NCBI GenBank assembly: GCA_034509925.1
Contig: CM067527.1
Location: 5,616,001 to 5,680,000, forward strand
DNA: 64,000 nt
Reading direction: 5' to 3'
DNA from: Hirudinaria manillensis
Lineage: Eukaryota > Annelida > Clitellata > Hirudinida > Hirudinidae
Position 1 is the stretch's first letter. Each line of letters starts with the position of its first letter. This document shows, one piece after another, positions 1 through 64,000 of the stretch. The notes under the pieces are model-generated. The model ran no database searches. It was not told the DNA's origin and saw nothing but the letters and a program-made list of their open reading frames with translations. The position numbers were made by a program, and so were the translations under genes.

Positions 1-717
1 CGATTGCCAGATGACAAAGATAACTTATCAGTCTCACCGATATCATGACCATCGTTGTGTAGTCGTTCGTAGAGTTTGTAACTGTGGTGAACCAATTCCG
101 TCTCCGTGGGATTGGCCTTGACACGACCTACAGCTCCCGACCCCATCCAAGTGGAGCCGCATCCCAACCTTGAAAGGCAGGGATTAAATTTAATGCGAGT
201 GCAGCAATAATAGGCTTATGAATTAAAATGATTTGTATAAATCCAAGATAAATGTAAACAACTTTCAACATTTAATAAGAATCAATATTCATGACAATGA
301 CAATGCCAGTACTCTGGAGACATAAAAGTAAAGTCACCTATTTTAAGTTGGTCACCTAACTTTTAAATCACAGCTATTGTTATGAAGTAATTGAAACAGA
401 TTCATCAGCTTTATTACAAAAACATTCTGTGTCAACATTAATAGAAGCGTCAATGTCAAAATGTGAGACACTCACCTCCCTTTCTCAAGGAGTAAAACAT
501 TTGTGATTCCTGCTTCTGCAAGGTGGTAAGCAAGAGAGCAGCCTATGATTCCACCTCCTGCAATAACAACCTCAGCTTCCTGAGGTAATTCCTCTCTGGG
601 AAAATTCCCATTGGCCAAGTGTCTCGATTGGAGAATGAAATTTGTTGGCAGTTTTAAGATTTTGTGCCTATTAGTGATGAGGCACTTACTACCAGCTCTG
701 GAGATAAGGTTATGCAT
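1..717 (-). CDS. FAD-dependent oxidoreductase of the DMGDH/SARDH/PDPR family, 5' part only
   Basis: Two minus-strand exons are visible, at about 717-471 and 168-1; the gene continues past the left edge. The likely start is the Met at 717, followed by a basic, Ser/Leu-rich stretch ([18 protein letters not shown]) that looks like a mitochondrial presequence. After it comes the Rossmann dinucleotide-binding motif [20 protein letters not shown] ending in LLLEKGR, the usual beta-alpha-beta FAD site with its terminal acidic residue. The splice restores [16 protein letters not shown], equivalent to the G-T/S-T-W segment after the FAD fold in dimethylglycine and sarcosine dehydrogenases and in the pyruvate dehydrogenase phosphatase regulatory subunit. 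These are matrix enzymes of one-carbon or PDH control. The catalytic and folate-binding parts are outside the window, so the exact member cannot be chosen. Confidence 0.75.
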
Positions 718-2027
718 AAGCCTTTTCGCTGGGAGGAGGGTTTGTTCTTCAACTAGAAATAAGAGATGAAACATTTTGAGTGCTTACCTTATATACGATT
801 CACAAAGAATCATGCAGATAACTTAAATCTGAGGGTAACACGAATTCAGGAAAGCAGAAACAGGCCATGAATTTCAAAATGGCAAGTGCTCTCACTTTGA
901 ATTCGTAATATTCCGACAACTTTACGAGCAATTTGTCTAAGACGTATGAAATATAAAATCTAAAGATCGAGATATTTACTTATTTGGTTACCAAATGAGG
1001 CTTCGGCAAACTGAAAGTCATTGACCCAACCAAGATAAATGTCACATTCGCTTTTGGATAACGCCTTTGAGAGAAACTACATCTTAAGATCCAATTTTAA
1101 ATAGCGACTTTGCAATGCCTTCAACTGCCGACTACCAAAGTGCAACTTTATCGCTGGGCACCCTTTGCCTTTTAATTCAATGCAGGATTAATAAATATAC
1201 AAAAACAAAGCAGCATCGGAATCTATGCTTCTAAATGCTTGAAAAGTCAAATAAATAATTTAATAAAAAACACTTTAAATGCTAGCTAGATTTAACGTAC
1301 AATCTTAAAAGTTCGAGAACATAGTATTTACTTTTGATAAATTAACATTTAAGCTATTTATGCATTTTCGAATATCACAAATATAATTAAAGTTTATAAA
1401 AACTAATTTTAATCATAGTTTAGACACGTTCAAGTCCAGACATGCTTTGGCGGCTCTTGTTGCCTGGACGCTGCTCAAATTTTGTGTTTGCTTTTAACAT
1501 CAAGCTTTCGTCCCCGTGTCGTGGAATCATTCTCAAATGTAACGAGTGAGATTTTGTGTGGCCTGAATGAATAAGGCTCTATAATAGGAATTCAATTGGT
1601 ATGATCTTCCTGTTCAACCTGATTGGCTCATCGAAACATCTGTTAATGTTATTGATCTGTTACTATTAGAAGATGACAAAATTGAGATGCATGACTGTTT
1701 AAGTTCGCTAGTTGTGTGTGACCATGGATGACGACAGGATAGCAGTTTCTTATGCTATCTCTGTGTATTTGGTAGAGTTTAAATGAGTTTGTACTACTTT
1801 CTCTGGGATCAATTTTAACATTGATACTGAATATTACTTACAATTTTGACTTAAAACAGAACAATTGGATTTTTTTTTACTAAAACTCAACGAAGCTTTT
1901 GTAGAAATTATTTTTATGATTAATATTTTAAGACCACACAATGTGCAACAAAATATTGTGAACAATCTATTGAAACGATCGTGAAAAAACAGAGCAATAC
2001 AACAAGCAGATGATATCAGGTGAAAAA
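718..2027. other. Intergenic region between two divergent genes
   Basis: AT-rich DNA of 1.3 kb separating the minus-strand oxidoreductase from plus-strand CPLANE1. It presumably carries both promoters and the non-coding first exon of the oxidoreductase, because a good acceptor (ttttctag-like) lies just 5' of its first coding Met. No convincing ORF, RNA gene or repeat was seen. The short ATG-led stretch at about 1723 stops after some twenty codons. Confidence 0.5.
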
Positions 2028-5000
2028 ATGAATGACTTGACTCTGGAACTGCAAATACTTGCCTATACAGACATCAAAAAGGCTCAACCCTTTGCAAGAA
2101 TGGCCTTTACAAACAGGGTTAGTGAAGATTTATGACTAAGAAGTACTCCAGTGTTTAGATTTTGAATTTCTATGCATGTAAATAATTTATAATTTAAAGA
2201 GCATCTTCCTCCTGGATCAAAGGAGCCTTTGTACTCTGTACATGGACAGTGGAAAGACAAAGAACCCTCCGTGGGAGATACAGAAATTACTTGACGAGTG
2301 CCTCCTCGTAACAGTTTCCGATAATGGTTTGTTTATTCTTTATATGATTGATCGACAGTTAACACAATAACGTAATTAATATTATGTAAATACTTTTTAA
2401 AAAATTATTTCACTTTAAACATTTTTTGCTTTGTAATAATTAGCATCATCACTGAATTTCAGGCTGCTTTATAGGAGGCATTACAACAGAAGGAAATATA
2501 TTTTTGTGGGATAAAGAAAATGATATTCACAGGATTGTCAGTGGCATGCTCATGCTCGCCTCATACCATGATAGAAGATTTTTGTCAGGTCAATTCCTTT
2601 TAAGTTTTAAAAAATTAATTATGAGATCCCAATTTAAAATATTTAGGAGTCCAGGTATAGAATTTAAATAGAATAAAATGTAATAATAGTAGGCAGTTTA
2701 TATATTATCTGTAGACTAAAACTTTGAAAATTATCTTGTGATAAAAAAGTGAATTTACTGAATAATTTACTGAAGACGCCAAATGTTGAATAAGATAAAG
2801 TTTTAAATAATATAATATTAATACATATTAACTTTTTATTAGTTAACTCAGCAGTCTTTAAACTGATTATCTCGATTTGCCATTAAAGATGCTGGCTTAT
2901 CCCTGCCATATCTTTGCATTGGTGACACTGGCCTCCATCTCCTTGTTGTCAACTCCAATTTCCAACTTTTCTTATGGGAAGCATCTGACATTAACAGGAA
3001 CTATGGGGCTTATGGACCAGATAAAAAACTGCTAAGGAAAGCAGACAATAAGGGGATATTGTCAGGAGGTTGGTCCTTGATATCACAGCCTCCTGAAATA
3101 AAAATTCCTTCGTTCGGAGATCACGAGGCTTGCATTCACTCTGTTTTTGTCCAGAACAGCAGTGTAAGTCTTGTATAGTTGTCAGTAATAATAATATTAA
3201 CAACAGTATCATTAATAATAATAATATTAACAATAATAACGTTAACTTCTCATTCATTCAGACATGTGGTTACCATTGCCTGTGTTCAATCGTTTTTTAT
3301 GACATCGGTTCAAACCTAGTCGTCTCCACTCTTAAGATCCTATTTGATGACAGAAGATCCTCATTCATGGGGTAGATGTGACCTCAGTTATTTTGGCACT
3401 AAATATGTACATCATGTTGTGCCTTTTCATAATTTTAGAAAAAAAATTGCATTTAGTTTTAGCATTTAAACTAATTTTAATCAACTTATTTGAAAAATGG
3501 TGTAAATATGACAATGTAACTAAATTTTCACCAGTGCTTCTAGATTTGAAGCTGTATGGAAGATGCAGGCCCATTTTCTGGCTTCAATCCTTCCATCTGG
3601 CCAGTCACGTGAGACTATCCAACCTATCAAAGAAATAGGTGCCCTGCTGATAAAGCATTCAAAGGATGGACAAATCATTGCAGTCTCCTTGAATAGAGAA
3701 TCTCCAAAAAGTCACGTGGTATTTTTATCCTCCAATCACTCGTTATTTCTTGGACGAGCCGACATACAAAGCAATGCTACAATTGGTTCAAGTAACAGGT
3801 ACAGTTTGGTGAAAATTGACTTGCAGACTCCAGTTGTATTTTTCTTTTAAATTTGCATTTAATTTCATGTTCCTTTCAAGGCACCATTGGGTAGTTAGCA
3901 TGGAGTGGACATTCAATGATCTCTTCTTGGTCTGCTTAACTGGTTTGGGATGTGCCCACCTCATCGCTCGACTAGGGGGTCCCGTGATGTGCCTTACCAA
4001 GGGCTTTGATTTCAGCCCCCGTCCTATGAGGTGCCTTCCTCTTCATCCCCTCATTTCCTTCAGGTGTGAGCTGTTAAAGATTGTGTTAGCTTGTAGAATG
4101 GATGTGAAAGTTGTCTTAGATTATGATATAATTTTAAAATGGGTTTATAAATGTTCTATATCAGCGATGGCAGTATGGTCACATCGTCAGCCAATTCCAT
4201 GCCTCAGCAGTTTTCTCTGGCCGTTCATCCAAATAGTTCCACTTTCCTCTGCTCAGATGGATACTCCGTATCTGCTATTCAGATAATGACAACACACACC
4301 TGCTTGTCACTAATGCAGGAGATTTCCAATTCAACTTCCGCGTTCTTTAGAATCGTGGAGAAAAAATTTTCCACGAGGATGGACAGGAAAGAAGGATTGT
4401 TTGGTGAATCCAAGGTATTGATAGTGTATCATAATTACTTTATTGAATATCCACTAGTCCTATTTTGGAAACATAAAAAATAATTCACAAAGCATTGCAA
4501 TACATATTTTAAAACCAATTAACATGTTTAGATTATCGATGCTACCAAGGACAAGTGTTTATTGGATTGCAAATATGTTTCATGTTTTAGTTTACTCAAT
4601 TTTAGTGACCCAAAATGAATCCACAGTATATGGATATAATGAATATCAGCTCATCTAAACTTTAAAATAAAGTTTTGTTCTTTAAGTCCAGGAAACTCCT
4701 CAGTGGAGGCATACCTTGTGAACCTCCTTTCAGTTCAGAGGTCACAGAGGTGTTCAAATTTGAAACCACTCCAATAGGGCTTCAGAGCGATGTCCAAACA
4801 TCACCTGTCGGTGCTAGAAACAAAAGGTCAAATTTTCCAGATTCTGGTAAAGTCGAGTTTGCAGGCATAAATGCAGAGGCAAATGAAGACAGGACCAAGG
4901 AGGTGAGGTGATGATGATGACGATGATGATGTCTTGAAGGACAGAAAAGTTGATTTCAACTTTTGCTGACACGATTTGATGTTTAACTTAATTTTCCAAC

Positions 5001-8000
5001 TCCAGCTAAAGACTCTGAATGATTACTTGAATCTGCTCGAAGAGAGATGCATCCATGGATGGACGTTGGCATCATCACATGCTGGCTTGTGGACCTTGGA
5101 ACATGAAATGGTGATGCAGGGAATAATCGAGAATCTAGTTGGGTGAGTTTAAAGCAAGACTTTTAATAATTTAGGTTTGTTGTTGTTAATTAGCTATTAT
5201 TATTATCAATTCAGTTTTTAATTTAATTTCTTAAGTAAGATGTCATGCAGAATTAAATTTTGTACTGTTAATAGCTTTACAAATATTTACATCAAATGCC
5301 AGGATAAAGATGATAATCATATTAATAATAATAACAATATCTATCCTATTATACTTATTAATTATAACATTATTCACTAATAATAGTGACTGCTAATAAT
5401 AATAATAATAATAATAATATTATCGAAATAATATTATATGAATTCAAACATTAATTATTATAAAGGATAATGCACTTAATGATCACCCACGGAGCAGCCC
5501 TAACACCACCTGCAGATCAGACCCCATCTTCGAGTCCCATCGAAGGCAGGGCTAGAATTCAATCCCTCTTCTCACAGGACAGGAAATTCAATCCTGGTCT
5601 TGCTCGAGCCATCGCTCTGTTGGAGAGACTTTTTAAAATTCTGAAGCTGAACTGTAACAATGTAAACAAATCAAAAGGCAGCAGAAGGAATGCCTCCGCA
5701 GGGTCCCTCGTCAGCTGCTCGTTGCTACTCATTCACTGGCTCGTTCAGGCCATTCTCACGAGTCCTTCCAAGAGATCGAAAGTCCACTCTCTGAACGGCT
5801 GCTACAAATTGATCGACGCGACGGAAATGAATCTGACGGAGACGTTTCTCGGTTCGTCCGACCTCTTCGTCGTCAAGGAAATCAAAGCCGAGCCGTGCTC
5901 GGTCTTCTCTTTCGACAAACCCGATCCGATGTTTGCAATCGGGGAGGTGGAAGAGGAGGAGGAGGAGGAGGAGGAAACTAATTCCATTTCAGAATTTCAT
6001 GTGGATGGCAATGAAAGAAAGACTGAACGAATCCCAGAGGACAAAGTTTTAGACAGGAATTTTACCAAATCTGGCTTGGGACACTCGCTTGCCTTGTCAA
6101 ATAAAGCATCCTTAGGAGCTGTGGCATCTCTTGCACGTAAGAAAAGGGGCCTCGATAACGTGGATGCCATAATTTTCCGGAGGTTGTCGTCCGTACTCCC
6201 TTCGACCGGTGCTCCTCCTGTTAACGTCGCGTCCAGGAACGTCCTCGCATGCATCGGTTCTAGGTTTCTATCTATGACGTGTTACGTATAAAAAAAATAT
6301 AATCACGATAATGATTTACGTCGCTTATTTTGCTTCAGGCTGTGTGCCAGCTACAGGCTCGTGTACCGACACGCTTGCAGACACCTAGAGAGGGTCTCCA
6401 GCGAGTGTCAGGACAGAGACCCGGCAGCCATTCGGAAGCAGATGGTAGGAACGAAGAGGATAATGTCCCTGCTCGTGTGCAAGATGGAGGAAATGAGGTC
6501 GCACGTGGTTCCTTATTGTGTCGATCGCTTTAGGACAAAAGCTGGTGAGTAAAGATGATGAAAGTTTTTATGACGTCGACTTAAGAATGGTAATTATGTA
6601 AAGTGATTAAGTCAGTATGAGTGGTGGATTTTTTTTTTCTTTGATGTTGGATATTTTCTTAAACTTTTCTAATAATATTAATAATTGGTTTGTTCATTCA
6701 TTATTTTCTGCAGAAAGAAGATTATTCGATTGCGAGCAGACCACAGCCATCTATACATGGTTGAATGAATTACTGGAATTCAAAGGTGACTTTGCAATAC
6801 TAACATGGAATAGTAATTGTAGTATTTAATAAGATTTTATTGTTTAATAATATCCGTTTTTTGTTATTAATATTTGGAGCTGAAAATCTTTTCTTATAGA
6901 TGGAGCTAATCCAGGTAGAGTCTGTAGAGTTCTCCATTCAATTCTTTATACTCATCTTTCCAGGTAAATGCACACCTTTACAAGTTTCTGTTCTTAAAAA
7001 GTAATCGTCATGCATTCTGCTGGATATTTAATATGGAAACTAAAAACTGGACTTATTTAGAATTTGTTATTTACAAAGTTATTACAATGAAATTTAATTT
7101 CTATAACATGTATTTTTTGTTTTCTATTTAAGAGGTTTTTCTCTGAAATTAAAATTAAATACTTAATATGATGCCCCACAGATATGATGCATTTGGAGCA
7201 ATCCAATTGGTTGACAAGATGGTACGAATTGCTGAAATCAAGCAGTTATGCTGCAGTCCTGATGCAAATCAGGATAGGGAGGATGCAAATATTGGCAGGA
7301 AAAAAACTAGGAATGCAGTGAAACGAAAAAATCTGGAAAATCTCAAAACAGATGTCCTTAACTTTTTTTGGTCCACAGGATCGAGGGTAAGTTATTGTAA
7401 TATGTAATCCTTAATTGTAATTAGGTATGTAAACATGTCACCCTCTTGCATCGTAAGGCACCTCTCCTTTCTGCCGGTTTACCCGACAAGGATGGAGGTC
7501 CTGTCCGGTCGGTCGCTCGGCCCATGAAATTGTTTCTGAATCTCCCCTCGAAAAGACTGTTCCAGACCATGGGAAGGTTCATGGCACGATACTTTGTGTG
7601 GGGTTGCGAGCCCTTCATCCATCCGCCCCATCAGCCGTACTCTCTTCCACCTCTTTATGAGAACCCGGAAGCAGGTAAAGATCATAATAGGTCAACATCG
7701 TAATAGTTTTTCTGATGTTAATTAATATTAATTTCTGATGCAAATTTACCAACGTCAATAACAACAATGGACCGCCATTTTATGTGATGCTGCATTTCTG
7801 TAATTGCAATAATTTTCATTCATTAATTGCTTAAGATTATGAAAATACAGTTTTAATACAGTATTATATTAAGTAGCTATTCCTTATTATTTATATATTT
7901 ATTTATTTACTTATTATATCATTTATTCCAGTTGACGAAGAACGTCGTCTGCTGCCCATACAGCGTCTTCTGTTGACCAAAGCCATAAACTTGCAGCAAT

Positions 8001-11000
8001 TCGGAACAGTTTGGAGTCCAGTAAGGGCCCTGCAGTACCTCTTGGTTTCCGGTCTGTTTCAGGATGCCATATGGTACCTTCGCAACCTTGGAAATGTCAG
8101 GGCTGCCGTGTCCGTTGCTGCCGTCGTGGAGTACAGGAAGAGCGTCGTGAAGTCAGAAAGGAATATGTAAGTAGTGATCGTGGTGATGGACGCATATTTT
8201 GATATTAAGTTGATATTAAGTAATATATTGATTATTATTTGTACCTGAAAAATAAAAAAAATATTTCAATTATCAAGCTATTGCATTTAATAAGGGCAGT
8301 AAGAATAACGATATCAATTAATGCAAAGGCGAAGATAACGATCATCTTCTGTGTGTTATTTTGATTTTTTTGAGTTTATGAATTCACGTGGATGACATCC
8401 CTTTCTTTCCATCACCTGCAGATCCAAACTCTCACTTTCTCCTTGCTTTCAAACCCAGAATCTACTCAAAGAAATGGTTCTAGAGCTTGTCACAGGTTTG
8501 TGTTTCTATTGGTCACCATGACCCATCCATTGCTATATTGCAGTTACTATGAATTATAAATTCCTAAATGTTATAAGTAATTTTTAAAAATCCTCTAGTA
8601 ATTTGGTAGTAAAAATCAAAAATTGTCATTCATTTTTAAGCTGATTAAAAGTCATGTTATTCTTTTCATTGACTTGATTGATTCTTGAATGTATTTCAAT
8701 CAGGAAGTCTAAACTCTGATTCATGGATTGAGGATCCATCACAACTCCAAAGCAATTTCACTTCTGCCTTCCTGGCATCTGTCATTTGCAAAGTGGACGT
8801 CTTGACGCCCGTGACGAGGATGATGATGATGGCCGTGCTCGGATTGATTACGAACAAACCACCCGGAAAAGGTGGTCCTGAAGTGCTGGAGTGGCCAGTG
8901 GCAGATGAAGACGAGAGTCGTCGACATTTCTTTGCACATCCTCTCGTTGACGGGGATGTCAAGTTGCCCTTGCCGTCCGTTTATTACCCGCAGCCGGCCA
9001 TATCTACTGCGGTCAGTTTATTTCTGTCAGTATTTTGACTACGAAATGACTTACATTCACATTGCTAAAATCTAAAATCACTGCAAACTCTGATCTTCAT
9101 TATTGTCTCGTGCACCCTAGCAGGACGAAACCCGACTGTCCCGAAGCTACCTGAGAGAGCTACGTGCTCGTATCTTTCTTCAGAGAATATTTTCTCTGGT
9201 TCAGGTGGTCTTTTCAGCAGCTGGTTGTCTTAAACTCCTTGTTTCAAGCTATTCGAGGCTCTTGGTTGAAACTTCTATTAAAGTTGGGGTAGGTGATGAT
9301 TGGTTTTAACAACGTTGGTTTCTGTGTGATAATATTTGTCAATTATGATGAAATCAACTCGATTATTAATTGTCATTTTCATTCATCTCCAGGGATTAAT
9401 ACCATCAGAATTGTTGAAACCATTCCTGGACGGCAGCGAACGGCACGATGCCGGCTTGTCTACGACCGATCTCCTGTCCGATTTCAGAGATTTATGTTCT
9501 TTAATGTGGCTGATGACTTTGAGGGACCAGTTGTTTGAGGTGTTCAGGGAGAAACAAAAGGAGGAACAAGTGCAGATCAGGAAATCCGACGCGGCAGAAG
9601 AAGCCGACTGGTCAACAGTTTGCAGGGATTGCGTGCAGTCTTGCATGAACATGCTTCCATTCTCTCAACTGCTCGGGTTTTCTTCTCGGCTCGACTCTCT
9701 TCTATTGTCCTCTCTCTTTGAACTTCCAAACGACGAAGAGACAGCCTCGACGACCGCCAGATGTTTTCCCAGACCCGAAGCTCTCAACCCCGATTGCAGG
9801 AGTCGCCTCCAGTTGAAACTGAAAGAATGGGAAACTGTCTTCGTCTCTTCTAGAAGTAACGGCAGCAACGGATCGACGATGGCAGCCTACTACTTTAAGC
9901 ATTGCAATTCCGATGCCTCTGACGAGACCGGACAGAGTCCTTCCGAGCAAATAACCTTTCCTAATCTAATCCGGCATGAAAAAGAATCGACCTTCCGACC
10001 TGTGAATAGGCAGGAAAATGAACAAAGTGCTGGAACAAGTGAGGCACAGGTGCCCCAGGTGTACTTAGAACCGAGGTCTTTCGAGGCAAAAGAGGATTAT
10101 ATCCGCTTTCTTGTAGATTTCTTCGAGGTTCTTTTAACAAACAATAAGACAAGAAATTACCTGCCATTAATTCCTAGGAATTTTCACAAAATCAAGAGGA
10201 CAGAATTTGCATCACTGGATGACAAGCCCAATGATGACTGGATGGCCTACCAGGAAGAAGATGCTGAATTTAACAGTAAGAAGAGTCAGAGAGCTGTCCC
10301 GAGTGATACGGAAGCTCCTCTTTCTGGTCTGCTTGGTGCTTTCGGATCAAAAATTGGTGGCACATCAGTGAATGAGGATCAGCAAAAATCGCTGTTGAAT
10401 CTTGCAAAATTTATCAGCAACAGACCATCAAAACGATTTAATGATAATAAAAATAGTAACAATAACACCGAAGGTGATGGTGATGTTGACGAAAATATCA
10501 ACTATAATAACAACAATGCTGGTGACGATTATGAGGGTGATGATGTCAATGAAAACAATGAGAATGCCAATGTTACTCTACCCTCTTCTGAACTCAGCAA
10601 CAACACTTCCAACAATAATTTGGAAAACGGCATGATATCCGGAGACATGCCCTCCGAACTCCAAACAAATATTCCGTCGGCAGAAATCCCTAATAAACCG
10701 AAAGTCGATTTTTCCAACAAGCCGTACTTGCCCGAAGAGCCGGGAAGTGAAATTAGGTTTACGAGTCATTGCATCCAGCCATTGATATTCGAGAGAATGG
10801 ACTTTGGTGCCAATTATCAAGAAACGGAACGACTGGCCAGGTGGCTTTGCACCTGGTCGGATGCCGACAGAGCCCTCGATAAAAGAAGGATTCGGGAGAA
10901 CGTGCCTCCGGTGACCGGCGGAGAGGATGCAGCACCCCGGGCCTCCATCAAAGTGTCCGTTCGATCGAAACTCCTCGTGTATGCCGTGTGGTCGGCCGAG

Positions 11001-14000
11001 AGGCAGGAGATTTACGAGAGGATCAGGACCGAGGTCGCCACCGTACCGGTAGAAATGCAGGTTTCGGAGGAGGAGTTGACGGAGGAATCGAGGAAAGTCT
11101 CGGAAGACTTCGAGATTCGAGACGCTTCGACTCAGTCCGAGGGCGCTCCGAAGATTCCGAGGCCTCGTGAAATGGCAGACAATTTCAATCAGATGTCCGA
11201 TGATGAAGGAAAGGAGTTAGTGATTTCATTTGTTTGTTGCAATGGTAATTGTAATAATAATAATATCATTCTTTTAAATTAATTTCAGAGTTTTTGATTT
11301 AAGTCAAACAAAAATAATTAAACTTTAAATTGGTCAATTTTTGTAATAGCAATTTATTAATAATTTATTCAACTTGGTTTTTGGTTAGGTTTGTGATTTT
11401 GTTTTACTTTTTAAATTTGCTTGTTTTTCTTAATGTTCATTGTGCATATATTCTGGTAAGGGGTCTGAGGAGAAAACTGATAGTGATAATATATATATAA
11501 TATATAATATACACAAATTATATAATACACATTTATATGTAATATTATTTTACCTTGTTTTGTTTGTGTATTTTGATGGAAATTATATCTTTGACTCTTT
11601 ATGGAACCAGTAACCCACAACTTCTGCTGGATGAAGTGACGCAAACAGAACCAACAAAAGAGGAACAAAATAAGACAATTACCTTGGATGCTTTACAATT
11701 GGCTGTCAAGGAGGAGATGAAGAGGATACTTGAGGTAAGAATTGGCTTTCCTTGATGATGATGATGATGATAAATAAATCAATAAAATATAAAACAATTA
11801 TCCTGCTACCATTTTTGTTGCTAAATGATTTCACCAGATTTAACTTGTTAATTTATTCAAATGTTTCAAAAGTCGTGATAATGCTAAATTACACTAAATG
11901 TTCTCACATGTTTTCGTTACTTCCTTGAATTCATTGCTGCTATCATAATCATCACAATCACCATCGTCATCATCATCATCAGGCACAGAACCATGGCATC
12001 CTCTGTGTCCTTGAACATCTGAAATCATCTTCGTATGATTATCAACAAGAACTCAGGGACCTCCTGCAAGTCCTTCAGGTGCCCCTTCAACAACCTTTGG
12101 CATCACAAGCACCTTCTCCACGAAGGTCTCCGACCTCAGGCATCCAAAGAGACCAGTATGCTGTCTATGCGGTAACCGTAGAAACGGAAAATCAGAAAGG
12201 ATTCTCTGGAAACTCTCCTCCTCCAAACAAGGCATCTGCTAACCTGGACCAGCATGGAAAGGTTGTTGACATAATTGCTCTTTGTTATTATTTTTTTAAA
12301 TATTATTATTATTATTATTATTTGAGTTTTAACCTAATTTTTGCAATTATTATTGTTATGACATATTATTACTTATATAGTTGTAATTGTTATTACTTGC
12401 TTCTGTTTATGAAATGGTGTTCCATACTCTTTTCCATACCATTTTCTACCAAAATGTCTTTTTTATTTTTCTTTTGATGCTTGTTGTTTGAAACATAACA
12501 ACAAAATCTTTTCAACAGGAAGAGGGTCATCAACAAAAGCAATTCGTTGGTCTTCCTGGCATCGTTTTTAACGAGTCAACAACCGACTTCAAAGTCGAGA
12601 ATATTGAAAAAGAATCTGAAACGGAGGACGTTAATTTAAACAATAACAATGGCAACAACATCATCATTTGCAAGCAGACCGAGGACAAAGAAGAAAGACC
12701 ACCAAGACTGAAACTTCCCAAAGTGGTTGACATCATCTCGGAGCTCAAGGACTTGATTGGTTCCCATGGATCTTCGTCGTCCAAAGTTGGATTGAAACTG
12801 TTGAAGCTACCACTGAACGGAATGAGTGATCCCACTGCAAACTTGAACGAACAGGAACAAAAGGTTAAATATTTTTTAAATTGAATTTTAATTTATTTAA
12901 ACCGATTGTCAGCTTTGAATGTCAGCTCAGTCGTTTTGCATGATTTTCCTGGCTTTTGGAGCGATGAATTTATTGTCTTTTATTGTCAACTGAGACTCAA
13001 AATTGTTTGCAGTTTTCGAAGCTTATATCTGCTCTCAAGTCCCTACAACTTGACTCCATCAATGGACAGGCTGCCAATCGTAATTGCAATCATCCAATTC
13101 CATCAATCCAGTCTGCTCAACCTTTCTCTCCCAACTTTAGATTCCCAGTTAAACTGAGCAGAAGTGACAACAACGACATTAATAATAATAATAATAACAA
13201 CAACAACAATAACGGCACTAATTACCACCAAAAGAAGAGTTCCGACAAGTCCCGACGGAACGAACCTCGTGCATCCGCCACGAATACGGCCCTCTCGGAA
13301 GACTTTCCTCTCCTTAAAATGCAACCTCATCAACAGAGAAAGCACCTGGCTCTAATAAAAGCCAGTCAGGCCACTCAGAAGCAGCTGTTTCACATCCAGG
13401 AGCAATGTGCTGCACAAGGAAGCGGACCTCAGAAAGCGTCTCTCGCGAGCTCGCATCTTCAGAGACGACAGGATCGACAGTGTCGAAAATCCGGCGAGCT
13501 CCTCCAAGAAACCGACTCCGACGTTCTGCCATGTCCTTGCCTCCCGAGACCGGCAGACAGCCACGTCTACGACTCGATCAAGAAACTCGTCCACAGGCAG
13601 GTCCAAGAATACGAGAAACGCAAGCAGTTCGAACGACTCCAGAACGAGACCATTTTTCAAGTGAGAGGAAGCAAAACCTCTGAGCCCAGACCTTCCACGG
13701 ATCCTTTGCCTAAGAAAGAAGTGGAGGATTATGACTACCCAAGGTGATTGTAATAAAGGTGTACCATTCAGCATGATAGCATGATAAACGTGATAAGGAT
13801 TTTAAAAGGTGATGTCACTCATCACTTCAGAGCAACAACTGTCTTTGGAACAAGTAAATGGTCAAATTGCTAATTGCAGCTGTCAATATTTTAAATGAGT
13901 TTATTCGATTTAAAATCTAAATTTAATTTATTAAGTCTTTTGAAATAATGCCTCATTTTTCACTTGAAATTGCACTTAAGCTTGCACTATATGATATCAT

Positions 14001-15046
14001 TGAAGTGACATTTTGTTCATTCACCATTTAGAATCTCGACATCATCCCTTCACAAAACCATCCTGAAACCTTCCCCTGAAAAAGTGGAATTGAACTGTCA
14101 AACTCTCCAAGTATTGAAAGACCAACAAAACATTCCAACGCCGAAGAAACACTCGGAACCCCCGCCTCGGCCCGATCTGGATGCGACGCACGAACCCTTT
14201 GACGTACGGCCTTTGAGAGGTGATGATTATGATGACGGTGGTGACGATGATCATAGCACGGTGACACTCGTTAGAATTAATAATGCAGCGACTCCACAAG
14301 CACGACGTCCCCCGTCGCACTTCGGCATCGTCGGACCGACGAACGCTCAACTTCAACTCCTCGCCGCGACGGGCGTTCGATCTCCGTGTTGCCCGAGGTC
14401 TACCCCGATGACCGTTCCCAGGACCAGTGCAGAAGACGCTAAGAAAGTGAGACGATCGGTGGCATCGGCTCGTCTTGGCTGCTGTTGTGGTTCTTGTGAG
14501 GCAGTCCTCACCATTTCCATTGTTATCAATCAGTAACATTGTTATCGATCCATAGCACTGTATCGTTCGTTATCTGCTCTCTATATCTTGTTATCACATT
14601 TCTTGTTATCATTGCTATGCTTTATTGTGATTCTAGGTATCATTATCATTTTTATTGATGAAATTGTTAAATAAATGCAGCAATTGGAAAGATGCCAAGA
14701 GAAGCTGGAGGAAGCAAAAGAGGAAATCATCATGTTGAAGAAGGCACTGGTAAGATGGCAGATAGAAAACCAATTAAAAATGCTGACAACAGCGATGATG
14801 ATGATGACGATGACGACGACGATGATGATATCACTGGAAGCATTTTTGCTTCAGGACCAGGAGCTTCATCGCATAGAGGACCAGAAAGATGAACCTGTTG
14901 TTGTTGCTGAAGACTTAAACTTGGAAAGTGTTCCAATTAAAATGGAAGACAACAAGGAGGATGATGTCCTGATGTTGAGTGTTATGGAACACGAATTGGA
15001 GGTTTGTGAATCAATGCACTGCTTGCAATGGCTATTCGTTTTCATC

Positions 15047-15080
<34 letters not shown>

Positions 15081-18000
15081 AGTGGTGGTGGTGATGACGA
15101 TGATGGCGATGGCGATGATGGTTAGCTGATAACAGGCAGCGACCGAGAATGACGTGAGATTGAATAAGGAAAATATTGGTGAAAGTCCTTCGTGAATTAA
15201 TTATGATGATGATGACGATGATGATGATGATGCTCTGTAGAATGGATAAAGAATTGAAAAAAAATGGCACTCGGTTCCAATAATAAGATCAGTAGACGGG
15301 AATTGATCGCCGAAGTCGTTAATTATTAAAACTCTCATCGAACTGATTATTCAATCGACAAGCGCATTTATAATAAGCACGTTTATAATAAGCAAGTCTC
15401 ATTGAAACCATCGCAGGCCCAAAGCATCGAACCTGCCGAGAACTTGTTGCTCGAGAATCCGTCGTTCGAGGATCCGACATTCGACGTTCCAGTTTACGAG
15501 GACCCGACTTTCCAGGAGTCGAAATCCGAGGTTCCGGTCTTCGACGAGCCGATATTTGAGACTCACGTGATTAAGAATTCGTCTCCCCAACAAGACCACC
15601 CAGTCGAGGACACAAAACCACTGGTGACGTTCGTGCCTGGCAATTGTCCATTAGAAGATTTTGTAGTTCAGGACGTTGGAGGCGGTCCGGCTGCTGCAAG
15701 AGCGGTAGGTTCTGATGATGATGATGAAGATGTTCTGATGGTGATGATGATGATGAGGGTGATGATGTTCTGATGATTTTAATGGCAATGAGGAGTGATT
15801 CTATATAAATCAACTTGTTATTTTGTGACTTTTGTTCTGATTGGAATGTAATTACAACTTCCTATGTGGTGCCACATACCAACATCGTGGTATAATCAAA
15901 TTTGTGCTTTTGAGAGTCATCCTTGATATTGATTACCTTTGGATTTATTGAAAAATCCAGAGAAGAAAGAAAGATTTGTGATGAATTGGATTGAAGTAAA
16001 TTGATGAAGAGCAAATGATAATCAGTATCAAAACAGCCCTAGTCATGTTAATGTCTGGGATGATTTTGTTACAAAGAGAATAATAATATTATTTATTATT
16101 TGTAAATAATTTCAAAATCAGTGACATTAATGATTTATCTAGAAAACTCCAGATAGGGCAACGAACGAGATTTTCTTTACTCCGACTGTTGCTTCTGGTA
16201 GACAGCACGACTTGATTCTGGCCCCAATAGTAACCGTTGACATTGGAGAACCTGTAACCATGATGGTAATCAATTTTATGATGATTAAGTGATACCAATA
16301 ATAAACTGATGATATTAATTAATTAATTGTGATGATGCCAGAGAGATGCAGGGACTGCAAGGCATGAAGCTCTTTTCACTCCTGCTGTTGCTACCGTAGG
16401 ACTACGAGATATGAGGACAGAAAACATGCAGGTTGTCAATTGATTTGATGTGATTTTGAAAGTCACGAATTAAAGTCTTTTGCATGACCAAGACGATTTG
16501 GGATGTCAGGAAAAACAATCAATCAATCATTTGCAATGACAGTCAAAGTGCAATAATTACTTAGCAATTACAACAAATTTGATGTTACAAAAGAATGGTT
16601 ATTGAATAAAGCGGTCATTCAGTAGACTATTCACCTCTATTAAGTCCTAATACAGCATCATTGTTCAATACTTTTGCAACACCATCATCTTGTCTCCTCA
16701 GGCTAGAAATTATAAAGAACCTTGTAAAGAATTCTATCCCGATCGCCCCATGCAATTCATAAGATCTCCCGAAGAGCAGGGAGTGGACTTAATAATGGTT
16801 ATTGTGGCAATTACTTAATTAATTAAAACCCTCTGAAATATAATTTTAGCAGTTACACTCATCATCATTGTCATCCTTGTTGTTGGTTGTCGTCATCGTC
16901 ATCATCATCATCTCATTATTAACACTTTCAGCTACCTCATTCACCTCCCAAGCAGCAACAAGACGAAGTTCTGTATTCACCTCGATATGAATGCAGTCCA
17001 GTCTCAGCATTTAACAGGGTCGGTGCAATATTTATCGTGAATACTCAATATTATCTGTGCATTTGATATATTTTCTGCTATTTACAGAAATATATAATAT
17101 ATTTGCTTATTGACTCTTCGTCAGAGAGATGAACTTTCCACTGTTGACTCAGACTTTGGCAGGGAAATGAGTATAAATGAATGCATAAAATGCCTCAAGA
17201 GATTTTAATGGCATTAGAATGAGTGGAGCAAAGAGGACTTAGCTGCTAATGAGTTATAAAAATATTCAGGATATTATAGTACTATAAAATCAATGGAACA
17301 TAATATAAATATAAATAGAATATGATAACATATAATAATATTGTAAAATTGATTGAATATTATAGTATTATAAAAATCTCACATTGATGTTCAAATCACA
17401 TTTCAATCAGGAATTCAGGAATGACTTCACCCTTCACAACAACCTCAGCAACTACAGCGACAACCACCATAAAAACAAGTCGAACACCAATGAAGAACAT
17501 CTTGATGAGTGAGTTGTTTTGTCTTTTGTTTTGAGTTTATTCAAATGTCAAAGCAACAGAAGCAATCAAAAAGAGCAAATTACCTACAGCCCAGACGCTG
17601 ACTTTTGTTCCATTAAAAATACCTTTTAAGTATATTTTAATTTTATTATTGCCTTCTGATTTGATCAGATTTCAAGCAGAGTTTCCCATCAGCCCGAAGT
17701 GCCTCAGGACGTTGAAGTATGGCTTCAAGGGCATCACGGACATGGATGCAAACGTCAAGGCCATTCAGGACATGGCCAAGAGCATAGAACAGGATTTCAA
17801 CTCTGCCAGACTCGTATGTGACTTCAGTGACAATGATAATGATGCATTGCATTATTACAATGAATGATCGTTTTGATGAACTTGCAGATACAAAATAAAC
17901 CTGTCGCAGCTCCTTCTAAGAAGCAAGAAGTGTAAGTCATTGTGGATTATAATTATAATATTACTCACTCAATAACACATTCTTCTGTAAAATGTCTCAC

Positions 18001-19257
18001 TTGAACACAATTATTTGCAGGCCCAAAGCTGCACCAAAACCGATTGTTGCAGCAACCTGCATAAAACCTCCTCCAGCAAATACTCCATATTTTTTCATCC
18101 AGAAAAACCTTGAAAACTTGAGCGAAATGGTTGATTCTTCAATCACAAGCACAGACAAACAAGAGGATTGTGCCTCTAACGACTGCCAGGAGAGACCGGT
18201 GACTCCACGGAACGGTGCCTACACGGGATGGATGTCCGAGGCTCAGAGGGCAAGAGAAGAAGAGAAGAAAAAGAGGATAATGAAGAATATTGGAGAGAGG
18301 TGTAAAATAGCTGAAGATTTGATCAAGGGACTCACTGGTTAGTTGTGATATTAATAAATCCACTAATACTGGTTTGCAATATATTCCCTAGTTTGTTTAC
18401 ATCTTATTAACAATAGCATCAGTACAACTGGTGCCATTATTGTCTAATGTTAGACACTCACAGATGCAAATCTCTCAAAATATTGCACTTAAAAGTCTGT
18501 AATCACTTTGTAATCAAAGTATTTAATAGTAAACCATTTATCACTTTCTCCACTTTCAATAAATAGGAACTCCCAACAAGCCTCAAAGTGCAAAGACCAG
18601 AGTTACAGTCCCAAGTGAGAACCATTTATGCTTGCATACACCATTCAATCATTAGTGAAATTTTGCCATCCACTTTCAAAGATCTTAATGTTGACGAGTC
18701 AATATTTTTTAATAGCTTTTTACTGCGATCGCACCAGTTGGATAAAGAAAACCGAACCCAAACCTCATCCTCGGACGACCTATGTCGAACGACTGCAGAA
18801 GATGTCCAATCCCCCGAGAGACCGCTTGGTCTTCTTCGGTTGCAAAAAGAATTGGGATAGGTACAAGACCAGGAAACCCGTCAAAAATCAAGTCGAGCCG
18901 AAGGTCAACCGACCATGCCACAACTTTGAAGACCATGTGTTGTCAGCGGCAAAAAATTTGGCCCTCTTAGTAGAATGTGAATCTTTGAAACATCTTAGTC
19001 ACAACAACAATACGATACTTGGCGAACCTGTTACTGCCCTGGCACGGAAATCTGTTAACTTCAATGATGACAACAGCTTTGAAGGACATCTTCGTGATGA
19101 AGCTCTTGGACAGTCTGAAGATTCCTTGGAACTTGGAGCAGAATACCTGGACATGATTCCAGACGGTCCGAAGTCGGCCGACAGCAGCACGGTCAGCGTG
19201 ATAGACTGGAGCCAAGTGGAAAAGACTGTGAAAGACGAAGAGGCGAGGAACGAGTGA
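2028..19257 (+). CDS. CPLANE1: CPLANE1 (JBTS17/Hug) ortholog, ciliogenesis and planar polarity effector 1
   Basis: A very large protein encoded in roughly 35-40 exons. The start MNDLTLELQILAYTDIKK aligns with the remembered vertebrate start (MEIKLEVLTSTSIK), so 2028 is preferred to the in-frame ATG at 2010. The N-terminal beta-propeller-like part follows (exons at about 2202-2326, 2463-2588, 2889-3164, 3261-3372, 3551-3800, 3880-4060, 4165-4412), with the family signatures FGDHEACIHSVFVQNS, RCLPLHPLISFR and YISDGSMVT. Large middle exons lie at 5470-6250 and 9393-11215. The C-terminal exons (17670-19257) carry PFxxEFPISPKCLRTLKYGF, TPRNGAYTGWMSEAQRAR and TYVERLQKMSNPP. CPLANE1 works with INTU, FUZ and WDPCP to recruit IFT-A to the ciliary base; in vertebrates, loss causes Joubert syndrome. 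Several coding exons hold Asn-rich or repeated segments. Inner exon edges are approximate. Confidence 0.88.
10437..10593 (+). repeat. Asn/Asp-rich low-complexity tract inside a CPLANE1 exon
   Basis: Triplet-rich DNA (aat, aac, gat) within the large 9393-11215 exon encodes a run dominated by Asn, Asp, Glu and Gly (for example NINYNNNNAGDDYEGDDVNE). The reading frame is intact on both sides. It sits between two structured parts and is probably a disordered linker grown from coding microsatellite. Confidence 0.8.
13176..13221 (+). repeat. Coding (AAT/AAC)n microsatellite giving a polyasparagine run in CPLANE1
   Basis: An imperfect aat/aac repeat inside the exon at about 13013-13743 is read as eleven or so consecutive Asn residues after DNND. 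The frame remains open through PRSTDPLPKKEVEDYDYPR, so the run appears to be translated. Confidence 0.75.
15046..15236. repeat. (GAT)n microsatellite tracts in a CPLANE1 intron
   Basis: Two nearly pure gat/gatgac blocks (15046-15120 and 15203-15234) fill most of one CPLANE1 intron. Shorter relatives lie next to other exon edges at about 4912, 8816, 11754, 11960 (as atc), 14790-14830, 15716-15770 and 16865-16910. They create long Asp, His or Ile shadow frames that are not genes. Confidence 0.9.
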
Positions 19258-19446
19258 TCGATTGAAAACCTATAGATTCGAGTGTTTCGGGGTTTTCTTC
19301 TTACAAATACTCTGAACGTTCTTTCCATTTTCAAACATCGTTTTATAAGAATACTTTTGTCGAAAAGGAGCAGTTTATTTGTTAACTTTGTTTGGATTAA
19401 AAAGGGACTTGAAATGAAATAATTATCAGTCGATTGAGAGATGCGT
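19258..19446. other. Shared 3' region of convergent CPLANE1 and INTS10
   Basis: Only 189 bases separate the two stop codons, so the two 3' UTRs are short or overlap. No long repeat or ORF is present. An overlap would give complementary transcript ends. Confidence 0.7.
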
Positions 19447-22400
19447 TCAGTTGAATTCCTTGAGGAGAAGGTCGGTCTCCTTGAAGATGAATGTTTTGAT
19501 GAGTTGGTGGATGTTCTCATTTGATCTCAGGACTTGCCTCTCGATGGCTGCTTTCATCTCATCTCTTGTGTCCTTGTTCACGCCTCTGGTCACGGTCCGC
19601 GACCTGCAAAGGAATGAAAATAAGATTTCCACTTTAATAGATTTACTATAAAATTATAAAATCAAAGTGGCACAAAAACAGTATAGAATCAGAGGATACA
19701 CATCTCTCCAACACATGATTTGAACCAACGCTTGTGCTGTCTGTAATGGGGTCGATAAGATGTCGAGGGAGATGAGACCTCCTTCTAGAGACTGCAAAAA
19801 CATGAACTCCTCCAGGATGATTATATCTGCAAATGGAATATTGAATATCTGAAGAGTTGAAGAAAAGCAGATCAATACATAAGAACTTTGTTGTTATGAT
19901 ATTGCAAGTACATTTAAAAAAAAAATTAATTTTATTGTAAATTTATGAAAAAAAATATTTCGATGTAAATTATACTGATGACTGAGGTAAGCCTATGGTT
20001 GTAATAAAAAGTAGGACCGACCAATCACATAGCCAGTAAAGAAATGGTATGAGAATCTTCCTTGTTTCCTTATGTGTTCCAGAAGTTCACACAGTTCCTT
20101 CTCATATTGGTATATGTTGTGCTGCATGAGCACCAACATGTGGCCTGCAATTTTGAACCATAACCAATGAAATTCCGAATCCACAGATAGCAGCGAATCG
20201 AGTCTAAGCTACCTATCAACGAGTCAGAATGCGACTGCATTGGCTGAGATTTCCACAGATTCCAAAAACAGCCAATCATGGCATGGGCAGCATAGGATAA
20301 GACATCTTGATTGGAGATGGCGATGAACCTTAGTTGAATCCCCTTGCGACATGCAGGGAACGTGTAGGGCATCAATCGGTTGGGAAGACAGATCTGTGTG
20401 ATGAACCCCTTGCTCGGGACCAGAAGCAGGTCGTCTGGCTTATTAAAAAGCCAGTTACCAATGGCTTTCATAAATATCTGAAAAATGTGTTTCAGTGGAA
20501 GTTCTTACAATTTCATTTTCTTTTATACTTTGGGCCATCTTTTGCAAATCATAGCTGCTCTTATTTTATAAATGCTTTGAAAATGTGTGAAAGTCAACAA
20601 AATACGGAAATTGGCTTTTGATAATTGGAAAGATTCAATTGAGCACCTTGCTATTAAGGCTTCTGTAAGCACAGCAGATCAATTGAACAAGAAGTCTATT
20701 CTGAAATATTTAAAACATTCAAAACATTGATGTTAATGCTGAAAAATGAGAAATTATATATTTCCAAATGGTATCATATATATAATGGTACAGCATTGCT
20801 ATCAATGGAAGCGATGAAGGAGTGAATGGATGACCTTGTTGACCTTAGGATCTTGTTGTTGTCCTTGTAAAGCATTCAATGATTCACAGATGTGAAGACC
20901 CTCATCATAACGACCCTGGAAAAGGCGCAAATCAATTAGGGATCCGGCAGTGGTACATAAAAGGGCCAAAATATAAAATATTAAATAAATAGCTTTAAAT
21001 TTATTGGGAAAACATCATTTGGAACTTGCCTCATATATCATGAGATCAATGTTAAATTGGTTCAACCAAGGCCATTTCTTCTTGACCAGCCAGTGATTAT
21101 GCATGGCACTAAGTCCTGCTTATCATCCTCTCCATTCATTATCACAGTAATAATTACATTACTAAATTATCCATCATTAATTAATAGTAGAACTTTTATG
21201 CCATAATGTTGCCAATAATTCACCCAAAGTGAAGGCTCCTCCATTGAGACAATTCCAGATCTTGGCAGCCAACAGGAACTCTTCTGCGACTTCAGAGAGG
21301 GGAGTCTGTAAAACAGAGGGCTCTGTTGCATCACCATCCAGTCGTGGCTTCTTGGCTCTAAGACTAATAAATATAATAGCTCTAATGTAATAGCATCAAA
21401 CCACAGTTTGTTGCCAATTTTTGTAATTCTGTTTTATTTAAATAAAGTATGTTAATAACGCTGAAATGACTGCTTCTAGTGGTTGTTTCCAATGAAAAAA
21501 TCAATCTCACTCTTCCACTGTGTCCAAGTCATCCAGCAGAGTCAATTCGACAAGGGCTCGAGAAATGTTTGCAGAAGTGGCAGGTTGGTGGAGGGCTACA
21601 AATGAATTTGGGAAAAGTTAAATTGGTTCTAATTTTATCATATACCTGCAGCACTCCAATGCATCACCATCAGCTAATCAAGTATTTGTGAAGCATTTTT
21701 TTGTTACTAACCACTGGCTTTCAAAGGACTTTGTGGATCAAGACAGGCATTGTAACCATGGAGACATTCAAAAAATAATGCCAAAAAGAGGGAGAAGAAC
21801 TTGAGTAGTTCAGTTTCATTCCCTGAATTGTCAGCAGTTGAAAGGGTTGAAGCATACTTTCTGAAGGATGCATCTAATGCCTTGTACTTGACCTTCATGG
21901 AGCTGAATGAACGATCAAATGCGGAAATTGGCACTTATGTTTTGTCCATCCATGACTTTTCAATTTTTTCAGTCACCTGTTAGAGTCAAAAAGAACATCC
22001 ACCTCTTCAGGCCACCCAGCTTTCTTGCCAACCATGACTCCTAGTTTCCTCAGTCTTTGCCAGGGATCGAGCAATGCAACCTTCGTAGGAGTGTCACTCT
22101 TGGCCAAATGATCTGATGCAAAGCCATCAATATTAGAAATGATAAAAAAACAAGATAAATATTATCACTTGATGACTTTTGATTGTTACAAAGGACTTTT
22201 AAATGGCAGATAATATTATAAATCACACTGTAATCAACAATAACCTCAGTATTATCAATGTTATGAATAAAATTATCAGAATTAAAATTATTGCTCTTTT
22301 ATCAAATAGGATAATGACTTATTGTCAGCACCTTTTTGGAGCAAACAGCCCTGGGCAGCAAGGAAAACAAAATATTCAACAGCACTAATGAACCAATTGG

Positions 22401-24698
22401 TTATTTGAGAAGGGGCAATTGGAGTTGGATGCTGTAGAACTTTTGGGAGGACAGATAAAACTGAAAAATTGATGCAATTGTTAACAATATATACTAAAGG
22501 TATATTTCAAATATTAAGTACTATTGTAATTAATTCCCTTGCTTTAATATATTCATCAGCAACCAACCAAATTCCTCCCTGAAATGATTGACAGGTGTCA
22601 ATGCTGCCTCCTCATCCCTTGCTTCAGCTGAAAGCCAGAGGTCCACTAGGTATGCCTTTATCCATGAATATCATATAAATTTATAATTCAATCTTTAATA
22701 ATGAGTACCGTTGTAAAATTTTAATTTGTCATCATAGGTTTAAAGAAGGAGTCCATAACTTTCATAACTACAGAGGACCACACTCAAAAGTCTTAAGTGG
22801 TCTTTGGACTGCACAAATTATAATCATGTTGAGATGAACATTAGGGTGGTCCATATTTTCTAAGCTTTAAAATTTCAAATCTTTGAACATCCAGGTAAGT
22901 TCCAAGATATAAATTGGAAGAATTTTCAAGCTCCTTGGCCAGTGTATGCAACAAAGAAATCTCTCTGGCTGCTTAATTAACTTGGAAAATATTTAAGATG
23001 CCTAAACAAGTATGTTGTAGATATTTTTTATTTTTCTACAAAGAAGAGTTGGTCTTGTTGTGGACCAACTTCAAACACTATTGATGACTTTAGTGAACTT
23101 TGAAATGGTCATTGAGGTATCTTTGAAAATTTATATTTTTTCTTATCAAACTTAGCAAATAATTCTTTTAATTTTTTTTACCATTTGAGAGATTTGAGAG
23201 ATTCAGAGTTCACATTTTTCAAAAAAAAATTGTACATCAAGTATGGACCACTCTAATAACCATAAAAAAAAATACATTATTAGATATCAATGTCCACATC
23301 ATAACACATTTTGTAAATGATGTGGCATAATACATAATATTTATTTATCTGTTTGTTTATGAACCCAAACTGAAGAATCACAAAGGTATACTTGGATCAT
23401 CATATTGTTTGAACAAAGTTTGACCTTCAGAATGTCCTACTTAATAATCCTTATATTAATAATTAATAATTCTTATAAAATATAATTACTCACTCCCTGA
23501 TTAGGCATCTCTTCTGAGAAATTATCGACAACATAAAGTAGAAATTGTGACTGTTGGTCAATGTCTGGCATTAAGAAGGGCATTCTTCTCAGAATTTCTC
23601 TTATTACAAACACTTGCAGACCTCGGGGCAGACGACAAAAGATCTCTTCAAAGTGCAATCATTGGTTCATTAGATAATATAAAATGTACAAATTATTTCT
23701 ATTTATTTATTTCACTTAGTGAACTGATTCAGTTCAGCTGAAAGGCTTTTGGACAACTTATACAATTCCTTTCAGGTGTGAAAGAACAAAACATGAAAAG
23801 TATTGGCTATTGCACTGACACTAAATGTAGTTCAATAATGAAAGCCAAAATCAGATTATAAGAACTTTAAAGATGTCAGTGTCAGACAGATTAACTGTTT
23901 TGTTTGTTACTGAATTTTTGGGCTTTCTAATTAGATAAGAATTTTTGCAATTTAATTTGGTTTTTGTTTTATTTATATGATTGTAATGAATCAGATCAAA
24001 AAAATCTAAATAAACATTAGAATAAATAAAGAGCAGATTATGATGACCAGAGCAATTACCTCGATGGAACTTTACATCCTCATCCAAATGTTCATCTTCC
24101 TTCAGAACATTTTTCAGAATGGTTAACATTTCTTCCCAAACTCTCTCCTCTTTATAGAATACAGCCAATCTGTTGGCACAAATCATGAACATATATCCAT
24201 ATAAAAATGTAAATGGCTGTGATTTTTTAATCAACTAAAGTAGAATTTCACACATATAATAAGCTTCGATGTTTAAGTATTTATGAGAATAAAAAATGCA
24301 AAATCAACAAAAGTCTCACAAATCTTCCAAATACATGGAAGTCTCGGCTGCATTCTTAGTGCTCTTTTCCAATGTGTAGAGCTCAAACTAGTAAAAAGAA
24401 CATTGTTGTAAATAATTTGTATTCGTCGCCATCTAAACATTAGCAATTTAGTAGGCTTATACGTAATGAGACTATTCGATTAATTTCAAAATCATTATAT
24501 CATCTCCAGGAAATAAGCAGTAAGCCTCTAACCGACCCTGATTTGAAAACACCAAGGAAGTAAAGTCTTGCCAACGAGCAGCCATGTCTTTGCCGCGTAC
24601 ACGTCGGTCCTCAGCAAATTCTTTGCCTCGTTCAATATCCACAACATGTCCTCGGAACTCATGTTAACTGAATTTGCGGAATTGTGATTGTTGGCCAT
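19447..24698 (-). CDS. INTS10: Integrator complex subunit 10
   Basis: About seventeen exons read from 24698 down to the stop at 19447-19449. The first exon begins MANNHNSANSVNMSSEDMLW and continues KTWLLVGKTLLPWCFQI, equivalent to the AAKAWLITARSLYP region of vertebrate INTS10. Later exons give FELYTLEKSTKNAAETS, EIFCRLPRGLQVFVIREIL, DPWQRLRKLGVMVGKKAGW, WNCLNGGAFTL and QGRFSYHFFTGYVIG. The C-terminus, TVTRGVNKDTRDEMKAAIER then QVLRSNENIHQL, is the clearest match to the conserved family end. The protein is an alpha-helical repeat subunit of the Integrator phosphatase/endonuclease module that attenuates RNA polymerase II and processes snRNA. Inner exon limits are approximate. One intron holds a 414-bp inverted-repeat element. 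Confidence 0.88.
22842..23255. mobile_element. 414-bp non-autonomous element with terminal inverted repeats in an INTS10 intron
   Basis: The left end reads TAGGGTGGTCCATA and the right end TATGGACCACTCTA, which are inverted copies with one mismatch. The interior is AT-rich with no ORF. It lies entirely inside the intron between the NFSEEMPNQG exon and the SPVNCF-equivalent exon. Target-site duplication is unclear, so the DNA-transposon superfamily is not assigned. Confidence 0.55.
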
Positions 24699-26708
24699 TG
24701 CAAGACTAATTTGTTAATGATTAAAATTAATGCCTAAATCACGGAAAGTGAAACTAAGCACACGAAGCCCCAAGTTAACTTTTCGAATATAAACATCAAT
24801 TTGGTTAAAATAGTTTAAAAGTAATGTATATATCTTTTTATAAAAATCAAATTAAATATCATTTAAATAAAATTTGATTTTTAGCTTATATACAGAGTAA
24901 TTTTTTAGAAAAACATCGGTTTGATCAACAAATTACACTCATTACCAACAATATCTTTAACGTTAGTATAGGATAATGCGCGGAAATTTATGATAAATGA
25001 TAAAGGACAGAAAATAAAATAATTATTTATAGCAATTTGAAACTCACCTTTGTTAGAATGCTAATATCGGTAGAGCTTATAAGAAGGCTGGAAGACAGGT
25101 CGCACGGTTTCACAGCGTCTAGCCAATAAAGCCAGTGGGGTGAGTATTGGAAATCTCTTGTTTTTTACATTTATTACGTTGGAATAAATTTTTCCAACAG
25201 TTATTGATCAATATTATTTAAATCATACATTATTTCAGCTTAATTTTGTAAGATGTTTGCTAGTAATCTCTTCGTCAACCATGACAATGCATTCTAATTT
25301 TGATTTATAACATTTTATCTCAATAATGAATATGAAAAAGACCACATTGATTTTTTGGTTGGTGTCAAAATTTGGTTATTCCAAATCCACAGTATCCAAA
25401 GTACTAGAATTTGTTAGCATTTCAATAGCCAATAATTAGCAATAATATTGACAAACGTAGATTAATTTAAAAGATAGGAAACGTTTCCAAAATTCGTCAA
25501 AATGGATTTATGGGTCCATCAAACAGGTTTTTACTCATACCTGCCTATTCTTATCTTCAGTAAGATATTGCAATCATTATCTTATCTAATGAGCTAACTC
25601 CTCGATTATATCTCTTCTTTGCTTTTACAAGAGAATAAGAATGGCATATGATGTCATAAACACATTCAAGGTGATAATATCTTACAATTCAAATTCTAGA
25701 AGTTATCTTGGCCACACATGAGTGTAGTTTGCATGTTAGACCCTTTGCAGAATATTGTAAATATATGCATTTATGCATGATTTAGAATGGCTTGCATTGA
25801 TCCTCTAGACAAGTAGTTTGAAAAGATTTTTATATTTAAAAGATGCACTATGAAACTTAATAGCCACTTTAATAGACCCACTTAATCAATTAATGTCATG
25901 ATTGGCTGAGCAACAATCCTAATGACTAAGGAAGGCTTTTATTGGCTGTGCTACTGTGCTGACGTCAAACCAAGTATTGATAGTAGTATTATTAAAATGT
26001 CAAAGTTAGTAATAATTTTCCATGCAAAAGGATAAAAGATAATAATAATAATAATAATAATAATTTTGAAATTAATTTAAGTGCTATTTTCATGAATTTT
26101 CACTGTACAAATTTTAATAATTATTTCGTTACACTATGACAAGTCAAATGTATTTTTTCCACACCCAGTAATTTTCCATTTAGAAATTGCTAAAATGATG
26201 CTTGTGTATTAGCTTAGATTAATTATACCATCTCATATGGTATCATAATATAAGATGTTATTTCACAACAACATTGATGGAGATAAATATTAGACATAAT
26301 TTTAATATTAAACAAATTAATTGCATTAGCTTGAAGATTGTTGCAAAAATAGTCATAAGAATAAGGCTGTCAGTGTTGGGCCACTGTATTCATGATATCA
26401 TGCCTGTGCTATTGTTGTGATTGATGAGGGTGAAATAAAAAGAGTCTTGCTATTTTATTGTAACAGTTTTATGCTTTGCTCAATACCTGGTCTGCAAAAC
26501 TATTAATAGTAGTGCATGGTAGTAATGGTAATGATGATGGTGAAGATCATGGCATAAACAGGAACGGCAACCATTTATAAAAAATGTTCTCTTGTTGTGA
26601 AGTTGATATAACACAAGATAATATGATATATGATCATTAAACCTCTTGGGATTAATATCTAATTAACAATCTTATTCATGCAGATCACAGTGTCATTATC
26701 AAACAAAA
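24699..26708. other. Divergent intergenic region between INTS10 and the gelsolin gene
   Basis: Two kilobases of AT-rich sequence with an (AAT)n run at about 26040-26064. The proximal part should hold the INTS10 promoter. A TATA-like site and a plausible non-coding first exon for the gelsolin gene lie at 25078-25139. No other gene is evident; the small frames are full of stops. Confidence 0.5.
25078..25139 (+). promoter_or_regulatory. Putative TATA promoter and non-coding exon 1 of the gelsolin-like gene
   Basis: TATAAG at 25078-25083 is followed about 30 bases later by a GC-richer stretch ending at an excellent donor, CCAGTGGG|gtgagt (exon end 25139). The next plausible acceptor (cag at 26681-26683, or atcacag at 26684-26690) leads into the tiny start exon with ATG at 26709. 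This is inferred from spacing and splice signals only. Confidence 0.4.
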
Positions 26709-29700
26709 ATGGAAGGTGGGTTTGCAATACCATTAATATTACTAGGAAACGTGGGCCACTTGCTTTTGAAGTTTTAATCTCCTTGCTGTTGTAGTATAAT
26801 TAGGATCTGCAGTAATTATCTATAATAGTTGGTGTTTGGTATGATTGGCTTCAAAAAGCATAGCAATTATTCAGATATTATAATATATAATAAATAAATA
26901 AATTTAATTATAGTGTTTAAGAATTAAACATTTATTTATTGATATTGTTTTATGGTTATTTATTAAGACATAAGATGATAAGACATTTACTACTTGAGTT
27001 TGTACAAATCACCAATGATGTTCAAACATTTCTCGATGGGAGAATATTGCACCCATTGTGCTACCTACATAGAATTGATTTTATGCACATGTTTACGTCA
27101 CAGATGTTTATATTACTGCATACCACAGTAATGGCATTGGTTGCAATGAATAATGATATTTGAAACCCAGCTTGCACCATGAGTGCTCTCTGTGAGGATT
27201 TTTATTGTGGCCCTCAACCTGAGTGGTTTCAAGTGAATAAGAAGAGTGCTATATAGAATCATAAATTATTATAACTAAAACGAATTTACCAATATTAAAA
27301 ATGTATTAAAAATGTTATAATTGTTTGACTTAATTGTTTTAAGCAGTTGTCAGAGGCCTCACAAGAAGCAAGACCTATGACTGGAAGGACTCCAATGTTG
27401 CCTTGATTGGTTCTGATCTGGATAAGAGGGTCAAAAGTAGGGCAGCAATGGTTTAAATGTTAAAAAGGATTTTAATATTTTTTAGAGCCACGGTTGCACT
27501 CTTGCAGATATGATTACATTTAAAACCCAGTATGCAACGTGTCTTTGGGAAGCTGCAACGTATAAATATTTGGGTGTTTGCCTTCTCATTCCATATGGAT
27601 GCCTACAGCTTTCAAAATATTAGCTAAAGATGTAGATTACATTATTCCCATGCTTTGGTATTCTAACAATATTATGGTATGGTATGGAATAATATAATTC
27701 GTTTTGATGTTAGTTCTTTATCATAACATTTTTATTGCATGAAGTGATCAGCTCAACATGCCTCGATAATTTCTAAGATAAGTTTTAAAAAATATCGGAT
27801 GACTTCAATGACAAAATAACTGTAGAATAATAACTTCGAGGTATTTGATTGTTGATATGATCTTATGCAAATGTATTAAACAACATTTAAATTATATAAT
27901 ATCACAACAACAAAAAATATTTCTTATTGTTATACAACCAGATAGAAATGTTTACAAATGTGTGTGATTTGAAATCAGTATCTCACTTTGTCATTCATCA
28001 TGCAAGGCTTCAACATCTCCTTATAAGGGCCTTGAATGTCAAACATTTTTCATGCACTTCCTCATTGGATCACCAGTAGGAGAATCTAATTGATATGTTT
28101 ATCAAGCATATCACTACCAAGAGCTTTAGAGAATAAAATTAACATTGACTGTTTTGTGATTCACAATGGAACAGCTGGCCATAACAATTAATTTTAAATA
28201 ACCCTAACAAATGAAGTTTTCAAGAATGAAATGCAGATCATTGATAAATGTTTTTGGCCAAACATCATTTGTATGTTTTGTATGTGATTCATAGAGGAAT
28301 CTGCAGCCACTGAGACAGCCTGGAAGCATGCTGGAGAAAAGCTTGGATTGAAGATCTGGAGGATTGAGGTGTTTATAGGAATTCATTCTTAGCCATTAAT
28401 AGGATTTTAGACTTAATTTCATGCAGTAATCATACATAATATCCTTTTTATTTAAGATTCTATTTTGACTTTCATTTCTGCATTGTTATCCATGACAGAT
28501 CAAGTTTCTAATCTTCTTTTATTATCTGGATGTTTTTGTTTCAGAATTTCAAAGTTGTTGACTGGCCTGAGAAGCAGTATGGAACATTCTACAGCGGAGA
28601 TTCCTACATCATTCTCAACGTGAGTGATGATGGTGATGATTACGTTGCCAAGGACGCATCAAGTTTCCGTTAAAGACTAAAATCCTAAAACGGGAAATTG
28701 GACAACATTGTAAAGGGCCTCAAACACATGCGAGATTTATGCATTTCGTTTAATTCCTTAATTAATCATTTCATTATAAGCTATTTAATTTCTTAATTAA
28801 TTAATCATTACATCGCGTTATCATATATTTCACCACCTGCAGACCTACAAGCAACCGGGCAGCAACGAACACGAGTACGACCTGCACTTTTGGATCGGCA
28901 GTCAAAGCACCCAGGACGAGTACGGAAGTGCGGCCTACAAAACCGTCGAGTTGGACACCTTCCTTGATGACAAACCAGTTCAGCACAGGGAAGTCGAGGG
29001 ACACGAGTCCACTCTCTTCAAGTCCTACTTCAAGAACGGGATCACGTGAGTAGGCGGACGTTCGGTCGAGTGGTAGGACGATGATGATAGAAAAGGATGG
29101 TGATGATGATTATTGTTTTATCTTTAATTAGTAGCTAACCACAACAACTATTATGATTGTGATGGTTTTGGTTTTAATAGCCATGATTATGACTATGATG
29201 GACCCTGTTGGCAAAATATTTTGTGGATATTTGATTTTGGCATCCATGAACAGCTTGCCTGATAGGACAAAATATTTCCCATTTTTAATTTAATTTTTTA
29301 TTTGCTGATTTCCTTGATTAGATTTTAATCTTCTGTCATTCATTTTGCGTAGTCGTTTGGACTACATTCTTTATTGTTAAAGTGATTTATTCACAATCAC
29401 TTAATAAATGACTGTTCAAATGTAATTGGTTATAACCATTACATATGGTATATATAACTATAAAATGTTTTTATCTGGAAGACTGCTGGCTGGAGGGGCG
29501 GAGTCTGGTTTCCACCACGTAAAGACCGAGGAATACAAACCCAGATTGCTGCATTTCCATGGTTCCAGGCAACATGTGGTTCTCAATGAGGTGATTTAAA
29601 GTTTGATTGAACGTGAATGACATGTCGCCCATCAAGCAATTACTTTCCATTATTTATTCCATTATTAATTCACGATTAATATAACATTAATTGAGGATAT

Positions 29701-31386
29701 TGTAATATTTAATTATTTTTTTCAAACTTGATTCTGGTGTTAGTTGCTGTATATTATTAGCTTTTTCCATTTATTATATTAAATCATATGCATATTGATG
29801 TTAGATTTTAAAATACATCGTCATTCCATGTTTCCAGGTTCCTTCCAACCCTGCACGCCTCAATCCGGATGACGTTTTCATCCTGGATTCTGGATCGAGA
29901 ATCATCCAATGGAACGGATCCAAGAGTAACAAGGACGAGAGATTCAAGGTTTTCTAACCAAACGTTCACTTATGACAATCAGTTAATGTGGATAACGATG
30001 CTTTTGGAATTGAATTTAATCTGGAATTTATTTATTTAATCGATTAAAGTGTTCTTTGTAAATCCTTGCCACCAGGCCAGCCAGTATGCCAGCAATCTGA
30101 GATCGCAGAGAGGAAGTTGCAGCTGTGAGGTCATCGAAGAATCTGACACCTCAGAAGGAGTGAGTGAATTACTCACCATCATAATCATTACTTCATGTCC
30201 TCATTAACTCCAAACTTTATTATGACAACATCATTTTTTTTTTTTGAAAGAGTTTAGAGTTTATTGAACAAACAATTGAACAAACAATTACTCATAGGGT
30301 CAGTCTTAAGGAAGCGCAAGCTTCCGCTAAACAGACTGGCCCTAAAAATCCTGATGTAAGTGCGTCTTGTAAGTAGAAGCCCATATGATATTACAGTAAG
30401 TTAGGTAGGGATAGACAAGTGAAAAGTCCTTTGTTTTTGTAATAAAAATTGTCATTTTTTTGCTTTCCTATTGCAGCATGAATTCTACAAGCAGCTCAAG
30501 GAACCTGACCAACCGAATCACATCCAGCCGGACGTCCCCGGGGAGAAGGTTCTCATCCGGTAACTCCTTGCCTATTGAATTGAAATGACTTGTTTTGTCC
30601 ACATTCATGATCATTTTCATTATTTGTTTATTTATTTATTTATTTGTCATTGTTGATCGTAATCACTTTAATCTAAAAATCCAAATGCAATAATAATGCC
30701 CATTCAGTGTATCTGATGCTGGAGGACACCTGAAGCAGGAAGAGGTGAAAAGAGGTTCTGTCCACCTCAGTGACTTCAATTCTGCAGTGAGTTCCAAGAA
30801 GTCTTTTGTCGATGATCAATTCTGTTGTTATTTGTCGTGGCTTGTCCATCAGACGTGTAATTGCATCCCGATGTGTAATATTTGTTCACCAACTTTTGTT
30901 TCATCTGGTTAGTAATTTGAAATTGCAGGATAACATTGTCTGTTAACAATGAAAAGTGTTTAGAATGTCTTTTTTTGGATTCTGTACCTTATTCTTTATT
31001 CTATTGGAAAGATTGATAAACAAACAAGCTTTGCTTTATTTAAAGCCTTGTTGTTGTTGTCAGGATGTCTTCATACTGGATACTGGGAACAACTGCTTTG
31101 TGTGGGTGGGAAAGGGAGCTTCTTCCCAGGAGAAGCAGAATGGAATCGGTTATGCCCACGTAAGTGCCCTTCGTCATGGCATTCGTTGTGACACTTTTTA
31201 TGCATTATAATCTTTGAAGTATTTTGAAGCAGGATATTAAATTACCATTTTATGTTCATTTTGTTTCAATGGCTTTATATTCTTTCTTAGAATTACCTCA
31301 TGGGAACTCAACATCCCCTGGTCCCTGTACATGTCATCAAGGAAGGACAGGTCAGCAAGGAATTCAACACTGCGGTGGCTGCATGA
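26709..31386 (+). CDS. Gelsolin/severin-like actin-modulating protein with three gelsolin domains
   Basis: Twelve coding exons join to 1107 nt (368 residues): 26709-26715, 27347-27436, 28295-28368, 28545-28619, 28843-29045, 29482-29590, 29838-29948, 30076-30159, 30477-30559, 30708-30786, 31064-31159, 31291-31386. The first carries only ATG GAA G. The N-terminus MEVVRGLTRSKTYDWKDSNV then DKRVKKESAATETAWKHAG and GLKIWRIENFKVVDWP are hallmarks of the gelsolin domain-1 leader. Domain 1 continues HEYDLHFWIGSQSTQDE, where the acidic residues and WIG are the calcium and actin side. LLAGGAESGFHHV begins domain 2 and DVFILDTGNNCFVWVGKGAS is domain 3. Length and leader fit the short annelid gelsolin-like proteins rather than six-domain gelsolin. 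Such proteins sever, cap and nucleate actin in a calcium-dependent way. There is no signal peptide, so it is cytosolic. Confidence 0.93.
30229..30400 (-). mobile_element. Poly(A)-tailed retroelement 3' end (LINE or SINE) in a gelsolin intron
   Basis: Read on the minus strand this intronic segment has a stem-loop (GGAAGC-TTGC-GCTTCC nested within CAGTCT...AGACTG), then an AATAAA signal, then a run of about 13 A residues (plus-strand T run at about 30233-30245). A hairpin followed by poly(A) is typical of non-LTR retrotransposon ends or SINEs that share them. The 5' limit is uncertain and no coding remnant is seen. Confidence 0.45.
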
Positions 31387-32103
31387 ACACATCCAGAACT
31401 CCTGCAGGCTTCAAGGCTTTACAGTGCTTTTAAAGACATTATAGATTTAGAAGTAACAAAAATGACATTTATATTGACATTTATTTTGTCTATTAATTGC
31501 ATTTAAGGAAGCTTATCTTCCTATTAACACGTTCAGCAAATATTTACGGACTATTGTTACTTTATTGGTATTACTTATCAAAAGAAACTCCTTACCTTCA
31601 TATTTTTCAACCACATGTGATAATGTTTCTTTCCAACTCGAATTATGTAATACTTGGCTTCATACTCCCTTTGATTATTCAAATAGTTTCAATACTCTAC
31701 TGCCTTTTATAGTGGAAAGATTACATTGACTACAGGGATCTTGATGTTATAATGTATTAATTACTGTTTCATTGGAAATTTAAAAAGTCTTGTCGAATGC
31801 TTTAAAAGTTAAATGCCTCAGAATCGTTGCAAAAGATAAAGTGATCAGGTATACAAATTTCAAGCAGTAGAAATTAGTCTTTGTAGGTAACAGCAATTAT
31901 ACTTAGGTTACTTAGGTTGTCAAGAAAATACCGTCCCGTTGCTATGGCGATGTTTTGTTTTGCATTTGACTTTTCGGTTCAACTTAACTGCAATTCGAAC
32001 GAAATGTTTTGACATAATGGAAGTCTTCGGAACATTTGTGATTCATTCGGAGCTTGAAAGTAACTCAATTTGAACGTAATGCTAGGAACTGGACACGAGG
32101 GAG
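31387..32103. other. Intergenic region, gelsolin 3' end to scramblase 5' end
   Basis: AT-rich, with no convincing ORF longer than about 70 codons. It should contain the gelsolin 3' UTR and the scramblase promoter. Both flanking genes run on the plus strand. Confidence 0.5.
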
Positions 32104-34489
32104 ATGTCATATCGGAACAACCTCGACAAAGCGACGGCAAGTTTCAATTGCTTCAGTAAACTTTGAGAAGCAGAAACTAAAATACCAAAACTGTCACTTA
32201 TTTTTCAAAACTATAGAATATCGAATAAGAAAATAGTAAACATGCCCATTCAACAAAGATAATTTCTTAACTTCTCGATGATGGAGCTTATAATTCATTA
32301 ATAATAATATTTATAAATAATTTTTAAAATAGCTTACACTTTTGTGCTCTAGAGCTTAAAGACAACAAGGAGAACTTAAGACATCTGATCGGACTCTCAG
32401 GCATTTATGTGGACAAACTGGTTGATACATTCGAAGGTTCCAGTCACTAATATCCACCAGACATTAGCCTTCTATCATATTCAGTTATATTAATCCTGAA
32501 TTTCGCTTCCAATTGCAAAATTTTACAATTAATTTTCGATCAAATAGCGTTCTAGATTCGCCTTAGAACCAAGAGCCTCATCACTAAAATATGACTTGCC
32601 CCATCTCCATAATTGTAATTTACGCTAACTTTGTCGTTCAGTGGTTGGAGGGGTGGAGATGACAAATGTTTACAAAGTCATGAATAAATCCAAAGCACCC
32701 ATATACGTAGCCAAGGAAGGTTAGAAACTGTTAACCATAAGCTACTAAAACAATATGTATAAACGATATGTTAATTGGATTGGCATATTTCAAATACCAT
32801 CCAATAGTTCATCTAGTTGGACTTGAATTGAACTTTGACTCTAGAATTAATTATAGAATCAAGTTTTCTGGCTAAACAATGCTGCTGCAACAAGCGAAGA
32901 TTTGTCATCCGCATTTTGGGGGTAGATGGACAAGTACGAACAACATTTACGGTTTCCTCATTCACTAAAAACATGAAACCAATGAATTCCTCAAGCTTTT
33001 TGCACTGGGATATTTATGATTGCGTCCTCGACAACCTCAACATAACTTTCGAGCAAAGCTTTACATCAGTTTTATATTTTTGCATTCAGGAATTAATTAA
33101 AGCTGAAAAGAAATTCAAATGTTATGCGTTTTCCATGTGCACGACATTTGGCCAAACCTCTCTGTACGAAATGAAAGTGGAAGCCCCAGTCGGTTCTATA
33201 TGCGGTTACGTAGACACCATGTTAGAAACTTAGTTAGACACCTTATTGTACCAAATAATCTTCATTCACAGTTGACAGCCATAAAATGATCAAAATTGTA
33301 TGAATTACGTAATTTGCAGATGTTCCATTCTAAGGAATGGTAACATAGCCATCATACTTAAGGACAGTGAAAAGACGCCGATTTTAAAAATCAGTACCAG
33401 ATGCTTCTTTTGGCAAGGTTGTCCAAGAACTGCTTGGACTTTCAAGGTCAGTGGTCAATGGTTTTGAAAGATTAAAAGACATGTTGCCAAAATATTACCT
33501 TTAAAGTTCCATTAGCTGATTGCAATTCCTTATTTTTCAGTTTTTTTTTATAGATAAAAGTATTTCATTTTACTCATTCTGTTCTCTGATAAATGTAAAA
33601 CAAAATAAGTTAGGACGTGGAATTAATCTATTCAACACGTATATTAAATACCACTTAACTTTGTTTTATAAATATTAGCTAAATGTCGATAAAACAATAC
33701 TTATAAAAAGAAAATAATTTATGTTGAATTCTAAAAATCAAAACTGTCTCGAAGATTTACCGAATAAATGATAACTCGATTATTGGTACGATGAAAAAAG
33801 AATGGACTGACGACGCTGAGAAAGCTTCCATGACGGACGCCTTTTCTGTGACTTGTGAGTGAACGAATTGTGCCATTTTTCCAAGAATTTTTTTTATAAT
33901 TGCTTACAATTAAATTCATTGCCGGATTGGTTCTTGGAAAAATGGCACATAATGAAATCAGAAGTTCGGTGAAAGTCTTTGCGAATAGATTAAGTTGTTA
34001 TTTGCATCTTTTAAGTCCCATTTGAAATAAATAACGGGAAAGAGTTGATGAGCGGGCAACAATTAAAAAGCCGTTTGCAGGTTCATCTTTTAGAACAGAA
34101 ATATGTTTCTACTTTCATCATAAACATAAATGTATTCGAAAATAAATTTATATGGTAAAATAAAAATCTAAATAAATGTATCTACAAGTAAATAAACACG
34201 ATATTAATATTGCGAGTAATTGCCATCTTTCAGTTCCAAATGACTTGGATGTGTGCATGAAGGCTCTGATTCTCAGTTCCGTGTTTTTGTTGGTGAGAAA
34301 TATACATTACTTATACAATTACACATAAAATTACATATTGCAAAGACTTAAAATGATGTCACCATTATTGCATTATTCATGCCACCGAAATTTCCAGCCA
34401 AAGAATGACACGTTCTTTGTTAACCTTTCCAATAGGATTTCATGTTCTACGAGAAGAGACGAATACGTTACAAAAAAGCCCATTCGTGA
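32104..34489 (+). CDS. PLSCR: Phospholipid scramblase family protein
   Basis: Nine exons join to 762 nt (253 residues): 32104-32155, 32353-32436, 32642-32719, 32857-32933, 33090-33220, 33320-33446, 33755-33854, 34234-34292, 34436-34489. The scramblase domain is complete: GLSGIYVDKLVDTFE, VYKVMNKSKAPIYVAKE, a cysteine cluster AKQCCCNKRRFVIRI (the palmitoylation site in relatives), EAPVGSICGY, SIIGTMKKEW and PNDLDVCMKALILSSVFLL, then DFMFYEKRRIRYKKAHS and stop. This is the beta-barrel that wraps a hydrophobic C-terminal helix. The Pro-rich N-terminal arm of mammalian PLSCR1 is missing. The start exon is the least certain part (donor ca|gtaaac is weak). Family roles are membrane-lipid redistribution and palmitoylation-dependent membrane association. 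Confidence 0.9.
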
Positions 34490-35870
34490 ACTTGTGACAT
34501 TCGTATTCGAAAGTTTCAATTTGTTGTAATTTATTTGCAAATCTGTTGGTTTAAAGTCTTTGCTTCTGCATGCATTTAAGAACACGACTTGTAAACGTTA
34601 ATAGTTTAGTGGAATAAACTCGTCATAATGTCCACTGTGGGGAATAATGATGCCTCTTAAAAGTTGACACGAACAAGGAAATCGATCGGCATTATTTTTA
34701 TGCAATTTATTTATTTATTTTATGTTAATTATTTATATACATTTAAGCTGATTAATTATTTGTTTCAAAATACCAAGTTGTGTCCCGTATTTGTACAAAT
34801 AAAAGCCATTTAAACTACCCGAAAGGGTTGTCCAAAAAACTGCTTCGATTTACAAGAAATAAACCTGGAAAACAACTTTTCCTGTCTTGTTAAAGTTTCA
34901 ATTAAATCATCAGACTTGTATTCGCTGGAGGTGCATTTTAAGCCAGCATCGCTCTTGATTTGTAACTTTTAGATTAAAAGTTATACCAGATTAAAAATAA
35001 AAATAATTTTTTAATATTATTATGAAATAATATTATGACGCCAAAGGTGAACGGAAATTTTCTTTGCATCTTTTTCGATCAATTCTCAAGAATTTTCATC
35101 ATGGCCAGTGCCTACGATAACAATAACCACTGTTGTGATGGTGATGGTGATGATGATGGGGATGGCGATGACGATGATGATGATGGTGATAATGATGACG
35201 TCAAGGAAGAGCGAGGATTGTTTTTGGTTAATTGAATAGGTCAATGGGTCAAATGCAAATAAGTAAAAGGCACTCACATCTAGATTTTGAAAAGCTTATG
35301 GTCATCATCGCCATCACCGCCATTTTGGCGAGCGTGTACGTCAGTCGGGCAGTGTCCAAGCCTAGCAACCGACCTAGCAACAGCAACGAGGCAGCTCGGC
35401 CCGCTCACCACCACCACCGTCGTTGTCTTCATCGCCATTATTTCATCGTCATCATCATCATGCATCTAATTATGTCAGCTGGCTTGCGCGTCGCCTCAGT
35501 ACCACCCAGTTCTGACCAGGTCCTCATTTCGCCTCAGAATCCGTTGATGGTGAGTTCTGTGGATTTTCAATTCAATCGTTTAAAAATTCATTTCAACCAT
35601 TAAACAAAACTAATTCAGTTTATCGACGTATAAGCAATCTGCTTAATCTCTGAATTTAACTTTGGAACTTTCAGGGTTCAAAGGTTAATTTTTAAAAAAG
35701 TATTTAATTTAAAAACGACAAAATAATCGCATCTCGGGCTATGTCAACACGCAAAATATCAATTGTACTTCTGTGAGACTCGGTTTGCAATTTAATTTAA
35801 AATTGTAATTATGTAGTTTATTATCAAGTTGATATAAAAGTAACTATCTGTAGATTACGTCCAAACAAGA
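34490..35870. other. Intergenic region with (GAT)n/(ATC)n runs
   Basis: Lies between the scramblase stop and the first coding exon of the ligand-binding-domain gene. Imperfect gat repeats at 35136-35200 and cat/atc repeats at about 35430-35460 generate Asp- or His-rich shadow frames. An open frame at 35232-35550 ends at a donor-like gtgagt and could be a 5' UTR exon of the next gene, but nothing supports translation. Confidence 0.45.
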
Positions 35871-37873
35871 ATGACATTTTCATTTGGGAACTCACCAAAC
35901 TTCGGTGCCATTTTGTTTGGCATCCTCCTTTCCTGTCTGCTTACTTCGGGTTAAGTATCTTTGCTGTAGTTTATCCAAAACTTGGCATAACTTATGAATG
36001 TATTATTAGCGAGATTCTCTATACCTAACAAAATGACATTAGGAAATTGATAGGTATATACTTATGTGTTGTTATTATTTCAGGCAAGGAAACTCTCGTG
36101 AGGGTAAAAAGGGAAGACAAATTGATTGTGACCACCATCTTGGTATTAACAAAAACAGCCTTCCACACCTTTAAAAATTAAACTTTCCTAAAAAAATTAC
36201 ATTATCCTAATATATGCAAATTATTTAATTGTTTATTATTCTGATCCATACGCACATCCTAAATTCGTATTATAGCTGCAAACTACCACTTAAAAAGAGA
36301 ATAAGATTTGTTAAAACTGTTATTGTCAAGCCGATGGCAATGATGCCAGTGATAATGATGATGATAATGATGTTTATTTAATAAATTACTTGTTAACTTT
36401 TCGTGAAGAACACGCCCTACTATACGAAGTCGGGGGACTCGTACGAAGGTTACATCGTGGATTTGATGCAAAAGATCAAAGAGAAGACGAACCTCACTTT
36501 TCAGTTCAGCCCAGTGGCAGATGGAAAGTTTGGGAGCCAAAGTGCAGACGGAACCTGGGATGGAATGGTGGGAGAAGTGGTCGATGGGGTGGGTTTTGTT
36601 GGTGTTTTGACCAATAATTTAATAATATTTGTTGTCAGTGAAAATCAGTAAATAAGGCAAATAGGTTGAGAAATAAATAGAAATAAATAAAATTTATTTG
36701 TTAGAACAAATACATCGGTATTGTATATCCTGTAACACCACCGAACATTAAAGTTTGTAGTAAAAACTAATCCAAACAGAAAGCCTCCATTGCAGCAGCT
36801 CCTCTGACAGTCACTGATCAGCGCAAGTCTGTACTCGACTTTACAGTTCCCTTCATGACTGTCAACTTGTCTTTGATTCTCTTGAAACCACACGGGGGAG
36901 AAGTTAAAATCCACAACGTTAAAGAATTAACTGAGCAGGTTGGAATCGTTGTCATTGTTTTGTTGTCTTTGGTGTTGATCACAAGTTAGTTAGTTAGTTA
37001 CTGTAGTAATACTGGTGCACAACATTTACAGTGACGCCAAAAACATGCATGTATATCCTATTAGATGAAATATTATTCTGTATAATAAAAATGAGACATT
37101 ATAATTTTTTTATCTATTTTCAAACAGACAAATATCAAGTGCGGAATAGTAGAAAGCGGATCTACTTTTATGTTCTTCAACAGCACACAGGACCCTCTCT
37201 TCCAAAAGCTCAACCAAATGATACTCTCTGATCCAAATAACCTTGTATTTAGTTACGATGAAGGTAGTACAATTACAAAAAATGTATTCTATTGTGTCAT
37301 GCATGACCATAATGTTGTATTCGAACTTGCTCAGTACAGCATGTGATATAGTAATTAATATGGACCATATGGTGGATCAGTCTTATGACTAAAATCAAAC
37401 TAATACTTAGTAACTTCAGTAATTTTAGTAATTATTAGTAGTGGTTGTAATATTGATTCGCAATCACCGTGATCAGTATAATCAGTGTTTAACAAGTTAA
37501 ACACAAACATGACCCTTTCAATAAAGGCATCAAGAAAGTCCGCAGTAGTAGAGGCCGTTTTGGTATGATCACGGAATCTTCAACTGCCGAATATCACAGC
37601 GGTCAAATGCCGTGCGATCTGGTCGCTGTGAACTTGATTAACTACAATCGTTCTTATGCTCTGGCTGTCAAGAAGGGCTCCCAAGTCAAGGCCACGTTGG
37701 ACAGTGCTCTGGAGCAACTCAAGAGCGGCGGGCATGCCAGCGAACTGGAACGATTGAAGCAAAAATGGTGGAAATCCGAATGCAGCTCTGGATCGTCGAT
37801 CGGGGTGGAATTCCATTCGCTGCCGTTGATGGTTCTCGTGGTGTCCCTCGCCAGTCTGGTTGGAAGTGTTTGA
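35871..37873 (+). CDS. Secreted or GPI-anchored glutamate-receptor ligand-binding-domain protein without ion channel
   Basis: Six exons (35871-35949, 36084-36142, 36409-36588, 36780-36938, 37128-37263, 37527-37873) join to 960 nt, 319 residues. Residues 1-27 form a signal peptide (FGAILFGILLSCLLTS), then a dibasic RVKR. From VTTIL at 42-46 the protein is an ionotropic glutamate receptor S1 lobe: DSYEGYIVDLMQKI, DGKFGSQ, WDGMVGE, APLTVTDQRKSVLDF. S1 passes within one exon straight into S2 (LLKPHGGEVKIHNVKELTEQ), so M1, pore loop and M3 are absent; the following intron (189 nt) is too short to hide them. S2 has ESGST, TESSTAEY and MPCDLV. The ligand residues of AMPA receptors are retained (P114, T116, R121, S171/T172, E221), as is the S2 cysteine pair (C234, C290). 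After C290 a small-residue SSGSS and a terminal hydrophobic run ending at the stop resemble a GPI signal. No amino-terminal domain exists. Confidence 0.88.
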
Positions 37874-39153
37874 AACTTGGATTAATGAAAGAGACAAAAG
37901 AATAAAGGAGGCGATTCGGGAGACTTCTTAAATGTTCCATTGACGTTTGTCGCTGTCAACCCGACTGAGGTCGCAATCATTTCTATTAACCTACTTATAG
38001 TATGCTTTTAACACCAGTGTTATCACTATGGTTGGAGGTCCAACGATAAAAAGTTTGTTTAAACAGCAAATAAATAATTTTTCAAATTATCGCCCAATCT
38101 TCCTTGTTTCCTGATCATCTCATGTCGTGTCGTGATGTCATTGGTCGATCGCTTGCCATTCGTCATTGGCTCTTTTACAGCTATTTTTGGCAAACTCTAA
38201 AGTTGAGCGTAGGTACAGTATGTAGACTAAACGTGATGCTTGACAATTTGATATTTTGACTTTTAAAGATCGCTTGTACTGATGAACGAAATCACAAATT
38301 ATTTTCCAAATGGTATTTCTGATTATATTAACATTATTTGTCACGATGTACATATATAGAACCTGGGTGTCCATACCAACACCATCCGCGTTCTTGGCAC
38401 ACAAAAAATTATCACAATATCAATGTGATCCAATGGACAACTGATGTTATGTAAACGCTGCACCCATTTCTCAGCTTTAAAAATTCGGTTTTATTCTTAA
38501 CTGTTCGAATTCAAATACTTTGAAATTTTCATTAGGATACCGGGTTTAATACCCTATTAGTTGCTTGTATTTTTCGGACAATGATTCTTGCCTGAACAGT
38601 ATTACAAATATTTGTCACAAATGTAAAACATTTCGCTCTTTTGTTCGATATAATTAACGTTGTCGGACTGTAATTCGTTGACATGTTGAGTGATAAAGGT
38701 CAATCTCGCCAATAATTAACTGACGGAGGCCTCCTAGCTTCACCTTATAAAACGGCCCAAGTAGCACAAGGGCAGCCATCCAAAGAGATTCCTAGGAAAG
38801 CTAAATGGTACTGCAAAAACATATGCCAGACACGGCAAAATAAAGGTTATTCGGAGTACTAACAACAGCCAAAACCATACAGCAATGAGATTGGGAGGAA
38901 TCATTTTCTAAATTGCATCTAAGATGTCTAGAAATACATTTTACCAAATTAGGAACCCATAATCAACTCTGGAAAGCCAGCTTCAGTTCCAGCTTATCCC
39001 CTAACTCCAAAATATAGATCTCTTCAGTTCCTCATAGTAGAGTCAATTCCAACACTCAACCCTCAACCCAGATCCATCAAAACACTAGAAAGATATGCAA
39101 CATTGGCATGAAATCTATTTTTAGACAAGTTGCAGTCTCAATTGTTCTTCCAT
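37874..39153. other. Intergenic, convergent 3' ends
   Basis: Between the ligand-binding-domain gene (plus) and RPL38 (minus). No supported gene. Part of it must be the 3' UTRs. A small minus-strand frame at 38404-38138 has no recognisable features. Confidence 0.45.
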
Positions 39154-39527
39154 TCACTTGAGGTCCTTGACTTGGAGGCCTGGGGGCAGGGATTGCCTCA
39201 GCTTCTCAGCCTTCTCAGGATCATTGATCACCAATGTGTAGAGATAGCGACTGCACCTCACTTTGAACTTGTAGTTGTCCTTGTTCTTCTTTATTTTGAC
39301 AGCTGTTAACCAAAATAAACATAGAATATAAGCAATTTTGAAATGTAAACAATTTTAGTGATCTTACATTTGGCATCCTGCCTGCGAGCAGTGAGGAGGA
39401 AATCCTTGATCTCTTGGATTTGCTTAGGCTGGAAACCAATATGAAAAATTATAAGCAATATAAATTATGTGATGTATGCATTTGGCTATTGAAAATATTT
39501 CTGAATGTCTTCATGTTTCCTCACCAT
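39154..39527 (-). CDS. RPL38: 60S ribosomal protein L38
   Basis: Three coding exons on the minus strand: 39527-39525 (the ATG alone), 39428-39368 and 39302-39154. They join to 213 nt, 70 residues, the same length as human eL38. The product reads [42 protein letters not shown] then [20 protein letters not shown] and GLQVKDLK. eL38 is a small basic protein of the large ribosomal subunit. The start Met sits at the very end of a 21-nt exon (39545-39525). A further upstream non-coding exon begins with a pyrimidine tract (5'TOP), and the long first intron holds three C/D snoRNAs. Confidence 0.97.
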
Positions 39528-39617
39528 GTTCACGTCTGTGTCGACCTGGAAACACATTAAAATTACATTAACTTGGTTAACATTAAAGAATTTACGACTT
39601 TTTAATTTCATTTTTTG

Positions 39618-39706
39618 TGGCAAAGTCAGATATTTAGTAAGCTTTTTGTGTATTCATAGACAAATCTCCAATAAGAGGTGTCAAAAACTATTCATCACAT
39701 TTGCCA
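39618..39706 (-). ncRNA. C/D-box snoRNA (copy 3 of RPL38 intron cluster)
   Basis: Minus strand, 89 nt. It opens with TGGCAAA, which pairs perfectly with the closing TTTGCCA (7-bp terminal stem). Box C is GTGATGA (39698-39692) and box D is CTGA (39629-39626). It shares with its two neighbours the internal antisense block TTTGACACCTCTTAT and a C'-like TATGAATA. The shared block is complementary to AGAGGTGTCA of 28S rRNA near the peptidyl-transferase region (rRNA sequence from memory). It ends 72 nt before the intron's 3' splice site, a spacing typical for intronic C/D snoRNAs. Confidence 0.8.
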
Positions 39707-39720
39707 GATAAAATTGAATA

Positions 39721-39805
39721 GGCACATCAGAAATATAATGCAAAGTTTATTCATAGGAATATTCCTAACATAAGAGGTGTCAAATTTTGCATCATCACGC
39801 GTGCC
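39721..39805 (-). ncRNA. C/D-box snoRNA (copy 2 of RPL38 intron cluster)
   Basis: Minus strand, 85 nt. The 5' end GGCAC pairs with the 3' end GTGCC. Box C is GTGATGA (39798-39792) and box D is CTGA (39730-39727). It carries the same internal block, TTTGACACCTCTTAT, and the C'-like CTATGAATA. The segment immediately before box D differs from the other two copies, so any second guide target would differ. Confidence 0.78.
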
Positions 39806-39822
39806 GAAAAACAAGCCAATCT

Positions 39823-39913
39823 GAGAGAAGTCAGAAGCTAAGCAAGTAAGCGAGTTTTATTCATCGACCGTAATCTCGAATAAGAGGTGTCAATGTTTTC
39901 ATCATTTTCTCTC
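39823..39913 (-). ncRNA. C/D-box snoRNA (copy 1 of RPL38 intron cluster)
   Basis: Minus strand, 91 nt. GAGAGAA at the 5' end pairs with TTCTCTC at the 3' end (7 bp). Box C is ATGATGA (39905-39899) and box D is CTGA (39834-39831). The internal antisense block is ATTGACACCTCTTAT, followed by a C'-like CGATGAATA. The antisense element fits the human SNORD60 (U60)/yeast snR48 target site in large-subunit rRNA; that family assignment is inference. Confidence 0.8.
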
Positions 39914-39967
39914 AGTATCGACCGAAATAAACATACATCCTCAAACAACGATTTCAAACCTACCGAC

Positions 39968-39998
39968 CTGCAACGGAGATCCGAAGAAAGAAAGGAAG
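39968..39998 (-). promoter_or_regulatory. RPL38: Putative 5'TOP transcription start and non-coding exon 1 of RPL38
   Basis: On the minus strand a pyrimidine tract CTTCCTTTCTTTCTTCGG leads to CTCCGTTGCAG|gtcggt, a usable donor whose exon ends at 39968. The matching acceptor is tttccag before 39545. A C followed by an unbroken pyrimidine run is the terminal oligopyrimidine signal of ribosomal-protein mRNAs, which ties translation to mTOR signalling. Confidence 0.55.
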
Positions 39999-40287
39999 TT
40001 TACCTCCGGAAGTTTATGAACTACACAAATAATACGTGACTTCAAAAATTTTACAACATGTTATTTAAAAAAAGTTATTAAATTATTTTAACTTCTAATT
40101 AATTCAATTTATTTCATACCACTTTTTTAAATTTCGCAACAAAAATCTTTATTGATTTGAATTATCATTAGTTAATTTGTAATCTATTCACTTTTATCAA
40201 ATTATCGAGATTGATTTCATTTTGTAATTTGATTAATTATGTTCTTGATGTCTTCTGATAACGCCAATAAAAATAAATATTAAATCG

Positions 40288-41166
40288 ATGTTTACGAGAA
40301 TTTCGAGAAGTCCGTCAATTTGTGGATTTGTGAATTCAATTCGTAGTTCACTTTTCTCTTGGTTTGACGTACAACCGAACAAAATCATTTCAAAAATGAA
40401 AGTAATACATATCCCTGCACTCTCTGACAACTACATGTACTTAATTGTTGATGAAAAATTGAAATTCTGTGCGGCTGTCGATCCCGTGGAACCGAAAAAG
40501 TTGCTGCAAAAAGTGCAGGAGGAGAATTTGCATTTAATAGCAGTTTTAACAACTCACCATCATTGGGACCATGCAGGAGGTAACAAGGAACTGGCATCTT
40601 TAATTCCTGGAATCACTATATATGGGGGTGATGAGAGAATCGATAATTTAACCAAGAAAGTTTCTGACGATAATATTTTCATCGGTAGTCTTCATGTGCG
40701 CTGCCTTTTCACTCCATGTCATACATCTGGACATATTTGTTATTTCGTAACTGGTGAGAATGCTGCAGATAATCCTGTCGTTTTCACTGGTGATACCATG
40801 TTTGTTGGAGGATGCGGTAGATTTTTTGAAGGGAATGCAGAGCAAATGTACCATGCCCTTGTCAAAGTTCTTGGTAGTCTTCCTCCTAAAACATTGGTTT
40901 ATTGTGGACATGAATACACCTGCCAAAACCTGATGTTTGCCTCAATCGTGGAGCCTTCAAATAAATTTGTGAAGCAAAAACTTAGCTGGGCCCAGCAAAG
41001 AATCAATTCGGGTCAGCCTACAGTGCCATCAACAATTGAAGATGAATTTAAAACCAACCCATTCTTAAGAGTTAATGAGGATTCTGTTAAATGTTTTGCA
41101 GGGGTAACTGACCCCATTTTGGCCATGAAAATAATCAGGCAGAAAAAAGACTCTTTCAGAGTATGA
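40288..41166 (+). CDS. HAGH: Glyoxalase II, hydroxyacylglutathione hydrolase
   Basis: One uninterrupted frame of 292 residues. A 36-residue basic leader (MFTRISRSPSICGFVNSIRS...) looks mitochondrial. The Met at 40396 starts the conserved core MKVIHIPALSDNYMYLIVDE, the usual cytosolic start. The metallo-beta-lactamase metal site is complete: TTHHHWDHAGG (H-x-H-x-D-H), the CHTSGHICY histidine, FTGDTMFVGGCGRFFEG (bridging Asp) and YCGHEYT. The glutathione-binding C-terminal helices follow (NPFLRVNE). The enzyme hydrolyses S-D-lactoylglutathione to D-lactate and glutathione, finishing methylglyoxal removal after glyoxalase I. Vertebrate HAGH also uses two starts for two compartments. Lack of introns is unusual beside its neighbours and could mean an old retrocopy that stayed functional. 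Confidence 0.95.
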   Translation: MFTRISRSPSICGFVNSIRSSLFSWFDVQPNKIISKMKVIHIPALSDNYMYLIVDEKLKFCAAVDPVEPKKLLQKVQEENLHLIAVLTTHHHWDHAGGNKELASLIPGITIYGGDERIDNLTKKVSDDNIFIGSLHVRCLFTPCHTSGHICYFVTGENAADNPVVFTGDTMFVGGCGRFFEGNAEQMYHALVKVLGSLPPKTLVYCGHEYTCQNLMFASIVEPSNKFVKQKLSWAQQRINSGQPTVPSTIEDEFKTNPFLRVNEDSVKCFAGVTDPILAMKIIRQKKDSFRV

Positions 41167-41830
41167 AAGTTTGTTGCTAAATAACACACCAAAGTTCTAC
41201 AAATACAAGCATTAAACTTTTACTATGTGATCAACCGTAGTTGTTGTTTTTTTTAAATGAAGTTCATTTTAGTGATTGCAATATGTGCGTTGCAGGTTAT
41301 TATGACATAAATTAATAAAAATGGCATAAAGATCATCTGTTGCTTATTGATTGTATGATATGTCCATTTTCTTTCCTGTAATAATATGGTTTTGAGAAAT
41401 GGTGTGGCTTCAAACTAATTCCTTCTCAGCAGTAGGTCCCAGTGTTCTTAGGAATCTTTATGCACATGGTTTCGGTTTTTGATTGACGTTTGGCTTCCAT
41501 CGATAAGACGAATTCTGGAGAATTATTCTTTTAGCGCGTCTTATACACCCAAAATTAATCCTAACGTACACCGTTAAGTATATCGCCATATATGAAGCAT
41601 CAATTAGAATAATCGTGGTCTGAGAAAGCAAACGAAATTTTCATCTAAATTCTAAAGCAGTCTAAATTCTGCTATTGGATGGATAAGTTAATGTCTAATA
41701 TATTCATAAATTTTGGTAATTGGTGAGCGCTCATATGACTTTATCCGAGTCCGTGTTAATTCAATATTTTTCGTTCAAACGCTCCTATCGTCTAAGAGAG
41801 GATTTATAAACATCTCTTGAGTGTTGTCGA

Positions 41831-42407
41831 ATGGGAGATACGGCCAAGGATTTTTTTGCGAATTGTGATAAGGTTTTTGAACAATTTTCAATTACAATGA
41901 AACAAGCATCCGATTTAACAGAGAAAGAAAGGGATGACGATTGCGAGGAAAACGAAGAGGAAGAATTGTGTGAAGGTAGAACACTTATTTTAGGCTGCTA
42001 ACTCATCATCCATAATAAAAATATCCATAAACTACGAAACTACATACAAACCTCAGACTGTATCTTCTCCTGCTTTAACAAATTACTGAAAATGTATAAG
42101 CAATTTCTAGGCCTACCCCTTCAAGCATGTCAAAGGAATGCATTAAAGTAAATAAAAACCTAACTAAACTTAATTAGCCAGTTTCTAAATAAGATAACTA
42201 TTTCTAAATTTGTGGGGCTTATATACTGCATCAATTTCAGAATACAAGGCTATAAATGTGGAGCTCGACAAAATGTTTTCTGTTCTTGATGCCTTAGAAC
42301 AAAAGAATGATAATCTCTTCAACCAACTAAAAGATGTTTTGGCTGAAAGTAGGGAAGAGAGAAAAGCAAAAGAAAGTTCTGATAACTCTGACAATTCTCA
42401 GAACTAG
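41831..42407 (+). CDS. BBLN: Bublin coiled-coil protein (C9orf16/UPF0184 family)
   Basis: Two exons (41831-41975 and 42241-42407) join to 312 nt, 103 residues. An acidic N-terminal part ends EENEEEELCEEYKAINVELD, and the core DALEQKNDNLFNQLKDVL matches the conserved coiled coil of human BBLN (EYAAINSMLDQINSCLDHLE). The C-terminus is a Ser/Asn/Asp tail. In C. elegans bublin keeps intestinal intermediate filaments in place at the apical cortex. The N-terminus here is longer than the mammalian one. It lies on the same strand as HAGH about 0.7 kb downstream, with its own start. Confidence 0.85.
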
Positions 42408-43759
42408 CATCAGAGAAGCTGAAATGTTTGTTGTCATTTGGTAGGTTCTTTGAGGCTGACAAAATATGTCTTTCTGAGAAAATTTGACTTGCACATACTC
42501 ATCCCTTTAATATCATTCCAATAAAGATGACAATGAAGGATATCAATCAAATCACATGCATTGTAGATTACTAATAAAATAGATTTCTGTGATTTTTGGG
42601 ACACTGACCACAAATGTTATAATATATATAAATACTAGTGGTGCCCAGCCATGCGTTGCTGTGGCTCAATCTGATTAATTTTATAAGAAAGAAATTTTCA
42701 AATATTTTATTTTTACAATTTCACAATGCTTGAGGGTTGCGATATTTTAAGGTTTTTAATGTCTCGCTAAAGTTTATTTATATACATTAGGCCGTGACGT
42801 TTTTACACGCTGTAGTTGTGGCACATATATGAAACCTATATACAAACACTCCCCTAATCGAGCACTATGTTGTGTCAAAATTTCAAAGCAATTGGTTAAG
42901 TACTTTCAGAGAACATTTGCATGTCACAAACACACATTGCATTTTTATTTATATAGATTTCAAGTTCCTTATGCATCTAAATCAGATGGAGAAGTGTGAA
43001 TCACTTTCCAAAATATTGCAAGATGGTTTTCATTGACCAATGCCTTATTGCCATGTCACATGCAGCAGATCTTTGAGATGAATCTCCAAACACAAAATGC
43101 TGCATTTCAAAACTGACCAATACTACAATGCATAAGGTCCTCTCAGACATTTGACCTTATTTAAAACCATGCAATAATTTATTTGTAGATTGAAAAGAGA
43201 TGTTCAAATCTTCTTTGTTTGAGAAATTAAAAAAAGTATGCTTACATTATCACCATTATAATTGCAATCCAAACAAAATCAATTCATTAAATGTCATTAA
43301 ACCTAAAAAAGTTGAGAAAAACATCCAAAAGATTGACTCATATGATTAGTAACATGCTAACTTTAACTTAATTGTGGACCTTGCTTCATAAATGCCTGAA
43401 GTGCATTTGAAAAGATGATTAACTTCACAACATTAATAAAATGGACTGAATCACCTTTGTTCCATAATATTATCTCAGGACTCCGACAAATAACATGAAT
43501 CCTTAAATATTATAAAGGCAAAGTAAAATAAAACCAAGTGGCTATTAATAAAGAGTAAATATCACTAATTTACAGTATTTTAATGCAAACGTTTAGATCA
43601 CTTTCTACGACAATATGTTAAAACCAAAACCAAAGCTAAATTAAAAAAAACTTGGAACATTGCAGGAATAATCCACCTTTGGTACACAATGCTTCTAACA
43701 ATTCATAGATAATCTTGAATAATTGGAACGAGATGAAATAGGAAGGATGAAACTTTATT
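42408..43759. other. Intergenic region holding an interspersed repeat
   Basis: Apart from the repeat at about 42622-42958, this stretch shows only short stop-broken frames. It carries the 3' UTRs of BBLN (plus) and the ZDHHC24-like gene (minus). Confidence 0.5.
42622..42958. repeat. Interspersed repeat of about 340 bp with short inverted ends
   Basis: It begins TATATAAATACTAGTGGTGC and ends in TTTTTATTTATATAGAT, whose reverse complement starts with TATATAAATA. The inner pattern (a 'GTGCCCAGCCATGCGTTGCT' head and a late 'TCAAAATTTCAAAGCAATTG' segment) resembles a widespread class of short invertebrate repeats. No ORF. Confidence 0.5.
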
Positions 43760-44753
43760 CTACATCTGCTTGATGGTAAATCTATCTGATGATGTTTTGA
43801 ACTCAAAGCCTCGAGATTGGTTCTGGTTCAATATCGGGAAGAGGCAGTAGAACCACCACTTCTCTCCTAGGGATGCTGTGGCATTGAGATGCCAAGATCC
43901 TAGGTCATAAGTTTTGATCTTAGAATTTTTCTCGGAGCACGTCTGTCCATGGAAAAGATTCATTGTGTGGTAAACTAGCAAGAATAGCAAAAGTAAAGCA
44001 GACACAAGACAGGTGGCTGACATGAAGGATACCAAGAACCCCATGGCCCCCGAGTAGTTCATAGCCCATGATAACATTGGTAAGATCATGGTTAGAATGG
44101 TGACTGGGGTCAGTCCTCCCAAAACATCAAGTGTGTAGTCTACATTGAGGAAGTTGCAATATAGGGCTCCGACTGTCAGGTAGAAGAGCAAGGAGAAGAA
44201 GTACCTCTGGTTCTTGTGGCCCACACAGTTACCAACAAAAGTGCAGTGATGGTCTCTCCTTATTACACATAGATCACATATCCAGCAATGTGATGACCTG
44301 AAATGATTTGTAGAAAAACATTTAATATATAATAATAAACTTCTTTAAAGCCAAATTTTATTTTTAGCAAATTCTTCAAGGTTGAATGCCAAAAGTTGGC
44401 TGGAAAAAGCTCCAAACAATGATTTTCTGAGCAATGGTGATGGTAAACCTTGGAGGAGAATTCGTTTCACATTGCGAGCAGTATCGCCAACCAGGAAGCA
44501 AAAGAGTTGGGAGAATCTCTCCAGATGTAGAACTGTCCGTAGTCAGTAGCTTTACAAAGCTTATCATAATATTTAAATATATATAGAATCCCAGACAGGC
44601 ATGAACCCAAAACGTACTCGTCCTATCTCCATCTATGTACGGTAGAATAACAAGTAGTTCGTAGAAAGCAACCATGTGAACCACCAACAGCATGAAAACA
44701 AACGATATCCTATCGCCAGATTCTCTGGGAAACAAAGTGCCCTTTCTAGCCAT
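43760..44753 (-). CDS. ZDHHC24: DHHC-type palmitoyltransferase, ZDHHC24-like
   Basis: Two exons (44753-44449 and 44297-43760) join to 843 nt, 280 residues. Two hydrophobic helices come first (FVFMLLVVHMVAFYELLVIL and a second near 50-70), then the Cys-rich domain across the splice: WRYCSQCETNSPPR-SSHC, WICDLCVIRRDHHCTFVGNC, VGHKNQRYFF. The catalytic DHHC is intact. Two or more helices follow (TILTMILPMLSWAMN, LVSALLLLFLLVYHTMNL). The TYDLGSWHLNATASLG block corresponds to SYDLGPCHNLQAALG of human ZDHHC24, which decides the assignment. It is an integral Golgi/ER membrane enzyme that transfers palmitate from CoA to protein cysteines. Confidence 0.9.
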
Positions 44754-45951
44754 TACGTTAGATTAGATTAGTACAAAATATTCTCCCCGACAATCCCAGG
44801 CCGCTCCACCAAATTCAGGAGTAAAAGTTGCACATATCGGCAAATTATTGAACTTATAAGTGAGCACCTTTGTACATAACTACCATTATTTTATAATTTA
44901 TATTAAAAAATGATACTTTAATTATTTAAAAACATTTAAATTGTTTGCGTGTTAATTCTTTAAAGCAGAACAGCAACCGTCCATTAACACAGGGGCAGCA
45001 TTCACCCTAAACCAGGGGCTCCACCTTCCCCTAGACTATTTTTTAGGCTCGCAGAAACTTACCAAATTTATTACTGTGCCAAATCACTTTCTAGCTTATT
45101 TATGGGGCCTTACAAATAAGTACCTGTTCAAGAATTGACTTTTATATTGAGTTAATAATAATGATGATGACGATAACGACGTCGATGATAGTGATGGTAA
45201 ATTACCCAACATCTTGTTATGGAAGTGGTGAGTCAAAGAATAAATAAATTGCACCATTTTCCTAATTACTAATTCCCCTCTTGAACTTTTACTGAAATGG
45301 GCATTGGACATTATGGAACAACTTTTATCCACTAAAACAATATATTTGCTCCATCCATTCTTAATGCATGCCACCACAGATTGTGGATTCAAATCCAAGA
45401 AAATTTCAATAGCAGCTTGCAACTGCCTCATAACCTTCTTCACTCTCAATTCTCCAATAATCTCAAAATCAAGAGCTGCATCAAACTGAACTGTTGAATA
45501 TTGAATCTAACAATTTGGTAGCATTGTTGGTTCGCTCAGACTCAAATCTGCAATGGTTTGGGTATGTCCGGCAGATATGGTAAAATTCTGAAATCCCTCA
45601 AAAGAAAAAAGATGAAATAACCTCCATGCACTATTTGGACCAAAAATTGAACATCAAATCATTATAAGAAAATCTTTTCATTGGGATACAACATTGTTGA
45701 TTAAATACCTTGATGGCCATGCATCTTAGTTAAAAACAATATAGCCACAGATTACCACAGAACTTTTAAAAGATTGTATGCAGTGCTTCATCCCATTTTT
45801 TTTTCAATTTTGGTTGCTTTGAAGTACATTTGGTGTGCATATTAAGGTGAATGATTTTCACATATATATTCTCTTCATGACAAATATTCAAAAGTTAGGT
45901 GATCTAAAATTTATTACGGTCCCAAACACCAAGCAATTTATTTTAGAAATA
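44754..45951. other. Intergenic region with a weak minus-strand frame
   Basis: A 117-codon minus-strand frame (45449-45096, MRVKKVMRQLQAAIEIFLDL...) and its plus-strand shadow are the only notable content. The frame matches no family I recognise and its lower end runs into gat-rich DNA. It may be an eroded exon or repeat remnant. ZDHHC24 promoter sequence should be near 44760-44900. Confidence 0.35.
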
Positions 45952-46802
45952 CAGTCAAATCTCTAGCTAATCTAGCCACTCTGGTTATTCTGCCACTTTT
46001 GCAAGGTTGTTTATCTAACCCATGAAATTAAGGACATACTCCCAGGGGGGAAGTAATTAAGAGACATTACCTTGTATTTTTAGGACTTGATCAGGTTAAT
46101 ACCTTCCCAGGACTAGTTGATGAGGGATGATTAAGGAAGATGATGGAGCATTCCATGGAATTTGATTGGTCAAATGGGAAAAGTTGAGTGAGAGTGTAAA
46201 TAGGAATTAGAGTGAATGCCTAGGAATATAAGTGAGAATTGCGAGTTGGAGTGAAGACTTGTGCGAGTTGGAGTGGTGTGTGTTGAAGTTAAGAGAATCA
46301 CCGAGAAGGGCATTCTCAGCAAGAATGCAATTGAGGCTGCAATCAAAACTGGAGTTCCATGTTCACAAAGTGCGTGAAGCTGATGCAGGCTCACTACCCG
46401 AAGCAAGCAAGAGGACAGAATCTGCCCATCAGTGGCGATCTGATAGAGGAGAAGGTGACGAAACTGGCCAAGCTGAAGCAAATCCTGGACCTCATGGCGA
46501 GTGATGGTTGGCTGGACGATTTCAAGAAGTGCCATGGCATCATGTACAAGACAGTGCAGGGCAAAGTTGTTGGATTTGCAAGTCCAGTGTGATGCAAGAG
46601 TGCAATCGGCTAGACAATGAGATGCACGAGATCCACCAAAAGAAAATGCGGCAGCCAATGATTCTTAAGAGCTTTAGACTGAGCTGATGGGTAACTTGAG
46701 AAAATAAAGCCTTTTTTATTTAATAAAATATGGCCATTTTGCAAACCCTCTTTACTGTGCCACTTTTGCTCAGTCCCAACGCATAATAATGAGATTTGAC
46801 TG
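45952..46802 (+). mobile_element. pogo/Tigger-like DNA transposon remnant, 851 bp
   Basis: The ends are perfect short inverted repeats, CAGTCAAATCTC at 45952 and GAGATTTGACTG ending at 46802, each bordered by a TA dinucleotide (45950-45951 and 46803-46804), the target duplication of the Tc1/mariner-pogo group. Inside, a frame at 46359-46592 reads QNLPISGDLIEEKVTKLAKL and SDGWLDDFKKCHGI, the CENP-B/Tc5-type helix-turn-helix found at the front of pogo and Tigger transposases. An upstream piece of the same domain lies in another frame (near 46280-46350), and the DDE catalytic domain is missing. It is a decayed internal-deletion copy. Confidence 0.75.
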
Positions 46803-48497
46803 TATAAATCTTAAATTAAACACAATTATCAATGAATTAGTGAACGCTTCAACCTAACCTTATTAAAACTTGAATTTAAATATGTAGTAATTATTACATT
46901 TAGTGAAAACAAATCAAGAACAATTTTGGTTAATTTTTATAACATTTTCAGGTGTTCTCCATATCAAACTAATATATTTGACTTAATGCAGATTTGAGAA
47001 ATTATTTTTTTTGAGAGAACTTCCAGTGATCGGCTCATTAATGCAACTGTTTTGATAATTCCAAGATTATAGCTAATCACAATACCATGTAAAGGAGAAA
47101 CGTATTTGAGAATTGACAACCCCCAAAACAACCACGGGCTGACGCGCTCGTATGTTGGAGCCCAAAACACCGTAACAGCATGGCAGTGTTGAAGGAAGTA
47201 TCTATTTATTTTATTAATATTTATTCGGTTGTGGTGTTTCTTTGAGACATTAATTTATAATTACGCAAAATTAAAGAAAAATTAATAATAATGGAAAAGT
47301 TCAAACAAGAAAACTTACAGAATTACACTGAACTACTGAAAAAACTAGCAAACTGATAAGACAATGTGATTAGATTTTTATTTTTTGAGAAATACCTTAA
47401 TTTGGACATATGGTTAATTGACATTTTTATTTTATATCTGAAATTTTTAAAATATTGCAAATTTAATAGCAAACTAGGAAAATAAAAAAATGTATAAATA
47501 AACCAGAATGAAGTAATCTGCCAATAAGCGTAATGCCCCGCATGTGTCTATGTTATAAGGAGTTACGCTACTTCCTCTGCACAGCCATTTTGAGTGGATT
47601 GTTCTCTCTCGGGCGTGGTGTTTTATTGCCTGGGGCTGGTCGATAGTTATATTGCCTTGCAAATGATATACGAACATTTTTAGTTTTTATGTAACCGCAC
47701 TTCATACTACAGTTCCACATAGAATTTTAGGAAGTTTAACAATGGCGACGACTCATAAATGACGGATTGCCGTGATTTTTTAATACAGTTATATATAGTG
47801 ATATTATACGCAAGCTTCTTAAGTATAAAATATTAGTATAGGTGAAAGTTTCAATGATCCTTTGCTATTATGAGTTTTCTGTGTCGGAGCGCATTTGACT
47901 TAAAAATATTTTGTGATTAGTTACAGTTTCAGTCATCATTAAAATAATAATATATTTTTTTAGGCAGATCCAACTTTGATAAGCTTCCATTTTTTAAGAT
48001 CATTATTTTGCTAATGCCAGATGAATGGATAACATAATTTATATTTGGACTTAATTCACTTTTTGTCCATGTTTATAAAAATGTTGTTGCTTAAGTAGTG
48101 TCACCAGTTTTTTGCATAGATAATGTTTTTTCCTTCAGATGTAAGTATGGGAGGCTTTGTGTGACTTGATGCACCCCGACGACACACAACTTTAGTTATG
48201 TTGGGCACAGTTCTTAATTTGCTAATATCAGGATTTTACCATGAAGTATTGATAATTTTCCTGTGCTCTTTGCCCTTATTTTTATGTATGCAACTAGCCA
48301 TCTACTATCATCTGATTCAATCTGCTTAACTTCTGGGTAATTAAACATTTAGGAGGCATTTGGTAGAGTTGATTGCATCAGTAAAAGAAATTGTAACAGT
48401 TTAAAAGTGTATCATCTTATCTTTAAGATTTTTTTGTAGTCTTAGCACAAATGATTTTTATTTATTTATTCGTAAGCCATATTTGCTTGGTCCAAAG
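46803..48497. other. Intergenic region, no supported gene
   Basis: AT-rich. Small minus-strand frames at 47170-46964 and 47677-47474 have no recognisable domain. A more GC-rich island at about 47520-47650 stands out in composition but has no long frame or RNA fold that I can support. Confidence 0.4.
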
Positions 48498-49017
48498 TCA
48501 GTTCTGGTGGCAGGCCGGTGGGTTCCTGAAGTAAATCCTGCATTGGTTGCAGTAGTGTACCTGGAACATGTGCTCGAGCATCTCCCCCTCAGAACTTGTC
48601 CTTTCACGACAGTCTTTACATTCCCATGGTTTTTTGCTCTCTTAAAATAGTGAAACAAATAAAAATGGATTTTACTAGTTTTTGTTGGTTGATTGCCTTA
48701 CTTTGGTGCTCATTCTTGAAATGCTGTTCCAACTGGTTCAAATAAGATGATTTTTCATGGCACTTGGAGCAATGATACAACTTCCCCTTGTTCTCAAAAG
48801 GGCATTGAATTTCCTTTCTCTGCATAATCAGTTGCCTAACTTTAGGTTTAGTCACGATGCCGGAGCTTTCACGCAAATAAAACTTACCAGTGCTTTCAGT
48901 ACGTTCTTCGGTAATGTACCCATTTTCGTGCGTACCGCCGGCGTAAATGTTTACGAGGTGAGTTATCGCTCGTCCGAGGTGAGGCGCATGAGGTAATTTT
49001 TGAGGTGGAATATTCAA
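48498..49017 (-). CDS. Small protein with two C2H2-type zinc fingers
   Basis: Two exons (49017-48702 and 48640-48498) join to 459 nt, 152 residues. Finger 1 is YHCSKCHEKSSYLNQLEQHF-KNEH (C-x2-C-x12-H-x4-H) and finger 2 is WECKDCRERTSSEGEMLEHM-FQVH (C-x2-C-x12-H-x3-H). A third Cys/His cluster, YCNQCRIYFRNPPACHQN, follows directly to the stop. The N-terminal 80 residues are basic and without clear domain. I do not recognise the family. The fingers suggest nucleic-acid or protein binding. The start could be further upstream if another exon exists, since the frame opens close to 49017. Confidence 0.65.
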
Positions 49018-50241
49018 TTTGGAGCGAAATTCGTTGCTGCTTTAATTATTTGCGTAATGTCGGGGTGGGGTTGCCGTTATGCTTTTTAGTATTTGTGCCC
49101 AATTTAATCAGGTCAACTTGTAACGGTGAAGTCGTGCCTACCGCTTGATTGAGGCTCTTTATGATGTAATGGAGATGCGGTCGCAGACACTGATAATTAT
49201 CCAGCTGCATGGCTAGGTAAAGTCAAAGATCAAAATTACTATGTATTTTAGTTAGTATTTTAGAGCGTTTCAAAAGTTAAAGATAGTAGGGATTTTATTA
49301 AAAAGTATGAAACGGAGATATTTTTGAGATTGTATTACTACTGTTTTGGTATCTTTTATTGCATAGGTAAATTAAGGGCAGACCATAATAATTTGAGATT
49401 TTCATTGATGAATGTTGCAAATCGAAAATGATTAAGAACAGTCACGACAAAATAACAGGTAGTAAATGTTGATCCGGGAGCATATTTTGAGTTTATAAAA
49501 TCATACGAGATCATAAAATATTTTTCAATTCAGGTTGTGAAATGGCGAAGACACTTACAGACTTGAGCTGTGAGTGTGAAAACGGAAAGGTATAGTTCGA
49601 TGCGCTTATTACTTCCTCAGCAATTTACATTATTAACAAACCTTTTAGCTCACTGAAAGTAGTTTTCACAAATTTAATGAAATAACGATGATATTGAGGT
49701 ACATTACCCATTCACTAGTTTTAAACAAATATATAATTACATATAAAAATCACATTATAGTGATAATCATTACAGCATAATTGTTTTATGCCGACTATCG
49801 ACACGGTCTTATGCTTCATTCGTATTTTAGAACTGCTTCGGTTTTCGTTAGCTACCGCAACACTGCTGTCGTGTTCGCTGGCAATACAAACAGCAGCACT
49901 GCGAGGTTAACAATTATAACCACCGCTATCATAGAGTTCATTTTCCGCTACTGACTAATTTAAAGGTCACTTCGAATGGCGGTTTTGCGCGACAATTTCA
50001 ATAATTGCCTGAGGTTATTAACCAGCCCTAATTGACAGTACAAAATTATGTTATTCTCATAATCTAATTTTCTGATTGTAATGGCTATGCATAGTGTGTA
50101 TTGCAAATTGGTTTCAAAGACGAACGTCGATGTTACAAAATTAATCAGGCCATGAGATAACCTGCACAGATTATATTTGTTGACAATGAAAAAGTCGAAA
50201 TTTACAAATATGAAAGTATAAATCACAAAATTATATTCCAG
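49018..50241. other. Divergent intergenic region and possible 5' exon
   Basis: Between the two-finger gene (minus) and the next plus-strand gene. An ATG at 49544 opens MAKTLTDLSC with donors nearby, but neither donor gives the phase needed by the exon at 50242, so the true first exon of that gene is unresolved. Confidence 0.35.
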
Positions 50242-53108
50242 CTCCGCGCTTCCCGATGTTAAGGATGAATCTTTGTCTGAAATTGATGACTTGTTATATA
50301 GAAAGGATGACAATCTGGAAACCGCTTCGTCATGTTAGTTGTAGTGGGTTTACATTAAATTTAAATTTGGATTTTGACGATTCATTATTGACACAGATAA
50401 ATACTCCGAAGATGAGAGCAAAAACATAAGTAAGGATTGTTTTCCAGCGTACCAGTTCATCTACAGACAAATGGTAGGTGACCGATATTATTGTTAGGTT
50501 CATAAAAAGAACTTCAAATAAATAATAAGTCAACCATCCTTACAATACAACATTTTTAAGCATTAATATCATTATTCAGATAACGGATCGATGGATGCCC
50601 CGTGACAATCGACGCTTTGACAGTGCATATCTTAAGTTGCTCCAGTATCTTCCAAACGAGAAACCTATACCCGGCGTATGCCGTCGAGTTTTATGGTTAG
50701 TGAAAAACAAAAGCAGAACTCTGAATTTGTAATTGACATTAACTTAACAAATAATTCGACAGGTTATCATACAGAATGACATTGTGGCGAAATGAATCAA
50801 AATTGGCCTTTGTGTTGAAAATTTTAAGAGTTGCATTCGATAGAATGAAGGAATTCATGATTGAGAGCGCAATGAAAGTACATATGGGTTTGTTAATTTT
50901 GATTGGTTGAAGTTTCTATTGGGAAACAACTTTTTAAGATGCGTACATAAAAGAATGAAAATTCAATGCAAATGCCTAAAATATTAACATGAAGGGTGGA
51001 AATCCCACTCACAGATAACCTTTTGTGGACAAACAAATATGAATAGGGTGTTCCAATAGAGTAAAATAATATTTAAAGTTATTTTTAATAACTCTGAGTG
51101 TAATAAGAATCTCAAAGTGAGCACGTGACTACACGGACCAATGCATTTAATGATTCGTGCGGCCAAATTTGAGCAAAAATTTATTTTCCAAGTTTTGACT
51201 AACTGTCTTAATTGATAGCAATTTACTATTATTAATAATAGTTATTATTATTCCCCAATTGTTGTTAATTTCGATTTTATATTTATATGGGTTATGTTAA
51301 ATAACGTAATGCATTAACATTTTAAATCTCACCAATTATATAATTGGTATTTATAGGTACGCCATTATTGTGGCTGATAAATTTACGAAAGATTCCTGAT
51401 GGAATACTTCCCGATAAGAAAAGAATTGCCAATTGGCTGGCTAAACAAGGTAAGCTCTTTAAATTAAGCAGAGGTTTCTCTCTTTTATGATTTTCATTTA
51501 TTTATTTCACACAGCATTTATTTAATTTTTTTAATGCACACAGCTACTGCATTGTGCCACACATTTGACATCGGAGAATTGGGATTACCAAAAAAGGATA
51601 TGTATTACTTGAAAGCCATGAAAAAGGTTTGATTACTTAAATAGTTAAAAACAGTCCTAACATCAACATGATATACTATAATTTATAGTATGCTATATTT
51701 ATAATATTTAACCACGTAATACTTTACTAAATTTGCAAATACAATTGTTTAAGAACTGTACAAGTGCTTCCTACATATATTATTTTAAAAAGACAATTTG
51801 CAATGTAATTAACTTTCAAGAGGAGGATTTATACGAATATTTTATGTCGGCACGTGATGAAGATCAGAAAATAAAACGTTTACAGAATTTCCTTAAAGGC
51901 GCATTTATGGTAATATCACTCATTAATATATCTTATGAAATATTAATAGTAAGCAATAATCAAACTTAAAATATATAAAAATCATGTAAACGTCTTAAAT
52001 ATCATCTATTAAGAGGAGGCCAGATGACGATGATAGCGGTCGTCTTATTATACCTTATACAGGATATATTATCAAAAAATGCAGACAGATTATTTCGCCA
52101 ATTCTTACACGTTTAAATGATTTAATGACGGTAAGTGCTGGAATTTAATTAAAATTAATGAAGTTTATGAAATTAACGTTTCGAACTGTATAGTTAAGCG
52201 AACACACAAAAGAACATTTAAGAGACATAGAGAGACATAATAGTTATGTAATTGAACCATATCTGTTGGATAATCCACTCAATATGGAGATTTGGAGACC
52301 CAGCATTAGGCAGTTGATAAGAGAGAAATTAAGTTATACAGACTCTCACGATGAAGAAACAGCAGACAAACCTGACTATACGATTGAGAAATTTCTTTTT
52401 TATGATAACTTTATGAAAAATCTTCATGTTTTGAATATCATACATACTGCATGTTGTATGTGTGAAGAGTTGCTCGAGGTTTAATTTGTTACATTTTGGA
52501 AACAATATCTTTAAGAACATAAAAATAGGAATAATTTTAACTGAAGGAATAACTTTAGAAATAATTTACTTTATGTTTTTTCACATTGTCATTCATGCTT
52601 AAATTATATGTTTTAGTCTATTGACAAATATATTTGTTATGACACTGAGGCATTTAGATGTCCTTACATGTCTCCAGTCATAAAATATTTGCACGAAGTA
52701 TTTAGTAACCCATCTAAAAGAGGGGACATTCCGTGGTGGATTGAGGCTACCATGAAACATTGGTTGGATTTTTCAAAGTTTAAAATTTCACATTTAAATA
52801 ACCAAGCATTAGATTTTTTTTTTAAATTTTCTCGTTTAAATATTTGAATTTTTAACAGCCCCTTCTTGTTTCTGCCAAATCGATTGGATTATCTGATGGA
52901 AGATCTTATTAAGCTTATGAAAGGCGAATACCTGAGTGAGGTAGGACAATATCTGTTTAAAAGTAGAAACATAAAGTCATTTACAATGGCTCAGAATGTA
53001 ATTTGAATTGAATTTTCTCATTGAATTGATTTATTGGGATTGTAGGTTGAAGAGGAACACATTTTTTTTGCCATTAATGTTTTGTATGTGGAAAAAAAGT
53101 CAAATTAA
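50242..53108 (+). CDS. Uncharacterised multi-exon alpha-helical protein, 5' end unresolved
   Basis: About eleven exons with consistent splice phases where tested: 50242-50334, 50397-50475, about 50580-50696, 50756-50890, 51359-51449, 51543-51628, about 51824-51909, 52013-52130, 52194-52480, 52617-52780, about 52858-52938 and 53047-53108 (stop). The order is an acidic Ser-rich start (DVKDESLSEIDDLLYRKDDN), ITDRWMPRDNRRFDSAYLKL, IPGVCRRVLWLSYRMTLWRN, GTPLLWLINLRKIPDGILPD, DLYEYFMSARDEDQKIKRL, NPLNMEIWRPSIRQLIRE, RGDIPWWIEATMKHWLDF and a Glu-rich end. It is helical and soluble, with no signal or membrane segment. I cannot assign a family. A helical-repeat scaffold is the most that can be said. 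Confidence 0.6.
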
Positions 53109-54126
53109 TCATCGATTTTGTAACTACAAGTACTAATATTTTGTTGGCTACAATAAAAACAATTGCATCATAAAGTTGTTACCACTAAAGAGCTGCTACC
53201 AATAAATAGCAATATGGTTAATTCAATTACGCCCAGTTTTTGTTCAATGCTAAAATATTTAGCTGAGGATGCTGGAAGGAACGCAATGAGTAATTTTTGA
53301 ATTATAGACTGAACATGCCCCTTGTCAGGATAAGGCAAGATTTAATGTGTCAGAATACATAGTGTGCATCATAAAGATAGGACAGGTTCTAGAATCTCAA
53401 GATTTCTATCTCTATCTTTAAAAATATGCACCCGTCCTATCTTTATGATGCGCACTGTACTTGACTCACTCCCGTTTATTGTCGACTGAGAAAGGAAATT
53501 GCTGTGATGACAGAATGGGAGGAAGGTTTTCATAAAAACAGATTTATGTTGCAATGCACAACGCGCCGAAGACGAAAAAGATGTCGACGTCGATTCCCCC
53601 ACATTATTTACTAGCTTATAGGATTTAAACAACGTGCAGACTAAACCATACAAATCGAAGATTAAATTATTTGAGGTCCAAGTCGTTTCCAAAAATATTA
53701 ATTTGCTCAGATCCATCAACATTTCTGAGTGAGGTCACAGTGCTTTGGTATCAGGTATCTCTTGCCCCAAAATGACCCAGCCCAGAGTTTACTCGAGTCT
53801 CGCTATTCAACATTACCCAGACAATGGCTGGCCAAAACTCCATAGATGCTAAATGATTTCACACTTTAAGTTGCTTTTCAGCTTCCAGTCTCAGAAGCTT
53901 GCTTATTTCATCATACTCTGACTTGTTTTTCCTGAAAAACCCTCAATATCAAAATTAAGAGCTTATTTATCAATTTTAGTCCACAATTCTCACATCAAAT
54001 CATCAAATGCCAGCAACAAGTAATTATGTAATTAATCCATGTAATTCTTATTACAAATTACTTCAGCACCAATCGTCAAAAACAAGCTGACATTGCATTT
54101 CAGTCATTTAAAACATCACATTGACA
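53109..54126. other. Intergenic region with a mariner-like inverted repeat
   Basis: Convergent 3' ends of the two unknown genes. Apart from the inverted repeat at 53361-53456 there are only short frames; the minus-strand 117-codon frame at 53722-53369 overlaps that repeat and is not supported as a gene. Confidence 0.45.
53361..53456. mobile_element. Short mariner-type MITE or hairpin of two TIRs
   Basis: AGTGTGCATCATAAAGATAG at 53361 recurs inverted as CTATCTTTATGATGCGCACT ending at 53456. Arms of 23 bp have one mismatch and are separated by about 50 bp. The right arm abuts GTA, as in ...CACTG-TA of mariner ends. It is a minimal palindromic element without coding content. Confidence 0.6.
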
Positions 54127-55491
54127 CTATTTTATACAATCTAATTCTTCAATGGAAGAGTGTATCTTCAAGTGATACTCCATCTCTGACTGAGAAAATG
54201 ATTCTTGACAGATGATACAGGGAGATATTGAGAAGAATTCAGTGAATGGTTCTTCAATTGGCCGGTTGCAGTGTTCACACACATTCAAAACTTTAAGCGT
54301 TGCACAAGATGGCTCCCGATTAACTCGCATGTTTTTAGGGCAGTCTAAAGCTGGACTGGCTCTGGCACAGTCCTTAGAATCAAAAGATCTGCTGATGTTG
54401 TTCTGATGTCCTACGGTCCTGAGATCGACGGATGACTGACTTCCGTTGCGCCCAAGCTTTCTGTATCTTCTTGATTCTGCCAAATTCTTGAAAATGTTTT
54501 GTAGAAAGGACTTTGACTGAGAAAGGTTCTTATTTCTATGGATTTCTGAATCATATTTGGCAGATGATTCCTGGAACACTTGGTCTCTCTTCACCATTAC
54601 AAAGTCATCAACTTGAGGAGGTCCCAACTCTGTTGCGTATAAATTCTTAAGTGAAGCAACGAACATAACTCTCCAAATTGAAAAAAAAGTTTTGTTAAGT
54701 TGCTACTATTATGAGTTTAAACTCACCAGTGGGGCAAAATTTGACTTTAGAGTCACATAAGACATCTTCACACTTTTGAAGTAATTCCTTGAGGACAGGA
54801 TCACACAGCAACTGCTTCTTTGCAGATATTAAGTCTAAGATTTCCTGAAGATGTTTGGCATCTGTATCTTTGTCAGAATGATTGGGAGTCCTGACAGAAC
54901 CTAAGTTTGGTGAATACAGACACAAATAAAGTTATCATTATCAAACATCTTCAAGCAAATCATAAAAAAATGACAGAAGGCCAAATAATGTCAACAGAGT
55001 TTGTGAATGCCTTACTACAGACAGTAACAAGATGAATAGGAAATTGCAAAGTAAATCAATGAAGACAAGATAATCAAAACAACCTCAACATTTTATAAAT
55101 GAATAAATTAAATATTGAACCACTCCATAAACCATGAATAAAAGTCACATTTTAACACATACTACCAATTAAGACTATCTGATCAAACACAACTTATTTT
55201 CTAGATTTGTTCTCTACAATTTGGTAAATACATAGATTTAGTTAGGAAGGTAAGGAATCCATTACCTCTTAAAGGAATATCACTTGATTGAAGGCTACCA
55301 GAGAGCATTGAATCAGGGCTTTTCCTAGACTGTATGGAAGAATCATTAGTCGATGTCTTTTCAGCATTCTTCGAATGCTCATCCATCGAATCTGAACCAT
55401 TTCGTTTTGTCCATTCTCTAACTTTTCTAGCATTCTCACAAGACCCTCTCCTCTCTTGAAATTTACTTTTAAATGTATCCACAGAAAACAT
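54127..55491 (-). CDS. Uncharacterised 313-residue protein with a C-terminal Cys/His motif
   Basis: Three exons (55491-55266, 54900-54727, 54668-54127) join to 942 nt with matching phases. The N-terminal half is polar and Ser/Lys-rich (MFSVDTFKSKFQERRGSCEN), then a helical segment, HLQEILDLISAKKQLLCDPV and LKELLQKCEDVLCD. A long disordered stretch follows. The tail has CEHCNRPIEEPF and CIICQESFSQSEMEYHLKIH, i.e. C-x2-C followed by a C-x2-C-x12-H-x3-H finger. No signal peptide. I do not recognise the family; a nuclear or cytosolic adaptor with a terminal zinc finger is a reasonable guess only. Confidence 0.65.
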
Positions 55492-56957
55492 TACAACAAA
55501 ATAATCTTTTTATAAAGGCGCAAGTAAGAAATAGTCAACTAGAAAAACACCAAACGTCGACCCGACATCCTAAACACCCCCAAAAAACTAATCTTTGCCA
55601 CTTAGGAGACATGGTTCCAGTACAAATTAGTCGATTTAAGCTTTTATGAGACGGTCAAAGCCCTACAGCTATACTATCTGACGTACCACACGAACACATC
55701 ACCTCCCCGGTTTATTTACGTCTGAATCTAATGGACCGACCCGCCTCAAATTTCTTTTTTATTTGGACAGTAACAGAAAATCCATAATATAGACTCATAA
55801 ACTTTCAATTCCTTTCGCCTTAATGATTGCAAGTTATGTTAAATTTGGTACATTTCAAATTCATTGTTACAGGTACAAAAATCGCTATTAGTAACCATTT
55901 AGACCAGTTGATCAGCAGAGTGATGATATAATAAATGCACCCTTTCCTACTCACACGTACTTTTTAAGCATGACGTGCCACCCATCTAGCGGCCCCAAGG
56001 CAGGGGAGACAACCCCTACAACGTACCAGACCTGACCCCAAATCAATAACAATAATTGCCCCTCGGCTCGCCGGTGCAAACACCGGTTCTTCAAATATCG
56101 AAAGGTCAGCTGTTTAAGACCTGATAAGCCGAAATTGATTGTTTGACTTGTCTTCTGAAGGACAACAAACCTGACGCGGCAATGTGAAAATAATTAGGTC
56201 TTGATCTTAATCACTATAAAATATTCATCACATGAGTAACATAGCTAAAAATAGAATTTAAAAGTAATACACAAAATATGGGGAAAAAAGCAGCAGGTCT
56301 TTAGTTTTAATAGCCAAATTTGAAGAAGCATTGCAAGCAAAAGAATCACAATGTATAAAAAAAAATAAGGAAAAGAATGTAATGACCACTGGACTCGATA
56401 TGGATTTATGAAACATGGCTACGATGCCTTCCATCTCAAGAGAAGCAATACATAAACAAAATTATTAACTGAATGGGCTCCAAAACACATACCAATACCT
56501 GTACAACACTTTGTCAAAACTAAGCTTTCAATTAATAAGTTCACCTGCTAAACTAGACTTCAAGAAAACATGTTGTTAATGTCTATAGCAGGTCATAAAG
56601 CTGTTAATAAAACTATATGTTAAAACTATATGAGCCTTACAAAAGGAAAAGAAAAGATGATGATTAGTCATTATTATCATCTTACGATGAAACGTGCTGA
56701 ATTTAAAGAAGGGAATTTTCAAATCAAACGCAAGCAGCTATTATGGTTAATTTGCAGTTTGGGGATTTAAGCTTTTGTCCTATAAATTCTAAGCTACGAA
56801 TAGTCATGAACAACGGAATGAATGTGATGATAAAAGTGATGGTCAGATAACATGATTACTGAAGACACACACAACTATCAATAAGATTTGCTTCAACATT
56901 CCACCTCGAAGGTGAAAACCTCGTGCCACAACGCAACTTGCTGGGTCGACTCGGCTT
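55492..56957. other. Intergenic region, no supported gene
   Basis: Promoter side of the 54127-55491 gene and 3' UTR side of calsyntenin. A GC-richer, CpG-containing patch at about 55975-56110 could be promoter-associated. No ORF of note. Confidence 0.4.
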
Positions 56958-59900
56958 TTAATACGGCAGATCGTCCCATTCCAAATCTCTTCTGGCTTCT
57001 TCGTTGGTTCCTGCTTCTCCGGCGACGTAATCATCGTCGTCGTCGTCGTCTTCCCCCTCATCGCCACCATTGTCGTCGTCATCGAAGATTTCAGAGCGGT
57101 CCATTGAATTTAAATCCTGTAAAGTAAATTTATTGTGTTTGTTGTGCTTTTACTAAATTCGGAGTGAAATTTATTTACAAATCTAAGACACGAACGATTA
57201 AAATACTTTCCGATAATTCGTAATCGAATGCGTTAAGCATTATTATGATTATAAAGAATCAACAGTGAATTATTTTTTAAAATTTTTATTTATTTTTCTA
57301 AATTTTTCCCCTTCGGGGACCCACGTCCATCTCGTAGAGAGGGTTCACGGCGATGGACATTTCCGAGTTGTCCCACTCCATGTCGGCCGCGTGCTGCTCC
57401 GATCTCCTCTCTCGAAGCTTCGAGACTCCAAGAACTCCCAACGTGATTATGAGACCTATCGACACTACCAGAAATATTGGTAGCCAGAAGCCTGAGTGGA
57501 AAATTACAACAACAAAGTAATTAGCCTAAACCTACGTAGTACTAGTGGAAGTACAATGACAACAACAATAGCATGCAACGTTTAACAATTTGTTTGCAAA
57601 AGTCGTCCTAGGCAATAGATCTACTTCTGATGGAAGCATAATTATTTAAATCATAAATTTGATTGGCATAATAAATGTTAATAATGATTATAATAAAAAG
57701 AATGATAATAATAGTAATATATATATCACAATAATAATAATAATCTATTCTCCACTGATTTCATACCCAGGTTGGTGGCATCATCATTGTCCGAGGCGAG
57801 GTTGGACTTTCTGATCAGAGGCTGATCGACTAACAAACTTCCTTTCCCTAAGTTGTTTGGAAGAGGAGGAGACTCGGGATGAGTGGCAACCAATTGGAGC
57901 TGATTGGTAAATAAAAATCAAATATAAATGCAAATATTAGGTAAATATCATCTTACGTTAGGCAAATGTTATTTGACATTGGGAACTGATATATATATAT
58001 ACTCACAGAATCATCTGCTTAAACACCACAAATAATATTTTATAGAAAACAATAAATCCTTTGCGAGAAAATGCATTGAAAAGTCGTGCCCGTTGGATAC
58101 ATGGTCACAAACACCCACCAGGACTCTCGCGTGATTCGTCAGGATCTCTTCGTTCGGACCGAGACAACCGACTACAAAACTCCTCTGCTGCCAGTACGAC
58201 CCGATCTTGTTCGAGTATCTGAGCGACCTCATGAACCTCTCGTAGGATTCCAATGAAGCCGTGCTCTCTGAAGGAGAGAAAGAAAACGACGACGTTAGCG
58301 AACCGCGAGTCGTCCGTGACCTTTTCAACATCACGATCTGACCTTCGACTTGGCCAACAAAGAGTCCTCTGTTGTTGAGATCCACTTGAAGGTCAAGTTC
58401 CCTCAAAAGGTCACCATCGAATAAAAACATCTCGCTAGTTAGATCCATCGGAGAATCGCTCCTAACGAAGCACGACTCCAATTGGGCTGCAGGAGACATG
58501 TTTTAAATATTCATCGGGACAAGCATCGTGCATAATTTTAAATTAGTCTGTTTACATAACCGTTTACCATTAAACGTTCCTCTGCACCGGCTGAGCAAAT
58601 AAAGATTTTACAATTCAAATTTCTATTGACCCGAAACTTGTCCTGCAACTTCTTCCATACGAAACGCTTCCATGATTTTGATGCCTTCCATTAGACCGAT
58701 GTCATCGACGGGCATGACGTGACGCGTCGATATTCTCAAAGGACGCGGCTTGCTTATGATGACCTCGAGGTCGTTTGAATCAAACGACAGTCTTTCAGAG
58801 TTCTTGCAGCTTTATAAATGAATGGAAAAGTTTAAGCGGTGATGGTTAAACATTTTCATGGTTATACATTTTCATGACATGTAACCATATTTATATGATA
58901 ATCAAGCAGCTGTTTATACTAAATGAAACAGTACATGCAATGAATGAATGAAAAAATGAATGAATGAATGAATGAACGATCGAACGAATGAACACACGAG
59001 CAAGTGAAAAAGAGAACGAACGGACAAACAAATCAATGAACCAATCTAATGAAAGACTGCACCTTCAAAATACCAACCTGACATCAGTGCTGATAGAAAC
59101 GACCCTCGTCCCCAAAAGAGGTCTTGGACTCGGCAGGAGGAGATCGACCTCCCTGAGGACGTCTCTCAGGGAGTCGGGAGATGATGAATTAATGATAAGG
59201 TTGGTCTTATCTTCACTCAACAGCACAAACTAAACGAAGTTATACACAACGAATTTAACATCGACATTAACATCATTAACCAAAAGTGTTTAATTCATAA
59301 CAGGAAAAAAATATGCATCCAGGTTTGTAAAATAAGAAGACAATGGCAATATAGTCAAAATAGTTTGACCTTTTTGTTTAATCTCAAAGTGCCCTATGGA
59401 AGTGGAATTGATAACCAAATCATTGTGACACAAGCAAAAAAAGTAAACATGGCATCCAAAGACATAGAAATTCTTGAATTATCGAGTTGCTAAATCCCTC
59501 CGTCATCAAAAGCCATCCACAAGATTTATGAATAAATGACGTCGAATAAAACTCACCGTCCCCGAGCGTATGTTATCAATCTTTTCCAAGGTGAGTCTCT
59601 CGTGACATTGGCTGAGACATTTGATGACTTGGTCCATGTCCGTGTGATTTGAAGAGAGCATCAAGCCGGACATCTTGCCGTGAAGCGCTTCTTCCATCCT
59701 CGCGTGTCGACCTAAAAATGCCAAGAATTGTTGAATGGTTGAAAGCTTGCACGCCTTAACTTTAGAAGACCCACCCATCCAGCAAGCTCCGATGACAACT
59801 TTTGAGGGAGGAGGGTGGCTGAGGTGGTGGAATTTCCACTTCCTGGTTATTCTCGGGTCGCTCTTCGAACTCGTGAACATGCGACCGTCGACGTAGAGGT

Positions 59901-62707
59901 CGACCTGTGAATAAATAAATAAAATAAAAGTTAAAAATAATAACCATTGCTATTGTCATCATCATCACCACCACCACCACCTCATCATACACAATCACCC
60001 ACACTATCCTACTTACGGAAACTATTTCCTGATTGGCAGAGGCCAGAGCATAGTGATGCCAGTGTCCACTGCATATTTCTGGAACGTTCCATTCCCATTG
60101 GGACTCGACTTTCTCATCATCTTCGACTCCATCTTCAGTCCTTCTCAGCACGAAGTACATCCTGCAACCTTCCACGAACCACATGGAATGCCTTCTCGTG
60201 ACCGCTGACGTCGGAGACAAAGAACGCTTTTCAAGGACGAGGAAAAATGCAAAAGCGGAACTTTGCTTTCGAACCGGACTCACGCGAATCGTCGGAGTGG
60301 CACAGGATCTGCTCTCTGCCGGCATTTCGCTTTTCCCTGCTCATCCAAACGGAGGCCAGGAAATGACTTTCCAAATGCCACTGGAGTTCTTCTGGGGGAA
60401 TTTCAGGAATGATGGGATTCCCAGAGAAGGAGGTTTCGTTTTGGAGTAGGAACAATGCAGTCACTTCCTCCCCCAAACCTTAAAAATGTTCTATGGTCAC
60501 CAAAATGACACAATTATAATTACCAAGATTAAATACATAAGCACAAGCATCACCCACATCATCACCATCACCATCGACGTCACACATTGGTGACACAAAG
60601 ACTCATTAAGCAATGAAACCATACCACAAAACACCCTCTGAGCCAGAAGGGACTCGCCATCCATCTTGCAGCCCCCATCCATGGGAGCAGAGAGTTTGAG
60701 TGCCACGGAGAGACTGTCGACCTCGCACGAGTCGTTGTCATCGCAAGCGTCAAATTCGACGTCCTTGAACAGCGGCAGAGAAGTGGAATTGCCAGAAAAT
60801 TCACTGAGGTCGACACTCCGATCGTATCCTGAAATAGCATTTTACACTTGCATCACATTTACTTGTTTACTGGGGCAATGTAAAAGCTCACGTGCTGCAT
60901 GATTTGTTTTGATCAGTGAGTTTATATTAATAAACCATTGCATTAATGCTGTATTTGGTTTTATTTTTTATTTGAATATTTATTTCATTGAATAAACAAC
61001 AAGGAAGATTTGTACATGGTTTGATGCAAATGCAAATGTCCAAAAGTCCTAAGTTTGTTAAGCATATTTATTAACAAACATGTCATGCACGTATTTTCAG
61101 CTTAAAATTTTGGATTGAAACTTTAAACTTGATAACAACATTCACTTTTACACTCCCAAATTTAAATAATCAAATTTACTTTAAATTTAGAAACAAATTT
61201 AAATAAAAATTTTGCCAAGAAACCTACCCCTCCAAGAATAGGTGCACGTGGGTTCCCACTCCACTCGAACTTCGACCCCTTCCGTCACGAGACCTCCGCA
61301 GTCCTGGGCAAAAACTTTCAAAACGTGAATGATTCTGCTGCTCGCTGGACCGACAAGAACCTCCTTGTTGTAGAGACAACCTGTTTATTCCATTCACTAA
61401 GTTCAACATAAAAACCAATTAAAATTCTCCAAATCAAATCAAATCTATATTTACATACTATTTATATTTAAAGGAATCCATTATTTTTTTTTATAAATAT
61501 TTATTCAATCACATTTTTATTCTACCAAATTGACCTTTTTCATCGACGTAGAACCTCTCCGATTGGTCGAGCAACGTGAACCTGCAGACGTCCGAGAACT
61601 CTTTGCTGATGTCGTCATCCGTAATCTGCAAGCAGACGAGTTGTTGCCTTCTTCTCAGCAGGTTTCGGACGGAAACGCTGTACGACGAATCGATCCACCT
61701 CGGGGCGTTGTCGTTGACGTCCTCGACGGAGATCTCCACCCCCTCCCTGGTGGCGTCGTCGGAACGAGAACTCGGATTGTTACGGCTATAAACATTCTGC
61801 TCAATAACATGACATCTTGCTATCGGTACTTAATTACCCATTAGTTGTGATTAAAATAAATTTAAAAATTAATACCACAACCAGTATACTAAATTAAATA
61901 TGAACTTCTTAGATGATGTGTTATGCATTGCCTCACCATCACCATGTTGTAATATATATATATATATATGTTTATTTATATATATATATATATATGTCAT
62001 CAAACACTACTCCCTATTAGTTCCACCTTTCCGAGTAAGTCATGTTGAGAGGGTCGCGGCAGTCGTGCGCAGACACCTGGAAGTTGTATTTTTGTTGTTG
62101 CTCGTAATCCAGTTTTCCGTCGACAACGATGGAAGCTCCGCCTGAAAACGGCTCCAGGAGAACGATGCGGAAAGGAAAGTCGAGGAAAGCTCCGTGGATT
62201 GTGTAGCCACATATTTCTGCAAAGTAGAAAAATGCAGATTGAAAAAAAAAGAGCACAAAAGTAAACAAACTGAAAATAAAAAAAGCGAGTAATTTTCCAC
62301 GTAGTTGATGTCCAGAATACTATTTGCCTTCTGCAAGCACATAACGATTGATCACAATTATTTATTGGCGCACCATAGCTTAGTACCCGAGCAATTATGT
62401 CTAAACCACAAACATTAACATACTACCTCCCAGGAATCCACTCATGTTTCGAACGTAAAGAGGTTCGTTTAGATCCACTCTTTCTCCAACTTTAGCATCT
62501 TCCTTGATAACTCCATGGTAAACCACGATCGATCGAGACGTAAGAACCTGAAAACCTTTTGAAAATATTAGATCTCTTTGCTCAATCGATTGAAATGCCG
62601 CAGAAAAGTTAAGATTCTCTCAATTAAAAACATTTATGCCACAAGAGAAGCTAACCTAAGAGCACTAAGAGCTCTTGTAAAAGGAGAGGCAGCATCGTCT
62701 GCTTCAT
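56958..62707 (-). CDS. CLSTN: Calsyntenin
   Basis: About seventeen exons read from ATG at 62707-62705 to TAA at 56960-56958. The signal peptide is KQTMLPLLLQELLVLLG. Cadherin repeat 1 has EICGYTIHGAFLDFPFRIVL and VVDGKLDYEQQQKYNFQVSA. Cadherin repeat 2 opens with ISVEDVNDNAPRW. A laminin-G/concanavalin-like domain follows (HFLASVWM, ILCHSDDS, FVEGCRMYFVL, GHWHHYALA, VVIGACWMG), then the calsyntenin-specific membrane-proximal region with SYERFMRSLRYSNKIGSYW. The single membrane helix is FWLPIFLVVSIGLIITLGVL. The cytoplasmic tail has MEWDNSEMSIAVNP and, after an acidic run, ends LEWDDLPY: the two W-D kinesin-light-chain-binding motifs. Calsyntenins are synaptic and vesicular type-I proteins that link cargo to kinesin-1 and organise synapses. 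A 79-nt intron at 60283-60205 explains an apparent frame change in the LamG part. Inner exon limits are approximate. Confidence 0.92.
58937..58985. repeat. (GAAT)n tetranucleotide repeat in a calsyntenin intron
   Basis: About ten imperfect gaat/gaac units lie between two calsyntenin exons. They create a polar shadow frame on the plus strand. Confidence 0.85.
61946..61996. repeat. (TA)n microsatellite in a calsyntenin intron
   Basis: Two alternating TA blocks split by a short gtttattta stretch lie just 3' of the second cadherin exon. They give no coding signal. Confidence 0.9.
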
Positions 62708-63840
62708 GACAGAATCACGGCATCACAACACGTCCCTCCTAGAATAGACGTACGAGCAAAAAGCCACCACAATGGCGAATTTCATAATGAGCCGACGACT
62801 AAACGACATTCAGCTGACGATTTGAGAAGCGTTCAATCTGAAACTACTAATTTAAATTTTGCTTTTAACAAACACAACAATTCCACAATTCTAAAATTTA
62901 ATCGTGGTTACACTATTCAAGCGTCCCTTAGCAATAATTGTCTACTATTTTTAAATAACATTTTATTAAAAAATTTGTGTATAAAATAAAGTTTTTGTTG
63001 GTGCAAAATTTTTTAGTCGGTAATTATTTCGCTTTAATTAGTATCGTACTTCGATAGTGTCGTACTGTTTGAGGGGTCGTTCCTAATTAACGTTATTTTG
63101 CCGAGAGTTCATGTAATGGCGAAGATGTATATTTTAACACAAATTTAAACAACACTGCCAAATTAAAATCATTGTTTCTTAAAATTTTTATATCATTATA
63201 AAACCCGATCTGACTACTCATAATGACGAGTTTGAAATTTAATATATACTTATTTAATTTATTTTAAATGAATTGAAAGTTCAGAAGCTTAATTAAAATG
63301 GTTAAGCCAAACAATGTTTTAAGTGTATTCAATCTGGAGTGATTGAAATATAGTTATCGAGTTATTGAATTAGCAAGTATTCCAATCAAGTCATTTAAAA
63401 ATCTCAAAAACATTTTGAGGACTTTGATGCTTTAAGGTCACCACCTAACTACGTCAGGTTTGATAGACCGCTTCAAGAACGCCATGGAAGATTATGTCGC
63501 GCTTCGTATTTTTGATATCTTAAGCTTAAATATTATTCTTGAGCTTAAATATTATTTTTCCCGATAAACAATTCCTTAACTACCAAATCAACACCACAAT
63601 TGGCGGGACAACAGCAAGAAACTTTAATCAAAGAATTTATAAGTTCGTGCAAGCATCTCAATCCGAAACGTTTCTTGAATAACTTCCATCACTTGAAGCT
63701 CTGGTTGAGTCGTTGAGCGGTGGGAGTGTGAATGAAAATCTGTTTGAACCTCGTGCACCAATTTACAGTTGATCTTCTGAAGGCAGTCGAAAACATTCCT
63801 TTAAACGAATGAGGTAACGTTCACTCATTTTGTTTTCTTC
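62708..63840. other. Calsyntenin upstream region
   Basis: AT-rich 1.1 kb without a supported gene. It should contain the calsyntenin 5' UTR and promoter. No TATA box in a clear position was identified. Confidence 0.4.
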
Positions 63841-63841
63841 A

Positions 63842-64000
63842 TACTCACTCACTCACTCACTCACTCACTCACTCACTCACTCACTCACTCACTCACTCCA
63901 CTCACTCACTCACTCACTCACTCACTCACTCACTCACTCACTCACTCACTCACTCACTCACTCACTCACTCACTCACTCACTCACTCACTCACTCACTCA
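63842..64000. repeat. (ACTC)n tetranucleotide microsatellite reaching the right edge
   Basis: About 160 bases of actc units with one interruption at about 63898 (actccactc). It continues past the window, so total length is unknown; long tracts of this kind often end assembled contigs. Confidence 0.97.

Follow-up and report, generated by a model that had tools for sequence, protein, structure and literature searches.

A predicted channel-less, putatively GPI-tethered glutamate receptor ligand-binding domain and its gene family in the leech Hirudinaria manillensis

Closest described systems

Binding domains of ionotropic glutamate receptors (iGluRs) without their channel have long been used in structural biology as engineered S1S2 constructs. 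The leech protein described here has in common with AMPA and kainate receptors (GluA2 S1S2 core) the two-lobed ligand-binding domain (LBD), the main glutamate contacts, the S2 cysteine pair and S1 intron positions. It differs from these receptors by having no amino-terminal domain, M1, pore loop, M3 and cytoplasmic tail, and its natural short S1-S2 linker is like that of the laboratory constructs. Kainate-binding proteins and short iGluRs also come without an amino-terminal domain. In the short records at hand, of 461-517 aa (P0004, P0007, P0026, P0028; perhaps partial), no PF01094 is listed, but M1, pore and M3 are retained, with PF00060 listed.

AChBP, of which an annelid form exists, has a fold unrelated to that of the iGluR LBD. 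It embodies the same idea, in that the ligand-binding part of a neurotransmitter-gated channel occurs on its own, as described for gastropods in the accessible part of the source (PMC3423370), and the analogy is functional only. Whereas the same text describes AChBP as soluble and as a ring-like pentamer built of Cys-loop receptor domains, the leech protein would be an iGluR clamshell, probably GPI-tethered. SmGBP, a truncated metabotropic receptor of Schistosoma mansoni, likewise represents a membrane-associated glutamate-binding Venus flytrap without the signalling part at the animal surface, but belongs to the metabotropic family and not to the iGluRs; in the accessible text its authors do not obtain a high likelihood for a GPI or other lipid anchor, but do not rule one out (PMC3206071).

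In the open-licence literature searched, as far as its accessible text goes, we found no description of a channel-less iGluR, soluble or GPI-anchored, and could not find an earlier description of an annelid family of channel-less iGluR LBD genes. The accessible parts of two leech studies deal with iGluRs carrying PF00060 and transmembrane segments (PMC11748453) and with counts of iGluR contigs, pore-less ones being unmentioned there (PMC6054404), and a metazoan iGluR survey, in the part available, excluded sequences without the M3 motif (PMC6307864).

Gene model, binding domain and ligand site

The window is the whole stretch of 64,000 nucleotides of H. manillensis contig CM067527.1 (5,616,001 to 5,680,000, forward strand). 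An earlier note on its letters had proposed a six-exon gene at 35871-37873. The parts of this gene are as follows:

35871..35949, plus strand: exon 1, start codon and signal-peptide-like stretch with hydrophobic N-terminus (aa 1-26); donor CGG/GTTAAG
36084..36142, plus strand: exon 2, N-terminus of the mature protein and beginning of S1 (aa 27-46, last residues ...LIVTTIL)
36409..36588, plus strand: exon 3, first part of S1 (aa 47-106) with PF10613 match
36780..36938, plus strand: exon 4, end of S1 (P114, T116, R121), linker KPHGGEVKIHN and start of S2 (aa 107-159)
36939..37127, plus strand: intron 4, whose 189 nt leave no room for M1-pore-M3
37128..37263, plus strand: exon 5, S2 with G170, S171 and T172
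37527..37873, plus strand: exon 6, remaining S2 (E221, C234, Y248, C290), SSGSS region, hydrophobic tail at the C-terminus, stop codon
37784..37870, plus strand: putative GPI signal read from the translation (aa 291-319), with small-residue stretch, spacer and hydrophobic tail

Translation of the spliced window DNA bore this model out to the base: the frame is open over 319 codons followed by TGA at 37871-37873, and the introns (134, 266, 191, 189 and 263 nt) are all GT-AG, with phases that close across the six exons. A purpose-written spliced profile aligner, applied to window DNA 35401-38200, arrived at identical introns, which is a check but not an independent one, as the profile contained the window protein and three relatives. 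Retention of intron 4 would extend the frame of exon 4 (36939-36989) by VGIVVIVLLSLVLITS up to a stop, giving a product of S1 only with a hydrophobic end, probably by chance in a T-rich intron. Elsewhere in the window, an uninterrupted 292-aa frame at 40288-41166 encodes glyoxalase II (HAGH), possibly a retrocopy or an intron-poor gene, and at about 39150-39430 on the minus strand lies what we take, by eye, to be a ribosomal protein L38-like gene with introns.

In Pfam, the window protein matched PF10613 with 104 bits and PF00497 (SBP_bac_3) with 54 bits (residues 49-286), and neither PF00060 nor PF01094. The best PDB match was the GluA2 S1S2 construct 1ftk. A single alignment with it covers residues 39-291 (E 2.4e-47, far beyond chance), so that both lobes align end to end with solved iGluR LBDs. 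A structure prediction for a 38%-identical relative matched the fold of iGluR LBDs, with LBDs of full receptors among the nearest structures.

The S1-S2 join reads ...LILLKP-HGGEV-KIHNVKEL... within exon 4; together with the missing PF00060 match and the 189-nt length of the next intron, this upholds the proposal that M1, pore loop and M3 are absent. Pore exons overlooked in the window were considered and rejected: searches of the window with pore-bearing relatives matched only the S1 and S2 exons, gave no significant match for pore exons missing from the model, and placed matches over the M1-pore-M3 columns elsewhere in the window at E 0.9 or worse. An amino-terminal domain upstream of the gene was rejected as well, since PF01094 had no match in the window (none of the 39 genome matches listed falls there), in line with the absence of this domain that had been noted from the protein.

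For the ligand site, we took the GluA2-numbered ligand-backbone contacts and glutamate-specificity residues from the accessible part of PMC12226733 and defined a glutamate-selective site as G/S/T653, T655 and Y732 together with P478, T480, R485, S654 and E705. The window protein satisfies this rule in all eight positions, with P114, T116, R121, G170, S171, T172, E221 and Y248 as equivalents of P478, T480, R485, G653, S654, T655, E705 and Y732. The AMPA receptor contacts named earlier (P114, T116, R121, S171, T172 and E221) are present and correctly spaced, with minor amendments: Y450, a further backbone contact, is replaced by F87, and L650, L704 and M708 are V, T and T. The S2 cysteines named earlier were found as C234 and C290, equivalent to GluA2 C718 and C773; both columns hold cysteine in all 15 pore-less proteins compared (putative disulphide). 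Gene model, Pfam, the 1ftk alignment and the contact residues agree with the reading of the locus as a natural S1S2 LBD: the sequence encodes an S1S2 protein that lacks a channel and keeps its glutamate pocket intact. On its residues, the window protein is predicted to bind glutamate.

The pore-less family and its origin

Profile matches in the genome surveyed (23 contigs, 148,429,096 bases) were grouped into at least 23 iGluR loci with binding-domain or pore matches. Thirteen, C4:11.40 Mb included, carry PF00060 pore matches, seven have S1 and S2 without a pore, and three were left unclassed (C2:2714, with 2,500 N in the stretch; C1:13691, with 4,491 N; C1:14496, with an uncertain model). The window gene is one of at least seven pore-less loci in its genome, the others being C6:10.22 Mb, C11:5.90 Mb, C7:0.46 Mb, C4:6.46 Mb, C2:11.49 Mb and C1:2.89 Mb. 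In six of these seven genes the join lies within one exon and has a hydrophilic linker, and in C2:11.49 it falls at a 264-nt intron; for C7, the aligner proposes a 126-nt intron at the join through which the frame is open, and there is no room for a pore either way. The C1 paralog was read completely (349 aa), from a signal-peptide-like exon that ends in phase 1, as does exon 1 of the window gene, and a short exon ...VSTIL (phase 0) through S1 and S2 to a hydrophobic end. By eye, no start (signal-peptide) exon was found in the 700 bases upstream of the five other paralogs.

Several observations concern other loci of this survey. At C4:11.40 Mb (L071), the PF00060 match is below the cut-off and the spliced aligner still reads M1-like and M3-like stretches; the pore looks degenerate, the M3 motif is altered and most ligand-site residues are changed, so that the gene perhaps encodes an IR-like or non-conducting receptor. 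The C4 paralog (L065) contains inside S2 a Ser/Pro-rich, in-frame open stretch of 642 nt (4678-5319, minus strand), which the aligner reads as an intron and which could instead add 214 aa to the second lobe. Two AMPA-like pairs (C11:8.88/C11:8.93 Mb and C11:2.30/C12:3.02 Mb) have identical pore/M3 protein over the parts compared and may be recent duplicates or assembly duplicates.

The search of proteomes for LBDs without a pore that the earlier note had suggested did yield such relatives. Three protein searches gave 4, 24 and 11 matches (the second scored the 7,996 candidates sharing most words) and contained the pore-less P0001, P0002, P0003, P0005, P0006, P0025, P0027, P0029 and P0030, the first three being three of the four matches of the first search; as few eukaryotic proteins were among the matches, absence from other phyla cannot be inferred from them. 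Where their sequence is available, P0005 and P0006 reach 83% and 87% identity with the C11 paralog; these two, P0029 and P0030 start only in the second part of S1. P0003 and P0025 come from Owenia fusiformis, an annelid distant from leeches, so that the channel-less design is likely either old within annelids or of more than one origin. The binding domain of both Owenia proteins has His/Asp-rich flanks, suggesting metal binding.

Pockets vary within the family. Among 15 pore-less proteins tabulated, the window protein is alone in having all eight residues of the glutamate site; P0001 lacks S654 only, and P0027 has F in place of Y732 as its only departure. The leech C1 paralog departs at S654 and T655, the C6, C11, C7, C4 and C2:11.49 paralogs have at least three positions changed, and R485 is lost in C6, C11 and C7. 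Since most paralogs have lost parts of the site, glutamate binding should not be assumed for the family, whose other members, with their changed pockets, probably bind other ligands or none.

The same comparison bears on the integrity of the window locus. Some of its donor sites look weak by eye and the model is a reading of the DNA, as might be expected of a pseudogene or of an assembly artefact of a normal receptor without its pore exons. A decaying or mispredicted locus would, however, hardly retain 319 stop-free codons over six exons together with its ligand site and cysteines, and six paralogs of the same design, one complete from start to tail, lie elsewhere in the genome. Intact relatives are also found in other sources, among them P0001 and P0002, which are whole on contigs of only 1333 and 1633 bases; contigs this short holding whole proteins suggest spliced transcripts. 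These paralogs and relatives weaken the pseudogene or missing-exon outcome that had been named as a refutation, and we consider decay or misprediction very improbable.

Introns point to where the channel-less genes come from. A phase-0 intron before exon 4 (the 'ADIA' block) is present in all seven leech pore-less models. Of 11 pore-bearing models spanning this site, 10 have the intron in the same column, and in the remaining one (C7:3.39 Mb) a phase-0 intron sits 12 positions off. The phase-0 intron after residue 46 falls in the column of P0004 position 50, where several pore-bearing leech models also have a phase-0 intron. Because these S1 introns are kept, S1 of the pore-less genes is, on gene structure, judged to be inherited from an iGluR gene. 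On the S2 side, the recurrent introns of pore-bearing genes (P0004 positions 309 and 391, which correspond to window residues 177 and 259) were seen in none of the leech pore-less models, and in the C6, C11 and C7 paralogs one open frame covers S1b and everything up to the stop. Loss of the pore may have taken the S2 introns with it, possibly through recombination with a processed copy, and other introns would have been acquired afterwards.

In a tree of 39 rows, five bacterial proteins were split from 34 animal rows with support 100/100. The deep forks of this tree are open: its best form needs four changes of the pore-less label, of which the starred branches force only one, and it pairs less_C1 with a termite sequence, both being long branches. 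The second tree, of 29 rows, which drops the five bacterial rows and the long or partial pore_P0008_termite, less_C1, pore_C4b, pore_C7b and pore_C11d, places all pore-less rows on one side with support 23/0. Both trees leave aside P0006 (a near relative of P0005), the leech pieces C5 and C12, the three unclassed loci, P0031, P0032 and most bacterial matches of the second protein search, and they decide neither for one nor for several origins of the pore-less genes.

The PF00497 match across the domain would also fit a bacterial amino-acid-binding protein acquired by lateral transfer. Against membership of, or origin from, the bacterial family 3 stand the higher score of PF10613, the full separation of bacterial and animal rows, the S1 introns common to animal iGluR genes and the presence of the animal-iGluR S2 cysteine pair; on Pfam score, tree and introns we rejected this origin, which is strongly disfavoured and barely conceivable.

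The C-terminal tail, anchoring and possible role

The tail of the window protein is the 15-mer LMVLVVSLASLVGSV, with a mean Kyte-Doolittle value of 2.47 and no residue after it, preceded by CSSGSSIGVEFHSLP; the hydrophobic run of 17 residues extends to the stop. When the sequence was shuffled, a value of 2.4 near the end was reached 20 times in 20,000. Sixteen pore-less proteins were compared, of which C11, P0005 and P0006 are close kin and do not count independently. In 14 of them the most hydrophobic 15-mer of the last 40 residues ends 0-7 residues before the stop; P0006 has 12 residues after its hydrophobic stretch, and P0003 a His-rich end without one. The mean of the stretch is at least 2.0 in 12 of the 16 proteins, with lower values in C4 (1.86), P0002 (1.71) and P0030 (1.49). 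Despite this recurring hydrophobicity, the tail sequences have little in common. None of four pore-bearing relatives has such an end: P0004 has 22 residues past its last span, and the other three end in polar residues. The possible GPI anchor proposed earlier gains from this family comparison, as the tail pattern fits GPI signals, although it is not proof; alternatively, the tail could be a plain membrane span. Since P0003 ends without a hydrophobic stretch, not all family members would be tethered by such a tail.

P0003 also shows that the same architecture occurs without a hydrophobic tail and that soluble forms may exist. The window protein might then be a secreted, soluble glutamate-binding protein with a lost or inefficient tail signal, and could diffuse as a carrier or buffer in the manner of molluscan AChBP. 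The hydrophobic run up to the stop in the window protein, and a terminal stretch kept in 14 of the 16 members although their sequences differ, make such a soluble product unlikely. The tail might also be a remnant of M4, in a single-pass partner that pairs with full-length iGluRs via lobe-1 contacts and tunes them. Its position would fit, as in iGluRs S2 is followed by the last transmembrane segment and a cytosolic tail (accessible part of PMC2924276), and full-receptor LBDs are among the structures nearest to the predicted fold of the relative. However, the window protein ends with its tail and 13 other pore-less proteins have 0-7 residues after theirs, in contrast to the residues past the last span of P0004 and the polar ends of the three other pore-bearing relatives, and the tail sequences are little conserved; a membrane-spanning partner seems quite unlikely.

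We regard as probable, with moderate confidence, that the window gene encodes an extracellular, channel-less iGluR LBD, derived from an iGluR by pore loss, GPI-tethered, and binding glutamate in a role of local capture. A signal peptide, predicted from sequence, would direct the protein to the secretory pathway, where the two lobes would fold as a clamshell with the S2 disulphide, as expected from homology and from the fold predicted for the 38%-identical relative. The C-terminal SSGSS, spacer and hydrophobic tail would be swapped for a GPI anchor, as the tail pattern of the family suggests. The tethered domain, given its retained contacts, would bind L-glutamate and close, conducting no ions. 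Its most likely job would be local extracellular glutamate binding as a buffer, sink or ligand-presenting partner, similar to what AChBP would do for acetylcholine. The family would have been derived from an iGluR gene by loss of the entire pore stretch, and the paralogs would then have changed their pockets.

More tentatively, and with less than even confidence, annelids may have a long-standing and diversified family of iGluR LBDs, GPI-tethered and without a channel, that capture glutamate and other small ligands outside cells in a way comparable with AChBP for acetylcholine, the window gene being the leech glutamate binder and its six paralogs, with their altered pockets, perhaps a chemosensory or transport repertoire. 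A natural, multi-gene version of the S1S2 design would, if true, mean that animals use the iGluR binding domain by itself, and it would offer a direct route to test extrasynaptic glutamate buffering or sensing in leeches, a classic model of neurobiology.
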